A DNA stretch of 64,000 bases from Thiomicrorhabdus sp. Milos-T2 (GTDB taxonomy: Bacteria > Pseudomonadota > Gammaproteobacteria > Thiomicrospirales > Thiomicrospiraceae). The stretch is taken from positions 1,076,917-1,140,916 of the forward strand of contig NZ_KL370891.1 of the NCBI RefSeq assembly GCF_000702325.1, in the 5' to 3' direction. The notes beneath the pieces are model-generated. The model made no database searches. It was not told the origin of the DNA and was given only the letters and a program-made list of their open reading frames with translations. Of the stretch, positions 1-64,000 are shown piece by piece; positions within the stretch are counted from its first letter, which is position 1, and each line of letters begins with the position of its first letter. The position numbers were made by a program, and so were the translations under genes.

Positions 1-115
1 CTTGGTTATTGTTCCAAAGTCCATTTTCTATTATGATTTTGTAATCATGCCAAAATGGCTTTTTATCAACGGCTGTTTCATTGTCAGCAGGGTTGGTCGT
101 TGTTGCATTACTCAT
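1..115 (-). CDS. rnfE: Rnf complex subunit E, N-terminal part (cut by window edge)
   Basis: The first 38 codons of a minus-strand gene start at an ATG overlapping the end of rnfG by 8 bases. The encoded start is hydrophilic and then reads KPFWHDYKIIIENGLWNNNQ, which resembles the cytosolic N-terminus of RnfE, where a first membrane helix follows an NGLWxxN motif. Its place directly after rnfG matches the usual rnfABCDGE order. RnfE is an integral membrane subunit of the ion-translocating ferredoxin:NAD oxidoreductase. The rest of the gene lies outside the window. Confidence 0.85.
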   Translation of the reverse strand, partial: MSNATTTNPADNETAVDKKPFWHDYKIIIENGLWNNNQ

Positions 116-746
116 ACAAACGTTCTCCTAAATCATTAACCACCAGTAATGCGTGTTTTACGGCGCCTACCACGGCTCTTGGTGTAATGGTTGCACCTGT
201 AAATTGGTCAAAATCACCGCCATCTTTTTTTACTGCCCAGCGTGGATCATTGTCATCACGCACTTTGCGGCCATCAAATTCTAATACCCACTTAGTTTTA
301 TTAATCTCAACCTTATCACCCAGGCCTGGTGTTTCTTTATGCTTTATGACGCGTACGCCAGAAATACGACCATCAGGATAAACACCAATTAATATATAGA
401 TGTTGCCAGAATATCCATTGGGTGCGATGGCACTAAAAATCGCTCCTGCTGGTTGTTGGTCTTTAAAGGCACGATAAACGGTAACTGGTTGTGACGTACC
501 CAATAGTTTTAAATAGTTAGGGTCATTGATTGTATAAGTGTTTGCAAGCGGGTCGTTATTATAAAGTGCTTTCGGTAAAACTTGACCAAAGGTATTTAGT
601 AAGTTTTCACGTTCCGCTTTCTCAATAGCCGGGGCGGTTAAGGCTTTAATACTTAATAGCAGGATAATGCTTAAAAGCACAAATAAGGTCAGTTTACCTG
701 CTGAACTAAACATTGTTTTAATAAGTTGTTGGGTTGTGTTATTCAT
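108..746 (-). CDS. rnfG: Rnf complex subunit G, FMN-binding
   Basis: This 212-residue protein is the RnfG subunit of the membrane complex that moves electrons between ferredoxin and NAD(H) coupled to ion transport. A single N-terminal membrane helix (about residues 15-35) is followed by a periplasmic FMN-binding domain. The motif FTGATITPRAVV near residue 182 carries the threonine to which FMN is covalently attached in the family. The length is normal. It follows rnfD by 11 bases and overlaps rnfE, so it is part of one operon. A CCCAGGCCTGGT palindrome lies inside the gene at 319-330, where the protein reads PGLG. Confidence 0.95.
   Translation of the reverse strand: MNNTTQQLIKTMFSSAGKLTLFVLLSIILLLSIKALTAPAIEKAERENLLNTFGQVLPKALYNNDPLANTYTINDPNYLKLLGTSQPVTVYRAFKDQQPAGAIFSAIAPNGYSGNIYILIGVYPDGRISGVRVIKHKETPGLGDKVEINKTKWVLEFDGRKVRDDNDPRWAVKKDGGDFDQFTGATITPRAVVGAVKHALLVVNDLGERLYE
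319..330. repeat. AGGCCT palindrome, in rnfG
   Basis: CCCAGGCCTGGT, one base from the ACCAGGCCTGGT consensus of a dispersed palindrome found throughout the window. It lies inside rnfG codons. Confidence 0.7.
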
Positions 747-757
747 TAAATCAACCT

Positions 758-1792
758 CTAACGTTTGTGGCCAAATACACGTGGTTGAGTGTATTGGTCT
801 ATTAAAGGAACCGCAATGTTCATTAATAAAATCGCAAACGCGATACCATCAGGAAAGGCTCCCCAGTTACGGATAACGTAAACCAATATGCCTATTCCGC
901 AAGCATAGATAAACCGGCCTTTTGGCGTTGTACTGGCCGTGACGGGATCAGTAATAATAAAAAATGCTGCCAACATCGTTCCACCACTCAATAAGGTGAA
1001 GCTCATTGGTGGATATAGGTTAGGGTCAATTTGGTTAAAGATAAAACTCATTAGGCCAAGAGCACCCAAAAAGCCAACAGGAAATTGCCAGCTGATAGAA
1101 CGGGTAATTATCATCCATACACCACCCACCATAAAGGCGACATTTACCCAGCCCCAGCTTGATAAACCAAATAAATGACTCGACGCTTCAGTTCTAATTG
1201 AATCTACAACCGTAATGCCTTGAGATAATCCTGTACGAACTGAATTTAAAGGCGTTGCTCCGGTAAGAGCATCCAAATTCATGCCAGGAATATGCCCTGT
1301 AAAAATGTAATAAGCAGATTCCAGAAAACTAATAGAGTGGCCACTTAAACTACTTGGCAAGGTCCATTGAGTCATTTGTACGGGGAATGAGATTAAAAGA
1401 AAAGCATAACCTAACATGGCAGGGTTAAAAGGGTTATAACCCAAGCCACCATAAAGATGTTTACCAAAAATTAAGGCAAATGTACTACCACTTACAATAA
1501 TCCACCAAGGGGAGTCAGGAGGAATACAAAACACAAGACCCGTTATGGTAATTAATCCACTCATATCGGTAATAAAAGGTAGCACAGGTCGGCCACGCAT
1601 TCTTAGCATAACGTATTCCACTATCAGTAAGGTCATTACCGCTAGTATCCATTGCACGACAATACCAAAACCAAAAAGGTAGATATGTGTAAAAAGTGCA
1701 GGTAAAGCCGCAATCTGAACTTGCAACATGACCTTACGAACATTTTGATTATTATGAGTGTAAGGTGAAGAACTTAGTTCGGGGGCATTCAC
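758..1792 (-). CDS. rnfD: Rnf complex subunit D
   Basis: A 344-residue multi-pass membrane protein of the RnfD/NqrB family. It has about nine to ten hydrophobic segments and the motif LDALTGATPLNSVRTG around residue 180, where the threonine of the GAT motif carries covalent FMN in RnfD. It forms the membrane core of the Rnf pump together with RnfA, RnfE and RnfG. The start ATG overlaps the end of rnfC by four bases, which indicates translational coupling. The length is typical and no defects are seen. Confidence 0.95.
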   Translation of the reverse strand: MNAPELSSSPYTHNNQNVRKVMLQVQIAALPALFTHIYLFGFGIVVQWILAVMTLLIVEYVMLRMRGRPVLPFITDMSGLITITGLVFCIPPDSPWWIIVSGSTFALIFGKHLYGGLGYNPFNPAMLGYAFLLISFPVQMTQWTLPSSLSGHSISFLESAYYIFTGHIPGMNLDALTGATPLNSVRTGLSQGITVVDSIRTEASSHLFGLSSWGWVNVAFMVGGVWMIITRSISWQFPVGFLGALGLMSFIFNQIDPNLYPPMSFTLLSGGTMLAAFFIITDPVTASTTPKGRFIYACGIGILVYVIRNWGAFPDGIAFAILLMNIAVPLIDQYTQPRVFGHKR

Positions 1793-4146
1793 GATTGAGT
1801 ATCCTCAGAATTTTCTTGAATTTTTTTTAACGCAGCTCTTTCAGCGGCTTTTTTAGCTGCATTGGCCTTAGCTAATTGCATTGCTTTTTGTTTTTTATCT
1901 TGTTTATCAGTTTGTCTATCAGTTTGTCTATCAGCTTGTTTATCCACTTGTTGGGATGAAGCTTCAGTGATTGGCTGATTAGATTGCTTAGAGTTAGATG
2001 CATCCTCATTATTTTGCGCATTCTTAGTTTGGGCTTTTGATTGAGAATCTGCTTTGCGCTTTTTAGCAGCGGCTCTTGCTGCTTGCATTGCCGCTTTACG
2101 CGCCGCTTCTTTTTTGGATGCTGGGGTTTCTTCGGTGTTTTGAGTTAAGTTTGTCGTTAAGTCTGGCGCTTGCTCTACCTCTGTATCTTTTTGAGTCGCT
2201 TTTTTTGCCTGAGCACGTTCTTTTGCAGCAGCCATGGCGGCTGCTTTGGCTGCTTGTTTTGGGTCTTTAGATACGGACGGTTCTACATCACGCGTTTTGT
2301 TGTTATCTAAAGAATCAGACTGTTTTTTAGCTTTTTTTGCATCGGCACGTTTTTTAGCCGCCGCCATGGCTGCTGCTTTGGCTGCATCTTTAGGGCTAGA
2401 TATATTGCCATTATTATCCCTAGCTTGTTTCGAAGCTTGATGAGTAGCTTGTTTAGCCGCTTCAATGGCTTTTCTTCTAGCAGGCGGGATATTGTCAGAA
2501 GTAGCCGACGTAGCCGTTTCATCTGCAGAACCAGAAGCGGTGTTTTTGGCCGCAGCTCTTTTTGCTGCTGCCGCTTTAGCCGCTGCAGCAGCTGCACTTG
2601 CTTTGCCTTTTGGTTTAGAGGTGCTTTCTGAATCAGCTTTGTTTTCAGCCTGTTTTTTTACCGCATCTTTTTTCGCTTTTAAGCGAGCTTCGCGTTCTTG
2701 TTTTTCACGTTCAATTCGTGCAAGTTTAAATTCATGACGTTGTTTAGCCAGTTCAGTCGCTTTTTCTTCAGCATGAATTTCTTTAATTTCTGATTTTGCG
2801 TGGCGGTAATACTGCACTAACGGTATATGACTTGGGCAAACATAGCTACAACAACCACATTCAATACAATCAAAAACGTTAAGCTTTTCTACTTTTTCAA
2901 ACTCATGGGCATAACTGTGCCAGTACATCTGTTGTGGTAGTAAGTTAACTGGGCAAGCATCCATACACTCACCACAACGAATGCAGGGCATTTGCATCTC
3001 TACTGGCTCAGGAGGATTAGCTAAAATACAGTTAGTGGTTTTAATTACCGGTACTTGGTTGTCTTGAACCTTAAAGCCCATCATTGGGCCACCCATAATT
3101 AACGGATAATTGAGTGGAAATTTTGGCTTTGCTGCTTGAGCTAAGGTTTCAAAAGGGGTACCAATTAAGGCTTTAATATTAAAAGGTTCTGCTAAACCTA
3201 AGCCGGTTACGCTAACTAAGCGAGAGGTAAGTGGCTCGCCAAAACGAACTGCATTATGAATGGCGGCAAAGGTAGCAACATTCATCATTAACAATCCAAT
3301 ATCGACCGCATGAGCTTTATGCGGCATTTCGATTCCGGTCAATTCTTGAGTAAGCTGTTTTTGCCCTCCCATTGGGTAAACCGATTGAACCACAATAATT
3401 TCAACTAAAGTATCTTTAGCGGCTTTTTGCATAGATTTTATTGCGGCAGGTTTATTACTTTCAATACCACATATAATTTTGCTTGAACCTAAAGCTTGAG
3501 CGGTAATCAGCGCACCTTGGATAATGGCATTCGCTTCAGTTTGCATGATTAAATCATCACAAGTAATAAAGGGTTCGCACTCTGCGCCATTGATCAATAA
3601 GGTGTGGATTTTGCCAGGTTCATTCGGAATTTTTGCATAGGTTGGAAACCCTGCGCCCCCCATGCCAACAATGCCCGCGTTGAGCAAAATCTCTTTTAAT
3701 TCTTTTGGATTGTTTGGGCTTTCACCGGAGACCTTGAGTGGGTTTTTTATGCTTTCATCTAAATGGTCTGGTTTGATGATGATTGCAACATCCTGCAAAC
3801 CAGAAGGGTGCGGAAGAGTGTAGTTTGCAATCTCTTCAATTACCCCCGAAGTAGGAGCATGAATAGGTACTACTAAGGCTTTATTAGCATCTTTAGATGA
3901 ACGAGCAATTAATTGATTTTTTTTGACGGTTTGCCCAACTTTTACCAAGAGTTCAGCAGGTTGACCTACTTGTTGTTGTAAGGGCATGACTAGACGTTCT
4001 GGAATAATCGGTTCACGAATTGGCTGGCTAGAAGAGAGCTCTTTTCGATATTGTGGGAAGACTCCACCATTAAAACTATGCAACCAGCGCTTTGCTTGAG
4101 GGTAAATAGGAGCAATTTTGTTAACAATACTGGCCAAAATAGACAT
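1789..4146 (-). CDS. rnfC: Rnf complex subunit C with long Ala/Lys-rich tail
   Basis: A 785-residue RnfC, the peripheral subunit that exchanges electrons with NADH. The N-terminus carries the FNGGVFP motif and a lipoyl-like fold. A Rossmann-like region follows, with GMGGAGFPT near residue 160 and NGAECEP near 185. Two ferredoxin-type [4Fe-4S] motifs, CIRCGECMDACP (about 384) and CIECGCCSYVCP (about 424), come next. After about residue 460 the protein becomes highly charged and then alanine/lysine-rich, with repeated AAKAAAMAAAK-type units. Such tails vary in length among RnfC proteins, and this one is long (over 300 residues). The start overlaps the rnfB stop by one base. Confidence 0.95.
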   Translation of the reverse strand: MSILASIVNKIAPIYPQAKRWLHSFNGGVFPQYRKELSSSQPIREPIIPERLVMPLQQQVGQPAELLVKVGQTVKKNQLIARSSKDANKALVVPIHAPTSGVIEEIANYTLPHPSGLQDVAIIIKPDHLDESIKNPLKVSGESPNNPKELKEILLNAGIVGMGGAGFPTYAKIPNEPGKIHTLLINGAECEPFITCDDLIMQTEANAIIQGALITAQALGSSKIICGIESNKPAAIKSMQKAAKDTLVEIIVVQSVYPMGGQKQLTQELTGIEMPHKAHAVDIGLLMMNVATFAAIHNAVRFGEPLTSRLVSVTGLGLAEPFNIKALIGTPFETLAQAAKPKFPLNYPLIMGGPMMGFKVQDNQVPVIKTTNCILANPPEPVEMQMPCIRCGECMDACPVNLLPQQMYWHSYAHEFEKVEKLNVFDCIECGCCSYVCPSHIPLVQYYRHAKSEIKEIHAEEKATELAKQRHEFKLARIEREKQEREARLKAKKDAVKKQAENKADSESTSKPKGKASAAAAAAKAAAAKRAAAKNTASGSADETATSATSDNIPPARRKAIEAAKQATHQASKQARDNNGNISSPKDAAKAAAMAAAKKRADAKKAKKQSDSLDNNKTRDVEPSVSKDPKQAAKAAAMAAAKERAQAKKATQKDTEVEQAPDLTTNLTQNTEETPASKKEAARKAAMQAARAAAKKRKADSQSKAQTKNAQNNEDASNSKQSNQPITEASSQQVDKQADRQTDRQTDKQDKKQKAMQLAKANAAKKAAERAALKKIQENSEDTQS

Positions 4147-4742
4147 TAAACCTCTCCTTGATTAGGCTTGTTGATGTCGCTTTGCTGGTTAATGGTTTCT
4201 ATTGCAATCGTTTCGTCAGGTTCTGGCCATTTCCAGTTGCGGGTTGATAGAGGAATTGGCTGCATATCAATACAATCAACCGGGCAAACAGGTACACAAA
4301 GCTCACAGCCGGTGCACTCTTTTTCAATGACGGTGTGCATTAATTTAGTTGCGCCTAAAATAGCGTCAACTGGGCACGCTTTAATACATAACACGCAACC
4401 AATGCAAAGATCTTCGTTAATGCGAGCAACTTCTTTAGGTTTGTCTTCCTCTTCGACGGTTTCCATCTCTTTAGGTTCAAGACCGGTGATTTCGGAAATG
4501 AGAATCATGACTTCTGTCCCGCCTGGAACGCATTTATTTACCTCAGTTTCGCCTTTGGCAAGTGCTTCCGCATAGGGTTTACAGCCTGGATAACCGCATT
4601 GACCACACTGGGTTTGCGGTAAGATTTTGTCAATACGTTCAGCGGTGGGATTACCTTCTATTTTAAAGCGTACCGAGGCGTACCCAAGCAAAAGTCCAAA
4701 TACTATCGCAAGCCCAACAAAAATTAAAATTGCTTCTATCAT
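4146..4742 (-). CDS. rnfB: Rnf complex subunit B, ferredoxin-like
   Basis: A 198-residue RnfB, the ferredoxin-facing subunit. An N-terminal membrane anchor (residues about 1-25) precedes a four-cysteine Fe-S domain starting [15 protein letters not shown] near residue 47. Two classical [4Fe-4S] motifs follow, [16 protein letters not shown] (about 112) and [16 protein letters not shown] (about 142). The gene lies 6 bases from rnfA and overlaps rnfC by one base, so it is translated in the same operon. The length matches the gammaproteobacterial form. Confidence 0.96.
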
Positions 4743-4748
4743 AAATCT

Positions 4749-5324
4749 TTACACCAATCCACCAAAGCCCATAAATGCCATAGACATTAAGCCTGCTGTG
4801 ATTAAAGCAATAGGAGCACCTTTAAACGGTCCTGGAACATCAGCAACCTCAACGCGTTCACGAATGGAGGCAAATAACACCATGACTAACGTAAAGCCAA
4901 TAGCGGCTCCAAAGCCATAGAAAGCAGAAGCAATAAAGTCATTCTTTTCACCCACATTCAATAATGCCACACCTAAAACGGCGCAATTGGTCGTAATCAG
5001 CGGTAAATAAATCCCTAATACTTGGTAAAGAGCAGGGCTGGTTTTATGAATGGCCATTTCCGTAAAGCCAACGACTGCAGCAATCGCTAAAATAAAAGCG
5101 ATTGTTTGCAGATATTCCAACCCAAAAGGTTCTAAAAGATAAGTAAAGATTAGGTAACTTAAAACGGAAGATAAAGTTAATACAAAAGTCGTTGCTAGTC
5201 CCATTCCTAAAGCTGCATCAGTTTTTTTAGAAACCCCCATAAAAGGGCATAAGCCTAAAAACTTGACTAATACAAAGTTATTAACCAGTACCGTGCTGAT
5301 TAAAATGAGAATGTATTCTTTCAT
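4749..5324 (-). CDS. rnfA: Rnf complex subunit A
   Basis: A 191-residue, six-helix membrane protein of the RnfA/NqrE family and the first gene of the rnfABCDGE operon. The N-terminus [20 protein letters not shown] is characteristic and includes the cysteine proposed to help hold an intramembrane Fe-S centre between RnfA and RnfE. The operon starts 50 bases after the end of metG on the same strand, so the two could be cotranscribed. A perfect ACCAGGCCTGGT palindrome sits between them. Confidence 0.96.
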
Positions 5325-5363
5325 TAACAGTGTTTCCTTTTGAGTTTAATCCAAATGGTATTC

Positions 5364-5375
5364 ACCAGGCCTGGT
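5364..5375. repeat. ACCAGGCCTGGT palindrome
   Basis: Exact 12-bp palindrome. Its last base is the last base of the metG stop codon, so it lies at the gene end between metG and rnfA. Confidence 0.85.
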
Positions 5376-7477
5376 TACTTGACTCTTTGCCCTGGAATAG
5401 CTCCTTCATCGGGAGATAAAATATATAAGTCACTGCCACCTGGACCGGCTGCTAAAACCATACCTTCAGATAGACCAAATCGCATTTTTCTGGGTGCTAG
5501 GTTTGCCACCATAACCGTGAGCTTGCCAATTAAGTCTTCTGGTTCATAGGCGGATTTGATTCCTGCAAATACTTGACGTTGTTCAAGGCCAATGTCTAAT
5601 GTTAATTTGAGTAACTTTTTAGCTTCAGGGACCGCTTCAGCGTTAACGATTTTGGCAATGCGTAAGTCAATTTTAACAAAGTCATCGATTGTTATTTGTT
5701 CTGCAATCGGTTCAAGTTCATTGCTTACTTGTGCGGTCTCTTGTTTTTGTTGTTTATTTGATTTTGGTTTTTTATCATCTTTTTTACCGTCAGGTGCCGA
5801 TGAAGTATTCGCTAAAGACTCTGCAGATGCTTCAATCATTTTTTCAATCTGCGGCATTTCTAAACGCGTTAATAAGGCTTTGAATTTAGTAATCTCATGC
5901 CCCATTAATGGCTTTTGAATCGCATTCCATTCCCAAGATTCCAAATTTAAAAACGCACGAGCTTTATCCGCAGTTTCAGGTATAACCGGAGCCAAATAAC
6001 TCATTAACGCACGGAATAGGTTGATTCCAACACTAACAGACTCTAATAGCTCAGTCTCTTTGCCTTCTTCTTTAGCTAAAACCCATGGTGCAGTTTCTGC
6101 GATATATTCATTTGCCTTATCCGCTAATGTCATAATTTCACGCATTGCATGACCATATTCACGTTGCTCATATAAATCAGCAATCTCTTCAGACTTAGCC
6201 GTAAAAGATTGATATAACTCATTAGCATCATTAGACCAAGATGTAGCTAACTTGCCATCAAATTTTTTAACGACAAAGCCGGCACAGCGGCTAGCGATAT
6301 TGACTACTTTACCCACTAAGTCAGAGTTAACACGTTGTGCAAAATCTTCTAAATTAAGGTCAATATCATCAATGCGACCACTTAATTTAGCTGCATAGTA
6401 GTAACGTAAATATTCTGGGTTTAGATGCTCAAGATAGGTTTTGGCCATAATAAATGTGCCACGAGATTTAGACATCTTTTGACCATCAACCGTAAGAAAA
6501 CCATGTGCAAAAACTGCATTAGGTGTTCTAAAACCCGCACCAGAAAGCATCGCTGGCCAGAATAATGCATGGAAGTTAATAATGTCTTTACCAATAAAAT
6601 GATAAAGTTCGGTAGTTGACCCTGACTTCCAGTATTCGTCAAAATCTAACCCTGTTTTATCGCAATAAGCTTTAAAACTAGACATATACCCAATAGGGGC
6701 ATCTAACCAAACATAAAAGAATTTATCTTTTTCTCCAGGGATTTCAAAACCAAAATAAGGGGCATCACGTGAAATATCCCAGCCACGAAGTCCAGACTCT
6801 AGCCACTCATCAAGTTTGTTGGCTATTTGAGATTGTAAGTGACCCGCTCGAGTCCATTCCTTAAGCATATCTTCAAACTGTCCTAATTCAAAAAACAGAT
6901 GGTCAGTCTCTTTTTCAATAGGCGTTGCACCTGAAACCGCTGATTTAGGATCAATTAAATCAGTTGGGCTATAGGTTGCACCGCAGACTTCACAGTTATC
7001 TCCGTACTGGTCTTCAGAATTACATTTAGGGCAAGTTCCCTTTACAAAACGGTCAGGTAAAAACATCTCTTTTTCAGGGTCGTATGCCTGAGTGATGGTT
7101 TTACGTGAAATGTAACCTTTAGCGTTTAACTCATTATAAATGTATTCGGCAAACGTTTTATTTTCAGGTGAATTGGTACTATGGTAGTGGTCAAACTTAA
7201 CATTAAAACCAGCAAAATCTGCTTGATGTTCTTCTGACGATTTAGCAATTAACGCTTCTGGTGTAATACCTTCCGCTTGAGCTCTAAGCATAATGGGGGT
7301 GCCATGCGCATCATCTGCACAAACGTAGGTGCACTCATGTCCACGCATTTTTTGAAAACGAGACCAAATATCCGTTTGAATATACTCAACAAGATGACCA
7401 AGGTGAATAGGGCCGTTGGCATAAGGTAGTGCACTTGTGATTAGGATTTTTCTTGGGGCTGTTTGTGCTTCTGACAT
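5375..7477 (-). CDS. metG: Methionyl-tRNA synthetase
   Basis: A 700-residue class I aminoacyl-tRNA synthetase that charges tRNA-Met. The HIGH-type motif is HLGH at residues 25-28 and the KMSKS motif lies near residue 335 ([10 protein letters not shown]). The zinc knuckle with four cysteines (CPKCN then CEVC) lies around 148-164. The C-terminal 110 residues form the dimerising tRNA-binding domain ([16 protein letters not shown]), after a lysine-rich linker with [16 protein letters not shown]. The length is typical. The neighbours mrp and rnf are the usual ones in gammaproteobacteria. Confidence 0.98.
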
Positions 7478-7671
7478 TGCTGAGTTTCCACTTTACAAAT
7501 TCGGTTTTAAGCATGGAGCGAACAAAGAGAGGTTGCAATAACGACCATCTGTTCGATAATAGGCTTAATGAGTTTTTAAATTAAGCCAGATATTATATTG
7601 TTTTTTAGGTGTATTTGTATGGATTGTTTGCAGTAAAGTTTTGGAGTTTTCGCCTTGTTATAATTTAAATT

Positions 7672-7830
7672 GAGACCTTTGCACGAGATAGGTGCGAAAG
7701 AAAAATGAGAGAAAATTTGCCTGATTGCGGCGGAAAATGCAGCGAATAGCTAGCTATTCGCAAGTTTTTCAACAAAAATCGGGTGAATTTTAACCATTTT
7801 TACTCGTGCATACTCTCGTGCAAAGGTCTC
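7672..7830 (+). mobile_element. GAGACC-family MITE-like element, copy 1
   Basis: A 159-bp element with perfect terminal inverted repeats GAGACCTTTGCACGAG and a central palindrome AATAGCTAGCTATT. The two arms are imperfect inverted repeats over nearly their whole length. It is flanked on both sides by AAATT, a 5-bp target-site duplication. It carries no open frame of its own. It lies between metG and a STAS gene. The orientation called plus here reads GCGAAAGAAAAATGAG just inside the left end. Confidence 0.85.
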
Positions 7831-7968
7831 AAATTAGCTTTAAATCCAAATGAAAGCTATTTTATATTTTCTGTGTCAGGTATGCTTTTATTCAATATAA
7901 AAAGCAAATTCATTAAAAATGATAATGACTCTGTTAAATTGCTAGAGTTAAAAGAAGATGATTTATGA
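7831..7968 (+). other. Short open frame running out of MITE copy 1 into the STAS gene
   Basis: An open frame begins inside the element (GTG at 7783) and continues for 45 codons of non-element sequence, ending in an ATGA overlap with the downstream STAS gene. The non-element part includes an internal ATG at 7884 that would give 28 residues, MLLFNIKSKFIKNDNDSVKL and eight more. The tight stop/start overlap suggests this is the 3' end of a real upstream gene cut off by the insertion. It could also be chance. No family recognised. Confidence 0.3.
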
Positions 7969-8264
7969 GTATCGTGGTTCAAGAACAAGATGACTTAATA
8001 ACCCTTAAACTAGATAGTAGTTTTGATGTAAGTCAGTATGAAGAATTTAAGTCTATATGTGAAAAATATAAGGCACCTGAAAATTGTTTTAATTTAGATT
8101 TTTCAAAAACACATTATATGGATAGCTCTGCATTAGGCATGCTGTTGCTTTTGCGAGAGCAAACGATGGGTAATAAGCGTAAGGTAAAATTAATTAATGT
8201 GAGTGGAACGGTTCTTAAAATTCTTGAAGTGGCTCAGTTCAAAAAGTTGTTTACAATTAATTAA
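7965..8264 (+). CDS. STAS-domain protein (anti-sigma factor antagonist type)
   Basis: A 99-residue single-domain STAS protein. The core motif MDSSALGMLLLLRE near residue 50 contains the serine that is phosphorylated in SpoIIAA-like antagonists. In bacteria these small proteins act as partner-switching signals with HPK-type kinases and SpoIIE-type phosphatases. Neither partner is visible nearby, and the truncated frame just upstream may be what is left of one. It is unrelated to metG and mrp and lies between two inverted MITE copies. Confidence 0.8.
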   Translation: MSIVVQEQDDLITLKLDSSFDVSQYEEFKSICEKYKAPENCFNLDFSKTHYMDSSALGMLLLLREQTMGNKRKVKLINVSGTVLKILEVAQFKKLFTIN

Positions 8265-8349
8265 TTAATTGATTAATTGAATGATTTTTTATTATTTTTA
8301 AAGGAGCTAAAGGAGCTTTGCTTGAATGCAAAGCTCTTTATGAGTGAAA

Positions 8350-9474
8350 TTAATTATTTTGAATGACTATATTAGGGAACACATTAGCGTAGTTACGTTT
8401 TTTAATGCCGATTTGGGCACTAATTTTGTGAGCCATTTTACGATATTTTAAGGCGATATCACTATTGGGTTCAGCAGTTACAGTCGGTTTACCTTTGTCA
8501 GACTCTTCACGGATGCGTTTATCAAGCGGAAGCGCACCTAAAAAATCAACCTTATATTCTTTAGCCATGTTTTCGCCACCATGAGCTCCAAAAATAGCTT
8601 CTTCATAACCACAGTTGCTACAAACGTGGGTACTCATGTTTTCGATAATCCCCAATACAGGAATTTCGACTTTCTCAAACATCTTTAAGCCTTTTTTAGC
8701 ATCTATTAACGAGACTTGTTGTGGAGTGGTGACAATGACTGAGCCAGTAACGGGTATTTGTTGAGATAAAGTAAGTTGAACATCACCGGTTCCTGGAGGG
8801 AGGTCAATTATTAAATAATCCAAATCATCCCAATTTGTCTCTTTTAATAATTGGGTTAGTGTTTGAGTCACGATGGGGCCACGCCAAATCATCGGTGAAT
8901 CTTCTTCTATTAAAGCACCAATAGACATAACCTGAAGACCATAAGCCGCAAGGGGTTGCATACTTTTACCGTCTGGGGATTGAGGTTTTTCTTTAATATT
9001 GAGCATGGTTGGAATGCTTGGACCATAAATATCGGCATCTAATAAGCCAACGGTTGCGCCTTCCTGTTGAAGCGCTAGGGCAATATTGACAGAAGTTGTC
9101 GATTTTCCTACGCCACCTTTTCCTGAGGCAATAGCAATAATGTTTTTTATGTTTGCTAAAGGAGAAACTCCTTTTTGAGCATCATGCGAAACAACTTTGG
9201 TTTGGAAGTTAACGGTTACGTGGTTAATTTCACCAAGTTGAGTCAATTCGTGCACAATATTTTGTTCAATACTTGGCCAAAGACTTTTACATGGGTAAGG
9301 CATAGCAATGGTCAAAGAGAGTGTATCTTTTTTAATTTTTAAGTCACTAATCGCATTGAGAGAATCTAGGTCTTGTTGTGATGTTGGATCAACAATGGAC
9401 TTAAATTTTTTGGTGAGTTGTTCTTGTAATTCTTGCGAAATACCATTGCCAAAAAGAGAGTTTAGAATACCCAT
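8350..9474 (-). CDS. mrp: Mrp/ApbC-family P-loop ATPase, iron-sulfur cluster carrier
   Basis: A 374-residue ATPase that holds and transfers [4Fe-4S] clusters to apoproteins. An N-terminal MIP18/DUF59-like domain (residues 1-95) precedes the ParA-like nucleotide-binding domain with the deviant Walker A motif SGKGGVGKST at about 117-126. The bridging CSNC motif near 285 binds the cluster between two subunits. The length is normal. The metG-mrp neighbourhood is conserved in gammaproteobacteria, although here a STAS gene and two MITE copies intervene. A role in supplying Rnf Fe-S subunits is only a contextual guess. Confidence 0.95.
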   Translation of the reverse strand: MGILNSLFGNGISQELQEQLTKKFKSIVDPTSQQDLDSLNAISDLKIKKDTLSLTIAMPYPCKSLWPSIEQNIVHELTQLGEINHVTVNFQTKVVSHDAQKGVSPLANIKNIIAIASGKGGVGKSTTSVNIALALQQEGATVGLLDADIYGPSIPTMLNIKEKPQSPDGKSMQPLAAYGLQVMSIGALIEEDSPMIWRGPIVTQTLTQLLKETNWDDLDYLIIDLPPGTGDVQLTLSQQIPVTGSVIVTTPQQVSLIDAKKGLKMFEKVEIPVLGIIENMSTHVCSNCGYEEAIFGAHGGENMAKEYKVDFLGALPLDKRIREESDKGKPTVTAEPNSDIALKYRKMAHKISAQIGIKKRNYANVFPNIVIQNN

Positions 9475-9496
9475 TTATTTACCTCTACCGTTAAAA

Positions 9497-9655
9497 GAGA
9501 CCTTTGCACGTGAGAATGCACGAGTAAAAATGGCTAAAATTCACCTGATTTTTGTTGAAAAACTTGCGAATAGCTAGCTATTCCCTGCGCTTTCCGCCGC
9601 AATCAGGCAAATTTTACCTCATTTTTCTTTCGCACCTATCTCGTGCAAAGGTCTC
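9497..9655 (-). mobile_element. GAGACC-family MITE-like element, copy 2
   Basis: A 159-bp copy in inverse orientation to copy 1. The left end is slightly changed (GAGACCTTTGCACGTG) and the right end is perfect. It is flanked by TAAAA on both sides, a perfect 5-bp duplication. It begins 22 bases upstream of the mrp start codon, so it lies in the mrp promoter region. Confidence 0.85.
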
Positions 9656-9754
9656 TAAAAAATAATTGTGGTTATTTTAACAGCTAACACTTGGATAAAA
9701 AGGCTATAAAAAATAAGGTTTATGAATACCTTTTGGATTAAATTATTAAAAACC

Positions 9755-9766
9755 ACCAGGCCTAGT
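9755..9766. repeat. AGGCCT palindrome, degenerate
   Basis: ACCAGGCCTAGT, one base off the consensus. It lies in the 215-base gap between MITE copy 2 and mutL, which holds no other recognisable feature. Confidence 0.55.
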
Positions 9767-9870
9767 AGGTTTAGAAGCAGGGTAATGGCTAAATAATAGC
9801 GTGATTGATGGTATAATTTTGGCCGTTTTTTACAAACTTTTTAAGTCTATAAACGGGTTTTAAATCTTAT

Positions 9871-11790
9871 ATGCGCCAGATTATTGAGCAACTTCCTAGT
9901 TATTTAGCCGACCAAATTGCCGCAGGTGAAGTTGTTGAGCGCCCAGCTTCTGTAGTCAAGGAGTTGTTGGAAAATGCGCTTGATTCAGGGGCGACTCAAG
10001 TTGATATTTTGATTGAAGAGGGTGGTGCTAAATCAATCGTTGTTGCGGATAACGGTTATGGAATTCCCAAAGGTGAGCTTTTACTGGCTGTTAGTCGTCA
10101 TGCCACAAGTAAAATTAAATCAGGATCAGACTTGGCAGCGGTAGAAACCTTAGGCTTTAGGGGTGAAGCTTTGGCGAGTATTAGTTCAGTTTCGCGTTTT
10201 GAAGTGGTAAGTCGACATGAATCAGATTCTGCAGCTTGGAAACTGTCGGCAGAGGGTGAAGGAAAATGGGGGCAAGCTCAGCCTACAGCAGGTAAAATTG
10301 GTACTCGTGTGAGTGTTAATGACCTGTTTTTTAATACCCCAGCACGTAAAAAATTTTTACGCACAGCTAAAACCGAATTCTCCCAAATTGACCAGTTAGT
10401 TAAGCGTGTCATGTTAAGCCGTCCCGAGGTAGGGTTTAAACTGGTCCATAACCAAAAGATGGTTCGTCAGGTCTTTACTGCAAATGATAGTGCAAGCTTG
10501 CAAAAACGACTGAGTCAATTAATGGGAACTAGCTTTGTTCAACAATCTCTTGCGATTGAATTTGAGACACAAGATATAAAATTGTCTGGTTGGGTTGGTT
10601 TACCTACGTTTAATCGAAGCCAAACAGATATGCAATACATTTTTGTAAATGGTCGTATTGTGCGTGATCGTTTACTCTCTTACGCGGTAAAACAAGCGTA
10701 TGCTGATGTGCTTTACCATGGACGACATCCCGCATATTTGATTTTTATTGAGATGCCTCATGATTTAGTTGATGTAAACGTGCATCCAGCAAAATATGAA
10801 GTGCGATTTGCGAATGGACGTTGGGTGTATGATTTTTTACGCCGCAGTGTGAGAGAGGCGGTAGCAAAGCCTGTGGTCTCAGAAACGGGAACTGGAGCAT
10901 CTTTAGAATCAGTTATAAATCCAGGTGGTTTTCTGAATCAATCTGCGACCTCTCAAGAAAGTATGCGTTTTCAAGCGCCAGTAGAAGGTTGGCAAAATTC
11001 AAATAGCGCAGGCGGAAGTTACAATGCTAACTTAGGTGAGATAATTCAGCAGCGTCGCGAGGATGGGGGAATGCTTGATTCTTCGTCTATGAATAATGCA
11101 TTGAACGTATCAGAATTAAGCGGAAAATACGCCGCTGAACAAGAACGAACTAATGCAACGCCAGGCAATACAGAACTTGGCAATACAGAATCGGGTAATG
11201 CAAATATGCCGATGCTTGGTTTTGCAAAAGCTCAATTGCATGGTGTGTTTATATTGTCAGAAAACCAGCAAGGCTTAGTTTTAGTTGATATGCATGCGGC
11301 TCATGAGCGGGTGGTTTATGAGCGCTTTAAAGCCCAGTGGCAAAATGACCGTTTAATTAGTCAACCATTATTGGTGCCTATGGCAATGGCATTTGAACAA
11401 TCACAAATTGCAATTTGGGAAGAATATCAAGCTTTATTTGCAAAGTTAGGCTTTGAACTGGAAGCGCTTGGACCGGAGCAATTAAAAGTAACCGCTGTGC
11501 CTGTATTATTAGCAAAAAGTGATATACCAGGCCTGGTAAATGACATGATTTCAGATTTAGCGGTTGCAGGGCAAACTCAACAGGTTGAAGAACGTATTAA
11601 TCATATTTTATCGACTATGGCATGTCATGGTTCGGTAAGAGCAAACCGTCAGTTAACGATTGCAGAAATGAACGCTTTATTGAGAGAAATGGAAGTCACT
11701 GAACGTTCAGACCAATGCAATCATGGCCGACCTACCTGGGTTCAATTATCCATGAATCAGCTCGATAGTTTGTTTATGCGTGGTCAATAA
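9871..11790 (+). CDS. mutL: DNA mismatch repair protein MutL
   Basis: A 639-residue GHKL-ATPase that couples MutS mismatch recognition to strand incision. The ATPase motifs are ENALDSGAT (about 35), DNGYGI (about 62) and GFRGEALASI (about 96). The C-terminal half has DMHAAHERVVYE, ACHGSVR and CNHGRPT, the metal-binding set of endonuclease-type MutL, so this protein probably nicks DNA itself, unlike the Escherichia coli protein. A glycine/asparagine-rich linker with near-repeats (GNTELGNTESGN) joins the halves. The gene begins the conserved mutL-miaA-hfq string. Confidence 0.97.
   Translation: MRQIIEQLPSYLADQIAAGEVVERPASVVKELLENALDSGATQVDILIEEGGAKSIVVADNGYGIPKGELLLAVSRHATSKIKSGSDLAAVETLGFRGEALASISSVSRFEVVSRHESDSAAWKLSAEGEGKWGQAQPTAGKIGTRVSVNDLFFNTPARKKFLRTAKTEFSQIDQLVKRVMLSRPEVGFKLVHNQKMVRQVFTANDSASLQKRLSQLMGTSFVQQSLAIEFETQDIKLSGWVGLPTFNRSQTDMQYIFVNGRIVRDRLLSYAVKQAYADVLYHGRHPAYLIFIEMPHDLVDVNVHPAKYEVRFANGRWVYDFLRRSVREAVAKPVVSETGTGASLESVINPGGFLNQSATSQESMRFQAPVEGWQNSNSAGGSYNANLGEIIQQRREDGGMLDSSSMNNALNVSELSGKYAAEQERTNATPGNTELGNTESGNANMPMLGFAKAQLHGVFILSENQQGLVLVDMHAAHERVVYERFKAQWQNDRLISQPLLVPMAMAFEQSQIAIWEEYQALFAKLGFELEALGPEQLKVTAVPVLLAKSDIPGLVNDMISDLAVAGQTQQVEERINHILSTMACHGSVRANRQLTIAEMNALLREMEVTERSDQCNHGRPTWVQLSMNQLDSLFMRGQ
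11526..11537. repeat. ACCAGGCCTGGT palindrome, in mutL
   Basis: Exact 12-bp palindrome inside mutL, read as the codons CCA GGC CTG GTA (PGLV). Confidence 0.8.
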
Positions 11791-11850
11791 TTTTACAAAG
11801 AGAGCTTTGTACGAGCTATATTTGCACAAGCTATAGAAAAAGAACATTTA

Positions 11851-12822
11851 ATGAATTTAAAATATCAAAACCTAGTCAACCAATTAATCGCTAATAAAAA
11901 ATGTTTAGCTATTATGGGACCCACAGCTTCGGGTAAAAGTCAGTTATCAATGTTGTTAGCTGAGCAAATGCCAATTGAAATTATTAGTGTGGATTCGGCA
12001 CTGATATATCGTGATATGGATATTGGTACAGCTAAACCTAGTCAACAAGAGTTAGATTTAGTGCCACATCATTTAATCAATACGCATGATGCTAGTGAAA
12101 CCTACTCGGCTTCTGAATTTGTGGAGGATGTAAATCGTCTGGTGACGGAAATCTATACCCGAAATAGACTGCCTGTATTAGTAGGTGGAACCATGATGTA
12201 CTTTAATGCCTTGCAACAAGGTTTGTCAGATTTGCCTCCTGCGAATGAAAAAATAAGAGAGAAATGGTTACAGATTTGGCATGAATCTCCAAATTTATTA
12301 CATGAAAAATTATTAGATATTGACCCTGTTTCAGCAGAAAGAATTCATAAAAATGATCCACAAAGATTGGTTCGTGCGATAGAGGTTTATGAAATTACGG
12401 GTAAAAGTCTAACGGAGTTTAGAGCTCAGCCCAAAAAAGGCTTGCCTGATTTTGAGTTGATAAAAATTGCGTTAATACCCGAAAACAGGGCTAAGTTGCA
12501 TAAACAGATTGAAGTACGTTTTTTGTCAATGATTGAATCGGGTTTTTTACAAGAAATGAAAGGTCTTTATCAACGAGAAGACTTAAATGAAGATATGACT
12601 TCTATACGCAGTGTGGGTTATCGCCAGGCCTGGTTGTTTTTGGAGGGTGAATACGATTATGAAACCTTTGTTTATAAGGGCTTAGTTGCCACCCGTCAAC
12701 TTGCTAAAAGGCAATTAACCTGGTTAAGAAAAGAGCCAGATGTGACGGTTATTGACCCTTATAAAACCTCACCAGAAGAACGCGTAAAGTTAGCCTTATC
12801 GTTGTTAAATTCAAAGGTGTGA
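11851..12822 (+). CDS. miaA: tRNA dimethylallyltransferase
   Basis: A 323-residue enzyme that transfers a dimethylallyl group to the N6 of A37 in tRNAs reading UNN codons. The P-loop GPTASGKS lies at about 23-30 and is followed by the substrate motif DSALIYRDMDIGTAKP near 49. SIRSVGYRQAW lies near 250. The length is normal. It lies 60 bases after mutL on the same strand, consistent with cotranscription as in many gammaproteobacteria. Confidence 0.97.
   Translation: MNLKYQNLVNQLIANKKCLAIMGPTASGKSQLSMLLAEQMPIEIISVDSALIYRDMDIGTAKPSQQELDLVPHHLINTHDASETYSASEFVEDVNRLVTEIYTRNRLPVLVGGTMMYFNALQQGLSDLPPANEKIREKWLQIWHESPNLLHEKLLDIDPVSAERIHKNDPQRLVRAIEVYEITGKSLTEFRAQPKKGLPDFELIKIALIPENRAKLHKQIEVRFLSMIESGFLQEMKGLYQREDLNEDMTSIRSVGYRQAWLFLEGEYDYETFVYKGLVATRQLAKRQLTWLRKEPDVTVIDPYKTSPEERVKLALSLLNSKV
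12623..12634. repeat. AGGCCT palindrome, in miaA
   Basis: GCCAGGCCTGGT inside miaA, read as CAG GCC TGG (QAW). The core 10-bp palindrome is perfect. Confidence 0.7.
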
Positions 12823-12830
12823 TTAATTGT

Positions 12831-12989
12831 GAGACCTTTGCACGAGATAGGTGCGAAAGAAAAATGAGGGAAAATTTGCCTGATTGCGGCGGGAAACGCA
12901 GGGAATAGCTAGCTATTCGCAAGTTTTCCAACAAAAATCAGGTGAATTTTAACCATTTTTACTCGTGCATGCTCTCGTGCAAAGGTCTC
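12831..12989 (+). mobile_element. GAGACC-family MITE-like element, copy 3
   Basis: A 159-bp copy starting 8 bases after the miaA stop codon, with perfect 16-bp ends. The flanks ATTGT and AGTGT agree at four of five bases. It separates miaA from hfq, genes that are adjacent in relatives, and could supply a transcript hairpin between them. The remaining 250 bases up to hfq hold a GGCC-CTTAAAAA-GGTCTC-like scrap at 13161-13179 and otherwise nothing recognised. Confidence 0.85.
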
Positions 12990-13240
12990 AGTGTAATAGT
13001 CGTTGTGTTTTATCTGTAAATAAAACGATTTGATAATCACAATTTTAAGCAGTGTGGTATGCTTTTCGCTAAACTTGTTTTTGGTAGGCTAAATTGGTCA
13101 AATCAACCACATAATTCATCTTCAGCTTTGTCATCTTCGGTTTTGGATTTGAATTTAAATGGGGCCTTAAAAAGGTCTCTAAATGAGTTCTTAAAATAAT
13201 AATAAGAAATCAAAATAATAAAAATAAAATAGGAATTATC

Positions 13241-13507
13241 ATGGAGAATAAAAAAGTGGCTAAGGCATTGCCTATCCAAGACCCTTACTTAAATGCGTTA
13301 AGAAAAGAAAAAATAAGCGTTTCAATCTATTTGGTTAATGGGGTTAAGTTGCAGGGTAGAGTAGATTCATTTGATCAATTTGTGGTTTTGTTGAGAAGTA
13401 ATGTAACGCAAATGGTTTATAAACATGCGATTTCAACCATTGTTCCAATGCGTGATCCTAAGCCTTATGAAGCGTTTAGTGAAGATAATGAATCTGCCAA
13501 AGAGTAA
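13241..13507 (+). CDS. hfq: RNA chaperone Hfq
   Basis: An 88-residue Sm-like protein forming a hexameric ring that pairs small RNAs with mRNAs. The Sm1 region contains [20 protein letters not shown] (about 12-31) and the Sm2 motif is YKHAISTI (about 64-71), both well conserved. The C-terminal tail is short and acidic. It lies between miaA and hflX as usual. An AT-rich stretch with many AATAA repeats precedes the start codon. Confidence 0.98.
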
Positions 13508-13631
13508 ACTAAAGCTTAAAGATTAATTTCATTAACGGGTTTCTAATTTTGGCTAATTTTAGCTAAATTTGATAAAGTGCGCAGCTTGATTATTATTAGG
13601 TTACCCAAAAAGGGTTTACCAGAGAGCGTTA

Positions 13632-14933
13632 ATGGAATTATTTGATCGTCTTGAACGACGTGAATTAGAACGAGCCGTTTTAGTTCATGTTGATTTTCAC
13701 AATGAAGCTGATAGAGAAGAACTTGATGAGTTCTATGAGTTAGTGGATTCTGCCGGTGCTGAAATATGCACACTCCTCACAACTAAACGTCAACACCCGG
13801 ATTCAAAGTACTTTATAGGTAAAGGTAAGGCTGAAGAGATTCAACAGGCCGTTGAATTATATGAAGCTGATGTTGTGATTGTAAACCACGCTTTAACGCC
13901 TGCTCAAGAGCGTAACCTTTCGGAATTAGTGGGTTGTCAGGTGTTGGATCGAATTGGTTTGATTCTAGATATCTTTGCTCAAAGAGCCCGTTCGCATGAA
14001 GGTAAGTTGCAGGTTGAACTTGCTCAGCTTAAACGTATGGCTACTCGCCTAGTAAAAGGCTGGACTCACCTTGATAGACAAGGGGGAATTGGAGCAAGAG
14101 GACCAGGTGAAACTCAGCTAGAGTCTGATAGGCGTCTTGTACAAGGTCGAATCAAACAATTAGAATCTAAGATTGAGAAGGTTCGTAAACAGCGTGATTT
14201 AGGGCGCCGTTCACGTAAACGTTCTGAATTGCCGACTATTACCATTGTTGGTTATACCAATGCGGGTAAATCAACCTTATTTAACTATATGACAACCGCA
14301 AATGTGTATGCGGAAGATCGTCTGTTTGCAACTTTAGATTCTACGCTTAGGCGTGTTCATTTGCCCGGAGCGGGGCCTGTTATTTTTGCAGATACTGTTG
14401 GTTTTATACGTCACATTCCTCATGATTTAGTCACCGCCTTTCGTTCTACCCTTGAAGAAACTCGTGAAGCTAGCTTGTTAATTCACTTAGTCGATGCTGC
14501 TGATATGCATCGTGAAGAAAAAATGACTGATGTTTATGATGTCATCGCCGAAGTAGGGGCAAATGAGGTTCCACAGTTAGTTGTATTCAATAAAATTGAT
14601 TTGTTGGAGCCGGCTATTGACCCTAAAATTGATTATGATGAAGAGGGTGTTGCAAAACGTGTATGGGTTTCAGCTCAAAAAGGTCTGGGTGTAGAGCTGT
14701 TAATGGAAGCAGTGGCTTCATTTTTTAAAGGTTCTTTCTATGAGGTTGATTTAATCTTACAACGAGATGCCGGAAAAAAACGCTCTCAGCTTTATCAACT
14801 AGGAACCATTTTGGAAGAAGGTTTTGATGAAGAAGGTAATAGCTTGTTCACTATGAACCTGACAGAACATGAATGGAATCAAATTAAGAAATGGCCAGAA
14901 CTGATTAAAGCTGAAGTTAGAAACAATCAATAA
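13632..14933 (+). CDS. hflX: GTPase HflX, ribosome-associated
   Basis: A 433-residue GTPase that binds the 50S ribosomal subunit and rescues or splits ribosomes under stress. The N-terminal HflX domain contains DPDSKYFIGKGK-type sequence (HPDSKYFIGKGK) near 57 and the glycine-rich GGIGARGPGETQLE near 154. The G domain has the P-loop GYTNAGKSTLFN near 208, DTVGF near 254 and NKID near 318. The length is typical. It is the usual downstream neighbour of hfq. Confidence 0.97.
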   Translation: MELFDRLERRELERAVLVHVDFHNEADREELDEFYELVDSAGAEICTLLTTKRQHPDSKYFIGKGKAEEIQQAVELYEADVVIVNHALTPAQERNLSELVGCQVLDRIGLILDIFAQRARSHEGKLQVELAQLKRMATRLVKGWTHLDRQGGIGARGPGETQLESDRRLVQGRIKQLESKIEKVRKQRDLGRRSRKRSELPTITIVGYTNAGKSTLFNYMTTANVYAEDRLFATLDSTLRRVHLPGAGPVIFADTVGFIRHIPHDLVTAFRSTLEETREASLLIHLVDAADMHREEKMTDVYDVIAEVGANEVPQLVVFNKIDLLEPAIDPKIDYDEEGVAKRVWVSAQKGLGVELLMEAVASFFKGSFYEVDLILQRDAGKKRSQLYQLGTILEEGFDEEGNSLFTMNLTEHEWNQIKKWPELIKAEVRNNQ

Positions 14934-15167
14934 TTAAAAGAGAATGAGAGACTAAATCCAAAGAATTCGTTCACTTTTTATTCATACTCTCATCATGCAA
15001 AGGACTCAATCTAAAAAACTTGTTTATAAATTATTTTAATAGGTGACATTTAAAGTGTTACTCTCTAAAATAACAGAATTACAAATCGCGATTTTATTGC
15101 TAGGTCTAACCAAGTGATGATTAATAACTAAAATTGCATAACCAATGTGAAAGCATGGAGTAAATTA

Positions 15168-16430
15168 ATGGCTTGGAACGAACCAGGTAAGTCAGGGCAA
15201 GATCCTTGGGGTAACTCAGGAAAACCCGGCAACAACGGTAATAATGGCGGTGGTGATAATAAACCACCAAAAAAACAAAATGACGACGACTTAGATGTGT
15301 TACTAAAAAAAGCTCAAAGCTTATTAGGTGGCGCGGGTGATAAATTTGGTAACAATGGCGGCGGAATTGGTGGCATTGGCGGCTCAGTTATTGTGGCGGT
15401 TATTGTTGTGGTTTGGTTATTGTCAGGTATTTATATTGTGGATCCAGCAGAACGTGGTGTAGTTACTCGTTTTGGTTCATTTGTAGACGAAACCAAAGCC
15501 GGACCGCATTGGCATATGCCTTATCCAATTGAAAAAGTTCGTATCGTTAACGTTGATCAGATTCGTACCGCTGAAATTGGCTATCGATCTGGTGTTTCGC
15601 AGGATTCACGTGGTCGTTCTGGTTCTGGTAGTGTTCTTAATGAATCATTAATGCTGACCAAAGATGAAAATATTGTTGACTTGAAAATTGCTGTTCAATA
15701 TCAGGTGACGAGTGCTAATAAATACTTGTTTGATGTAACGGATCCAGACACAACATTACGTTCTGTGACGGAAAGTGCATTACGCGAAGTTGTTGGTCAA
15801 AGTACAATGGATTTTGTTTTGACAGAAGGTCGTGATGAAATTGTTAAACGTGTTAAAGATTTAGCGCAAGAAAGATTAGATGCTTATAAAACCGGTTTAA
15901 TGATTACCAGTGTGAACTTACAAGAAGCCAAACCACCTGAGCAAGTGCAACCAGCCTTCGCTGATGTGGTTAAAGCGGGTCAAGATAGAGAACGTTCTAT
16001 TAACGAAGCAGAAGCTTATTCAAATGACATATTACCAAAAGCACGAGGGCAGGCTGCTCGTCAGCTTGAAGAAGCGAGTGCTTACCATGATCAGGTCATT
16101 GCTCAAGCGAAAGGTGAGGCATCTCGTTTTACGAGTATTGTCACTGAGTATGAAAAAGCACCAGAAGTGACTCGTAAGCGTCTTTATATAGATGCTGTAT
16201 CAGGCGTATTAAGTAGTACAAGCAAGGTGTTTGTCGGTTCTGAAAGCAGTAACAACCTTCTTTATCTTCCATTAGATAAAATGGTAAGTGGGCAATCATC
16301 AGTTCCTTTTAAAATGTCAGAAACTCCTGCTTCAGCTCCAACCGTTTCTCCAACTCCAACCGCGCAACAAAATAATAACTCACAAAGAACGGGTATTCGT
16401 GAATATCTAAAAAATAGGGAGCTACGTTAA
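15168..16430 (+). CDS. hflK: HflK, FtsH protease modulator
   Basis: A 420-residue SPFH/band-7 protein. With HflC it forms the large membrane cage around FtsH and tunes proteolysis of membrane substrates. A glycine/asparagine-rich N-terminus (residues 1-70) precedes one membrane helix (about 75-95), the band-7 domain and a long coiled-coil region. The C-terminal proline/threonine tail is variable. An upstream ATG exists at 15147, but the one at 15168 has a GGAG ribosome-binding site and matches the family start MAWNEPG. The gene overlaps hflC by one base. Confidence 0.96.
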   Translation: MAWNEPGKSGQDPWGNSGKPGNNGNNGGGDNKPPKKQNDDDLDVLLKKAQSLLGGAGDKFGNNGGGIGGIGGSVIVAVIVVVWLLSGIYIVDPAERGVVTRFGSFVDETKAGPHWHMPYPIEKVRIVNVDQIRTAEIGYRSGVSQDSRGRSGSGSVLNESLMLTKDENIVDLKIAVQYQVTSANKYLFDVTDPDTTLRSVTESALREVVGQSTMDFVLTEGRDEIVKRVKDLAQERLDAYKTGLMITSVNLQEAKPPEQVQPAFADVVKAGQDRERSINEAEAYSNDILPKARGQAARQLEEASAYHDQVIAQAKGEASRFTSIVTEYEKAPEVTRKRLYIDAVSGVLSSTSKVFVGSESSNNLLYLPLDKMVSGQSSVPFKMSETPASAPTVSPTPTAQQNNNSQRTGIREYLKNRELR

Positions 16431-17287
16431 TGAAATCATTATTTTCAATTTTTGTGGCAGCAGTTTTATTTGTTGCTAGCAGCTCTGTATATGTTGTCAA
16501 TCAATGGCAAACGGGTGTGGTTCTTCGTTTAGGGGAAATTGTAAAAGCAGATATAGAACCTGGTTTACATTTTAAAACGCCTTTTATTAACAATGTTCGT
16601 CTGTTTGATTCTCGTTTACAAACATTAGATGCAGCACCTGAAGATTACTACACCGTAGAAAAGAAAAAGCTAGAAGTGGATTCTTTTGTAAAGTGGCGTA
16701 TTGTTGATGTTAAAAAGTTTTACACCACAATGAATGGTGATAATCGTTTAGCAGGTATGCGTTTAGGGCAAATTGTTCAGTCAGGTTTAAGAGATGAATT
16801 TGGTAACCGTACGGTTAAAGAAGTTATCTCTGGTGAGCGTGTTGAAATTGCACAAAAAATTAAAAAAACCACAGACCTACAAGCAGAATCATTTGGTATT
16901 GAAATTGAAGATGTACGTATTAAACGTATAGATTTGGCTAAAGATATCAGTGAATCGGTTTATCAACGTATGAATGCGGAACGTAATCGAGAAGCAAAAG
17001 ACTTACGTTCAAAAGGTACCGAAACGGCTGAAAAAATTAAAGCTGATGCTGACCGTCAACGTGTTGTAATCTTAGCTGATGCGTATAGCAAAGCTGAGAT
17101 TTTACGCGGTGAAGGGGATGCTACAGCAGCAGATATTTATGCGAAATCTTATGGTAAAAACCCTGAGTTTTACGCTTTTTATCACAGTATTAACGCTTAT
17201 AAAAAATCATTTAATAATAAATCAGATGTAATGGTCGTTGACCCTAAATCAGATTTTTTCAAGTACTTTAACGAGTCTGGAAAATAA
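16430..17287 (+). CDS. hflC: HflC, FtsH protease modulator
   Basis: A 285-residue SPFH/band-7 partner of HflK. It has a single N-terminal membrane helix (about residues 5-23), the VVNQWQTGVVLRLGEIVK motif and an alanine/glutamate-rich coiled coil that starts near residue 180. It ends FKYFNESGK. Translation is coupled to hflK through a TAATG overlap. A hairpin with a T-run follows 24 bases after the stop codon. Confidence 0.97.
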   Translation: MKSLFSIFVAAVLFVASSSVYVVNQWQTGVVLRLGEIVKADIEPGLHFKTPFINNVRLFDSRLQTLDAAPEDYYTVEKKKLEVDSFVKWRIVDVKKFYTTMNGDNRLAGMRLGQIVQSGLRDEFGNRTVKEVISGERVEIAQKIKKTTDLQAESFGIEIEDVRIKRIDLAKDISESVYQRMNAERNREAKDLRSKGTETAEKIKADADRQRVVILADAYSKAEILRGEGDATAADIYAKSYGKNPEFYAFYHSINAYKKSFNNKSDVMVVDPKSDFFKYFNESGK

Positions 17288-17310
17288 ATTATTAAAGAAT
17301 AAGTATTGTG

Positions 17311-17334
17311 AAAGGTGGGGTAACCCACCTTTTT
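17311..17334 (+). terminator. Rho-independent terminator after hflC
   Basis: AAGGTGGG pairs with CCCACCTT across a 4-base loop and is followed by T residues. It lies between hflC and the DUF2065 gene and probably reduces read-through into it. Confidence 0.7.
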
Positions 17335-17343
17335 TATGGACGT

Positions 17344-17535
17344 ATGTTAGAAAACACATTATTTGCAGCAATTGCTTTAGTATTAATTTTAGAAGGGTTA
17401 CTCCCGTTTGTGTTTCCAGCTATTTGGAAACGTATGATGCTAGAAGCCATGAAAATGTCTGATCGCGATTTGCGTGTAATGGGGTTAGTTTCTATCTCAA
17501 TTGGATTAGTGTTGCTGCTATTTTTTAGTGAATAG
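17344..17535 (+). CDS. DUF2065 (YjeT-like) small membrane protein
   Basis: A 63-residue protein with two hydrophobic segments (about 4-22 and 44-61) and the loop PAIWKRMMLEAMKMSDRDLR. It matches the DUF2065/YjeT family that commonly sits between hflC and hisZ or purA. Function unknown. The frame is open upstream to a GTG at 17308, but that stretch is the terminator hairpin, so the ATG at 17344 is preferred. Confidence 0.85.
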   Translation: MLENTLFAAIALVLILEGLLPFVFPAIWKRMMLEAMKMSDRDLRVMGLVSISIGLVLLLFFSE

Positions 17536-17635
17536 CAACGAGTTGATTTATAATAATATGAGACTTGTACACACCCATCGAGTAAAGGTCTAAGTATGTC
17601 CCCAAGAATTTTAATAAATAAAAAGAAGTTTTGAA

Positions 17636-18808
17636 ATGCAGCAATCAACGTGGTTTACGCCCGAAGGTTTAGAAGACCTCCTACCACCTCAAGCACAAAA
17701 ATTAGAGTTTTATCGACGCAAGCTCGTTGATGGTTTTGAACTTTCTGGTTTTGAAATGGTGCTTCCACCTCTAGCAGAGTTTACTGATTCTTTATTAACG
17801 GGAACAGCAGGTCATATGGCTGTTGATACTTGCCGTTTTACCGACCAAGAGAGCGGTCGTATGATGGGGGTTCGTGCAGATATGACTCCTCAGGTAGCCC
17901 GTATAGTCAGTAATCGTTTAAAAGCAGATTCAACTATTTCACGTTTATGTTATGTTGGAGAAGTTTTAAAAACGCGTAACAATAAAGCTAAAGGCTCCCG
18001 AAGTCCTATTCAAGTTGGTGCTGAAATTTTTGGTCATCAGGGTGTTGAAAGTGATATAGAAATCATTGAATTAATGCTTGAAAGTATGAAACTTTTGAAA
18101 CTGCCTGATATTAAAGTTAGCTTAGGTCATGTGGCGATTGTTACTGAGTTAATGACACTTGCAAATTTCAGTGATTCACAATCAAGTGAACTTATTAATA
18201 TTCTGGAGCGTAAAGCCATACCTGAGTTTGAAGCCTTTATTGCTCAGATTCATATGAGTCCAATATTAAAATCTAAATTCGAACAGTTGCCAAAAATGTG
18301 TGGGTCGGCAACAGAAGTTATTGCCTTAGCTATGCATGAATTAGCGGGTTTATCAGCTGGTTTAGATGCGGCAATTGCAAGATTAGATACGGTTATTGAT
18401 GCTATTGCTGAAATTAATGCCGTACCAGTGCATTTAGATATGGCTGAAATGCGTGGCTATCAGTACCACACCGGAATTGTATTCGCTTGTTATAGTGGTA
18501 GTAAATTACAACCAGTTGCTAAAGGCGGACGTTATGACAATATTGGGTCAGTTTTTGGCTTAGCACTGCCAGCAAGTGGTTTTAGTTTAGATTTGCGTTC
18601 AGCACTAGATCTTTTAGAAGAAGTCACTTTAAACGTAACCGAAACAATATACGCTCCTTCATTAGTTGATAAGTCTCTTCAAGAAGCGATTGCAGATTTA
18701 AAAAAACAAGGTTTTAGAGTAATTAAATCTTATGATTTATCCTCTTTAAATAAAGGTGTTAAAACGCTGTCAAAGCAGTCTGGTCAATGGAGCGTTGAAA
18801 CGTTATAG
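17636..18808 (+). CDS. hisZ: ATP phosphoribosyltransferase regulatory subunit
   Basis: A 390-residue paralogue of histidyl-tRNA synthetase that activates the short-form HisG in the first step of histidine synthesis. It opens TWFTPEGLEDLLPPQAQKLE, a HisZ signature. It has the class II core (RADMTPQVARI near 81, GGRYDNIG near 297) but no C-terminal anticodon-binding domain, which separates it from HisS. The location before purA is typical. It implies that a short HisG is encoded elsewhere. Confidence 0.93.
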   Translation: MQQSTWFTPEGLEDLLPPQAQKLEFYRRKLVDGFELSGFEMVLPPLAEFTDSLLTGTAGHMAVDTCRFTDQESGRMMGVRADMTPQVARIVSNRLKADSTISRLCYVGEVLKTRNNKAKGSRSPIQVGAEIFGHQGVESDIEIIELMLESMKLLKLPDIKVSLGHVAIVTELMTLANFSDSQSSELINILERKAIPEFEAFIAQIHMSPILKSKFEQLPKMCGSATEVIALAMHELAGLSAGLDAAIARLDTVIDAIAEINAVPVHLDMAEMRGYQYHTGIVFACYSGSKLQPVAKGGRYDNIGSVFGLALPASGFSLDLRSALDLLEEVTLNVTETIYAPSLVDKSLQEAIADLKKQGFRVIKSYDLSSLNKGVKTLSKQSGQWSVETL

Positions 18809-18819
18809 TTTTAGCTTAA

Positions 18820-20175
<1,356 letters not shown>

Positions 20176-20230
20176 ATTTTACGTCTCGCTCTTAAGCTTG
20201 ATAGCGAGAAATAATTATTTTACATGCATA

Positions 20231-20258
20231 AAAAAGCCCTCTTAATTGAGGGCTTTTT
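20231..20258 (+). terminator. Terminator after purA
   Basis: AAAAAGCCCTC pairs with GAGGGCTTTTT around a 6-base loop, an ideal hairpin with T-run 55 bases after purA. The A-run at its 5' side means it could work in both directions. Confidence 0.85.
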
Positions 20259-20285
20259 GGTTATATCGGGTTATTTTAATTTAGT

Positions 20286-20469
20286 GAGACCGTTGCACGA
20301 GAGTATGAACGAGTAAAAATGGTTAAAATTCACCTCATTTTTGTTGTACCCCAAGGGCACTTCCGTTGGGCGACAACTTGCGAATAGCTAGCTATCCCCT
20401 GCGTTTTCCGCCGCAATCAGGTAAATTTTACCTCATTTTTCTTTCGTACCAATCTCGTGCAAAGGTCTC
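20286..20469 (-). mobile_element. GAGACC-family MITE-like element, copy 4 (long subfamily)
   Basis: A 184-bp copy with one changed terminal base (GAGACCGTTGCACGAG). It carries an extra hairpin module, GTTGTACCCCAAGGG then CACTTCCGTTGGGCGACAAC, beside the central palindrome. The flanks TTAGT and TAAGT agree at four of five bases. It ends 8 bases from the stop codon of the response-regulator gene. Confidence 0.8.
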
Positions 20470-20477
20470 TAAGTGTT

Positions 20478-20837
20478 TTAATTTAAAACTCGATTGATAA
20501 CGCTAGATAGCTTTTCAGGATCAAAAGGTTTGACTATCCAACCCGTTGCGCCAAGTCTTTTCCCTTCGGCTTTCAATTCTGAGCTAGCCTCAGTGGTGAG
20601 CATTAACACTGGCGTGAATTTACTATTAGGGTGTGCCCGAAGTTTTTCTAGTAGCTCTATACCAGTCATAACGGGCATGTTTACGTCTGAGACGATAACA
20701 TCAAACTGCTGTTTTTCAATGGCTTCATAACCTTGTAAACCATTTTCTGCTAACGTAATGTCAAAGTCTTTCGCCAATACAAGATTAACTAATTTTCTCA
20801 TAGAACTGGCATCGTCAACATAGAGTAGTTTCTTCAT
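20478..20837 (-). CDS. CheY-like single-domain response regulator
   Basis: A 119-residue receiver domain without an output domain. DD at residues 7-8, the phosphoacceptor aspartate in VIVSDVNMPVMTG near 51, threonine in MLTTEA near 81 and lysine in IVKPFDP near 103 are all present. It resembles chemotaxis-associated CheY-type proteins (MKKLLYVDDASSMRKLV). No kinase lies next to it. It is an orphan between purA and ppiD, and its target cannot be told from the sequence. Confidence 0.88.
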   Translation of the reverse strand: MKKLLYVDDASSMRKLVNLVLAKDFDITLAENGLQGYEAIEKQQFDVIVSDVNMPVMTGIELLEKLRAHPNSKFTPVLMLTTEASSELKAEGKRLGATGWIVKPFDPEKLSSVINRVLN

Positions 20838-21100
20838 TTTTCTCTCTTTTGTTTATGATTGAGTGTATATGCCTTTTGGCTACTAAATTCTCATTTTACT
20901 AAACTAAAAGAGCATGAGTTAACTAATATTTTTAGTTTTGCCATTTTGATTAATGGAGTCATTCTTGTATGTTTAAGTGAATCGTTGCTATTTTGGGTAT
21001 TTAATTCTTTTAATATTGAGTAATAATGCTGAAACGAAAGTCATTGCTTGTTATTATAGAAAGCTGTTTTTTTACATTAAAATGAATCAAAGGATTAAGC

Positions 21101-23005
21101 ATGTTACAAGCTATTCGTGATCACGCTCAAGGGTGGATTGCTTGGGTGATTGTCGGATTAATTATTTTAACGTTTGCATTATTTGGAATTGACCAATATG
21201 CGCGTGGTGATAAGGTCGTAGTGGTTGCAGAAGTGAATGGCGAAGATATTACAGCCAATCAGTTTTTAACCTTATATAACCGTCAAAAGCAAAGACTTCA
21301 AAAGCAATTTGGTGATATGTATGATCAAGTTGTTAAAGATGATGAATTACGTAATCAAGTTTTGGATGCATTAATTGAATCTGAAGAGATTCGACAATGG
21401 GCACAAAATAATGGCATGGTTATTAGTGATCAACAACTGGCCTCCGCTATTCATGAAGCTAGTGTGTTTCAAGAAAAAGGCAAGTTCTCACAAAAAATCT
21501 ATGAAGAGGTTTTGTTAAGAAATGGTTTGAATGTTGCACGTTTTGAAAATGAACAGCGTCAGTTTTTATCTGAAAACCAGTACCGAAACTTAACACAAAC
21601 GTCTGCATTTTCGACCGATTCTGAAGTTAAGCAGTTAGCGAGTTTGCAGGGCCAAGAACGTAAAGTTAATTATTTACGTGTTGACCAACGTCCTTTCTTT
21701 AAGACCGTTTCTATTTCAGATGAAGCTATCGCAGAATCTTACAATAAAGACATGGCTCAATATGTTGAACCAGAAAAAGTTTCAATTGACTATATTGAAC
21801 TTTCGCAAGAAAAATTAGCAGAAAAAATGCCTGTGACAGATGAGATTATTGAAGGTTTTTATGCTGAAAATAAGAGTCAATTTACTTTGCCTGAAAAACG
21901 CCAAGCTAAGCATATCTTAATTTTAACTCCAGCAGATGTAGAAGATGCAGACGAAAAAGCTAAAAAAACGATTACTGAAGTTCAAGAGAAATTAGCTGCT
22001 GGTGAGTCTTTTGAAAAACTAGCTAAAGCTTATTCTCAAGATCCTGGTTCTGCCAATACGGGTGGTGATTTAGGAACTTTTGAACAGGGTATGATGGTGC
22101 CTGAGTTTGATGAGGCGGTTTTCTCAATGAAAGAAGGTGAAATCAGTAAGCCTGTTAAAACAGAATTTGGCTATCACCTTATTAAGTTAGTAAAAATCAT
22201 ACCAAAACAAGCTCAGCCCTTAAAAGCCGTAAAAGATGAAGTTACTAAGCAATATCAAATGCAAGAAGCTGAACGTCAGTATTTTGATTTATTAGAAAAG
22301 TTGAATACGATTGTTTATGAACAATCTGATAGCCTAGAGCCAGCAGCAACTGCAACAGGGCTTAAGGTTCAGACTTCGGATTTCTTTAGCCGTGAAGGTG
22401 GTTCAGGTGATATCTTGAGTAATGATAAAGTGGTTAATACCGCTTTCTCTGAGGATGTCTTAAAGTCAAGATTAAATAGCTCATCTATTGAGTTAGGTTC
22501 TAACCGTGCGCTAGTTTTAAGAGTAAATACTCATAAGCCAGAACGTCAAAAAGCACTTTCTGAAGTTTCAGCGTCTATTAAAGAGGAGTTAACCCGTAAA
22601 GCCGCCATTGCTGAGTCAGCAAAACTAGGTGATGCACTGCTTAAGAAAATTATGTCAGGTGAATCAGGTGAGTCTCAAATGCAAGATGGTGTTGAATGGA
22701 ATACTGTGGGTTGGATTGCACGTAATGCACAAAACCTACTTCCTCAAATGGTATCTGAGGCATTTAAAACGCCTAAGCCAGTTGAAGGTAAGCCTAGCTG
22801 GACTAAGTTTGCTTTAGGTACTGGTGATACTATTTTATTGGAAGTAACTGACGTTAAAACTAAACCATTAACGGAAGAGCAAAAAGCCCCATTGAAAAAG
22901 GCGTTTGCAGAACTATTCTCAAATTCTGAGTTATCAGCACGTTTAGCCACTTTAAAAGCAACTTCTGATGTGGTTAAAAAAGAAGTGTATAAAACAGTAA
23001 AATAA
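21101..23005 (+). CDS. ppiD: Periplasmic folding chaperone/peptidyl-prolyl isomerase PpiD
   Basis: A 634-residue membrane-anchored chaperone. A short cytosolic start ([15 protein letters not shown]) leads into one membrane helix (about 16-34). A SurA-type N-terminal chaperone domain follows, then a parvulin/PpiC domain around 265-365 ([36 protein letters not shown]) and a second chaperone-like C-terminal domain. It acts on newly exported proteins at the periplasmic side of SecYEG. The length is typical. A 40-bp perfectly palindromic terminator follows. Confidence 0.95.
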
Positions 23006-23075
23006 GTGTTTATAAACGGTTTGCTTGCGGTCGAAAGCTTAAGCTTTTAACCAAAGCAAACAAAAGCAAACTAAT

Positions 23076-23116
23076 AAAAAACCCGAGTTACCAGGCCTGG
23101 TAACTCGGGTTTTTTT
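23076..23116 (+). terminator. Terminator after ppiD built around ACCAGGCCTGGT
   Basis: A 40-bp perfect palindrome without a loop: AAAAAACCCGAGTT, the 12-bp ACCAGGCCTGGT, then AACTCGGGTTTTTT. The GC stem and T-run make it a bidirectional terminator whose tip is the dispersed palindrome. Confidence 0.85.
23090..23101. repeat. ACCAGGCCTGGT palindrome, in terminator
   Basis: Exact 12-bp palindrome at the tip of the ppiD terminator. Confidence 0.85.
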
Positions 23117-23285
23117 ATTGAAAAATTTGTACCCAAGGGCATAAATAAAAGGTGGTTACGAATAAAAAACGTTAAAAATCAACTAGTTTTAAAAAATTGA
23201 ATTTTATCTGAATAGATAATAGTCAATTACCATTCTAATTTAATAACCAAAGATAATGGGACTTGAATTATTTTGCACTTCTGTG

Positions 23286-23544
23286 ATGCTTAATATCGAA
23301 GCTTGGGCAGACGCCATAAGTCCCCTTGTAATAAATGGTGCAAGGTTCTTAGCGTAGTGAACGGTAAAAAAACGCTGCTGTTTGAGCGACGCGAGTTCAG
23401 CGTTTTCAGTTCACAAGCTTAGAACTTGCCTTTTTATGGAGTGGGGTTTGTTTTTTGGTTACTTTTTGCCAAATTGCAAAAAGTAACGGGAAGCCTGAGT
23501 GACAATATTTAAGGCAAAGGCTAATATTTAAAAAGGCTTCTCAA
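23286..23544 (+). repeat. 259-bp intergenic repeat, copy B1
   Basis: A noncoding repeat nearly identical, in inverse orientation, to 57472-57730. It contains two strong inverted repeats: GTTACTTTTTGC pairing with GCAAAAAGTAAC, and AAACGCTG pairing with CAGCGTTT. It sits between the ppiD terminator and the convergent hflD end. Such hairpin-rich intergenic repeats are common in proteobacteria. Function unknown. Confidence 0.8.
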
Positions 23545-23624
23545 CCGATGTACTGTTTGACTAAATCAGACAGTTTTTTACAATATTTTATTTAGTTCAC
23601 CATTAGTTATTAGCTCTCTTAAAA

Positions 23625-24290
23625 CTAAGAATCAAAATGATTTTCTACATCATTGTTGTTGGGACGATGCAATGCTTGGGCGGATTGTAAGTATTTTTTA
23701 CGAGACCAAATCAATCCCCAACGAGAACCTTCTACTTGATACCAAAGCAGAGCGGAGCGAATACCAGCCAATAGTAAGGCACGAATTTTATTCGCTGTTC
23801 TAGAGTTTTGGAGATGACCGTGTTGGCCATTAACCATAATTTTTGGAGTCACGGGACTCACATTTTCAGAGTAAGCCCTTGCTAGGGTAGCAATCACATT
23901 CTCATGTAGTTCACCAAATTGCTCAGTTTGCATTTTTGCGGTTTCTAAAATACCAAATATAGAGTTTAGTGGAGATTCTAATTCTTTTAGTTTTTTGGCC
24001 AAAATCATTAGGTTCAACACATAACGTGTAATTTCTATATTACGATTTTGAATCGCCTGATCTGAACTCATTTGCGCTAATAACGTGTTGACACCCAGTT
24101 GGAGATTCTCTACGTTACCTCCAAACACACCGATGGTGTCTTCAGGGCTGTCTACAAATAACGAGTTAATACAAGTTTTGTAAGCGAGTTCATCTGCTTT
24201 ACCTGTTGTTGCAAGTTCATAGACTAATTGCGAACATTGGTAAATACCCACTAGGGCAATCGTTCGGTCTTGTTGTGTATATTGACTCAT
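23625..24290 (-). CDS. hflD: HflD family protein (high-frequency lysogenisation homologue)
   Basis: A 221-residue alpha-helical protein of the HflD (YcfC) family. It begins SQYTQQDRTIALVGIYQCSQ and has RYVLNLMILAKKL near 90 and the conserved C-terminal region GHLQNSRTANKIRALLLAGI then RSALLWYQVEGSRW. In Escherichia coli the peripheral membrane homologue interacts with the lambda CII protein, while its normal role is not well defined. It follows mnmA by 39 bases, the usual pairing (mnmA-hflD, often with purB). Confidence 0.93.
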   Translation of the reverse strand: MSQYTQQDRTIALVGIYQCSQLVYELATTGKADELAYKTCINSLFVDSPEDTIGVFGGNVENLQLGVNTLLAQMSSDQAIQNRNIEITRYVLNLMILAKKLKELESPLNSIFGILETAKMQTEQFGELHENVIATLARAYSENVSPVTPKIMVNGQHGHLQNSRTANKIRALLLAGIRSALLWYQVEGSRWGLIWSRKKYLQSAQALHRPNNNDVENHFDS

Positions 24291-24329
24291 TATGTTCTCA
24301 TTAAGTTAAGTCGTGGACTAAGTAGTTGA

Positions 24330-25457
24330 CTAAATACGCTCATCTAATGAGTGTAAACGTTGTTCAATAATACCACCGCCTAAACAATCATCTTCAATAT
24401 AAAATACGACCGACTGACCGGGTGCTATAGCGGTTTGTGGCTCATTAAATTTCACCACTATTTTGTCATTTTTATGTTCAATAATCTGACAAGGTTGTTC
24501 GGCCTGTCGGTAGCGTATCTTAGCTTTTAATGGCGAGTTAAGAGCAGGGCATTCACCAGAAACCCAGTCTAAAGTATCCGCAACCAAATATTGATGTTGT
24601 AATAACGGGTGTTGCTTTCCTTGAACGGCAACCAAGACATTATTTTTTAAATCTTTATCAGCGGCATACCAAGGATTATTGCCTGTTCCATGACCACCTC
24701 CAATACCTAAGCCTTTTCTTTGGCCTAAGGTGTGATACATCAAACCATCATGTTTACCAATTACATTGCCTTGGTCATCAATAATATCACCTGGTTGAGC
24801 AGGTATAAATTGCTGTAAAAAGTCTTTAAATTTACGCTCACCAATAAAACAAATTCCGGTGCTGTCTTTTTTGTCATGAGTGATAAACCCAGCTTCTTCA
24901 GCAAGTTTACGAACCTCGGGTTTTTCTAACTCACCGACTGGAAACATTGATTTTTGTAGTTGATGTTGTTGCAAAGTGTATAAAAAATAACTTTGGTCTT
25001 TATTGTCATCTAATCCTTTTAAAAGGTGGCATTGGCCATTTTCATCACGAGATACACGGGTGTAATGTCCTGTTGCAATAAAGTCTGCACCTAAAGACAT
25101 AGCGTGTTGTAAAAAAGCTTTAAATTTAACCTCTTTATTACATAGAATATCAGGATTAGGAGTACGGCCTGATTTGTATTCCGCTAAAAAGTGTTCAAAA
25201 ACGTTATCCCAATATTCACCTGAAAAGTTTTCAATGTGTACTGGGATATCTAACTTTTCAGCCACAGCCATAGCGTCTTTTAAATCTTCCGCAGCGGGGC
25301 AATAGTCCTCAGTATCATCGCCTTCCCAGTTCTTCATAAACAGACCTTCAACGTCATAACCTTGTTGTTTCAATAACAAAGCAGCAACCGACGAATCGAC
25401 ACCTCCAGAAAGGCCAACAATTACTTTTGTTTTGGAGTTGTCTTGAGTTGAATTCAT
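24330..25457 (-). CDS. mnmA: tRNA 2-thiouridylase MnmA
   Basis: A 375-residue PP-loop enzyme that installs the 2-thio group on U34 of glutamate, lysine and glutamine tRNAs. The PP-loop [15 protein letters not shown] lies near residue 15. The catalytic cysteines lie in [12 protein letters not shown] (about 103) and [13 protein letters not shown] (about 199). A C-terminal beta-barrel completes the enzyme. Length and motifs are complete. It is cotranscribed with hflD. The window also carries selD and mnmH, which convert this 2-thiouridine to 2-selenouridine. Confidence 0.97.
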
Positions 25458-25517
25458 GCTGTTTTATTACCTAAATTTTTATGTGTTTATGTGTTTGGTA
25501 CAGTTTTAAGCGTTTTA

Positions 25518-25701
25518 GAGACCTTTGCACGAGATAGGTGCGAAAGAAAAATGAGGAAAAATTTGCCTGATTGCGGCGGAAAACGCAGGGAATAGCTAGC
25601 TATTCGCAAGTTGTCGCCCAACGTAAGTGCCCTTGGGGTACAACAAAAATCGGGTGAATTTTAACCATTTTTATTCGTGCATACTCTCGTGCAAAGGTCT
25701 C
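25518..25701 (+). mobile_element. GAGACC-family MITE-like element, copy 5 (long subfamily)
   Basis: A 184-bp copy with perfect 16-bp ends and a perfect 5-bp duplication TTTTA on both sides. It has the extra hairpin module beginning GTTGTCGCCCAACG, the complement of the module in copies 4 and 7. It lies in the 352-base gap between mnmA and rluE. The rest of that gap shows nothing clear. Confidence 0.88.
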
Positions 25702-25809
25702 TTTTAAATTAACGTATGTGATTAATGAGGGTAAGATTGATGTTTTTCAATCCTGTTAGTTTAGCAGAGAGTCACAATTTCTGCGACTAGCATAATAGGT
25801 CTTTGTTGG

Positions 25810-26382
25810 CTAAAGGTCGCATATAGACTGATTCTTTAAAAGTGTTGATTCACCTAAAGCAAGGTTACCTAATTTCCACTGACCAATTTGAATGCGTATC
25901 AAACGTAAAGTTGGAAAACCCACTGTAGCAGTCATTCTTCTTACTTGACGATTTTTGCCTTCGGTAATCGTTAATTCAAGCCAACTGGTCGGAATGTTTT
26001 TACGTTCTCTAACAGGAGGGTTTCTTTCCCAAAGCCATTTGGGTTCTGAGACTTTACGAGATTTAGCAGGCCTGGTTAAACCATCTTTTAAGTTAACACC
26101 TTGCTCAAGTTGTTTAATGGCTTGTTTGGTAATCTCACCTTCTACCTGCACCAAATACGTTTTAGGTTGTTTAGTTTTTGGGTTAGCTATTTGTTGCTGT
26201 AATTTACCATCATTAGTCAGCAGCAAGAGTCCTTCAGAGTCACGGTCTAATCGTCCTGCGGCATAAAACCCTGGTTGATTAATATAGTTAGCCAAGGTTT
26301 CACGCTGTTCTTTAAACTCAGGTTTGTCCGTAAATTGGCAAAGTACATTAAACGGTTTGTTAAAAAGCAGTAGATCTGACAT
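25810..26382 (-). CDS. rluE: 23S rRNA pseudouridine synthase, RluE type
   Basis: A 190-residue RsuA/RluB/E/F-family pseudouridine synthase without an S4 domain, as in RluE. The catalytic aspartate lies in [19 protein letters not shown] near residue 45. [10 protein letters not shown] and [20 protein letters not shown] follow. RluE modifies U2457 of 23S rRNA in Escherichia coli, and the same target is inferred here. It is divergent from icd. Confidence 0.9.
26065..26076. repeat. AGGCCT palindrome, in rluE
   Basis: AGCAGGCCTGGT inside rluE. The core CAGGCCTG is perfect. Confidence 0.65.
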
Positions 26383-26558
26383 AAATGGGGTGCTTACTTT
26401 GTTAATTATGGGTTAATTGCTTTTTTAATTGCTTTTATTAAGCGGAGCAGATGATAAAATAGTGGAAATTTTAACACTTTTTAAGACTTTTGCAGGTTCA
26501 TCGAACTTGTTCAAAGCTCTATTCTAATATTATCGTACTCAACGACGAGTCCAAGTAA

Positions 26559-28793
<2,235 letters not shown>

Positions 28794-28822
28794 ACCTTAA
28801 TTACGCATTTAGTTTTAACTAT

Positions 28823-28870
28823 AAAACCCGCAAAAATTACCAAAAAAATGTTAATTCGTGCGGGTTTTTT
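28823..28870 (+). terminator. Terminator after icd
   Basis: AAAACCCGCA pairs with TGCGGGTTTT, followed by more T residues, with a long AT-rich loop of about 27 bases. It lies 30 bases after the icd stop codon. Confidence 0.65.
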
Positions 28871-28989
28871 ATGCTTAAAATTTGTACGAAAAATGTTCTT
28901 ACAAAAGCCAAAAGGAACTATAAATGCCTGGCAAAAATTAATATAGAGTCGATATTTTTAGCTTTTTTTAAGAAAGAATTGTATATACT

Positions 28990-29148
28990 GAGACCTTTGT
29001 ACGAGAATATGCACGAGTAAAAATGGTTAAAATTTACCCGATTTTTGTTGAAAAACTTGCGAATAGCTAGCTATTCCCTACGTTTTCCGCCGCAATCAGG
29101 TAAATTTTTCCTCATTTTTCTTTCGCACCTATCTCGTGCAAAGGTCTC
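28990..29148 (-). mobile_element. GAGACC-family MITE-like element, copy 6
   Basis: A 159-bp copy (left end GAGACCTTTGTACGAG) with a perfect 5-bp duplication ATACT on both sides. It lies in the 461-base gap between icd and the CopZ-like gene. The remaining 100 bases before that gene are AT-rich, with no clear promoter. Confidence 0.87.
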
Positions 29149-29254
29149 ATACTAAATTATGTTTATCGTATTTTTTAAGCCGCTATAAATTGGTTTTACG
29201 TGCTTATTTAGAAAACCTGGTTCTAGTTAGAACGTAATGTTTAGTGAGATATAT

Positions 29255-29683
29255 ATGTCAAATTGTTGTTCAAAATCGTGTGAAATAAAAACCTATCCTA
29301 AAAAACATCTATGCCCTGTTAATGGTAAACAATTCGGGCTAGTGTCTCCTACAACGATAAAACATCACATTAAAGAACCCTGGTCATGGCAAGAAAAAGA
29401 TCAAGGGTATTACTTTTGCTCTGATCCTGATTGTCTTGTTGTATATTTTGGTCAGGATAATTCGATTATCGAAAGTTCATCTGTTAGAACGCCTATTGGT
29501 TTAAAAGATAAATCAGAAAATGCATTAATATGCTATTGTTTTGGAATTACAAAATCAGATGCAATAAATAATCCTCTTACCCGTGAATTTGTATTAAATG
29601 AAACTAAGAAAAAACAATGTGCATGTAAAACAAAAAATCCATCTGGAAAATGCTGCTTGTCTGAATTCAAGAACAATAAATAG
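29255..29683 (+). CDS. CopZ-type N-terminal iron-sulfur/zinc domain protein
   Basis: A 142-residue cysteine-rich protein. It resembles the N-terminal domain of archaeal-type CopZ, which holds zinc and a [2Fe-2S] cluster: CCSKSCE at the start, KHLCPVNGKQ near 18, a middle FCSDPDCLVVYFG, then ICYCFGITKSD and a final CACKTKNPSGKCC. The usual C-terminal copper-binding HMA domain is absent. A role in metal handling is inferred from the fold only. The start at 29255 (MSNCC) is preferred to the in-frame ATG at 29237 because a GTGAG motif lies just upstream of it. No metal transporter lies nearby. Confidence 0.75.
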   Translation: MSNCCSKSCEIKTYPKKHLCPVNGKQFGLVSPTTIKHHIKEPWSWQEKDQGYYFCSDPDCLVVYFGQDNSIIESSSVRTPIGLKDKSENALICYCFGITKSDAINNPLTREFVLNETKKKQCACKTKNPSGKCCLSEFKNNK

Positions 29684-29824
29684 TACAGCAGGTGTGTTTT
29701 AAAAATAACTTTACTCTGATTTCAATTAATTAAAAAACATTTAATACTAGAAAGGGCTAAACATTAAGATGCTGTGCTTGAATAAGTAAAGAGTAGCCCA
29801 TTTTTTATCTAAGGTTGATTTTGT

Positions 29825-30181
29825 ATGCAGTATGAAAATGATCATAAATTTCTGAATAAAAGAACTCGTTTAATTTCTTTATGGAACCCGGTAGCCATTG
29901 CAATGTTAGTGATTATTTTTGCGTTACTTGCATGGCTGGTGATTAAAACACCTTATTTAGTAAATCCTTTATTTGTTGCAGAAGCAATAAATCAAAACGC
30001 AATAAGCCAATCAACCTTGTCAATGTCTGTGATGATGTTACCTGTGGTTGTTTTGTTTTTATTTTTAGTTGTGACAATCTTCGTTTTATATGGATTTGTA
30101 ATGATTTCAAATGAAAAACGTTATTTGGCAATTATAGATAGGCTAGAAAGTCAGGTTAAGGGTGTTAAAAATCATGAATAA
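29825..30181 (+). CDS. Small membrane protein, unknown
   Basis: A 118-residue protein with two strongly hydrophobic segments (about 22-41 and 67-92) separated by a polar loop rich in asparagine and alanine. A short charged C-terminus follows (KRYLAIIDRLESQVKGVKNHE). No family recognised. An ATG at 29825 follows CTAAGG at a reasonable distance. It is convergent with fdxA. Confidence 0.6.
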   Translation: MQYENDHKFLNKRTRLISLWNPVAIAMLVIIFALLAWLVIKTPYLVNPLFVAEAINQNAISQSTLSMSVMMLPVVVLFLFLVVTIFVLYGFVMISNEKRYLAIIDRLESQVKGVKNHE

Positions 30182-30261
30182 TCAGGAATAAGCTATGTAT
30201 GGTTCTGATTTCTTTCAAAGGTCTCTTTTAATTTAAGTAAATGTTTTAACGCATTAATTCT

Positions 30262-30273
30262 ACCAGGCCTGGT
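30262..30273. repeat. ACCAGGCCTGGT palindrome
   Basis: Exact 12-bp palindrome, extended to TACCAGGCCTGGTA. It lies between the convergent ends of the small membrane protein gene and fdxA. Confidence 0.85.
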
Positions 30274-30297
30274 AGGTTGTTTTTTGAGAGAAGGGGC

Positions 30298-30627
30298 TTA
30301 AGATTCAATAATTAAATTCGCTTCTTTATTAGGAACGCCATCCCATTGGTCGGCATCTTTTGGGGCAGGAATGACTTCGGTAATCACTGGCCAAATAGAA
30401 GCAAGATCGATATTTAGTTGTCGATAATGTTCCATTCCTTTTGGTAAAGCATCTTCTTGAAAGATAGCTTCAGCAGGGCATTCAGGTGAACATAGGTCAC
30501 AATCAATACACACTTCAGGGTTAATGGCTAAAAAGTTTGGCCCTTCATGAAAGGCATCGACTGGACAAACTGCAACACAGTCGGTGTATTTGCATTGAAT
30601 ACAATTTTCGGTAACTACAAATGCCAT
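30298..30627 (-). CDS. fdxA: 7Fe ferredoxin FdxA
   Basis: A 109-residue ferredoxin of the Azotobacter FdI/FdxA type. The first motif, [16 protein letters not shown], is the spaced form that binds a [3Fe-4S] cluster. The second, [16 protein letters not shown], binds [4Fe-4S]. The length and the C-terminal extension ([16 protein letters not shown]) match the family. It is a soluble low-potential electron carrier and a possible partner for the Rnf complex encoded earlier in the window, which is an inference. Confidence 0.95.
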
Positions 30628-30794
30628 ATGCTTTCTTAGCCTTTATGCGTGAGTTTCTGTTAAAATTTCTCGTTTAAAATTCTAAATGAACCTGCCTATT
30701 CTTCCCGAAAGTATACTACGGATAAAGCGATAGATTGCAACCTTATATAGGCTTTAAATAAGGTCTTAGTCGCTATAATTTTTTTGGATATCCC

Positions 30795-32405
30795 ATGATT
30801 AGAATCACCAATGTCAAACTTCCTTTAGATCATAATGAAGCTCAGCTTGAAGAAGCGGTCTTATCTGCTCTTGAAATTAATCAGAAACATTTGATTGATT
30901 TTACGGTCTTTAGGCGAGGTTTTGATGCCAGAAGTAAAAACAAAATTACCTTGTTGTTTACCATTGATGTCAATGTTGCCAATCAAGAAGCGCTTTTGGA
31001 AAAGCATTTGGATAATCAAAATGTCAGATTAACCCCAGATATGAGTTATAAATATGTCGCTCAGGCACCAGAAAATTTAGCAGAACGTCCAGTGGTGGTT
31101 GGTTTTGGACCTTGCGGAATTTTTGTTGGTTTAGTTTTGGCTGAAATGGGATATAAACCGATTATTCTGGATCGTGGTAAAGAGGTACGTGAACGGACTA
31201 AAGATACCTTTGGTTTTTGGCGTAATAGAACTTTAAATACGGAATCTAATGTGCAATTTGGTGAAGGTGGCGCGGGAACTTTTTCAGATGGTAAGTTGTG
31301 GACTCAAGTTAACGATAAAAAACATTATGGCCGTAAAGTATTAAATGATTTTGTTGATGCGGGTGCGCCAGAAGAAATTTTGTATGTAAGTAAACCGCAT
31401 ATTGGTACCTTTAAATTGGTTGGTATGGTTGAAAAAATGCGTGCAAAAATCATCGAATTAGGTGGTGAAATTCGTTTTAACTCGCGAGTAGATGATTTGC
31501 ATATTGAAGATGGTCAAATCACTGGGTTAACTTTGGCCGATGGCCAACGGATTAAATCAAAGCATATTGCTTTAGCTACCGGCCATAGTGCACGTGATAC
31601 TTTTGAAATGTTATATAAAAAAGGCGTTCATGTTGAAGCGAAATCTTTTTCAATTGGGTTTCGTATCGAACATAACCAATCGGCAATTGATGAAGTTTTG
31701 TTTGGTAAAAATGCAGGTAATCCCATTTTAGGTGCAGCTGATTACAAATTGGTACATCATTGTAAAAATGGACGCTCAGTGTATAGCTTTTGCATGTGCC
31801 CCGGTGGTACGGTCGTTGCCGCAACTTCTGAAGAGAATAGAGTAGTGACTAATGGAATGAGTCAATATTCACGTAATGAGCGCAACGCTAATAGCGCCAT
31901 TGTTGTTGGCATAGACCCAAGTGATTAACCAAGTGATAGCCCGTTGGCAGGTATTGAGCTGCAACGTCAATTAGAAAGTGCAGCTTATGTGTTGGGTGGC
32001 GAAACTTACGATGCTCCTGCGCAGTTGGTTGGTGATTATTTAGCCGATAACTCTTCTAACAATTTAGGCAAGGTAGAGCCGTCTTATAAACCGGGAGTGA
32101 AACTGACTGATATGACAAAGATTCTCCCCGATTACTGTCGAGAAGCCATCCAAGAAGCGATTCCCGCTTTCAACCGTAAAATTCGCGGTTTTGCTTTAAA
32201 AGATGCCATGTTAACCGGTGTAGAAACGCGAACTTCTTCACCCGTATCTATTAAACGTAATGCCGATTACCAGAGTGTCAATACAAAAGGGCTTTACCCA
32301 GCAGGTGAAGGAGCGGGATATGCGGGTGGAATTATGTCGGCAGCCATTGATGGAATTCGTATTGCAGAAGCAATGGCATTAGCAATCAATGAAGAACATC
32401 AATAA
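30795..32405 (+). pseudogene. FAD-dependent dehydrogenase interrupted by an in-frame TAA
   Basis: Two parts in the same frame together encode 536 residues of a conserved NAD(P)/FAD-dependent oxidoreductase-like protein. They are separated only by a TAA at 31926-31928. The first part has the dinucleotide motif VVVGFGPCGIFVGLVLAEMG (about 97) and QFGEGGAGTFSDGKLWTQ (about 155). The second continues SPLAGIELQRQLE and ends with YPAGEGAGYAGGIMSAA. The stop lies in CCAAGTGAT-TAA-CCAAGTGAT, so a TAT or TAC tyrosine codon mutated to TAA would explain it. A sequencing error is possible. Confidence 0.85.
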
Positions 32406-32523
32406 TCACAATCAAGAATCAATCGCTAGACTGTGTTCAATGAAACAATTTTACACCTTAAAGGCATGCCGGTGTATTATGTGTACCGTAATTTGAATAA
32501 CCAAAACCTATAAAATCCCTGCT

Positions 32524-33387
32524 ATGAAAACACCTAAAAGAATTCTCCCCCTAATTGAAGACGGACTAGTTGATGAAGTGATTCGCCGCTTGATGAGTGG
32601 TAAAGAAGCTGACGTTTTTATGGTGCGTTGTGGCAATGAAATTCGTTGTGCCAAAGTCTATAAAGAAGCCAGTAAACGCAGTTTTAAAAAAGCGGTGGAA
32701 TATCAAGAAGGCCGTAAAGTCAAAAACAGTCGACGTGCCAGAGCCATGCAAAAGGGTTCAAAATTTGGGCGTCAGCAACAAGAAGATATTTGGCAAAATG
32801 CTGAGGTTGATGCGTTATATAAATTAGCGGCCGCTGGCGTTCGTGTGCCAGAACCTTATGGTTGTTTTGATGGTGTTCTGTTAATGGAATTGATTACTGA
32901 CGAAGACGGTGATGTAGCTCCTCGTTTAAATGATGTCTCCATGTCAAAAGAGCAGGCAATAGAAGATCATGCTGAAATTATGCATTATGTGATGTTGATG
33001 TTATCAGTAGGTTTAATTCACGGTGATTTATCTGAATTTAATGTATTGGTGGATGATTATGGCCCGGTGATTATTGACTTACCACAAGCGGTGAATGCGG
33101 CGGCCAATAACAATGCCAAGCGTATGTTGACTCGAGATGTTGATAATATGACCCGTTATTATTCTCAATATGCGCCAGAGTTGTTACAAACAAATTATGC
33201 CAAAGAGATGTGGGCACTGTTTGAAGCCGCTGAGTTAAATGCCGACACCGAACTTACCGGACAATTTTCAGAAGTTGAAAAAAATGCAGATGTTGATTCT
33301 GTTATGGAAGAGATTAAGGCGGCTTTAGAAGAGGAACAAAAACGCCAAGAACGAATAAAAGAGAGCTTAGGCGATGCAGAAGTATAG
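32524..33387 (+). CDS. RIO1-family serine/threonine protein kinase
   Basis: A 287-residue atypical kinase of the RIO family, in the form found in many gammaproteobacteria. The nucleotide-binding loop MSGKEADVFMV lies near 24, the catalytic loop is HGDLSEFNVLVDD (about 165) and the metal-binding motif is IIDLPQAV (about 182). The C-terminus is acidic and helical. In eukaryotes and archaea RIO1 acts in small-subunit ribosome maturation. The bacterial role is not settled. No defects are visible. Confidence 0.92.
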   Translation: MKTPKRILPLIEDGLVDEVIRRLMSGKEADVFMVRCGNEIRCAKVYKEASKRSFKKAVEYQEGRKVKNSRRARAMQKGSKFGRQQQEDIWQNAEVDALYKLAAAGVRVPEPYGCFDGVLLMELITDEDGDVAPRLNDVSMSKEQAIEDHAEIMHYVMLMLSVGLIHGDLSEFNVLVDDYGPVIIDLPQAVNAAANNNAKRMLTRDVDNMTRYYSQYAPELLQTNYAKEMWALFEAAELNADTELTGQFSEVEKNADVDSVMEEIKAALEEEQKRQERIKESLGDAEV

Positions 33388-33410
33388 ATGAAGAATCATA
33401 GGAAGTTAGT

Positions 33411-33839
33411 TTGAATAATATTTTACAAACAGTGTTTTTATTTATAAGAAAATGGATTTGGATTTTTGTACTAGGGCTAATTGGCTTTTTTACATTTGAA
33501 GTACTGAGCAGTTTTGCTTTGGTAACGGGAATAAATGTTTTTTTTGGCATTGTTATGGTGTTTTTATCCGGACCGATGCTCATTGCTGGGGTGATGGGCA
33601 ATGATTCTGGTCGTGGAGGCTTTGATGTTAAGCTTCTTCAGTTTTTATTTATCTCTTACCCTCTAGTTTATATCATTGGTGTCATCAGCAGTATTTCGGT
33701 TCTTTACCTTGACCCATTTGATCACCAACAAACGACAGCAATAGTGTTAGCATCAATAAGCGGCATTCATTTGGTTATTGCGTGGTCTTTTTTTGGCGTT
33801 AAATTAATGCAAGAAAAGTTAGAAAGAGAGAGACGTTAG
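33411..33839 (+). CDS. Membrane protein, unknown
   Basis: A 142-residue protein with four hydrophobic segments (about 15-34, 40-60, 79-101 and 110-133) and a basic C-terminus (EKLERERR). It starts at TTG 33411 after an AGGAAG ribosome-binding site, 24 bases after the kinase gene, suggesting cotranscription. No family recognised. Confidence 0.65.
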   Translation: MNNILQTVFLFIRKWIWIFVLGLIGFFTFEVLSSFALVTGINVFFGIVMVFLSGPMLIAGVMGNDSGRGGFDVKLLQFLFISYPLVYIIGVISSISVLYLDPFDHQQTTAIVLASISGIHLVIAWSFFGVKLMQEKLERERR

Positions 33840-33857
33840 AAAGAAGCGTTATAAATA

Positions 33858-34013
33858 GAGATTTTTGCAATAGTCGATGAATGGTTTAAAAGTTTGTTAT
33901 TCTCTTTCTTCAGAAAAAAACGCTTAATAGCTCGCTATCTTGTGGTTTTATTAGACGAAACCTAAAGAATTCTTTTACCTTTTTCTTACATCCCCAAATC
34001 GTGCAAAGGTCTT
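33858..34013 (+). mobile_element. GAGACC-family MITE-like element, degenerate
   Basis: A 156-bp worn copy running from GAGATTTTTGCA to GTGCAAAGGTCTT, with a centre reading AATAGCTCGCTATC, one base off the standard. The flanks AAATA and AAATT agree at four of five bases. Orientation is uncertain because the arms are nearly palindromic. Confidence 0.6.
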
Positions 34014-34039
34014 AAATTAAATAAGGTCCTAATTTACTT

Positions 34040-34107
34040 AGGTCTTAAATAAAGATAGGTCTTAAATAAAGATAGGTCTTAAATAAAGTTAGGTCTTAAA
34101 TAAAATA
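34040..34107. repeat. Tandem 17-bp repeat upstream of rnhA
   Basis: Four head-to-tail units of AGGTCTTAAATAAAGAT: two exact, and two with changes at the end. The unit start AGGTCTTAAAT equals the junction of the degenerate MITE's right end with its flank (34008-34018), so the array probably grew from that junction. It ends 15 bases before the rnhA start codon. Confidence 0.85.
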
Positions 34108-34122
34108 TCAGGTAATCAATAA

Positions 34123-34923
34123 ATGGCAAAAAAGTTTTATGTAGTATGGCAGGGTAGACAGCCTGGAATTTACACTGATTGGAATAGCTGTAAAGCCCAA
34201 GTAGATAAGTTTGCAGGGGCAAAATATAAGTCGTTTCCAACTAAGGCAGAGGCAGAGCAAGCTTTTGGCGGTAAAGGTTCTTATGGAGCCTCAAGTTCTG
34301 CCGCCTCAGGATCAAAGTCTACGTCAAGAGCGCAAACTCCAATTAAAAAGAAACCCGCTACAAATGGTATTAAAACCTACACCGCTACTGAAATTAATGC
34401 CATGAGCTTGGATGTTAAAATGTTTACCGATGGCGGTTGTGAACCTAACCCTGGCCAAGCAGGTTCTGGTATGGCGGTGTATCGCAATAACAAAATTGCT
34501 GAACTTTGGTATGGGCTTTACAATCCAATGGGAACAAATAATACCGCAGAGTTAAATGCTTTACATCAAGCGTTAATCATGGCAAAAACAGAGGTTGAAC
34601 TCGGGCATTCAGTTGCCATTTTATGCGATTCAAAGTATTCCATTCAATGTGTTACTCAATGGGCAATAGGTTGGCAAAAGAAAGGCTGGAAAAAAGCGGG
34701 CGGTGAGATCAAAAATTTAGAAGTGATTAAAGCGATGTTTGCTTTGCATCAAACCTTAAAAGATAACATTCAAATACTGCACGTAAATGGTCACGTTGGG
34801 GTAGAAGGCAATGAACTTGCTGACAGAATGACCATGGTAGCGATTAATGAGAAAGAAACTGAGTTTGCACGTTATCCTGGCCCTATTAATGTGGCGGATA
34901 TTTTAAAAATGCAACATGGTTAA
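34123..34923 (+). CDS. rnhA: Ribonuclease H with N-terminal viroplasmin (hybrid-binding) domain
   Basis: A 266-residue RNase HI fused to an N-terminal caulimovirus-viroplasmin/hybrid-binding domain (KFYVVWQGRQPGIYTDWNSC, residues 3-46), the layout of eukaryotic RNase H1 and some bacterial enzymes. A serine/alanine/lysine linker follows. The catalytic residues are D in FTDGG (about 102), E in NNTAELNAL (about 140), D in LCDSKYS (about 167) and D in GNELADR (about 230). It degrades RNA in RNA-DNA hybrids. A tandem repeat lies directly upstream. Confidence 0.93.
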   Translation: MAKKFYVVWQGRQPGIYTDWNSCKAQVDKFAGAKYKSFPTKAEAEQAFGGKGSYGASSSAASGSKSTSRAQTPIKKKPATNGIKTYTATEINAMSLDVKMFTDGGCEPNPGQAGSGMAVYRNNKIAELWYGLYNPMGTNNTAELNALHQALIMAKTEVELGHSVAILCDSKYSIQCVTQWAIGWQKKGWKKAGGEIKNLEVIKAMFALHQTLKDNIQILHVNGHVGVEGNELADRMTMVAINEKETEFARYPGPINVADILKMQHG

Positions 34924-35046
34924 TTGATTGATGAAAAATGGGTTAAGAAAATTAAACCGATTTGGTCAGTTTTTCTCATTAGTATATTAATTTAGAATCA
35001 GTTTAAAAACACAGAATTAAATATTTACCGCACCCCGAAGTGATTA

Positions 35047-35058
35047 TAAAGGCCTGGT
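35047..35058. repeat. AGGCCT palindrome, half-degenerate
   Basis: TAAAGGCCTGGT, with the left arm altered. It lies upstream of selD in the gap after rnhA. Confidence 0.45.
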
Positions 35059-35095
35059 AAAATCATAAAACCCATCCAAAATTAGGACAATTTAC

Positions 35096-36175
35096 ATGCA
35101 AAACACAACCAATAATGATTCAGCTTCACAAACCATTAAATTGACTGAATACAGTCATGGTGCAGGTTGTGGCTGTAAAATTTCGCCAATGGTTTTAGAC
35201 AGTATTTTAAAAACTTCTATGAATATTGTTCCTAACCCTAATTTATTGGTCGGTAATAGCACAAAAGATGATGCTGCGGCTTATGATTTGGGCAATGGTA
35301 CATCTGTTTTAAGCACCACTGACTTTTTTATGCCGATTGTTGATGACCCGTTTACCTTTGGACAAATTGCCGCAACCAATGCCATTAGTGATATTTACGC
35401 TATGGGTGGTAAACCACTTATGGCGATTGCTATTTTTGGCTGGCCGATTGATATCTTGCCTGCTGAAGTAGGGCAACAAGTGATTGAAGGTGGTCGTGCA
35501 ACCTGTGAAGCCGCAGGTATTCCATTAGCTGGCGGGCACTCTATTGATGCTCCAGAACCTATTTTTGGACTAGCGGTAACCGGAATTGTTGAAAATACAC
35601 ACCTTAAAAAGAATGCATCAGCAGAAGCAGATTGCGAATTGTTTTTAACTAAACCTGTGGGTATTGGTATTTTAACCACTGCTCAAAAACAGAAAAAAAT
35701 TCAACCAGAACACATGAAAATGGCAATTGAAGCCATGACCACTTTGAATAAACCTGGGTCTGATTTTGCCAAAATCGAAGGGGTTACCGCTTTAACAGAT
35801 GTAACGGGTTTTGGTATTTTAGGTCACTTAATTGAAATTTGTGAGGGGAGTGGAATTGCCGCACAAGTTGAGTTTAATAAAGTGCCGATTTTGCCAAATG
35901 TTTTAAACTATTTAGAGCAAGGTTGTACACCAGGCGGAACAGGGCGTAACTATGCCAGTTATGGTCATAAAGTCTCACCTGTTGAAGGTGAGTTGAGTGA
36001 AACGAAAAAAATGATTTTATGTGACCCGCAAACATCCGGAGGTCTATTGGCTGCCGTTCGTAAAGAGGCGGTTGCTGAATTTAAAGCGGTTGCTGCTCAA
36101 CATGGCTTAGATTTACAACCTATTGGAAAGACCGTTGCATCAGACTCTCAGTCTCATGTGGTTGAGGTTATTTAA
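35096..36175 (+). CDS. selD: Selenide, water dikinase (selenophosphate synthetase)
   Basis: A 359-residue enzyme that makes selenophosphate from selenide and ATP. The N-terminal catalytic loop [10 protein letters not shown] has cysteine at the position that is selenocysteine in some species, and no in-frame TGA is present. The catalytic pair is Cys25 and Lys28. Further motifs are DDAAAYDLG near 58, [20 protein letters not shown] near 80 and [11 protein letters not shown] near 283. It overlaps mnmH by one base. The selenophosphate is thus at least used for tRNA 2-selenouridine. selA and selB are not in the window. Confidence 0.96.
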
Positions 36176-37293
36176 TGACCGTTCAGATTACTGAATTTAC
36201 TGATGATTTACCGCAGACGGATGACTTTAAATCAATCGTGCTAAATCAAACGCCATTAATTGATGTGCGTGCACCCGTTGAATATGTTCAAGGTGCGTTT
36301 ATCTCTTCGACTAATTTGCCCTTAATGAATGATGATGAACGCCAAAAAGTAGGGCTTTGTTATAAACAAAATGGTAATGCTGCCGCTGTAGCGTTGGGGC
36401 ATCAGTTAGTTAATCAGCAAACCCGTGAACCCAGAGTAGAGTCCTGGATTGAGTTTATGGATGCCAATCCAACCGCATTACTTTATTGTTTTAGAGGCGG
36501 TATGCGTTCTAAAATTTCGCAACAATGGTTGCAAGATGCTGGGCGTGAAATAGTGCGATTAAAAGGCGGTTATAAAGCCTTTAGACGTTATTTAATTGAT
36601 TTCATAGATTCAGTACCATCAGAGTTTGAAAAAGCAGGGATTGAACCTGTTGTTTTAGCTGGAAGAACCGGGTCAGGCAAAACCTTGGTGATTCATCAAT
36701 TAAACAATGCTATTGATTTAGAAGGTTTAGCTCATCACCGTGGTTCAGCCTTTGGTCGACATGCCACACCACAACCGACTCAAATCAATTTTGAAAACAA
36801 TCTAGCAATGGATTTGATCCGTTTTATGGAAACTCAACCGAAACATTTAGTTATTGAGGATGAAGGACGCAACATTGGTTCGGTAAACTTATCTAAAGAA
36901 CTGTTCGAATTTTTAAAAAGTGGTTCAAGAGTGGTGGTTGATACTTCAATAGAGGAACGTGTTGCAATTACTTTGGATGAATACGTGATTGAGGCACAAG
37001 CGGAATATAACAATATTGCTGAGTGGGAAGATTTTATGCGTGGCGCTATGCAACGCATTCAAAAACGTTTAGGTGGCGAACGTTATCAAAGAGTCATGAG
37101 TCAATTTGATTTTGCTATGAAAACTCAGTTAAATCAAAACACAATTGAAGAACACCAGGCCTGGATAAAAACGTTATTAGTCGAATACTACGACCCAATG
37201 TACGACTATCAAATGCAAAAAAATAACAAGTCGGTTATTTTTAAAGGCAGTATTTCAGAAGTGGTTGATTATCTAAATAACCTAGATGCTTAA
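36175..37293 (+). CDS. mnmH: tRNA 2-selenouridine synthase
   Basis: A 372-residue enzyme (also called SelU/YbbB) that replaces sulfur with selenium in 2-thiouridine at tRNA position 34. The N-terminal rhodanese domain has the catalytic cysteine in LLYCFRGGMRSKIS (about 101-114). The P-loop LAGRTGSGKTLVIHQL (about 160) lies in the ATPase-like C-terminal half. The length is typical. The TAATG overlap with selD indicates a two-gene selenium operon that acts on the product of MnmA. Confidence 0.96.
   Translation: MTVQITEFTDDLPQTDDFKSIVLNQTPLIDVRAPVEYVQGAFISSTNLPLMNDDERQKVGLCYKQNGNAAAVALGHQLVNQQTREPRVESWIEFMDANPTALLYCFRGGMRSKISQQWLQDAGREIVRLKGGYKAFRRYLIDFIDSVPSEFEKAGIEPVVLAGRTGSGKTLVIHQLNNAIDLEGLAHHRGSAFGRHATPQPTQINFENNLAMDLIRFMETQPKHLVIEDEGRNIGSVNLSKELFEFLKSGSRVVVDTSIEERVAITLDEYVIEAQAEYNNIAEWEDFMRGAMQRIQKRLGGERYQRVMSQFDFAMKTQLNQNTIEEHQAWIKTLLVEYYDPMYDYQMQKNNKSVIFKGSISEVVDYLNNLDA
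37154..37165. repeat. AGGCCT palindrome, in mnmH
   Basis: ACCAGGCCTGGA inside mnmH, read as CAG GCC TGG (QAW). One end base differs from the consensus. Confidence 0.7.
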
Positions 37294-37354
37294 TTATTAA
37301 CAGGCCAAATATAGGCGTTAGTTATTTGGGGTTCTCAATAATTTTTAATTAAAA

Positions 37355-37539
37355 GAAATCTTTGCAAGAGACGGCTGCAGGAATAAATATGGTTAAAAAC
37401 CGCCTGATTGTTGTTGTACCCCAAGGGCACTTCCGTTGGGCGACAACTTGCCAATAGCTAGCGATTGGTTAGGGTTTTTGGCTAAATAAGACAACTTTTA
37501 CCACATTTTTCTTTCGCGCTCCACTCGTGCAAAGGTCTC
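37355..37539 (-). mobile_element. GAGACC-family MITE-like element, copy 7 (diverged, long subfamily)
   Basis: A 185-bp copy with a worn left end (GAAATCTTTGCAAGAG) and a good right end. It carries the extra hairpin module identical to that of copy 4. The flanks are TAAAA on both sides. It fills most of the gap between the convergent mnmH and histidine kinase genes and ends 7 bases from the kinase stop codon. Confidence 0.8.
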
Positions 37540-37545
37540 TAAAAG

Positions 37546-38991
37546 TTATAACGGCAAGCGAATCACAAAACAGTTTTTGTTTTCTCTGCGTCTATACACA
37601 AATTGCCCATGATGCTTTTCAATAATAGAATACACAATAGATAAGCCTAATCCGGAGTAATTTGGTTGTTTGTTTTGTGATGGCTTATCTTGAATCTTAA
37701 TATTAAATATATTGTTAGGTTGTAATAAAAAATCGTGCTGTAAGTCTTGCTTTATAAGAGCTTGATCTCCTGTATCACACACAGATATTTCTAACCAATT
37801 TTCTGTTTTTTTGCAGGCTAAATCTATATCGTCCGTACCGTATTTTATGGCATTGTCTAGTAGGTTACTTATGGCTCGTTCTAGTTGGTTAGCATCAAAT
37901 GTATAAATAAATAAACCATCAAAATTTAAGGTGAAATTTCTAGATGGATTATTATTTTGATACTCTATATAAATATCATTACAAAACTCATTAATCGAAA
38001 GCTCTTGTTTATAAAGCGTGTTTTGCGGAAGTTCTAGTTTTGAAAACTCAAATATTTGATTTAAGTAATGTTTAAGTTTTAGACCATTTTGATAAGCAAT
38101 GTTTAGGTTGTTATCCTCATACACTTGCATGCTTTGTTCGATGTAACCTAATAAATTGGTTAACGGTGTTCTTAGGTCATGGGATAGGCTAGAAATCATA
38201 AAACGTCGCTTTTGATATATACGATTAAGCTGTTCCATTTGCCGAGTTAATTCAGTAGACATGGTCACAATATCTGAGTGTAATTGATCTAATTCATCAC
38301 TAATTTTTTTGGGTGATTGTATGGTGTTTTTTCGGTTTTCTGAAAAACGGGTTACGCCGTAAGAGAGTTGGTTAATTCTTTTGGTCAAATGAAAAATTAA
38401 TAGGCCGCCTAAAATAAAGCCCATAATTGCACTAACCACAAAAGCAAGAGTACTGACTTTAAGTAAAATGCTTTCCTGTAATTGCCTGTTTGCTTCTTTT
38501 TCGATTTGGCTTTGAATAATGACATATAAAAAACCACCATTAGGCAATTGCGCAACAGAAAATGGGTTTTTTTCGTCTAAGAATCTAGGGTCATCGCCCA
38601 TTGGAAAGGTTTTTAAAGGTTGATGGTTTAAGAAATAATGAATAGGTTGTAAATGAACTTTTTGCAGTTTGATTTTTTTTGGATCGGCAGAAAAATCAAC
38701 AATATTTCCTTTTGCGTCTAGTAAATAGAGTTCTAAGTGTGGGTTAAGTAACATATAACGGTTAAAAGCTGTTTTTATAGCACCTGAAACGAGCTTTTGT
38801 TTTTCAATAATTTTAAAATCTTCAATAATGGTTGTCGCAATATTAATGTGTAATTTAGTTTGTACCTGTTCCAAATAATAGTTTGAAATATTCATGCTAA
38901 TGGCAAAGTACATCGCGCTCATTAAGGTAAAAATAAGGGCAAAATATAGCGTGTATTGTTTGATGAGTTTAGATTTAAAAAGTTGCGTCAT
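37546..38991 (-). CDS. Sensor histidine kinase
   Basis: A 481-residue membrane kinase. Two helices (about 10-30 and 165-188) bracket a periplasmic sensor of about 135 residues. HAMP-like and coiled-coil sequence follows, then the phosphorylated histidine in ISSLSHDLRTPLTNLLGYIE. The ATP-binding boxes are ERAISNLLDNAIKYG and GLGLSIVYSIIEKHHG. The ATG at 38991 overlaps the response-regulator stop (ATGA). The frame runs on upstream to 39036, but the overlap start is more plausible. With the regulator and a cytochrome P460 gene upstream it may sense a nitrogen-oxide or redox signal, which is an inference. Confidence 0.9.
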   Translation of the reverse strand: MTQLFKSKLIKQYTLYFALIFTLMSAMYFAISMNISNYYLEQVQTKLHINIATTIIEDFKIIEKQKLVSGAIKTAFNRYMLLNPHLELYLLDAKGNIVDFSADPKKIKLQKVHLQPIHYFLNHQPLKTFPMGDDPRFLDEKNPFSVAQLPNGGFLYVIIQSQIEKEANRQLQESILLKVSTLAFVVSAIMGFILGGLLIFHLTKRINQLSYGVTRFSENRKNTIQSPKKISDELDQLHSDIVTMSTELTRQMEQLNRIYQKRRFMISSLSHDLRTPLTNLLGYIEQSMQVYEDNNLNIAYQNGLKLKHYLNQIFEFSKLELPQNTLYKQELSINEFCNDIYIEYQNNNPSRNFTLNFDGLFIYTFDANQLERAISNLLDNAIKYGTDDIDLACKKTENWLEISVCDTGDQALIKQDLQHDFLLQPNNIFNIKIQDKPSQNKQPNYSGLGLSIVYSIIEKHHGQFVYRRRENKNCFVIRLPL

Positions 38992-39704
38992 ATAGTTTGT
39001 AATGATTGGCTGTTTAATTTGTAGCCAATTCCCCAAATAGTTTCAATAATTTTAGGTGCATTAGCATCCACCTCTATTTTTTTTCTTAAACGATTTAAAT
39101 GCGAGTTAACGGTATGTTCATAACCGATATAATCCACACCCCAAATAGTATTTAATAAATCATTACGACTAAACACTTGGTTTGGGTTTAAGGCAAATAA
39201 TGTCAGTAGTTCAAATTCTTTAACCGTTAAAGTAATGACTTTATTATCAAGGCATACACGGTGCTTTTTAGGCGTTATCGTTAATTTACCTAGGGTAATA
39301 GTTTCTTCAGTGGTTTTAACTGTTTCAGCTGTTTGAGAGCGTCTTAATAGCGCTTTAATTCTGGCTTTTAACTCGGCTAAACCAAACGGTTTACTTAAAT
39401 AGTCATCAGCACCTAATTCTAGACCCATTACTCGATCTCTTTCATTAGAACGTGCGCTAATAATTAATATTGGTGTGGTTTGATCTTGTTCTCTTATAGC
39501 CTTGCAAAAGGTTAATCCATCGCCATCAGGTAACGATAAATCAAGTATAAATAAGTCTTTAGCATGAGATGTTGAATAGGTTGTTGCAGATTGAATGTCG
39601 GTAGCCAAGTAGCTACTGCCATCCAATGATTTAACTTGCAAGGCGATGAGCTGAGCGATGTCAGTATCATCTTCAAGAATAAGGGCGTGAAAACTACCTT
39701 TCAT
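38988..39704 (-). CDS. OmpR-family response regulator
   Basis: A 238-residue two-component regulator. The receiver domain has an ED pair (about 11-12), the phosphoacceptor D in FILDLSLPDGDG (about 54) and K in SKPFGLAELKARI (about 104). The C-terminal winged helix binds DNA (VKEFELLTLFALNPNQVFSR, then NSHLNRLRKKIE). It is translationally coupled to the downstream kinase through a 4-base overlap, so the two are partners. The likely target is its own operon or the adjacent cytochrome gene. Confidence 0.93.
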   Translation of the reverse strand: MKGSFHALILEDDTDIAQLIALQVKSLDGSSYLATDIQSATTYSTSHAKDLFILDLSLPDGDGLTFCKAIREQDQTTPILIISARSNERDRVMGLELGADDYLSKPFGLAELKARIKALLRRSQTAETVKTTEETITLGKLTITPKKHRVCLDNKVITLTVKEFELLTLFALNPNQVFSRNDLLNTIWGVDYIGYEHTVNSHLNRLRKKIEVDANAPKIIETIWGIGYKLNSQSLQTI

Positions 39705-39806
39705 AAAATTAACGTACCTAATATTAAAAATAACTTTGAAGAAGTTTAATATAACGTTGGTTGTTATATTAGATTCATTTATAAATTAGATACGTTTTCT
39801 TGTTCA

Positions 39807-40358
39807 TTAATTCTTTTCTATACGAGGAGGTAGCATGGCTGGTTTATGAAAAACCCAGTCTTGATTTTTAACGGGGGTATGGCAAGCAATGCAAGAATCT
39901 TGAGCCGCTTTGGCCGTGTTACCAAAAGGAACTTGTTCTAACCCAACCCAACGAGCCCAACCCCAGCCCCCAGTTTGTGCCCATTTATTGGTGTCTTTAA
40001 ACATAAATTCAGCATGAACAAATTTACCTGGAATGGTTGCTGTTGGCCAATGTTTATCTTTAGCGTCTTTCCAAACCAACTTGCCTAAAATAGCGCCATT
40101 AGGCCAAGGGTTTGTTTTACCGTCTTTAATTGCCTGAATAGCCATAGGGTTGCCTATTACAGAACGAATGGTTTTGTTGTCTTCACGATGTGTCATAGAC
40201 ACAATTGACCAGTCTTGATAGCCAGCGGGAAAATCGATGCCATTGGCTGTTGGTTTTGGCATATCAACCGCAAAAGCAGAAAAAGATGTAAAAGCCGTTA
40301 ATAAAAAAGTACTTTTAACTAGATTTTTTAATTTAAATATTTGAGTGTTCATAATCAT
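39807..40358 (-). CDS. Cytochrome P460-family c-type haem protein
   Basis: A 183-residue exported protein with an N-terminal signal peptide ending SAFA (about residues 1-30). A beta-rich domain opens FPAGYQDWSIVSMTHREDN. A single haem-binding motif CIACH lies near residue 160, followed by TPVKNQDWVFHKP. This arrangement matches the cytochrome P460/cytochrome c'-beta family, which oxidises hydroxylamine or binds nitric oxide in the periplasm. Which reaction applies cannot be told, because the cross-linking lysine needs an alignment. It lies 102 bases upstream of the regulator-kinase pair on the same strand. Confidence 0.85.
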   Translation of the reverse strand: MIMNTQIFKLKNLVKSTFLLTAFTSFSAFAVDMPKPTANGIDFPAGYQDWSIVSMTHREDNKTIRSVIGNPMAIQAIKDGKTNPWPNGAILGKLVWKDAKDKHWPTATIPGKFVHAEFMFKDTNKWAQTGGWGWARWVGLEQVPFGNTAKAAQDSCIACHTPVKNQDWVFHKPAMLPPRIEKN

Positions 40359-40571
40359 TCCTTATGTAACGTTCCTTATGTAAGTTTCAGACACATTATG
40401 AAAATACTGAGCATAAAAGTCCTCACAAAAAGTTAACAACGTATTGTTAATTTAAAAATAGAAGTCTATAAAGTGATAAGAACATAGAATTTTTAAGAAT
40501 AACTCAGTGCTTTAAGGCTATTATAATTCCTTCACTTTTATTATATTCAACGTTTTTAACGGGATTAGCAC

Positions 40572-41118
40572 ATGGCTTTAAAACCAACTATTTATAAGTT
40601 TCGTACTGCATTGTCAGATATGGATAGAAATGTTTACGACACACTCAATTTAACCATTGCCATGCATCCTTCTGAAAACGTAGAAAGAATGATGGCTAGA
40701 TTTTTAGCTTATTGTTTAAATGCACAAGAGTTTTTAGATTTTACAAAGGGATTAAGTGCCATTGAAGAACCCGATATTTGGGTTAAGACGTTAGATGATC
40801 AGCTAATGTTATGGATTGATATTGGTGAACCTGCATTTGATAGATTAAAGAAGGCTCAAAATTTAGCTAGAGAAGTTAAAGTTTATAGTTTTAACACTAA
40901 GTCAGAGGTCTGGTGGCAACAAGGCAAAGATAAATTTAGTCAGTTAGAGGTGAGTTTTTATCGGTTTGATAATGAACAAATCCAAACTCTAGCAGGCCTG
41001 GTAGATAGAACCAGAGCTTTCAGTTACGGTTAGTGACGGGGCAGCATATATTGCTACTGAAAGAGGTGAGTGTGAAGTGAGTTGGCAGGTTTTACAAAAT
41101 ATTACGTTGTCAGAATGA
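40572..41118 (+). pseudogene. yaeQ: YaeQ family protein, frameshifted near the C-terminus
   Basis: The frame from 40572 encodes a good YaeQ N-terminus and core (ALKPTIYKFRTALSDMDRNV, then HPSENVERMMARFLAYCL) but ends early at 41031-41033, after 153 residues. The +1 frame from about 41017 continues as LSVTVSDGAAYIATERGE and CEVSWQVLQ, ending at a TGA at 41116-41118. This is the expected YaeQ tail (compare DRTMTLQATIQDG in Escherichia coli). A small indel at about 41013-41020 therefore breaks the gene. YaeQ is a PD-(D/E)XK-like protein of unclear function. A sequencing error is possible. Confidence 0.85.
40991..41002. repeat. AGGCCT palindrome, in yaeQ
   Basis: AGCAGGCCTGGT inside yaeQ, read GCA GGC CTG GTA (AGLV). 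It lies about 15 bases before the frameshift. Confidence 0.7.
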
Positions 41119-41120
41119 AC

Positions 41121-42077
41121 TTAAAATAACTCTATTTCATTATCTGTTTTATGTATTTCAATACGGTTACGACCATTTTCTTTGGCTTTATAAAGAGCTT
41201 CATCAGCGTATTTATAAATTTCTTCAACAATGTAGGTTTCAGTAGGATCTAAAATCATTAACCCCAATGATATAGTAATTCTATAAAATGGCGAGTTTCC
41301 TGAATGCTCAATATTGCAATCATAGATTGCCTGTCTAGCGTGTTCACTGATTAAAGCCGCTTTTTCAGGGTTCTCAGTTCTAAATAACACCGCAAATTCT
41401 TCACCACCTAATCTAAAAACATAATCGCCTGCGCGTTTAAATATTGATTGGGCAGTAGAGACAATGGTTTTAAGTACTTCGTCACCGGATTGGTGACCAT
41501 AGGTATCGTTATATTTTTTGAAATTATCGGCATCAATCATTAAGAAACAAAGAAAAACATCGTCTCGTTTAGCGCGATCAATTTCAGGCTGTAATATTTG
41601 ATTGTAATAACGCCTATTATGAGCTCCTGTCAGCTCATCAGTAATGGTTAGGCTTTCAATGTACTTATGGTCGGTAATATTTTGTCTAATGGCAATGTAA
41701 CCGGTTATTTCGCCACATTCATTTTTAAGTGGTTCAATATTGGCGGTAACCCAATAGCTTTCGCCACTTTTAGACAAGTTTTGGATTTCACCTTGCCAGG
41801 TGTTACCCGCTTGAAGGGTTTGCCATAATTCTCGATAGAGTTCAGGAGGGGTCTCAGGATGTCGAACAATATTGTGGTTTTGCCCAATAAGTTCTTCTTT
41901 ACTGTAGCCTGAAACTTGGCAGAATGCCTGACTCACGCTTGTGATAGTGCCATCTAAATCAGTGGACGATGTAATAACGTACTGATTAATTGTATCGGAA
42001 TAACGGTGAATCTCATTCAATAAAGATTCAAGTTCTCCAATAAGTTTTTTTCCATCTATATGACTGTTACTTAACAT
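41121..42077 (-). CDS. PAS-GGDEF diguanylate cyclase
   Basis: A 318-residue protein with a PAS domain (about 25-130: VSQAFCQVSGYSKEELIGQN, then HNIVRHPETPPELYRELW) resembling Aer-type PAS, and a C-terminal GGDEF domain. The active-site loop is GGEEF (about 227), a functional variant, with DADNFKKYNDTYGHQSGDEV before it. It makes cyclic di-GMP in response to a PAS-sensed signal. No membrane helix is seen, so it is cytoplasmic. Its stop codon is 2 bases from the end of the yaeQ tail. Confidence 0.93.
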   Translation of the reverse strand: MLSNSHIDGKKLIGELESLLNEIHRYSDTINQYVITSSTDLDGTITSVSQAFCQVSGYSKEELIGQNHNIVRHPETPPELYRELWQTLQAGNTWQGEIQNLSKSGESYWVTANIEPLKNECGEITGYIAIRQNITDHKYIESLTITDELTGAHNRRYYNQILQPEIDRAKRDDVFLCFLMIDADNFKKYNDTYGHQSGDEVLKTIVSTAQSIFKRAGDYVFRLGGEEFAVLFRTENPEKAALISEHARQAIYDCNIEHSGNSPFYRITISLGLMILDPTETYIVEEIYKYADEALYKAKENGRNRIEIHKTDNEIELF

Positions 42078-42185
42078 ATTAATTGTTTTACACTGTTTGT
42101 GTCGTTTTATTAAAATACAAGTGACTTACATGAAAAAATAAGCTATTTAGTTGGGTTTGGAAAAGCATAAAAGAAGGTAAAAAAA

Positions 42186-42902
42186 TTAAAATTCAGCGTC
42201 ATAATAGACATTTTGCACATCATCTAAATCATCTAAAAGCCCAATGAATTTTTCAAACATTTCTAAGTCTTCACCTTCAATTGTTTTACTCATTTGCGGT
42301 AAGAATTGAATTTCATCTACTTCAAATTTAATTTCAGGGAAAGCTTCTTTAAGGGCATTTTTAGCTTTTGCATATTCTGTATGTGGAGCAAATACACTGA
42401 TTTTTCCATCTTCAGCTTCAATATCATTGACATCAACATCGGCCATTAATAAGGCTTCTAAAACGGCTTCTTCGTCATCGCCAGCAAATACCAATATTGC
42501 CGAGTGATCAAACATATGTGCAACACTGCCTTGTGTACCAATTTTACAGTTTGCTTTTGTAAAGCAGTGGCGCACATCACCAAAAGTACGGTTAGGATTA
42601 TCGGTTAAACACTCAACAATGACCATTGTGCTACCCGGACCATAACCTTCATAACGGGCTGGAGAGAAATCCTCACCACCACCGCCTTTGGCTTTATCAA
42701 TGGCTTTATCAATAACGTGAGCAGGAACTTGATCTTTTTTAGCTCTGTCAATTAGTCCTTGAAGGGCTAAGTTTCCTTCAGTTTCCACACCACCAGATTT
42801 GGCACACACATAGATTTCACGGCTGTATTTACTGTAAACCTTTGCTTTTTGATCTGAGGTTTTGGCCATTGATTCTTTGCGGTTTTGGTAGGCTCTTCCC
42901 AT
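42186..42902 (-). CDS. YebC/PmpR family protein (YeeN type)
   Basis: A 238-residue TACO1/YebC-family protein that begins [20 protein letters not shown], which is the YeeN-like branch. It has the conserved [15 protein letters not shown] (about 82) and [20 protein letters not shown] (about 103) segments. Members have been described as DNA-binding regulators and, for some, as translation factors acting on proline stretches. The role here is not determined. The length is normal. Confidence 0.93.
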
Positions 42903-43013
42903 TATTAATGCTCCATTAAAATATACGAAGCGTAAATTTTACACAATTCCATCATTTTTTAGGAGGTTTTGCTCTAAAATCACCCTAATTAAATCAATTT
43001 AATGGGTTTTATA

Positions 43014-43181
43014 ATGAATAGACAAAAAAAGATACGCCAAAAGTTTGAAAAAAAGTTAAAAAAGGCTAAGGCAAAACGTTTTCCAAAAAATAAAGAGCCT
43101 TATATTGCGAAAGCCGATCGTGAATCTATGAATGATTCAAAAGAGGAAATAGAAAACCCTCAAAATGAGAATGAAGCTTAA
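43014..43181 (+). CDS. DUF2986-type small basic protein
   Basis: A 55-residue protein with a very basic first half (MNRQKKIRQKFEKKLKKAKA), a PYIAKADRE motif and an acidic tail (EEIENPQNENEA). This matches my recollection of the short gammaproteobacterial DUF2986 proteins, whose function is unknown. A terminator hairpin follows 23 bases after the stop codon, which supports it as a real transcription unit. Confidence 0.7.
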   Translation: MNRQKKIRQKFEKKLKKAKAKRFPKNKEPYIAKADRESMNDSKEEIENPQNENEA

Positions 43182-43204
43182 AACCTAAAAGTACCCATAC
43201 AAAA

Positions 43205-43244
43205 AAAGCCGTATTTATCCAAGTTAATGAATAAATACGGCTTT
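43205..43244. terminator. Bidirectional terminator between the DUF2986 gene and phnA
   Basis: AAAGCCGTATTTAT pairs with ATAAATACGGCTTT around a 12-base loop. It serves the convergent genes on both sides. Extra A residues lie on the left side, which are T residues when read from phnA. Confidence 0.8.
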
Positions 43245-43297
43245 ACTGTTTCAACGTGACTCAAGTCAATGAGTCGGTAGACTAGACTAGGGTTTAG

Positions 43298-43873
43298 TTA
43301 AGCTTTTTTCATAAAGGCGGCAACTAATACCAGTTGTGTACCATTGACTCTACCTTCTATGTGAAGAGGGTTATCTGTTAAATGAATATTTTTAACTAGC
43401 GTTCCACGTTTAGCGGTAAAGTTAGTGCCTTTAACATCTAAATCTTTAATTAAAGTAACATCATCACCTTCATTAAGAACGGTGCCGTTACTATCTTTAG
43501 TTGGTAAGGTATCATCATCATCGTCTTCTTCAGCAAGACCCGCATCAGCCCAGGCCTTAGCATCGTCTTCAAGGTACATCATGTCTAGTAAATCTTGTGG
43601 CCAGCCTTCAGCTCTAAGAGCATGAAGCATGCGATAAGATAAAACTTGAACCGCTAATGTTGGCGACCACATGCTGTCATTTAAACAACGCCAGTGATTA
43701 GCATCTAAAGTGCTAGGATCTTCCATTTGAGATTTACAAGTACCACAAATTAATACGGATTGTTCTTCAGAACCGTCACTAGGTGTAACTTCAAATACAG
43801 ATAAATCATGTTCTGCACCACAAAGTTCACATTTGTTACCGCTGCGTGCGATTAAGGCTTGTTCTACGCTCAT
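43298..43873 (-). CDS. PhnA-domain zinc-ribbon protein
   Basis: A 191-residue PhnA-family protein. An N-terminal zinc ribbon (CELCGAEHDL, then LICGTCKSQM) precedes an acidic linker (AEEDDDDDTLPTKDSNG) and the C-terminal PhnA domain (GDDVTLIKDLDVKGTNFTAK, then IEGRVNGTQLVLVAAFMKKA). Despite the name, the phosphonate link is weak for most members and the function is unknown. It is longer at the N-terminus than minimal PhnA proteins. Confidence 0.9.
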   Translation of the reverse strand: MSVEQALIARSGNKCELCGAEHDLSVFEVTPSDGSEEQSVLICGTCKSQMEDPSTLDANHWRCLNDSMWSPTLAVQVLSYRMLHALRAEGWPQDLLDMMYLEDDAKAWADAGLAEEDDDDDTLPTKDSNGTVLNEGDDVTLIKDLDVKGTNFTAKRGTLVKNIHLTDNPLHIEGRVNGTQLVLVAAFMKKA

Positions 43874-43999
43874 TTGGAGTTCCTTTACGTTAAAATATTT
43901 AATATGGGCGCGTATTATGCCTTAAAAGTCACTAAAAGTCATTAAAAGACTACTAAATACTGCCTTTGGTTTTAAGGAAATAATCGGGTTACTTAAAGC

Positions 44000-44011
44000 A
44001 CCAGGCCTGGT
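44000..44011. repeat. ACCAGGCCTGGT palindrome
   Basis: Exact 12-bp palindrome in the 504-base gap between the divergent phnA and clpS genes. The rest of that gap is AT-rich. It has a GAGACC-CTTAAAAA-GGTCTC mini-hairpin at 44335-44354 and no other recognised feature. Confidence 0.85.
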
Positions 44012-44334
44012 AACTTATGATTAAAAATTGGCTTTGATGTTGATTTAATTATGTTGCTTAACTTTAATGGTATTAAAATTAGAATGATTTAAAAATAGAA
44101 AACAAGTATGAGTTGAGTAGTCAGTGTTGAATTTAGTTAAATAAGCCCTTATCTATCTAAAGACGTTAAGAGAAAGACGCATAGGCTGATATATGAATGG
44201 ATTACGGCAAGATAGATTAAATATGTTTTCCTTCTCACAGGAATTGTTTTTGCTTTAAAATTTAAATATTGTCAGCATAAAAACTTGTAAGAGTTAATTT
44301 ATTATATTCTGTACAAATATTACGATCTGTAAAA

Positions 44335-44354
44335 GAGACCCTTAAAAAGGTCTC
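44335..44354. repeat. Mini GAGACC hairpin upstream of clpS
   Basis: GAGACC and GGTCTC separated by only CTTAAAAA, i.e. the first six bases of each MITE end without any body. It lies 23 bases before the clpS start codon. A 19-bp match including CTTAAAAAGGTCTCTAAA occurs upstream of hfq at 13165-13183. Confidence 0.6.
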
Positions 44355-44377
44355 TAAAATAAAAAGAAAGAGATTAA

Positions 44378-44695
44378 ATGCCTTATTCACCAGAGCAAGA
44401 TGACGGTAATTTACTGTTAGAACATGCTAAACCTAAAGTAAAACCACCTAAAAAATATCAAGTAGTATTAATGAATGATGACTACACACCAATGGATTTT
44501 GTTGTTGAGGTTTTACAACGTTTTTTTGGTTTAGATGAGCTAAAAGCCAATGCCGTTATGTTAGCCGTTCATCACGATGGGAAAGGGGTTTGTGGTGTTT
44601 ATAGTAGAGAAGTGGCTGAGATGAAAGTTCAGCAAGTAAATAGCTTTTCTCGTCAGCACAAACATCCATTAATGTGTCAATTAGAAGTTGCTTAA
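44378..44695 (+). CDS. clpS: ATP-dependent Clp protease adaptor ClpS
   Basis: A 105-residue adaptor that delivers N-degron proteins to ClpAP. The core begins KYQVVLMNDDYTPMDFVVEV, with the conserved DDYTPM of the N-degron pocket. It continues HHDGKGVCGVYSREVAEMKV. The unstructured N-terminus that enters ClpA is present. It lies 18 bases upstream of clpA. aat, whose product creates N-degrons, lies a few genes downstream. Confidence 0.97.
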   Translation: MPYSPEQDDGNLLLEHAKPKVKPPKKYQVVLMNDDYTPMDFVVEVLQRFFGLDELKANAVMLAVHHDGKGVCGVYSREVAEMKVQQVNSFSRQHKHPLMCQLEVA

Positions 44696-44713
44696 GCAAA
44701 GGGTCAAAAAAAT

Positions 44714-46954
44714 ATGTTAAGTAAAGAATTACAAATGACTCTAAGCAATGCATTTAGTGTGGCGCATGAGTATGAGCATGAATTTGTTACCTTAGAGCAT
44801 TTATTGTTAGAGCTTATTGGTGTGCCAGCGGTGCAAGAAGTGATTAATGCTTGCGGTGCAGATGTGATTACGATTGAAGAAGGTTTAGAGAAATTTTTAG
44901 AATCTGAAATGGTTTCGCGTAAACCTGATGAGTTGCAGCCAACAATGAGTTTTCAGCGTGTCATTGAGCGCGCCATTTATTTGGTGCAATCTAACGGCTA
45001 TCCAGAAGTAACGGCCGTTCATGTATTAGCCTCCTTATATGCAGAACAAGATTCTCAAGCCGTGTTTTTATTAGAAAGTAACGGTGTAGAACGTGTTGAT
45101 GTACTGAGCTTTTTATCGCATGGCGTTACGGCCAGTGAAAGTGATGACTATTTACCGGCAACCAATGAAGATGAAGCTCAATTAGAGTCGGATGGCGAAG
45201 CTAAAAAATCACCTCTTGAAAGTTTTACCAGTAATTTAAATCAAGCTGTCGTTGACGGTAAAGTTGACCCTATTATTGGAAGAGAGTGGGAATTAAATCG
45301 TACATTAGAAGTATTAAGCCGACGTCGCAAAAATAACCCCTTATTAGTCGGTGAACCCGGCGTAGGTAAAACTGCGGTTGCAGAAGGTTTAGCCTATCAA
45401 ATTGTGCATGAAAAAGTACCAGAGTCTTTAGCTGATGCGGTTGTTTATAGTCTGGATATGGGTGCCTTGTTAGCTGGTACGCGCTACCGAGGCGACTTTG
45501 AAAAGCGTTTTAAAGCTTTATTAAAAGCCTTAGAATCAGAAGAACATGCTATTTTATTTATTGATGAAATTCATACCGTCATTGGTGCTGGAGCAGTGCA
45601 GGGTGGCGCAATGGATGCATCTAATTTAATGAAGCCCTCTCTTTCTTCAGGGCGTTTACGATGTGTAGGCGCCACCACCTATGAAGAGTTTCGTGGTGTA
45701 TTTGAAAAAGATCGTGCCTTGGCTCGTCGTTTTCAAAAAGTCGATGTAAAAGAACCCACGCATCAAGAGAGTTTTGAGATTCTAAAAGGTTTAAAACCAA
45801 AGTATGAAGCGCATCATAATGTTAAATATACTCTGCCAGCATTAAAAGAAGCGGTTGCACTGTCGGCACGCTATTTAACCGATCGTCATTTGCCAGATAA
45901 AGCGATTGATGTGATAGATGAAGCTGGCGCTAAACAAGTTTTAGCGGTAGCTAGTAAGCGTAAAAAACAAATTGGTGTGCACGAGGTTCAACAAGTTGTA
46001 GCAAGTATTGCACGTATTCCAGTGTCGCAAATTACTCAAAAAGAAAAAGACAAATTGTTTGATTTAGAAGCCAATCTAAAACGGGTTGTGTTTGGACAAA
46101 ATCATGCAGTTGAAAAGCTAACCTCTGCGGTTCATTTAGCTCGTTCAGGTTTAAATAATCCAAATAAACCCACGGCATCTTTCTTATTTGCAGGGCCTAC
46201 AGGTGTGGGTAAAACAGAATTAAGTCAGCAGTTAGCTAATCATATGGGAGTGGAGATGCTGCGCTTTGATATGTCAGAGTACATGGAGCGCCATACCGTT
46301 TCTCGTTTGATTGGTGCACCTCCAGGCTATGTCGGTTATGACCAAGGCGGCTTATTAACCGAAGCCGTCGCTAAAAACCCTCATTCAGTGGTTTTACTGG
46401 ATGAAATTGAAAAGGCGCATCCAGATGTCTTTAACTTGTTATTACAGGTAATGGACCACGGAACCCTAACCGATAACAATGGCCGTAAAGCCGACTTTAG
46501 AAATATCACGTTAATCATGACCTCAAACGTGGGGGCAGAACAAATGGCACGCAGTAGTATGGGCTTTACCACTCAAGACCACACAATGGACTTTGATGCC
46601 GAACTCAAAAAAGTGTTTACCCCCGAATTTAGAAACCGTTTAGACGGCATTATTCAGTTTAATCGATTGTCTGAAGAATCAATGGAATCGGTTGTTAACA
46701 AGTTTATTTATGCCCTAGAGAATGCTTTGGCAGATAAAAAAGTCAGTCTAAAAATTAGTGATGCAGCAAGAGCATGGTTAGCCAAAAAAGGCTATGACCC
46801 TCTAATGGGTGCACGACCAATGGAACGTTTGATTCAAGAGAAAGTAAAACAGCCTTTAGCTGAAAAGTTATTGTTTGGAGAGTTGCAGCAGGGCGGTGAA
46901 GTGTTTGTTGACTGTAAAGAAGATGCATTAACCTTTGAAAAGGTTGAAGATTAA
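44714..46954 (+). CDS. clpA: ATP-dependent Clp protease ATPase subunit ClpA
   Basis: A 746-residue double-AAA+ unfoldase that feeds ClpP. The N-terminal double-Clp domain (about 1-145) binds ClpS. The first AAA domain has the P-loop GEPGVGKTA (about 213) and FIDEIHT. The second has GPTGVGKTE (about 495), LLDEIEKAH and GARPMERLIQ. The length is normal. No terminator is obvious. A 39-bp direct repeat ending in the ACCAGGCCTGGT palindrome begins 52 bases after the stop codon. Confidence 0.98.
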   Translation: MLSKELQMTLSNAFSVAHEYEHEFVTLEHLLLELIGVPAVQEVINACGADVITIEEGLEKFLESEMVSRKPDELQPTMSFQRVIERAIYLVQSNGYPEVTAVHVLASLYAEQDSQAVFLLESNGVERVDVLSFLSHGVTASESDDYLPATNEDEAQLESDGEAKKSPLESFTSNLNQAVVDGKVDPIIGREWELNRTLEVLSRRRKNNPLLVGEPGVGKTAVAEGLAYQIVHEKVPESLADAVVYSLDMGALLAGTRYRGDFEKRFKALLKALESEEHAILFIDEIHTVIGAGAVQGGAMDASNLMKPSLSSGRLRCVGATTYEEFRGVFEKDRALARRFQKVDVKEPTHQESFEILKGLKPKYEAHHNVKYTLPALKEAVALSARYLTDRHLPDKAIDVIDEAGAKQVLAVASKRKKQIGVHEVQQVVASIARIPVSQITQKEKDKLFDLEANLKRVVFGQNHAVEKLTSAVHLARSGLNNPNKPTASFLFAGPTGVGKTELSQQLANHMGVEMLRFDMSEYMERHTVSRLIGAPPGYVGYDQGGLLTEAVAKNPHSVVLLDEIEKAHPDVFNLLLQVMDHGTLTDNNGRKADFRNITLIMTSNVGAEQMARSSMGFTTQDHTMDFDAELKKVFTPEFRNRLDGIIQFNRLSEESMESVVNKFIYALENALADKKVSLKISDAARAWLAKKGYDPLMGARPMERLIQEKVKQPLAEKLLFGELQQGGEVFVDCKEDALTFEKVED

Positions 46955-47006
46955 CCTGTTATTAATATTTCCTAAATGAATCATTTCTAGGTTCTGCCCT
47001 GTGCTT

Positions 47007-47045
47007 ACAAAATATAGATAGCCACAGGGGTTACCAGGCCTGGTA
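47007..47045 (+). repeat. 39-bp direct repeat, left copy
   Basis: Begins ACAAAATATAGATAGCCACA and ends with TACCAGGCCTGGTA. It matches 50829-50867 at 35 of 39 bases in the same orientation. The two copies bracket the accessory patch between clpA and infA. The exact palindrome lies at 47033-47044. Confidence 0.85.
47033..47044. repeat. ACCAGGCCTGGT palindrome
   Basis: Exact 12-bp palindrome at the right end of the left direct repeat, downstream of clpA. Confidence 0.85.
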
Positions 47046-47157
47046 AAACTGTCTCAATACATTTAATTATCCAAAATTGCCTATGTCCAATACTGAATAC
47101 GCACAAAAATAAGTAAAAATAGTTACTTGTTAGTGTGTTTTGCATTAATATGCGTTT

Positions 47158-48006
47158 ATGTTTCTTATTTTTTCACTTCATCTATTTTTGCAGCGTTTCA
47201 CTCATGCGAATGCTGTCGTTTTCGCAAACACTTTGCAAACCAAACTAAGCTTTGTATTACCTATCACCCAAAAACGCTTAAATTCAAGTGAAAAGCTCTA
47301 TAAACGTTCTTTAATCTCAGAAGATCAGTTGCTACAAGTCAAACAAGCGCAAATCGAACAAACTCAAGACCTCAATATAGAAAAGCTCAGAATTGACAGT
47401 ATCAAAGCCCAGTTAAGGCAAGTTCAATCTCAGCAAGCCTCACTACAAAGCCAAACCAAACAAGCTCTGTTACAGCAATTGGTGGACGCCAATAAACAAA
47501 TCGAAAACCTACAACAAGAACAAATCAAAGCACAACAACGTCTAGCGCTTTACGAGATTAAAGCCCCAATAGACGGTACCGTGCAACAACTTGCTACCCA
47601 TACCATTGGTGGCGTGGTCACACCCGCCCAAGAGCTTATGGTCATTATGCCTAAAAACCAACAGCTAGAAGTCGAAGCCATGTTGTTAAATAAGGATATA
47701 GGTTTTGTGCATGAAGGCCAAGCGGTAGAAGTCAAAATAGACACCTTTAACTTCACCAAATACGGCGTAATCCACGCCAAAATTAATAATATCTCCAGTG
47801 ATGCCGTACAAAATGAAGATTTAGGCCTTGTCTACGCCATGCGTTTAAACATAGAAAAAAATCAAGTCTATGTCGATAACCAACAAGTCAAACTTAGCCC
47901 CGGTATGCAAATCACCGCAGAAGTTAAAACCGGCACCAGACGTATTATTGAATATCTGTTAACGCCTTTACTGCGTTATCAGAATGAAAGTATTAGGGAG
48001 AGGTAA
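47158..48006 (+). pseudogene. HlyD-family secretion adaptor, 5'-truncated
   Basis: A 282-residue frame holding the coiled coil (about 50-130), the lipoyl half-motif YEIKAPIDGTVQQLATHTIG (about 138) and the C-terminal beta-barrel of type I secretion membrane-fusion proteins (DIGFVHEGQAVEVKIDTFNF, then SPGMQITAEVKTGTRRIIEY). Normal members have about 430-480 residues with an N-terminal membrane helix and a first lipoyl half, both missing here. The present start (FLIFSLHLFLQRFTHANAVV) is not the family N-terminus. No ABC transporter or outer-membrane partner lies nearby, so it is probably a remnant. Confidence 0.8.
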
Positions 48007-48008
48007 AT

Positions 48009-48074
48009 ATGATAAATGAGCCGAAAAAGCATAAATCAATCGAGTCTGAAAGCATTGATGTGCTAAGTTTTTAG
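48009..48074 (+). CDS. Very short ORF between hlyD remnant and membrane protein
   Basis: A 21-codon frame (MINEPKKHKSIESESIDVLS, then F) behind a good GGGAGAGG ribosome-binding site. Its stop codon is followed by GGAGAGG, which serves the next gene. It is either a real small peptide or leader, or the cut N-terminus of a once longer gene. No similarity recognised. Confidence 0.3.
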   Translation: MINEPKKHKSIESESIDVLSF

Positions 48075-48083
48075 GAGAGGACA

Positions 48084-48824
48084 ATGTACTTTTTTCACAT
48101 ACTTGTTATTGTTTTTATTGCTTTTCTATTGTCTTTTTCCTTTAGAAAAAAACTGAATTGGAGCGAGTTTAAAAAAATAAGAATGAATCGTCCCTATCTA
48201 CGCTCTAGATTTGTTGTGTGTATTAGAAAAACTATTAAGATTGTTTCTCCGCATTTTTGGGGTCGAAATGCTTACACAAAAGAGGGGCGAAAGTCTGTCC
48301 CAGTTGGCTATGCGTTTCTCAATTTTCTTCAAACCATTTTTATATTATCTCCTTTTCTGATGTTAATTGAAACTGGGTTATCAGATATTAAGTTGAATAA
48401 CGTATCTAATGGCGAGTACATAATTCAACAAGCTCTAGTTGAAGAATTTAAAAAATCATTTACTAGAAAGAATGGAGCAACACACACTGCAAAGTTTAAG
48501 CTCGTTTTTGAGGGTGGAGCCAAGCAAGTTTTTAAAGCAGACCCAAATATCTTTACGAAGAATTTTGCTGCTTCAGAATTATCTATGCTTGAAGGTCATA
48601 ACGTTGAGGTAGCCTATTTTGAAACATTATTTAGTGGTCCTTACGTTGTTAGTCTGCGATATAAATCAAAAGAAATTATATCTATAAAAAACGCCTTGAA
48701 TGAATACAAACAATGGGGAGTTTCTTACCAGAATATTATTTTGTTTTTATTTGTAGCGCTATTTTCAGCAATCTTGAAGTTCAAACTATATGGCTACAAA
48801 AATTTTTATAAGAGAATTAAATAA
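48084..48824 (+). CDS. Membrane protein, unknown
   Basis: A 246-residue protein with hydrophobic segments at about 3-20, 82-98 and 219-238. A middle soluble region of about 110 residues contains KFKLVFEGGAKQVFKADPNI. The ribosome-binding site GGAGAGG is good. No known family recognised. It lies in the accessory patch between clpA and infA, unlike its conserved neighbours. Confidence 0.6.
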   Translation: MYFFHILVIVFIAFLLSFSFRKKLNWSEFKKIRMNRPYLRSRFVVCIRKTIKIVSPHFWGRNAYTKEGRKSVPVGYAFLNFLQTIFILSPFLMLIETGLSDIKLNNVSNGEYIIQQALVEEFKKSFTRKNGATHTAKFKLVFEGGAKQVFKADPNIFTKNFAASELSMLEGHNVEVAYFETLFSGPYVVSLRYKSKEIISIKNALNEYKQWGVSYQNIILFLFVALFSAILKFKLYGYKNFYKRIK

Positions 48825-48841
48825 CATTAAGGATAGTTGGC

Positions 48842-48931
48842 ATGAGCACCAATACCGTAAAAGCAAATGAAGATATTAAAAAAAATGGGACGCTACCCTT
48901 TTTTATCCCTGAAATAAATGTTATTCTCTAA
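48842..48931 (+). pseudogene. Small gene N-terminus, probably split by the RAYT insertion
   Basis: An ATG with TAAGGA upstream starts MSTNTVKANEDIKKN, and then the frame enters the REP sequence at 48887. A matching C-terminal scrap without a start codon lies beyond the transposase at 49652-49738. Joining the two would give one small hydrophilic protein. This reading is an inference. Confidence 0.4.
48887..48904. repeat. REP inverted repeat, left of RAYT
   Basis: GGGACGCTACCCTTTTTT, the perfect reverse complement of 49591-49608 on the other side of the transposase gene. Confidence 0.8.
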
Positions 48932-48933
48932 CC

Positions 48934-49602
48934 ATGCCTAGATTAGCCCGAGTTGTTATACCCAATATTCCTTATCATATTACCCAGCGTGGTAATCGAC
49001 GTGATGATGTGTTTTTTGATGATGAAGACCGTGAATTTTATTTACAAACGTTAAAAGAATACGCTAAAAAATTTGCAGTTGAGGTTTGGGCTTATTGCCT
49101 AATGACCAATCATATCCACCTTATCTTGAAGCCTTCAACGGAAAAAGGTTTGCAGCAAGTACTGAAGCCTTTACATATGCGTTATGCACAATACATTAAT
49201 AAAAAGATGGGTTGGAAAGGTCATTTATGGCAAGGTCGGTATTTTTCATCCGCTTTGGATGAGGCTTATACTTATTCTGCTATACGTTATGTTGAGCAGA
49301 ATCCAGTAAGAGCTGGAATGGTTAAGGACGCATCAGAGTATGTTTGGTCTAGTGCGAGAGCACATCTTGGATTAGAGTCTAATGAAATTTTGTCATCCAT
49401 ACCCGCTAGCCATGCACCCAGCACGGTAGAGCAGTGGCATGAGTATTTAGGTGAAAATAATGCCAAAGAATCAATAGATATCATCAGACGTAATATAGAG
49501 AAAGGTTTACCTTGTGGAAATGCCGAGTTTATTGAAAACTTGGAACAACAATCGAAAAGAGATTTGAGTTATAAACCAATTGGAAGGCCTAAAAAAGGGT
49601 AG
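48934..49602 (+). CDS. REP-associated tyrosine transposase (RAYT, IS200-like)
   Basis: A 222-residue Y1-transposase-type protein. PRLARVVIPNIPYHITQRGN opens the domain, the HUH metal-binding histidines are in YCLMTNHIHLILKP (about 55-68) and the catalytic tyrosine is expected in YTYSAIRYVEQNPVRAGMV (about 112-130). Such single-copy domesticated transposases nick REP hairpins and spread them. Perfect 18-bp inverted repeats flank it, the right one overlapping its last codons, and further REP copies occur at 49617 and 50742. The protein appears complete. Confidence 0.92.
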   Translation: MPRLARVVIPNIPYHITQRGNRRDDVFFDDEDREFYLQTLKEYAKKFAVEVWAYCLMTNHIHLILKPSTEKGLQQVLKPLHMRYAQYINKKMGWKGHLWQGRYFSSALDEAYTYSAIRYVEQNPVRAGMVKDASEYVWSSARAHLGLESNEILSSIPASHAPSTVEQWHEYLGENNAKESIDIIRRNIEKGLPCGNAEFIENLEQQSKRDLSYKPIGRPKKG

Positions 49603-49608
49603 CGTCCC
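49591..49608. repeat. REP inverted repeat, right of RAYT
   Basis: AAAAAAGGGTAGCGTCCC, the mate of 48887-48904. It includes the transposase stop codon. Confidence 0.8.
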
Positions 49609-49616
49609 CTTTTATT

Positions 49617-49651
49617 AGTTTATTGGGGGAACTTTATAACGTCCCCTTTTT
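49617..49651 (+). repeat. REP-like element, second type
   Basis: A 35-base sequence with GTTTATTGGGGGAACTT followed by ATAACGTCCCC. It is nearly the reverse complement of 50742-50776. It is adjacent to the right RAYT repeat and shares its CGTCCCC end. Confidence 0.75.
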
Positions 49652-49738
49652 CCAGAGCAAACTGAGTCAAAGCAAAAACCACTTTCATGGGGTGAGCTTA
49701 AAGAGAAAGTAACCAGTTGGTTTAGCGGCTGGTTTTAA
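49652..49738 (+). pseudogene. C-terminal coding scrap after RAYT
   Basis: A 28-codon open stretch without a start, PEQTESKQKPLSWGELKEKV then TSWFSGWF and a TAA. The lysine/tryptophan pattern looks like coding sequence. It probably belongs with the N-terminal scrap at 48842. Confidence 0.4.
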
Positions 49739-49797
49739 GAAATAAAGATAAAATTTTTTTAGATAAGTAGCATTTAGAGATTAGAGAGGATAGCACA

Positions 49798-49869
49798 ATG
49801 GCAGATGTAATTAGATTAGGCGTGTTTTTAACTGCCATTTATGTAAATAATGCTTGTCAATTAATGTAA
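49798..49869 (+). CDS. Very short ORF with strong ribosome-binding site
   Basis: A 23-codon frame (MADVIRLGVFLTAIYVNNAC, then QLM) after AGAGAGGATAGCACA. The hydrophobic middle could span a membrane. It may be a small peptide gene or a truncated remnant. No similarity recognised. Confidence 0.3.
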   Translation: MADVIRLGVFLTAIYVNNACQLM

Positions 49870-49975
49870 AAACCGGACAGTATTCTTTATTTTTTTTTGA
49901 TAAGTTATTGATTTTAAATTAATAAAAGTTGTGTTTTTTAAAAATACTGTCCTATTTCTCCAAGAAAATTTGTTA

Positions 49976-50392
49976 TTAACGCGGGTTCATTCTTTCTGGT
50001 GGAGCAACAACCTGGTATTGCTGCAAGTGATGATCATAAATATACCATGAACCTCTGGCATTATAATAAATACGGTGTTCATAACGCACCACTCTATGGT
50101 TTGTGGGGATTTGATTTACTCTAACACCTATTGGTGCGGCAATAACTTCGTAGCCGTTTGGTGAGTTGCGGTAAAACACACCATTAGAATAATATTGGTC
50201 TGGGCCAGCAGGCGCATGTTTTTTGGGAAGCGTGGCAATGATGCTGCCAATCACAACACCTGCACCTAAAAGAATTAGGCCGTCCGCATTGCCACCACCA
50301 CCATGACCGCCGCCACCCATGCCTCCTCTTGGTGCAGCGCAAGATGATAAAAGTAAACTGCTCATTAGGCCTAGAATAATAATTGTTTTCAC
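49976..50392 (-). CDS. Lipoprotein with Gly/His-rich linker, DUF6515-like
   Basis: A 138-residue predicted lipoprotein. The signal peptide ends at the lipobox LLLSSC (cysteine about residue 18). A glycine/histidine-rich stretch (GGMGGGGHGGGG) and one hydrophobic segment (LILLGAGVVIGSIIA) follow. Then comes a tyrosine-rich domain, YYSNGVFYRNSPNGYEVIAA and RIYYNARGSWYIYD, similar to the DUF6515 type of surface proteins. It starts at GTG 50392 after AGGAGCAC. Function unknown. It follows the small lipoprotein gene upstream on the same strand. Confidence 0.7.
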   Translation of the reverse strand: MKTIIILGLMSSLLLSSCAAPRGGMGGGGHGGGGNADGLILLGAGVVIGSIIATLPKKHAPAGPDQYYSNGVFYRNSPNGYEVIAAPIGVRVNQIPTNHRVVRYEHRIYYNARGSWYIYDHHLQQYQVVAPPERMNPR

Positions 50393-50437
50393 GATTGTGC
50401 TCCTGCAATGTCTATTTGCTATATTGAGTTGTGACTT

Positions 50438-50677
50438 TTATCTTTGTGGCCTATTGTTTGCAGGTACGCAAGCTAATTCACCTTCTCCTTGAGGCGGAGC
50501 TTTACATGTACCTGTCATTTCACCGCGAGATGATGTTACCGTACAGCTTTGTCCTGCACTTTTACTTTCACAGGCGGTAAATGCTTCAGCAGGAGGTTTT
50601 GCTCCTTTGCCATCTTTTTTGCCACCACCTTGTTGATTAGGGCCGCTAGCACAGGCGGTGATAGAGAGTGTTGTCAT
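50438..50677 (-). CDS. Small cysteine-rich lipoprotein, start uncertain
   Basis: A 79-residue frame from ATG 50677 with a lipobox-like SITAC only ten residues in, then a glycine/lysine linker and a domain with four cysteines (FTACESKSAGQSCTVTSSRG, GTCKAP, LACVP). The signal peptide looks too short. The frame continues upstream as KSSIFIL without a usual start codon and reaches the ACCAGGCCTGGT palindrome at 50699-50710. The true start may have been lost, or an unusual codon may be used. Confidence 0.6.
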   Translation of the reverse strand: MTTLSITACASGPNQQGGGKKDGKGAKPPAEAFTACESKSAGQSCTVTSSRGEMTGTCKAPPQGEGELACVPANNRPQR

Positions 50678-50698
50678 TAAAATAAAAATAGATGATTT

Positions 50699-50710
50699 AC
50701 CAGGCCTGGT
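50699..50710. repeat. ACCAGGCCTGGT palindrome at lipoprotein gene start
   Basis: Exact 12-bp palindrome lying where the start codon of the small lipoprotein would be expected. Confidence 0.85.
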
Positions 50711-50741
50711 AAATTGAGTTTATGTTTGCAAGAGGCTATAT

Positions 50742-50777
50742 GAAAAGGGGACGCTATGAAGTTCCCCCAATAAACCC
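50742..50777 (-). repeat. REP-like element, second type, inverted copy
   Basis: GAAAAGGGGACGCTATGAAG followed by TTCCCCCAATAAACCC, the near reverse complement of 49617-49651. Confidence 0.75.
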
Positions 50778-50828
50778 AGACTCTATTGATTTTAGACTTT
50801 GAACTCACCTCTGCTATTAGTAGAGCTA

Positions 50829-50867
50829 ACAAAATACAGATAGCCACAGGACATACCAGGCCTGGTA
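50829..50867 (+). repeat. 39-bp direct repeat, right copy
   Basis: Begins ACAAAATACAGATAGCCACA and ends with TACCAGGCCTGGTA, the same direction as 47007-47045 with four differences. It marks the right edge of the accessory patch. The palindrome lies at 50855-50866. Confidence 0.85.
50855..50866. repeat. ACCAGGCCTGGT palindrome
   Basis: Exact 12-bp palindrome at the right end of the right direct repeat. Confidence 0.85.
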
Positions 50868-50940
50868 GAACAGGTTGAACTAAAAACTTAAATCGTTAAT
50901 GGCAGACTAAGTAACGCAACCTCTATATACATTGGGCAAT

Positions 50941-50979
50941 AAAAAACCCCTTAGAGCAATTTGCGCTAAGGGGTTTTTT
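50941..50979 (-). terminator. Terminator after infA
   Basis: AAAAAACCCCTTAG pairs with CTAAGGGGTTTTTT around an 11-base loop. It can act in both directions and closes the infA unit 37 bases after its stop codon. Confidence 0.85.
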
Positions 50980-51015
50980 ATTTAGAAAGGTTTTTAATTT
51001 CTCAACTTACCGGGT

Positions 51016-51234
51016 TTATTTACCGCGGTAAGTAATACGTCCTTTAGTTAGGTCGTAAGGGGTTAGTTCAACTTTAACAGCATCGCCTGCAAGAATTCGG
51101 ATATAGTTTTTACGCATACGTCCTGAGATGTGTGCCAAAATTTGGTGACCGTTTTCTAATTCTACTTTAAACATTGTGTTAGGTAGAGTTTCTAGAACGA
51201 CACCGTCGAACTCAATTACGTCTTGCTTAGCCAT
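51016..51234 (-). CDS. infA: Translation initiation factor IF-1
   Basis: A 72-residue S1/OB-fold factor that binds the ribosomal A site during initiation. The sequence [20 protein letters not shown], then [20 protein letters not shown], is close to the Escherichia coli protein, and it ends RITYRGK. The length is exact. clpA, infA and aat are neighbours in many gammaproteobacteria. Here a 4-kb patch has come between clpA and infA. Confidence 0.98.
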
Positions 51235-51538
51235 ATTCTTATTTAAAACCTTTTCTATAAAAAATTGTGCGCGGATTATAACAAACTTATTTGTTTTATT
51301 TCAAATAATTAACCGTTATTTACTGATTTATCCTTATGAATAGTGTTAAAAGCGTTTTTTGCAGGGGATTGTGAGAGTAGTTGTGAGAGTAGATGAGTGA
51401 AGGATAAAGGCGAAAATTTTCTATCTTTAGTCTATAAAACAGGTTAGTAGTTGGCTGTGATGCAGTTTTTTAGATTAAATCTTGAGAATTTTGTCACTTT
51501 ATCCTTCATTTTTAGACTCGTACAAAGGTCTATGGAGT

Positions 51539-52309
51539 TTATTTGGCTTGGGTTTGAATGTGTTGATTAATCCATTCAGACCAATTAGGTGCTAGTTGCC
51601 ATTTATTGGGTTTGAAAGTTTGATGGGTTGCTTGGGTAATTAAGTTTTCAAATTTATCTCGGCTAATAAGTTCTGCACCTAGGCTATTTAAGTGCGGTGT
51701 TTCAACCTGAGTATCTATTAAATGAAAGCCCCATTGTTTAAGTTGTAATGTTAGGGCTACAAGTCCTATTTTTGAGGCATCTGTTTGTTTGGCAAACATG
51801 GATTCTCCATAAAACATTTTGCCAATGGCGACACCATAAAGCCCGCCAACTAGTTGGTTATCAATCCAAACCTCTACGGAGTGTGCATGACCCATATTGT
51901 GTAATGTATTATAGGCTTGAAGCATTTCTTCACTAATCCAGGTTCCATCTTGATCGTTTCTTCGAATTTCTGCACAGGCTTGCATCACCTCAGCAAAGTC
52001 TTTGTCTAGGGTGACTTTAAGACGGTTTTCTCTTAGGTATTTATGAATGGTCTTTTTTAGACTGCGGTGAATCTTAAGGTGGTTAATAAATAGTACGCTG
52101 CGTGGATTAGGTGTCCACCATAGAATAGGTTCACCTGGGTTAAACCACGGGAAAATTCCTTTGCTGTAAGCCATTAAAAGCCATTCTGGTGTTAAAGCAC
52201 CGCCAACGGCTAATAACCCATCTGGGTCTTGCATAGCCAGCTCGCTAGGCGGAAAGTTAACAGGTTTGGATTCAAGCCAAAATGGAACAAGATTTGGTGG
52301 ATTTATCAT
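51539..52309 (-). CDS. aat: Leucyl/phenylalanyl-tRNA-protein transferase
   Basis: A 256-residue transferase that adds Leu or Phe to proteins with N-terminal Arg or Lys, creating degrons recognised by ClpS. It contains PDGLLAVGGALTPEWLLMAY (about 29), the family signature GIFPWFNPGEPILWWTPNPR (about 51) and ESMFAKQTDASKIGLVAL near 168. It is slightly longer than the Escherichia coli enzyme. A degenerate MITE end (CTCGTACAAAGGTCT, 51518-51532) lies just downstream. The 304 bases between infA and aat show nothing else clear. Confidence 0.96.
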   Translation of the reverse strand: MINPPNLVPFWLESKPVNFPPSELAMQDPDGLLAVGGALTPEWLLMAYSKGIFPWFNPGEPILWWTPNPRSVLFINHLKIHRSLKKTIHKYLRENRLKVTLDKDFAEVMQACAEIRRNDQDGTWISEEMLQAYNTLHNMGHAHSVEVWIDNQLVGGLYGVAIGKMFYGESMFAKQTDASKIGLVALTLQLKQWGFHLIDTQVETPHLNSLGAELISRDKFENLITQATHQTFKPNKWQLAPNWSEWINQHIQTQAK

Positions 52310-52553
52310 GGTTTTCTGTACTGTTTTTTATTTTGTATTCTTTAAGTAAGCAAATTTTGTGCAATTCAGTGAATTTAAGGTGAATACATTTTAATGGTGC
52401 TAAGAATTTTAGTTTATAAAAAACTATTTAACTTAATCTCAGTCGATTCTAAAGATAAGATAGAATATCACAATTACACCATTAACCCTTTTTGATATTG
52501 TTTGAAGCGATTAGAGAGCTTTGCAATTGAAAGCTAAGAATTGAATTCCATTT

Positions 52554-55500
52554 ATGACCCAATTTGTTCACCTGCATGTCCATTCCGAATATTCTGTTGT
52601 TGATAGTACTTTAGGGATTAAGCCCTTAATCACGTTAACTCAAGGTTGTGAACAGCCGGCAATGGCGTTAACCGACCAAAATAATCTATTTGCCTTAGTT
52701 AAGTTTTATAACGCTGCTAATGGTGCGGGTATTAAACCAATTATTGGTGCGGATGTTTATATTGAAGATGAGCAGGGTAAGGTCTTTAATGTCGTTTTAC
52801 TCTGTCAGAACCCTCAAGGTTATCTGAATTTATCACATATTATTTCTCAAAGTTATCTGCATAATCAAAAACTCTATAAAAACGATATGTTGGCGTTGAT
52901 TAAACGTGAGTGGTTAGCGGAGTTTAATGATGGCCTAATCGTTCTTTCAGGTGGCCGAAAAGGAGATATTGGACAGGCCTTATTAGCCGGAAAACCAAAT
53001 TTGGTTGCCAGTAGAATGAAGTGGTGGCAGACCTATTTTGAGAATCGATTTTATATAGAGTTGGTTAGAACAGGGCGTGATAATGAAGAGCGTTATATTG
53101 CCCAAGCGATAGACGTTGCCATTCGTTACGAGACGCCTGTAGTTGCGACCAATGATGTGCGTTTTGCCAAGCCAGAAGATTTTGAAGCGCACGAAGTTCG
53201 TACTTGTATTCATGATGGTTATATTTTAGATGATCAAAACCGCCCAAAAAATTACTCTGAAGAACAGTACTTTAAAACATCACAAGAGATGGTTGAACTG
53301 TTTGTCGATATTCCTGAGGCCATTGAAAATACGGTTGAAATTGCCAAACGTTGTTCTTTAGACCTAACTTTAGGTACTTATTTTTTGCCTGACTTCCCTG
53401 TACCTGAAGGGATGACGATGGATGAGTTCTTTATTGAAGAGAGTCATAAGGGATTAGATGAGCGTTTAGCCTTTTTGTTTGGTCACTTGTCTAAAGAAGA
53501 ATTTGAAGAGAAACATAAAGAGTATTACGCCCGAATTAAGTTTGAGTTAGATATTATTTTGCAAATGGGGTTTCCGGGGTATTTCTTAATTGTTGCCGAT
53601 TTCATTCAATGGGGTAAAAATCAGGCTATTCCTGTAGGGCCTGGGCGTGGTTCTGGTGCGGGTTCGTTGGTGGCATATTCACTTAAAATTACCGATTTAG
53701 ATCCCATTCAATACGATTTACTGTTTGAGCGTTTCTTAAACCCTGAGCGTGTTTCTATGCCCGATTTTGATGTCGACTTCTGTATGGATCGACGAGATGA
53801 GGTAATTGATTACGTTGCGCAGCATTATGGTCGTGACCATGTGTCTCAGATTGTTACTTACGGAACCATGGCTGCTAAAGCAGTAGTGCGCGATGTGGGG
53901 CGTGTATTAGGTTTAGGTTATGGGGTGGTTGATGGTATTGCTAAATTAATCCCTAATGAGCTTGGCATTAAGCTTGCAGAAGCGCTTGAAAAAGAAGAAG
54001 AACTTCAAAATAAATATGACAATGATGACGATGCACGCCAACTTCTAAAATTGGCTCTTAAGTTAGAAGGTACGGTACGTAATACAGGTAAACACGCGGG
54101 TGGTGTTGTTATTGGTCCCAAACCACTAGACCATTTTTGTCCGGTTCTTTGTGAACCAGATGGAACGAGTGTGGTTACTCAGTTAGATAAAAATGATGTA
54201 GAAACAGCAGGCCTGGTTAAATTCGATTTCTTGGGATTAAGAACCCTAACGATTATTGATTGGGCGTTACAGTCTATTAATGAGAATAAAAAACCAGGTG
54301 ATGAAGGTTTTGTTGATATTGCGCGCATCCCTTTACAAGATGAACCTACCTTTGACTTGATTAAAACCGGTAAAACAACTGGGGTGTTTCAGCTTGAATC
54401 GAGCGGAATGCAAAGTTTGATTGTTAGGCTTAGACCAGACTGTTTTGAAGACATTATCGCTTTGGTCGCGTTGTTTCGCCCGGGCCCGTTAGAGTCTGGA
54501 ATGGTTGATAACTTTATCGCACGTAAACACGGTAAAGAAAAAGTCTCTTACCCGGATGCGCAATGGCAGCATGAATCTTTAAAAGAGACCTTAGCGCCAA
54601 CATACGGTGTTATTTTGTACCAAGAGCAAGTTATGCAGATTGCACAAATCTTAGCGGGTTATACGCTGGGTGGTGCGGATATGCTGCGTCGTGCAATGGG
54701 TAAGAAAAAACCTGAAGAGATGGCAAAACAGCGTTCTGTATTTAAGGATGGTGCAGAAAGTATTGGTGTTGATGGCGAGTTAGCCATGAAAATCTTTGAC
54801 TTGGTAGAAAAGTTTGCCGGTTATGGTTTTAACAAATCTCACTCTGCCGCTTATGCTCTAGTTTCTTATCAGTCTGCATGGTTAAAAACCCATTATCCGG
54901 CTGAATTTATGGCGGCTCAGATTTCATCTGATATGGATAACACGGAAAAAGTGGTTCATATGGTAAACGAATGTTATGCAATGGGCTTAACCGTTTTACC
55001 ACCAAATATTAATACAGGACAAGTTCTCTTTAAACCCTACGGCGAAAGAACCGTTAATTATGGTTTAGGGGGGATTAAAGGTGTGGGAGAGGCTGCACTG
55101 GAGGGCGTGATTTCTGAGCGTGAGGCCACGGGTAAATACAAAGATTTATTTGATTTTTGTTTACGTGCGGGTAAAAAAGCCAATAAACGTGTCATAGAAG
55201 CACTGATTCGCTCGGGGGCTTTTGATGAGTTGCACGATAATCGAAATGCTATGTTGCAAAGTGTACCTATGGCTCTTAAACAGGCTGAGCAGCAACATAA
55301 AAATGATGAAGTGGGTCAAAATGACTTGTTTGGTGACATGCTTTCTGTAGAAGAATCAGGAGAATCTCAGTTACTTGAGGTGCCTGAGCTGCCAGAAAAA
55401 CAAAGGTTAGCCGGTGAAAAAGAGACTTTAGGTCTTTATATGACTGGTCACCCTATTGATATGTACCAAGAGGAATTAAAACGTTTAGTACCTAATCGTT

Positions 55501-56036
55501 TGTCTAGTTTGCGCCCTGAAAAATGGAAAAAAGTATCCGCAGCAGGCCTGGTTGTTGAACTACGAAGTAAAGTGACACGAAATGGACAACGTATGGGCTT
55601 TATTTCATTAGATGATAAAACAGCGCGTTTAGAAGTGGTTATGCGCCCAACTGTTTTTGAAGCGATTAGAGAGACGATAAAACCTGATATGGTGGTTATG
55701 GTGCAAGGTGAAGTCGCAGAAGATACGTTTAATGGTGGTATTAAGTTAGATGCTGAAATTGTGGTAAGTTTGGCTGAAGCTCGTGTTGAAAAGGCAAGGG
55801 CCATTAAGCTTAGGGTGAACGCCAGTGAAAAACCCATAATGATTGAAAAGGTTAGCCAGTTACAAACGTTGTTAGGTGCTTATCAAACTGAAAAAGGACT
55901 GCCAGTGGTGGTTGATTACACTAATGACTTAGCTACCGTACAAATGAAAACGCATGTATCTAATCAGTTTTTTCCGGATGACGATTTGATAGAAGCGTTA
56001 AATGCTCAGGGTTGGTTCCCAGAAGTGGTTATATAG
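52554..56036 (+). CDS. dnaE: DNA polymerase III alpha subunit
   Basis: A 1160-residue replicative polymerase. The PHP domain starts FVHLHVHSEYSVVDS. The palm has GPGRGSGAGSLVAYSLKITD (about 360), the catalytic aspartates in PDFDVDFCMDRRDEVI (about 400), NTGKHAGGVV (about 510) and FRPGPLESGMVDNFIARKHG (about 640). Helix-hairpin-helix and OB domains complete it (RMGFISLDDKTARLEVVM near 1015). The length is typical. Two AGCAGGCCTGGT palindromes lie in the gene. Confidence 0.98.
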   Translation: MTQFVHLHVHSEYSVVDSTLGIKPLITLTQGCEQPAMALTDQNNLFALVKFYNAANGAGIKPIIGADVYIEDEQGKVFNVVLLCQNPQGYLNLSHIISQSYLHNQKLYKNDMLALIKREWLAEFNDGLIVLSGGRKGDIGQALLAGKPNLVASRMKWWQTYFENRFYIELVRTGRDNEERYIAQAIDVAIRYETPVVATNDVRFAKPEDFEAHEVRTCIHDGYILDDQNRPKNYSEEQYFKTSQEMVELFVDIPEAIENTVEIAKRCSLDLTLGTYFLPDFPVPEGMTMDEFFIEESHKGLDERLAFLFGHLSKEEFEEKHKEYYARIKFELDIILQMGFPGYFLIVADFIQWGKNQAIPVGPGRGSGAGSLVAYSLKITDLDPIQYDLLFERFLNPERVSMPDFDVDFCMDRRDEVIDYVAQHYGRDHVSQIVTYGTMAAKAVVRDVGRVLGLGYGVVDGIAKLIPNELGIKLAEALEKEEELQNKYDNDDDARQLLKLALKLEGTVRNTGKHAGGVVIGPKPLDHFCPVLCEPDGTSVVTQLDKNDVETAGLVKFDFLGLRTLTIIDWALQSINENKKPGDEGFVDIARIPLQDEPTFDLIKTGKTTGVFQLESSGMQSLIVRLRPDCFEDIIALVALFRPGPLESGMVDNFIARKHGKEKVSYPDAQWQHESLKETLAPTYGVILYQEQVMQIAQILAGYTLGGADMLRRAMGKKKPEEMAKQRSVFKDGAESIGVDGELAMKIFDLVEKFAGYGFNKSHSAAYALVSYQSAWLKTHYPAEFMAAQISSDMDNTEKVVHMVNECYAMGLTVLPPNINTGQVLFKPYGERTVNYGLGGIKGVGEAALEGVISEREATGKYKDLFDFCLRAGKKANKRVIEALIRSGAFDELHDNRNAMLQSVPMALKQAEQQHKNDEVGQNDLFGDMLSVEESGESQLLEVPELPEKQRLAGEKETLGLYMTGHPIDMYQEELKRLVPNRLSSLRPEKWKKVSAAGLVVELRSKVTRNGQRMGFISLDDKTARLEVVMRPTVFEAIRETIKPDMVVMVQGEVAEDTFNGGIKLDAEIVVSLAEARVEKARAIKLRVNASEKPIMIEKVSQLQTLLGAYQTEKGLPVVVDYTNDLATVQMKTHVSNQFFPDDDLIEALNAQGWFPEVVI
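54206..54217. repeat. AGGCCT palindrome, in dnaE (first)
   Basis: AGCAGGCCTGGT, read GCA GGC CTG GTT (AGLV). Confidence 0.7.
55541..55552. repeat. AGGCCT palindrome, in dnaE (second)
   Basis: AGCAGGCCTGGT, again read as AGLV. The same 12 bases are used as at 54206. Confidence 0.7.
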
Positions 56037-56076
56037 ATGTTTATATAAGTGGTTATATGAAATGAGAGGTTTATAA

Positions 56077-57051
56077 GTGGCTTTTTGGTTTGAAAAAAAT
56101 AACTTTAGACGTTTCCGTCGAATGGATATGGCGGTTAAGTTATTTGTGACGCCTGCTGATCCCATTAAGGACAAAGAGTTGTTTGCTTTAGGGATTGATT
56201 ACTTTCCTAATACCGTTCAAAAGAAAATAGCTCGTAATCAAAAGCAACTTTTATCATGGGTTAATCATATTCAAGAACAAAAAGAGATTCTTGAACCGGT
56301 TTTTTTGCAGGTTGTGGATGCCGCACAATTATTGGGTGAAGTCGTTAAATCCATCTCCAAAGGGCATAATCCACTTTTAGATGAGCAAATGACACAGCAG
56401 ATAATGTTAAATTTGAAGTCAGTAGGCAGAATTGCTTCTCTTGAAGAGCCGGCACCAAAAACGTTTCAATATTTCTACGAAATAGAAAAAAAGCTAACGC
56501 ATTTTTTTCGTTTACTACTTCTATCCCTGCACAAATCGAGTTCAAATCAATATCACAGTTTTGATATTTCACAGCCTGATTTTAAAATTGATGGCATGAC
56601 ACAAAGATTTACCCAACCCTCTTTTCAAAAAATTCCCCTTGTACAGGCAATTTATTTTATGAGTGAATTGGTGAGTACTTACTGTGATATATTTCAGGAA
56701 ATGAATTCAGATTATTACTTAAGAGAGCATCCCGAGGCATGGAAAGAACGTGATGTGACCATTAGTGCAGGTGGTTTTTCGACCATGTTTCCTAAGCGGT
56801 TTTTACCAGGCAGACCTTTAACCTCTTATATTTATTTTGCCGAGCAAGCTAGAACAATAAAGGTTAAAACTCAGTTTGCTAGGGCGGAAAGTAACTCTAC
56901 GGAAATGCTTGAGTTAAATGCTTTTTATTTTGAGTTTCCTGATCAGCAGGATCAGAAATTTTTAGAACTTGAAATTGAACGTTTACAAATTGATAAAACG
57001 GCAAATCATTGTATTAATCATCAATTCTTATTAAGTCTTGAGGGAGCATAA
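56077..57051 (+). CDS. Probable atypical PilZ (tPilZ-like) protein
   Basis: A 324-residue cytoplasmic protein. An arginine cluster (NNFRRFRRMDMAVKLFV) near the N-terminus resembles the RxxxR switch of PilZ domains. The matching DVTISAGGFSTMF motif (compare D/NxSxxG) comes only near residue 226, so about 200 mostly helical residues are inserted, as in tetrameric PilZ proteins of the XCC6012 type. Cyclic di-GMP binding is therefore possible but not shown. It starts at GTG after GAGAGG, 40 bases after dnaE, and is followed directly by another unknown gene. Confidence 0.55.
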   Translation: MAFWFEKNNFRRFRRMDMAVKLFVTPADPIKDKELFALGIDYFPNTVQKKIARNQKQLLSWVNHIQEQKEILEPVFLQVVDAAQLLGEVVKSISKGHNPLLDEQMTQQIMLNLKSVGRIASLEEPAPKTFQYFYEIEKKLTHFFRLLLLSLHKSSSNQYHSFDISQPDFKIDGMTQRFTQPSFQKIPLVQAIYFMSELVSTYCDIFQEMNSDYYLREHPEAWKERDVTISAGGFSTMFPKRFLPGRPLTSYIYFAEQARTIKVKTQFARAESNSTEMLELNAFYFEFPDQQDQKFLELEIERLQIDKTANHCINHQFLLSLEGA

Positions 57052-57438
57052 ATGGCCGTTATTGTAGAACCCTATTTTATGAATGAGTTACCATTCTCTT
57101 TAAGAGAAGTGACGGCAGAAGTTTATTTAAGAGAGGGGTTAGAGCATTTAGTTGAAATGCGTTTTAAAGAAATTGATAACCACTATAAAAGTAAGTATTC
57201 ATTCAATACTAAACAGTGGCAAGTTGTTTTAAATACTTCTATCTTAACGCAGCTCTCTGCGTTTACTTTGGGCAAACACCTAAGTGCAGAGGACTTTAAG
57301 CAATTACGTTATTTAGTACAAGTGACTTTAGAGAAAGAAGACGCCAAACCCGATGAGGTGTTGGCGTACTTAGAAGAGCATGCTCATGTATTGGCTTCTT
57401 GGTACAGTAAATTAATTAAGTTGAGCCGTAAGGTTTAA
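57052..57438 (+). CDS. Unknown protein paired with the PilZ-like gene
   Basis: A 128-residue, mostly helical, soluble protein without recognised motifs. Its ATG follows the previous stop codon with no spacer, so the two are surely cotranslated and probably act together. It contains FTLGKHLSAEDFKQLRYLVQ and ends with a basic KLIKLSRKV. Confidence 0.6.
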   Translation: MAVIVEPYFMNELPFSLREVTAEVYLREGLEHLVEMRFKEIDNHYKSKYSFNTKQWQVVLNTSILTQLSAFTLGKHLSAEDFKQLRYLVQVTLEKEDAKPDEVLAYLEEHAHVLASWYSKLIKLSRKV

Positions 57439-57471
57439 TATTTAAGAGGGGGTCACTTCACATTGTAGAGA

Positions 57472-57730
57472 TTGAGAAGCCTTTTTAAATTTAAACCTTT
57501 GCCTTAAATTTGGTCACTCAGGCTTCCCGTTACTTTTTGCAGTTTGGCAAAAAGTAACCAAAAAACAAACCCCACTCCATAAATGGGCAAGTTCTAAGCT
57601 TGTGAACTGAAAACGCTGAACTCGCTGCGCTCAAACAGCAGCGTTTTTTTACCGTTCACTACACTAAGAACCTTGCACCATTTATTACAAGGGGACTTAA
57701 GGCGTTTGCCCAAGCTTCAATATTAAGCAT
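57472..57730 (-). repeat. 259-bp intergenic repeat, copy B2 (inverted)
   Basis: The reverse-complement partner of 23286-23544, with only scattered differences by eye. It contains the same GTTACTTTTTGC hairpin. It fills most of the 442-base gap between the helical-protein gene and the convergent nitroreductase gene. The end of that gap has a worn MITE end (GAGCAAAGGTCT, near 57868). Confidence 0.8.
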
Positions 57731-57880
57731 AACAAAAGCGGTAAATAACTCAAATTTCATAATGATTGTTTATCAAGTCAGGTTATGAATTGATTGTTGT
57801 CCTGTCGGATTAAGTTCAATTTTTTTCAATTAAAGATTTAACAATTTTTATTCGTAGATACTCTTGAGCAAAGGTCTTTT

Positions 57881-58546
57881 TTAGTCATAAAAAGAGCAGA
57901 ATTCGTCTAATTCAATTCTAGTGGTTCTGTATTGGTTTACGGGGTGGTTAGTATCTTTATATCCTATGGCCATGCCACCAATTAATTTTTTGTTTTTGTC
58001 TATTTTTAAGGTTTCTTTAATTAATGTCGGAAACTCGCCCAGCGCTCCTTGAGGGCAGGTTGCTAGACCGGCTTCTTCAGCTAAAAGCATAATATTTTGT
58101 AAAAACATGCCGTAGTCTAAATAAGAGCCAGTTTCTAAACTCTCGTCAATAAAAAATAACAGCATAATGGGTGCATCAAAAGCTCGATAATTGGCTTCCC
58201 ACTGCGCTAAACGTTTTTCTTTGTCTTCTCTTTGAATATCTAAAGCTTCATACAGTTTTTTTCCAGTTTCAACTCTGCGGCTTTTATATGGCTGAACCCA
58301 CTCTGTAGGATAGTAGTGATAATCCATTGATTCCGTGTTTTTATTTCTAAATGCGTTAATCATGCCTTCTGAGAGTGTTTGCTTAGTTTTGCCTTGTACC
58401 ACTGCAACTTGCCAAGGTTGCATATTTACTCCTGAAGGAGCGTGCTTAGCGGTATTAATCAAATTTTTAATCACCTCTATATTGACGGCTTGCTGGGTAA
58501 ATGCACGAGTTGAATGGCGCTGTTTTATCGCTTGACTAACGTTCAT
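57881..58546 (-). CDS. Nitroreductase-family flavoprotein
   Basis: A 221-residue FMN-dependent oxidoreductase-type protein. NVSQAIKQRHSTRAFTQQAV opens the fold and gives the RxS(T)R phosphate-binding motif. ASGVNMQPW-like sequence (APSGVNMQPWQVAVV, about 36) and GLATCPQGALGEFP near 160 are typical. It reduces nitro or quinone compounds with NAD(P)H, and the natural substrate is unknown. No operon partners. Confidence 0.92.
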   Translation of the reverse strand: MNVSQAIKQRHSTRAFTQQAVNIEVIKNLINTAKHAPSGVNMQPWQVAVVQGKTKQTLSEGMINAFRNKNTESMDYHYYPTEWVQPYKSRRVETGKKLYEALDIQREDKEKRLAQWEANYRAFDAPIMLLFFIDESLETGSYLDYGMFLQNIMLLAEEAGLATCPQGALGEFPTLIKETLKIDKNKKLIGGMAIGYKDTNHPVNQYRTTRIELDEFCSFYD

Positions 58547-58800
58547 TAGAACCTCTTAAATGTATTGATGTGTTAGAGCTTTGGTGTTTGATTATGGATT
58601 TTTCTATTATAGAAATTGCGGATTATAGCTGTTTTTATCTATTTATCGGCTTTTACAAAAGGCTTTTTTTATTTTAAATTGATTTAAACCATTTAATTTC
58701 TATCCTAGAGTGGTAAACTTTGGCTAATATTTTAGCTCAGTATTATGGTGTTTTTATTTAGGCCTTAATTATCGAGTTATCTTTGCCAATTTGCTGTATA

Positions 58801-58906
58801 GGTACCTTTGCACGAGTCGATAAAAGTAAAAATGGTTAAATTTTTTAGATTATATATAGAGAATTTTTTCACTTTTTCTTACATCCTTAACTTGTGCAAA
58901 GGTCTC
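58801..58906 (+). mobile_element. GAGACC-family MITE-like element, shortened and degenerate
   Basis: A 106-bp piece running from GGTACCTTTGCACGAG to CTTGTGCAAAGGTCTC, with AGTAAAAATGGTTAAA inside. The central palindrome is lost. The flanks GTATA and ATATA agree at four of five bases. It ends 31 bases before the acs start codon, so it sits in the acs leader. The rest of the 391-base gap to the nitroreductase gene is AT-rich and shows nothing else. Confidence 0.65.
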
Positions 58907-58937
58907 ATATAGATTGTTATTTTTAACAGGAGATATT

Positions 58938-60890
58938 ATGTCAAACATTGAGTCTATTCTTACTGAAACACGTATTTTTGAACCGACTGAAAAGGTTAAA
59001 AACAGTGTTGCAATTACTGAAGCGGTATTAGCTGAAATGCATAAAAAAGCCAGCGAAGATCATGTTGGTTTTTGGTCTGATTTAGCAAAAGAAAAACTCG
59101 AATGGTCAAAACCATTTACAGTCGGTTTAGATGACTCAAAAGCACCCCATTATGAATGGTTTACCGATGGTGAAATTAATGTCTCCTATAACTGTATTGA
59201 TCGTCATTTAGAAACTAAAAGCGATAAAGCGGCTATTATTTTTGAAGGTGATTTAGGTGATGTTCAAACCTATACCTATAAAGAACTACATGACCAAGTT
59301 TGTCGTTTTGCAAATACTTTAACTGCGCAAGGTGTAGAAAAGGGTGATCGCGTCATTATCTATATGCCAATGATTCCTCAAGCCGTTATTGCAATGCAAG
59401 CTTGTGCACGTATTGGTGCTATTCACTCAGTTGTGTTTGGTGGTTTCTCTGCTGAAGCGTTACGTGATCGTATTGAAAACGCCAATGCTAAACTTGTGAT
59501 TACCACTAATGGTAGTCGTCGTGGTGGTAAAACGATTCCGTTAAAAGGTGCGGTTGATGCAGCTTTAGAAAAAGGTTGTGATCATGTTAAGAAGGTCATC
59601 GTTTATCGCCGTACTGATGACGAAGTTGAAATGAAAGAAGGACGAGATATTGACTGGATGGACGCTGAAGCAGGCATGAGTAACTATCATGAACCAGTTC
59701 CGGTTAATGCAGAACATCCACTGTTCTTACTTTATACTTCGGGTTCTACTGGCACACCAAAAGGCGTTCAGCATAGCACTGGTGGGTATTTACTTAATGC
59801 GCATCTAACAAATGAGTGGATGTTTGACTTAAATGATAACGATGTCTTTTGGTGTACTGCAGATGTGGGTTGGATTACAGGGCATACTTATGTTGCTTAT
59901 GGCCCATTATCGGTTGGGGCAACCATGCTTATGTTTGAAGGTGTGCCAACTTATCCTGACGCAGGTCGTTTTTGGCAGGTATGTCAAGACCATGGTGTGA
60001 CCGTTTTCTATACTGCGCCAACCGCAATTCGTGCGTTAATGAAGTTTGGTGCAGATCTTCCTGAAAAATATGACTTATCTAAGTTACGTTTATTGGGTAC
60101 TGTTGGTGAGCCAATTAACCCTGAAGCTTGGATGTGGTATCACGAAGTGATTGGGCGTGGAGAGTGTCCAATTATTGATACTTGGTGGCAAACTGAAACG
60201 GGGGCGCATATGATTGCTCCATTCCCAATCACTCCACTTAAACCAGGTTCTTGTACTAAACCATTACCAGGTATTGAAGCGGCTATCTTAGATGAAGAAG
60301 GTAATGAACTTGGTCTTGGAGAGGGTGGCTTACTTGTTATTAAAAAGCCATGGCCTTCAATGATTCGCAATGTTTGGGGTGATGAGGAACGTTATAAGAG
60401 TACATATTTCCCATTACAAGATGTTCCTTATTACGTTGTGGGTGACAGCGCATATCAAGATAAAGATGGTTACTTCTGGATTTTAGGTCGTGTTGATGAT
60501 GTATTAAATGTTTCTGGTCACCGTTTGGGAACAATGGAAATTGAATCCGCTTTAGTTTCGCATGAAAAAGTTGCTGAAGCCGCTATTGTAGGCCGTCCAC
60601 ATGATATTAAAGGGGAAGCGGTTTCTGCCTTTGTAGTATTAAATGTGGATATCCCTAATGGTGATGAAAGAACGGCATTGGTTGCTGAGTTACGTGAACA
60701 CGTGGCAAAAGAGATTGGTCCAATCGCCAAACCTGATGATATTCGTTTTGGAACTAACTTACCTAAAACGCGTTCAGGTAAAATTATGCGACGTCTTTTA
60801 AGAACGATTGCTAAAGGTGAAGAGATTACACAAGATACTTCAACACTTGAAGATCCTTCAATTCTTGAGCAATTTCAGCAACAAAAATAA
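58938..60890 (+). CDS. acs: Acetyl-CoA synthetase
   Basis: A 650-residue AMP-forming enzyme that activates acetate to acetyl-CoA. [20 protein letters not shown] (about 267) is the ATP-binding motif, [10 protein letters not shown] lies near 415, and the C-terminal [14 protein letters not shown] contains the lysine that is acetylated in homologues. The ATG at 58938 has an AGGAG ribosome-binding site and is preferred over an upstream in-frame start. It lies with a symporter pair and a cNMP-binding gene, a cluster seen in other gammaproteobacteria for acetate or similar short-acid uptake. Confidence 0.97.
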
Positions 60891-60917
60891 ATTAATTTAA
60901 TTTAGTTTTTCTTTATC

Positions 60918-60953
60918 AAAACCGAAGCTACCAGGCCTGGTAACTTCGGTTTT
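60918..60953 (+). terminator. Terminator after acs built around ACCAGGCCTGGT
   Basis: A 36-bp palindrome with one mismatched pair: AAAACCGAAGCT, the 12-bp palindrome, then AACTTCGGTTTT and more T residues. It is the second terminator with this motif at its tip. Confidence 0.85.
60930..60941. repeat. ACCAGGCCTGGT palindrome, in terminator
   Basis: Exact 12-bp palindrome at the tip of the acs terminator. Confidence 0.85.
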
Positions 60954-61112
60954 TTTATTTTTTATCATTTAATTCATGGGGATAGTTTATATCTTTTAGG
61001 TTTTGGCTACATAAATCGTTGATTTAGAATTATTTATATATGTATCCATAAATAAAACTTATTTTAAACTTAGGCTTAATAACGTAATAATTGCGCAGAT
61101 TCTGTTTTTATA

Positions 61113-61371
61113 GAGACCTTTGCACGGATAGGTGCGAAAGAAAAATAGGCGTGAGTACCCCTTGAGGGTGAAAAATTTGTCTGATTCTCGACTTACCCCT
61201 TCGGGCGCCGAGTTCTTCGTTTGCGGCGGAAAGTGCAGGGAATAGCTAGCTATTCGCAAGTTGTCGCCCAGCGGAAGTGCCCTTGGGGTACAACAAAAAT
61301 CAGGTCAATTTTTACCCTCAAGGGGTACCTAGAACCATTTTTACTCGTGCATACTCTCGTGCAAAGGTCTC
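61113..61371 (+). mobile_element. GAGACC-family MITE-like element, copy 8 (expanded)
   Basis: A 259-bp copy, the longest in the window, with a perfect duplication TTATA on both sides. Besides the GTTGTCGCCC hairpin module it has GTACCCCTTGAGGGT in the left arm (61155-61169) and its exact reverse complement in the right arm (61314-61328). A third hairpin, CTCG to CGAG, lies at 61188-61213. It ends 46 bases before the symporter small-subunit start. The rest of this 526-base gap holds only the acs terminator and AT-rich sequence. Confidence 0.87.
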
Positions 61372-61416
61372 TTATAGACAGATTAAAAAATAAGAATCTC
61401 ATTGAGGAGAGGTATT

Positions 61417-61635
61417 GTGAATAATAAAGAAAAGTTTTCAGCTATTTTATTAGCTGTCTTCACAGTCTTGTACTTTGGTATTGCGCTGATGGTTAGTGCA
61501 ACGTTCAAAGACATTGCTGCGACAGATGTGGCGGGAATGCCATTAGCAATCTGGGGCGGGTTATTGGTCATCATTACAGGTGTAATCATTACTCGTATGT
61601 ATCTAAAAAAGATGGATTCTGAGGAGAACGAATAA
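61417..61635 (+). CDS. Sodium/solute symporter small subunit
   Basis: A 72-residue protein with two membrane helices (about 8-28 and 43-63) separated by a short loop (FKDIAATDVAG). It matches the small subunits that precede VC_2705-type sodium/solute symporters. The GTG at 61417 follows a strong GAGGAGAGG site, while the TTG at 61402 would place that site inside the gene. It overlaps the large subunit by one base. Confidence 0.85.
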   Translation: MNNKEKFSAILLAVFTVLYFGIALMVSATFKDIAATDVAGMPLAIWGGLLVIITGVIITRMYLKKMDSEENE

Positions 61636-63245
61636 TGGAAAACATGGTTGCTCTAATTATTGTTGGCCTTGGTATAGCGCTTTCGATTTGGATTAGTTTT
61701 TATCACCGTGGTTCTACAGGGAGTACATCAGACTTCTACGTAGCTGGTGGAGGCATTTCGCCAACGGTAAATGGTCTAGCAATGCTAGGTGATTACGCTT
61801 CTGCTGCAAGTTTTTTAGGTGTGGCTGGTGCGGTTGCTCTTATGGGGGTTGATGGTTGGTGGCTTGCTATCGGTTTCTTTGCAGCATGGATTGTGGTCTT
61901 AATTGCCATTTCTAGTCCTTTGAAAAATGTGGGTAAGTTCACGGCTGCCGACGTATTAAATGCACGTTTCTCTGAAAATACTAAGAAGATTCGTACCGTT
62001 GCAATGTTTTCAACGTTAGTACTTTGCGTTATGTACTTAGTTCCACAGATTGTAGGTGCGGGTCATTTATTTGGTCTACTTCTTGGTTGGGATTATCTAC
62101 CAACTGTATTGGTTACAGGGTCATTGATGGCATTATTCGTAATCATCGGTGGTATGAAAGGAACTTCATATAACCAAGCGATTCAAGGTTCAATCCTATT
62201 TGCTGCAATGCTTTTCTTACTGATTTTTGGTGTAATTCACTTATTTGGTGGTAACCCAGCGGGCGTAATCGAAGCCTCTGAAACTATGGTTCCGGCAAAA
62301 CTAGCAGCAGGTAATGCGGCAGCGGTAGCAGCAGCAACGGCAGCAGCCGGTCCTGGTGAAGCGGTTGAAGCAGTTCGTGCAATTATGGCTGATGCTCCAT
62401 CTGCGGTAACTCCAGGTGTAGGTCTTCGTGACTTTGCTAACCAAGCGTCTTTAGTTATTGCTCTGTTTTTTGGTGTTTTAGGTCTTCCTCATATTTTGAT
62501 TAAGTTCTACACTGTATCAAGCGCATCTGACGCTCGTAAATCAGTTGAAATCACTATTTGGGGTTTAGCAATATTCTATGCAGCTATTTTCTTTGTTGGT
62601 TTGATTGCAATGTACGCTTTATACCCTCAGTTATTACAAATGATTACTGATGGTGAAATTGGTAGAGCTAAGAACATGACCATGCCTATGCTTGGTGATA
62701 TGCTTGGTGGTCAGCTTCTAATGGGTGTGATTGCAGCTGGAGCAATGGCGGCAATGTTAAGTACCTCTGCGGGTCTATTAATTTCTGCAACTTCTTCATT
62801 AGCGCATGATTTATATAAAGGGGTTATTAATCCAGACTCAACGGATGAAGAAGAGCTTAAATTTGCAAAAATGGGTGCTTTCTTCCTAGCAATTATTGCG
62901 ATTGGTATGTCTGTATGGCTAAAAGAAGAAAACGTAGCGATGCTTGTTGGTATGTGTTTTGGTATTGCAGCCTCTACTTTTGCACCTGTTCTAGTACTTG
63001 CGGTTTGGTGGAAAGGTTTATCTAGCCAAGCGGTTATCTATGGTATGGCAACTGGTCTAGTACTATCTTTACTATTCACATTCTCTAAGTTCTTTGGACT
63101 TAAAACAATGTTAGGTTTAGATGTATTAGTTAACCCTGCACTTTACTCTGTTCCTGTTGCAATCATAGTAACAGTTGTTGTTAGTATGATGACTAGCGAT
63201 AAAGGAAATATTGAAGAGTTTATGGCAAAAGCTCACGCAAAATAA
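61635..63245 (+). CDS. Sodium/solute symporter, acetate permease type
   Basis: A 536-residue member of the sodium:solute symporter family, with about 13 membrane helices. It contains GLAMLGDYASAASFLGVAGA (about 47) and IAAGAMAAMLSTSAGLLISA (about 376). A loop near residues 212-262 is unusually alanine-rich (AAGNAAAVAAATAAAGPGEA), apparently typical of this subfamily. With acs next door, acetate is the likeliest substrate. It is close to ActP but best called the VC_2705-like group, and the substrate is unproven. Confidence 0.9.
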   Translation: MENMVALIIVGLGIALSIWISFYHRGSTGSTSDFYVAGGGISPTVNGLAMLGDYASAASFLGVAGAVALMGVDGWWLAIGFFAAWIVVLIAISSPLKNVGKFTAADVLNARFSENTKKIRTVAMFSTLVLCVMYLVPQIVGAGHLFGLLLGWDYLPTVLVTGSLMALFVIIGGMKGTSYNQAIQGSILFAAMLFLLIFGVIHLFGGNPAGVIEASETMVPAKLAAGNAAAVAAATAAAGPGEAVEAVRAIMADAPSAVTPGVGLRDFANQASLVIALFFGVLGLPHILIKFYTVSSASDARKSVEITIWGLAIFYAAIFFVGLIAMYALYPQLLQMITDGEIGRAKNMTMPMLGDMLGGQLLMGVIAAGAMAAMLSTSAGLLISATSSLAHDLYKGVINPDSTDEEELKFAKMGAFFLAIIAIGMSVWLKEENVAMLVGMCFGIAASTFAPVLVLAVWWKGLSSQAVIYGMATGLVLSLLFTFSKFFGLKTMLGLDVLVNPALYSVPVAIIVTVVVSMMTSDKGNIEEFMAKAHAK

Positions 63246-63264
63246 GTTATCTTATTTTTCGTAA

Positions 63265-63293
63265 TAAAAAAGGGGCTTTTAGCCCCTTTTTTT
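63265..63293 (+). terminator. Terminator after symporter
   Basis: AAAAAAGGGGCT pairs with AGCCCCTTTTTT around a 3-base loop, 20 bases after the stop codon. Confidence 0.85.
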
Positions 63294-63349
63294 ATTGTCT
63301 TAAATATTTGTTCTAAGTGAACTCTTAGATGTATGATTGTATTAATGTA

Positions 63350-63508
63350 GAGACCTATGTACGAGAGTATGCACGAGTAAAAATGGTTAAAATTTATCTG
63401 ATTTTTGTTGGAAAACTTGCGAATAGCTAGCTATTCCCTGCGTTTTCCGCCGCAATCAGGCAAATTTTCCCTCATTTTTCTTTCGCACCTATCTCGTGCA
63501 AAGGTCTC
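63350..63508 (-). mobile_element. GAGACC-family MITE-like element, copy 9
   Basis: A 159-bp copy with a left end GAGACCTATGTACGAG and a perfect right end. The flanks ATGTA and ATAGC do not match, so this copy has lost or never had a visible duplication. It ends 31 bases before the next gene. Confidence 0.82.
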
Positions 63509-63539
63509 ATAGCAATATAATCATAAGGGTTAGAATAAA

Positions 63540-64000
63540 ATGGCAATGACGCAACAACGAAACTTTCTGATTCAAATCCCACCGTTTAATCAATTACCCC
63601 AGCCTCTTTTAAATGAACTTGCCGATAGTATGGATGTAGTTTATTTTCCTCAAAAAACGCTCATTGAAGTTTCTACCTCAATATCTGAAAATTACCTTTA
63701 TTTGCTTATAAAGGGCAAGGTAGCAGAAATTCAAAATGAAGAAATTACTTCTCGATATAGTGTGCGTGGTTTTTTTGGTGATACGGCTATTTTGGGCAAA
63801 AATGAAATTCAAGCACATTATGAAGTTCAAGAAGAGGCAATAGCCTATAAGCTTCCAGCAAAACTTTTTTTGAAAGCGTTTGAAGATAATCACGAATTTT
63901 CTCATTATTTCAATTCGTCTATTGTTGAAAAGTTAAACCGTATTCATGAAGCGATACAATCGGCTACCTCAACAGAGGTCATGATGGATACAGTTTGTTC
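63540..64000 (+). CDS. Cyclic-nucleotide-binding (probable DUF294) regulator, partial
   Basis: The first 153 codons of a gene cut by the window end. IPPFNQLPQPLLNELADSMD followed by a beta-roll (YLYLLIKGKVAEIQNEE, then GFFGDTAILG) is a cNMP-binding domain. Beside acs and VC_2705-type symporters this start usually belongs to a larger protein with CBS and DUF294 nucleotidyltransferase-like domains. That extension is inferred, not seen. Confidence 0.75.
   Translation, partial: MAMTQQRNFLIQIPPFNQLPQPLLNELADSMDVVYFPQKTLIEVSTSISENYLYLLIKGKVAEIQNEEITSRYSVRGFFGDTAILGKNEIQAHYEVQEEAIAYKLPAKLFLKAFEDNHEFSHYFNSSIVEKLNRIHEAIQSATSTEVMMDTVC

Follow-up and report, generated by a model that had tools for sequence, protein, structure and literature searches.

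The window, the whole 64,000-nucleotide stretch of DNA analyzed here, contains a patch of genes between clpA and infA. The patch is ordinary decaying accessory DNA carrying three copies of a short palindrome. Its contents agree with their original description: a remnant of hlyD, a membrane-type ORF, a RAYT-like gene, scraps of genes and two lipoprotein-like ORFs. The gene on its left, named from family knowledge and the earlier annotation, is presumably clpA. The features of the region are as follows.

44714..46954, plus strand: clpA; orthologue in 58 of 58 family genomes
47003..47049, plus strand: left edge repeat, the 22-bp module ACAAAATATAGATAGCCACAGG plus the palindrome TTACCAGGCCTGGTAA; 87% match over 47 bp with 50825-50871
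47158..48006, plus strand: 5'-broken hlyD (type I secretion adaptor), matching positions 171-422 of profile TIGR01843, with about the first 170 profile positions missing
48084..48824, plus strand: membrane-type ORF of 246 aa, no Pfam or NCBIfam match
48879..48910, plus strand: imperfect inverted repeat of the GGGACGCTACCC type beside the RAYT-like gene; partner at 49585-49616
48934..49602, plus strand: RAYT-like/IS200-like transposase (PF01797, 1.9e-19; NF047646, 75 bits, under its cut-off of 80)
49618..49650, plus strand: REP-like arm; inverted partner at 50743-50775 (33 nt, 94% complementary)
49976..50392, minus strand: lipoprotein-like ORF, DUF6515 (1.1e-14)
50438..50677, minus strand: lipoprotein-like ORF of 79 aa, no family match
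50825..50871, plus strand: right edge repeat, module plus palindrome; 87% match over 47 bp with 47003-47049
50938..50982, plus strand: shared clpA-infA terminator hairpin, present in empty intervals too
51016..51234, minus strand: infA (PF01176, 1.3e-28)

The 39-bp direct repeats noted at the edges of the patch are real (47007-47045 and 50829-50867, 35 of 39 bases identical), and their match runs on to 47003-47049 and 50825-50871. Both repeats end in the palindrome ACCAGGCCTGGT, which has 498 exact copies in the 2.66-Mb genome under study (G000); the reversed control has none. The 22-base remainder, or module, is found in two copies in the whole genome. At the left edge, the relative G030 has it in tandem, with a period of 37 and 3.1 copies; at the right edge of G009 it is absent, although the flanking sequence there is homologous. 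Because the palindromic end is genome-wide and the remainder is a local module, the two-sided bracket is best read, judging from sequence, as a local duplication specific to G000 beside a common palindrome, the right edge repeat probably being the G000-specific duplicate. The 14-mer TACCAGGCCTGGTA has a further copy at 50698-50711, which had been overlooked.

In 14 of the 20 sister genomes fetched, clpA and infA are adjacent (118-267 bp between match ends); two carry an insert between the genes, and in four infA was outside the fetched stretch. The view of the patch as accessory DNA in a normally tight junction was thus borne out by the 14 tight sisters, whereas the view of the repeats as a signature of insertion or site-specific recombination was not. 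The original prediction had named an empty site with a single repeat as its test. The 39-bp repeat was found in none of the eight empty intervals read, one of which, in G017, holds a lone dialect palindrome. This result and the genome-wide occurrence of the palindrome speak against the edge repeats as an insertion or attachment site. The presence of the patch in G000, G009 and G030 and its absence from others would suit the wider view that the repeats are mobile-element ends, or sites between which DNA recombined in. We consider this very improbable, given also that G009 lacks the module on the right and that the insert is old. The frame break in hlyD is identical in G000, G009 and G030. These three species differ in their inserts yet share the break, so the insert is an old one in decay.

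The palindrome ACCAGGCCTGGT occurs nine times exactly in the window, which had also been overlooked. With up to two mismatches to the pattern allowed, the window yielded 19 matches; 1.1 were expected, and 100 shuffles used as control gave no more than 4. The exact copies, which are unstranded, are located as follows.

5364..5375: intergenic; position kept in G009 and G015
11526..11537: inside an ORF (IPGLV); identical in G030, altered in G009 and G015
23090..23101: apex of a hairpin resembling an intrinsic terminator; conserved in G009 and G015
30262..30273: convergent gap
44000..44011: divergent gap upstream of clpS
47033..47044: in the left edge repeat
50699..50710: third copy in the patch
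50855..50866: in the right edge repeat
60930..60941: apex of a terminator-like hairpin

Copies were counted in G000, in a family comparison of 58 genomes and in a class search of 369 genomes. The core CAGGCCTG occurs 409-1133 times in 30 of the 58 family genomes (motif-rich) and 0-74 times in the other 28 (motif-poor), with at most 36 copies of the reversed control. Density in G000 is 0.19 per kb (188 per Mb) for ACCAGGCCTGGT and 0.31 per kb (311 per Mb) for the core. The motif-rich genomes, 30 in all, range from about 155 to 550 cores per Mb; only G063 and G079 among them exceed 500 per Mb, calculated with rounded genome sizes. Within the genomes searched, high counts are restricted to one bacterial family, the 12-mer having at most 5 copies in each of the 365 genomes outside it.

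In 464 kb of G000, perfect 12-mers outnumber those with one mismatch (85 versus 40). Most cores (85 of 133) are full palindromes, and single deviations mostly (30 of 40) affect the outer two positions of an arm. Copies cover the chromosome, as their numbers in 20 stretches of 20 kb are Poisson-like (mean 3.80, variance 3.75) with at least one in each. Their spacing shows no clear regularity: the intervals vary at least as much as random ones in G018, G072 and G000, and in G036 a single 83-kb gap raises the variation. This gap without a 12-mer, of which 80 kb was fetched, has a lower GC content and codes for a relaxase and an integrase-core transposase. None of 67 intervals in G072 is under 1 kb (16% expected), and such intervals are fewer also in G036 and G018 but not in G000; spacing in these three relatives was taken from the first 68 places listed for each.

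By a simple ORF rule, 36 of the 85 copies in the 464 kb are intergenic, compared with 14% of bases (p 3e-10), and 49 lie inside ORFs, which hold 86% of bases. Copy density is 0.86 per kb in convergent gaps, 0.59 in tandem gaps and 0.28 in divergent gaps, the last value resting on 4 sites. Symmetric arms are longer in intergenic copies (mean 2.81 versus 0.84 in coding copies). Sites in genes orthologous between G000 and G015 were compared, with shared sites counted from both sides. The partner has the identical sequence at 10 of the 24 sites in G000 and at 9 of the 11 in G015; the background for 12-mers is 6%. In these coding regions 34 of 35 site-to-partner alignments are gapless, showing that copies come and go by substitution. 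ORFs in common with G015 hold 25 sites in 160 kb and unshared ORFs 2 in 59 kb (p 0.027). The palindrome is apparently kept by selection.

The palindrome is spelled differently between species of the family, in clade-specific dialects. The dialect ACCGGCCGGT has 1025 copies in G023 and at most 15 in each of the other 57 family genomes; further dialects are of the AACAGGCCTGTT type in G005 and the AGCAGGCCTGCT type in G035. In G000 the extended consensus, AANYT-ACCAGGCCTGGT-ARNTT, is symmetric over 22 bp. Adenine is enriched about 10-11 bp from the palindrome center, or one helical turn, in G000, G015, G009, G005 and G025, and at 11-12 bp in G023. Such A-tract flanks are weak in G018 and were not seen in G035 or in G036 (8 sites only). 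Many copies fall short of a full palindrome, as the 85 of 133 in G000 and the varying flanks of the core in G005, G025 and G035 show.

Candidate partner genes were compared between motif-rich and motif-poor genomes. ComEC is over the cut-off in 30 of 30 motif-rich and 20 of 28 motif-poor genomes (Fisher p 0.0016, not corrected for relatedness); the association is one-sided, as most motif-poor genomes have ComEC too. The sole pilin search, with PF12019 (GspH/FimT type), gave matches in 3 of 58 genomes, all motif-poor, and G000 was not among them. For methyltransferases the search covered PF00145 and PF01555. The C5 methyltransferase family PF00145 was found in 8 of 30 motif-rich and 12 of 28 other genomes, and PF01555 in 9 of 30 and 10 of 28, respectively. 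Neither is over the cut-off in 16 of the 30 motif-rich genomes, G000 included.

The best explanation that we can offer, to which our analysis gives an even chance, is that the palindrome is a DNA-uptake signal. On this view, the natural-transformation machinery would have a surface receptor that binds the palindrome, so that fragments bearing it would be imported preferentially. Through biased uptake and recombination, copies would be maintained and would multiply wherever the core genome permits them. A change in the receptor would be followed by a change of dialect, and copies would decay upon loss of specificity or of competence. We infer both the reading of the palindrome by an uptake receptor and the role of uptake as the selective force. 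The traits observed are iteration, restriction to a family, dialects, substitution in place, conservation at orthologous sites, A-tracts in several species and a non-coding preference, and most of them are among those listed for USS and DUS in PMC1626085 and PMC3630211.

A HIP1-like iterated palindrome, linked to DNA methylation and methyl-dependent repair or recombination and not to uptake, is a possible though unlikely alternative. Outside the motif, G000 has fewer GGCC tetramers than expected (693 observed versus 1012), which could fit a history of GGCC-linked modification or restriction, but the hexamer AGGCCT is not avoided outside the motif (65 observed versus 55 expected). The A-tracts 10-11 bp from the center also argue against it, as a methyltransferase is not expected to read that far from the center of its site. 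Much like HIP1 and the alternate HIPs described in PMC4390886, the motif is a short iterated palindrome with symmetric extensions and outermost deviations, and other palindromes replace it in relatives. However, HIPs reach 500-2500 copies per Mb, a range above the core density of G000, and generally have matching methyltransferases (PMC4390886), whereas the palindrome follows neither of the two large families searched. The symmetric 22-bp consensus with phased A-tracts resembles the site of a dimer and copies cover the chromosome, as binding sites of a dimeric chromosome-organizing protein (a nucleoid, segregation or occlusion factor) would. Yet divergent gaps are the least dense (4 sites) and copies are rare in unshared ORFs. 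Copies also number in the hundreds and occupy every one of the 20 sampled stretches of G000, unlike the site layouts of MatP, SlmA and Noc. The excess of perfect over one-mismatch copies is likewise unlike regulator sites as characterized in PMC1626085, and we consider such a protein quite unlikely.

A role at the transcript level, with the palindrome forming terminator or mRNA-end hairpins, draws on the terminator-like hairpins that have a copy at their apex (two of the nine copies in the window) and on the longer arms of intergenic copies, which are densest in convergent gaps. It is improbable, since by a simple rule only 3 of 85 copies are terminator-like and more than half lie in ORFs. The RAYT-like gene inside the patch raises the thought of a dispersed REP/MITE family moved by its product. 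This is extremely improbable, as nearly all orthologue alignments (34 of 35) are gapless and contain substitutions in place of an inserted unit, and the gene has arms of its own, of the GGGACGCTACCC type, of which 464 kb hold a mere 2. The patch shares with REP/RAYT systems a RAYT-like gene and inverted REP-like arms, but the iterated palindrome is not the repeat of this gene, and an insertion origin did not appear in the alignments made.

Returning to a DNA-uptake signal, Pasteurellaceae and Neisseriaceae are mostly host-associated. Self-recognition in DNA uptake has been described for these two families (PMC1626085, PMC1939737). We put forward, a little short of an even chance, that sequence-specific uptake arose a third time, in free-living sulfur-oxidizing autotrophs, with a palindromic core, A-tracts in several species, a dimeric receptor and dialects acting as mating barriers. 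A symmetric, dimeric receptor is proposed because the signal is palindromic at its core and flanked by phased A-tracts in several species. If this is true, dialects from ACCAGGCCTGGT to ACCGGCCGGT would be mating barriers between species sharing vents and sediments, and a palindromic signal found throughout a family, with both dialects and losses, would provide an independent case for testing the origin, respelling and disappearance of such signals. The HIP1 question, still unsolved, is also touched by an iterated palindrome that follows neither of two large methyltransferase families. Should the function be something other than uptake, the hundreds of copies, many of them conserved at orthologous positions, would still call for an explanation.

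The palindrome resembles the Pasteurellaceae USS, as presented in PMC1626085, in its excess of perfect copies over single mismatches, its non-coding preference, its origin by substitution and its AT-rich flanks about one helical turn away; the USS also has two clade-specific dialects. Unlike the palindrome, the USS lacks symmetry and has its AT tracts on a single side, occurs about once per kb, a density given for uptake sequences that exceeds both values for G000, and its uptake has been shown by experiment (PMC1626085). Neither the known USS nor most DUS are palindromes, in contrast to ACCAGGCCTGGT. The nearest known systems include overlapping symmetric pairs among the DUS of Neisseriaceae, in particular the kingDUS/simDUS pairs of Simonsiella muelleri (PMC3630211). 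Shared with DUS are hundreds to thousands of copies, a strong consensus, species dialects, coding as well as intergenic copies and an association with terminators. The CTG core of DUS lies in ACCAGGCCTGGT but not in the G023 dialect. Other differences are the full palindrome as the commonest form in G000, the A-tract flanks and the unrelated family. According to PMC3630211, DUS copies with a single divergence outnumber perfect ones in Neisseriaceae, and Simonsiella has 1294 overlapping dyad-symmetric DUS pairs.

The original prediction described an accessory patch between clpA and infA in the source genome, Thiomicrorhabdus sp. Milos-T2 (G000), bracketed by 39-bp direct repeats and filled with an hlyD remnant, a membrane protein gene, a RAYT, gene scraps and two lipoprotein genes.

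44714-46954, + strand: clpA
47007-50867: accessory patch, edged by the 39-bp direct repeats
51016-51234, - strand: infA

Both the repeats (35 of 39 bases the same; 87% over 47 bp) and the gene contents were borne out. The last 12 bases common to the two repeats form the palindrome ACCAGGCCTGGT. The patch transposase is RAYT-like (PF01797, 1.9e-19; NF047646, 75 bits, below the cut-off of 80), and inverted GGGACGCTACCC-type arms flank its gene. No tRNA or Rfam element (gathering threshold) was found in the window. A 22-base part of the 39-bp repeat has two copies in the G000 genome. Since this module lies within a 37-bp tandem unit (3.1 copies) at the left edge of the insert in the relative G030, and is absent at the right edge of the insert in the relative G009 despite homologous sequence around it, the bracketing on both sides most probably reflects a local duplication in G000. 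Patch scraps at 49650-49870 (a PLSW-ELKEKVTSWF-GWF tail and a MADVIRLGVF start) match parts of the G030 insert, in which two adjoining 288/290-aa paralogues without a Pfam family lie beside a 2OG-Fe(II) oxygenase.

The clpA region was compared in 20 relatives. The infA gene followed clpA after 118-267 bp (between hit ends) in 14 of them, an insert separated the genes in two (G009 and G030), and infA fell outside the stretch examined in four (G027, G007, G033 and G035). The patch edges had been read as an insertion site or as the product of recombination between two such sites, with a single-repeat empty site expected in sister genomes. This expectation failed, as none of the eight empty intervals read base by base contained the 39-bp repeat. 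One of the eight, in G017, held a lone palindrome in that genome's own dialect; it sits within a longer, nearly symmetric arm, ACCGGACAGGCCTGTTCGGT. On the evidence of the empty sites and of genome-wide counts, an attachment site, a target duplication and an integron-like cassette were rejected.

In a clpA+dnaE protein tree, G000 grouped with G015 (support 0.955) and next with G009; G010 and the G021/G030 pair branched outside this group. The insert was found in G000, G009 and G030 and not in G015, G010 or G021. All three inserts carry the same broken hlyD, whose membrane segment and remainder lie in consecutive frames, and they differ in their other content. A single old insert, since decayed and several times deleted, would account for this most simply; repeated exchange could also have given the pattern. 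The patch itself is unremarkable accessory DNA in decay. The clpA gene itself lies in two frames in G018 (G018:C1:1282491-1284712) and G031 (G031:C1:34982-37214), which may be due to a frameshift, a genuine interruption or misassembly.

The ACCAGGCCTGGT-type palindrome, reached via the flagged repeat, is a family-wide signal. It occurs 498 times in G000 (reversed control, 0), 0 to 718 times in 31 same-genus relatives, and at most five times in each of the 365 non-family genomes of a class-wide sample (n=369, one class). The 8-bp core CAGGCCTG divided 58 family genomes into 30 motif-rich genomes with 409-1133 copies and 28 motif-poor genomes with 0-74; its reversed control did not exceed 36 in family genomes. 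In a named-genome pattern scan, with 80 of at least 104 matches listed, those listed were mostly single chance matches in unrelated bacteria, with Thiomicrorhabdus, Thiomicrospira and Hydrogenovibrio records among them. A RAYT/REP origin of the palindrome was rejected on the RAYT-like gene's own arms, which are rare (2 in 464 kb), and on orthologue alignments.

Dialects of the motif were derived from over-represented 10-mers in 14 genomes, each represented by 55 kb of DNA or more. ACCAGGCCTGGT is the dialect of G000, G009, G015, G018, G021, G030 and G036. The dialects of G005 and G035 are of the AACAGGCCTGTT and AGCAGGCCTGCT types, respectively, and both include numerous mixed arms (for example CAGGCCTGGT); G025 has a mixed CAGGCCTG core. 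The G023 dialect, ACCGGCCGGT, was counted 33 times in 80 kb and 1025 times genome-wide, and at most 15 times in each of the other 57 genomes. No such motif was present in the sampled DNA of G003, G019 and G024. A is enriched about 10-11 bp either side of the centre in G000, G015, G009, G005 and G025, and at 11-12 bp from it in G023; the enrichment is weaker in G021 and G030, weak in G018 (13 sites) and not seen around the core in G035 (26 sites) or G036 (8 sites). The extended consensus in G000 is AANYT-ACCAGGCCTGGT-ARNTT. A one-armed unit (CAGGCCTGGT in a single direction) was rejected for G000, where 85 full palindromes compare with 36 one-arm sites having the other two bases changed, so that the complete palindrome predominates; G005, G025 and G035 are less uniform.

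In 464 kb of G000 there were 85 perfect, 40 one-mismatch and 30 two-mismatch copies, and 133 cores in total. Three quarters of the single deviations (30/40) affected the outermost two positions of an arm. Coding sequence contained 49 of the 85 perfect copies, although 86% of bases are coding (simple ORF rule; p 3e-10), and these copies usually read QAW or PGLV. Density per kb of gap was 0.86 between convergent genes (11 sites), 0.59 between tandem genes (21) and 0.28 between divergent genes (4). Of the nine copies in the window, two make up the apex of a terminator-like hairpin, and only 3 of the 85 copies passed a simple terminator rule.

Conservation was assessed in codon alignments of 162 reciprocal-best gene pairs from G000 and G015 stretches. 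Identical sequence was found in the partner for 10 of 24 G000 copies and 9 of 11 G015 copies, against a background of 6% (a shared copy enters both counts), and a further ten and one, respectively, were one base off. This excess over background, and the finding that 34 of 35 site alignments were gapless, argue that copies are retained, and that they arise and disappear through single-base substitution. BLAST mapping of all sites gave identity in 28/47 intergenic and 14/27 coding pairs (expected 2.7 and 1.2); because the palindrome itself can anchor such matches, and at least one pair is non-syntenic (G000 60930 vs G030 22416), the conservation claim rests on the codon alignments.

G000 ORFs without a counterpart in the G015 DNA compared held 2 copies in 59 kb, compared with 25 in 160 kb of shared ORFs (p 0.027; the unshared set may include false ORFs or genes beyond the G015 range compared). 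G036 has an 83-kb interval without the 12-mer; the 80 kb examined contained no 12-mer and three cores, at a GC content of 0.45-0.49 (four pieces) versus 0.52 elsewhere. Among ten of its larger proteins are a TrwC relaxase, an integrase-core transposase, components of type II secretion and an RTX protein. A 37-kb core-free stretch in G072 corresponds to the region of EF-Tu, the ribosomal proteins and rpoA, so copies are also missing from core DNA under strong constraint, and a 16-kb gap in G018 contains ordinary genes and three cores. Spacing was taken from the first 68 places listed in each of these three genomes. Among the matches listed, interval variation was random-like in G018 and G072 and raised in G036 by the single long gap, and intervals below 1 kb made up 0% in G072 and 6% in G036 (16% expected in both) and 15% in G018 (28% expected). 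G000 had no such deficit.

The leading reading, to which we give about an even chance, is that the palindrome is a DNA-uptake signal. It is suggested by the many copies, the excess of perfect over near-perfect ones, the non-coding preference, the substitution origin, the dialects and the AT tracts one helical turn away. This combination is close to that of uptake signals as described in PMC1626085. A precedent for a symmetric signal is Simonsiella muelleri, for which PMC3630211 gives 1294 overlapping dyad-symmetric pairs of the neisserial uptake sequence DUS and suggests dimer-based recognition. The GspH/FimT type, the one pilin family searched, had three matches in 58 genomes, each motif-poor, which speaks against it as the receptor. 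ComEC, the inner-membrane uptake channel, was over the cut-off in 30/30 motif-rich and 20/28 motif-poor genomes, in a test that ignores relatedness; several of the eight genomes without it are incomplete or distant. Among motif-poor genomes, G020 (74 cores) has ComEC split in two, with about 37 kb between the pieces (G020:C1:88072-89325 and 50689-51309), and G031 (39 cores) has none over the cut-off.

One main rival is an iterated palindrome of the cyanobacterial HIP type. In its favour, deviations at the outermost positions and replacement by other palindromes resemble HIP as described in PMC4390886, and GGCC is depleted outside the motif (693 observed, 1012 expected in 464 kb of G000). CCGG is less depleted (583 and 699). 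Against it, two large methyltransferase families, C5 and PF01555, do not track the motif: neither was associated with it across the 58 family genomes, and 16 of the 30 motif-rich genomes had neither over the cut-off. Restriction-site avoidance was rejected, as AGGCCT shows no deficit outside the motif (65 observed, 55 expected in the G000 sample), though GGCC is below expectation. The other main rival is that the copies are sites of a chromosome-organising protein.

In the literature searched, subscription papers and preprints apart, we found no paper containing ACCAGGCCTGGT, none on CAGGCCTGG as a genome repeat in Gammaproteobacteria and none on an uptake signal sequence in Thiomicrospira, and among the matches listed no title or abstract opening described such a motif in the Thiomicrospiraceae. 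Palindromes appear only as CRISPR in the available text on Hydrogenovibrio genomes (PMC6501319).

A second dispersed repeat, GAGACCTTTGCACG...CGTGCAAAGGTCTC, forms MITE-like inverted pairs 148-248 bp apart, at the following window positions and elsewhere.

7672/7820: inverted pair
9497/9645: inverted pair
12831/12979: inverted pair
25518/25691: inverted pair
61113/61361: inverted pair

Its GAGACCTTTGC part has 78 matches in 464 kb of G000. The 10-mer TAGCTAGCTA has 8 copies in the window and 35 in the 464 kb (0.3 expected), possibly in tandem. Sampled stretches of G019 contain about 97 copies in 100 kb of a CRISPR-array-like repeat with TTTCTTAGCTGCC / GGCAGCTAAG, which we take to be a candidate CRISPR array of the I-F repeat type.
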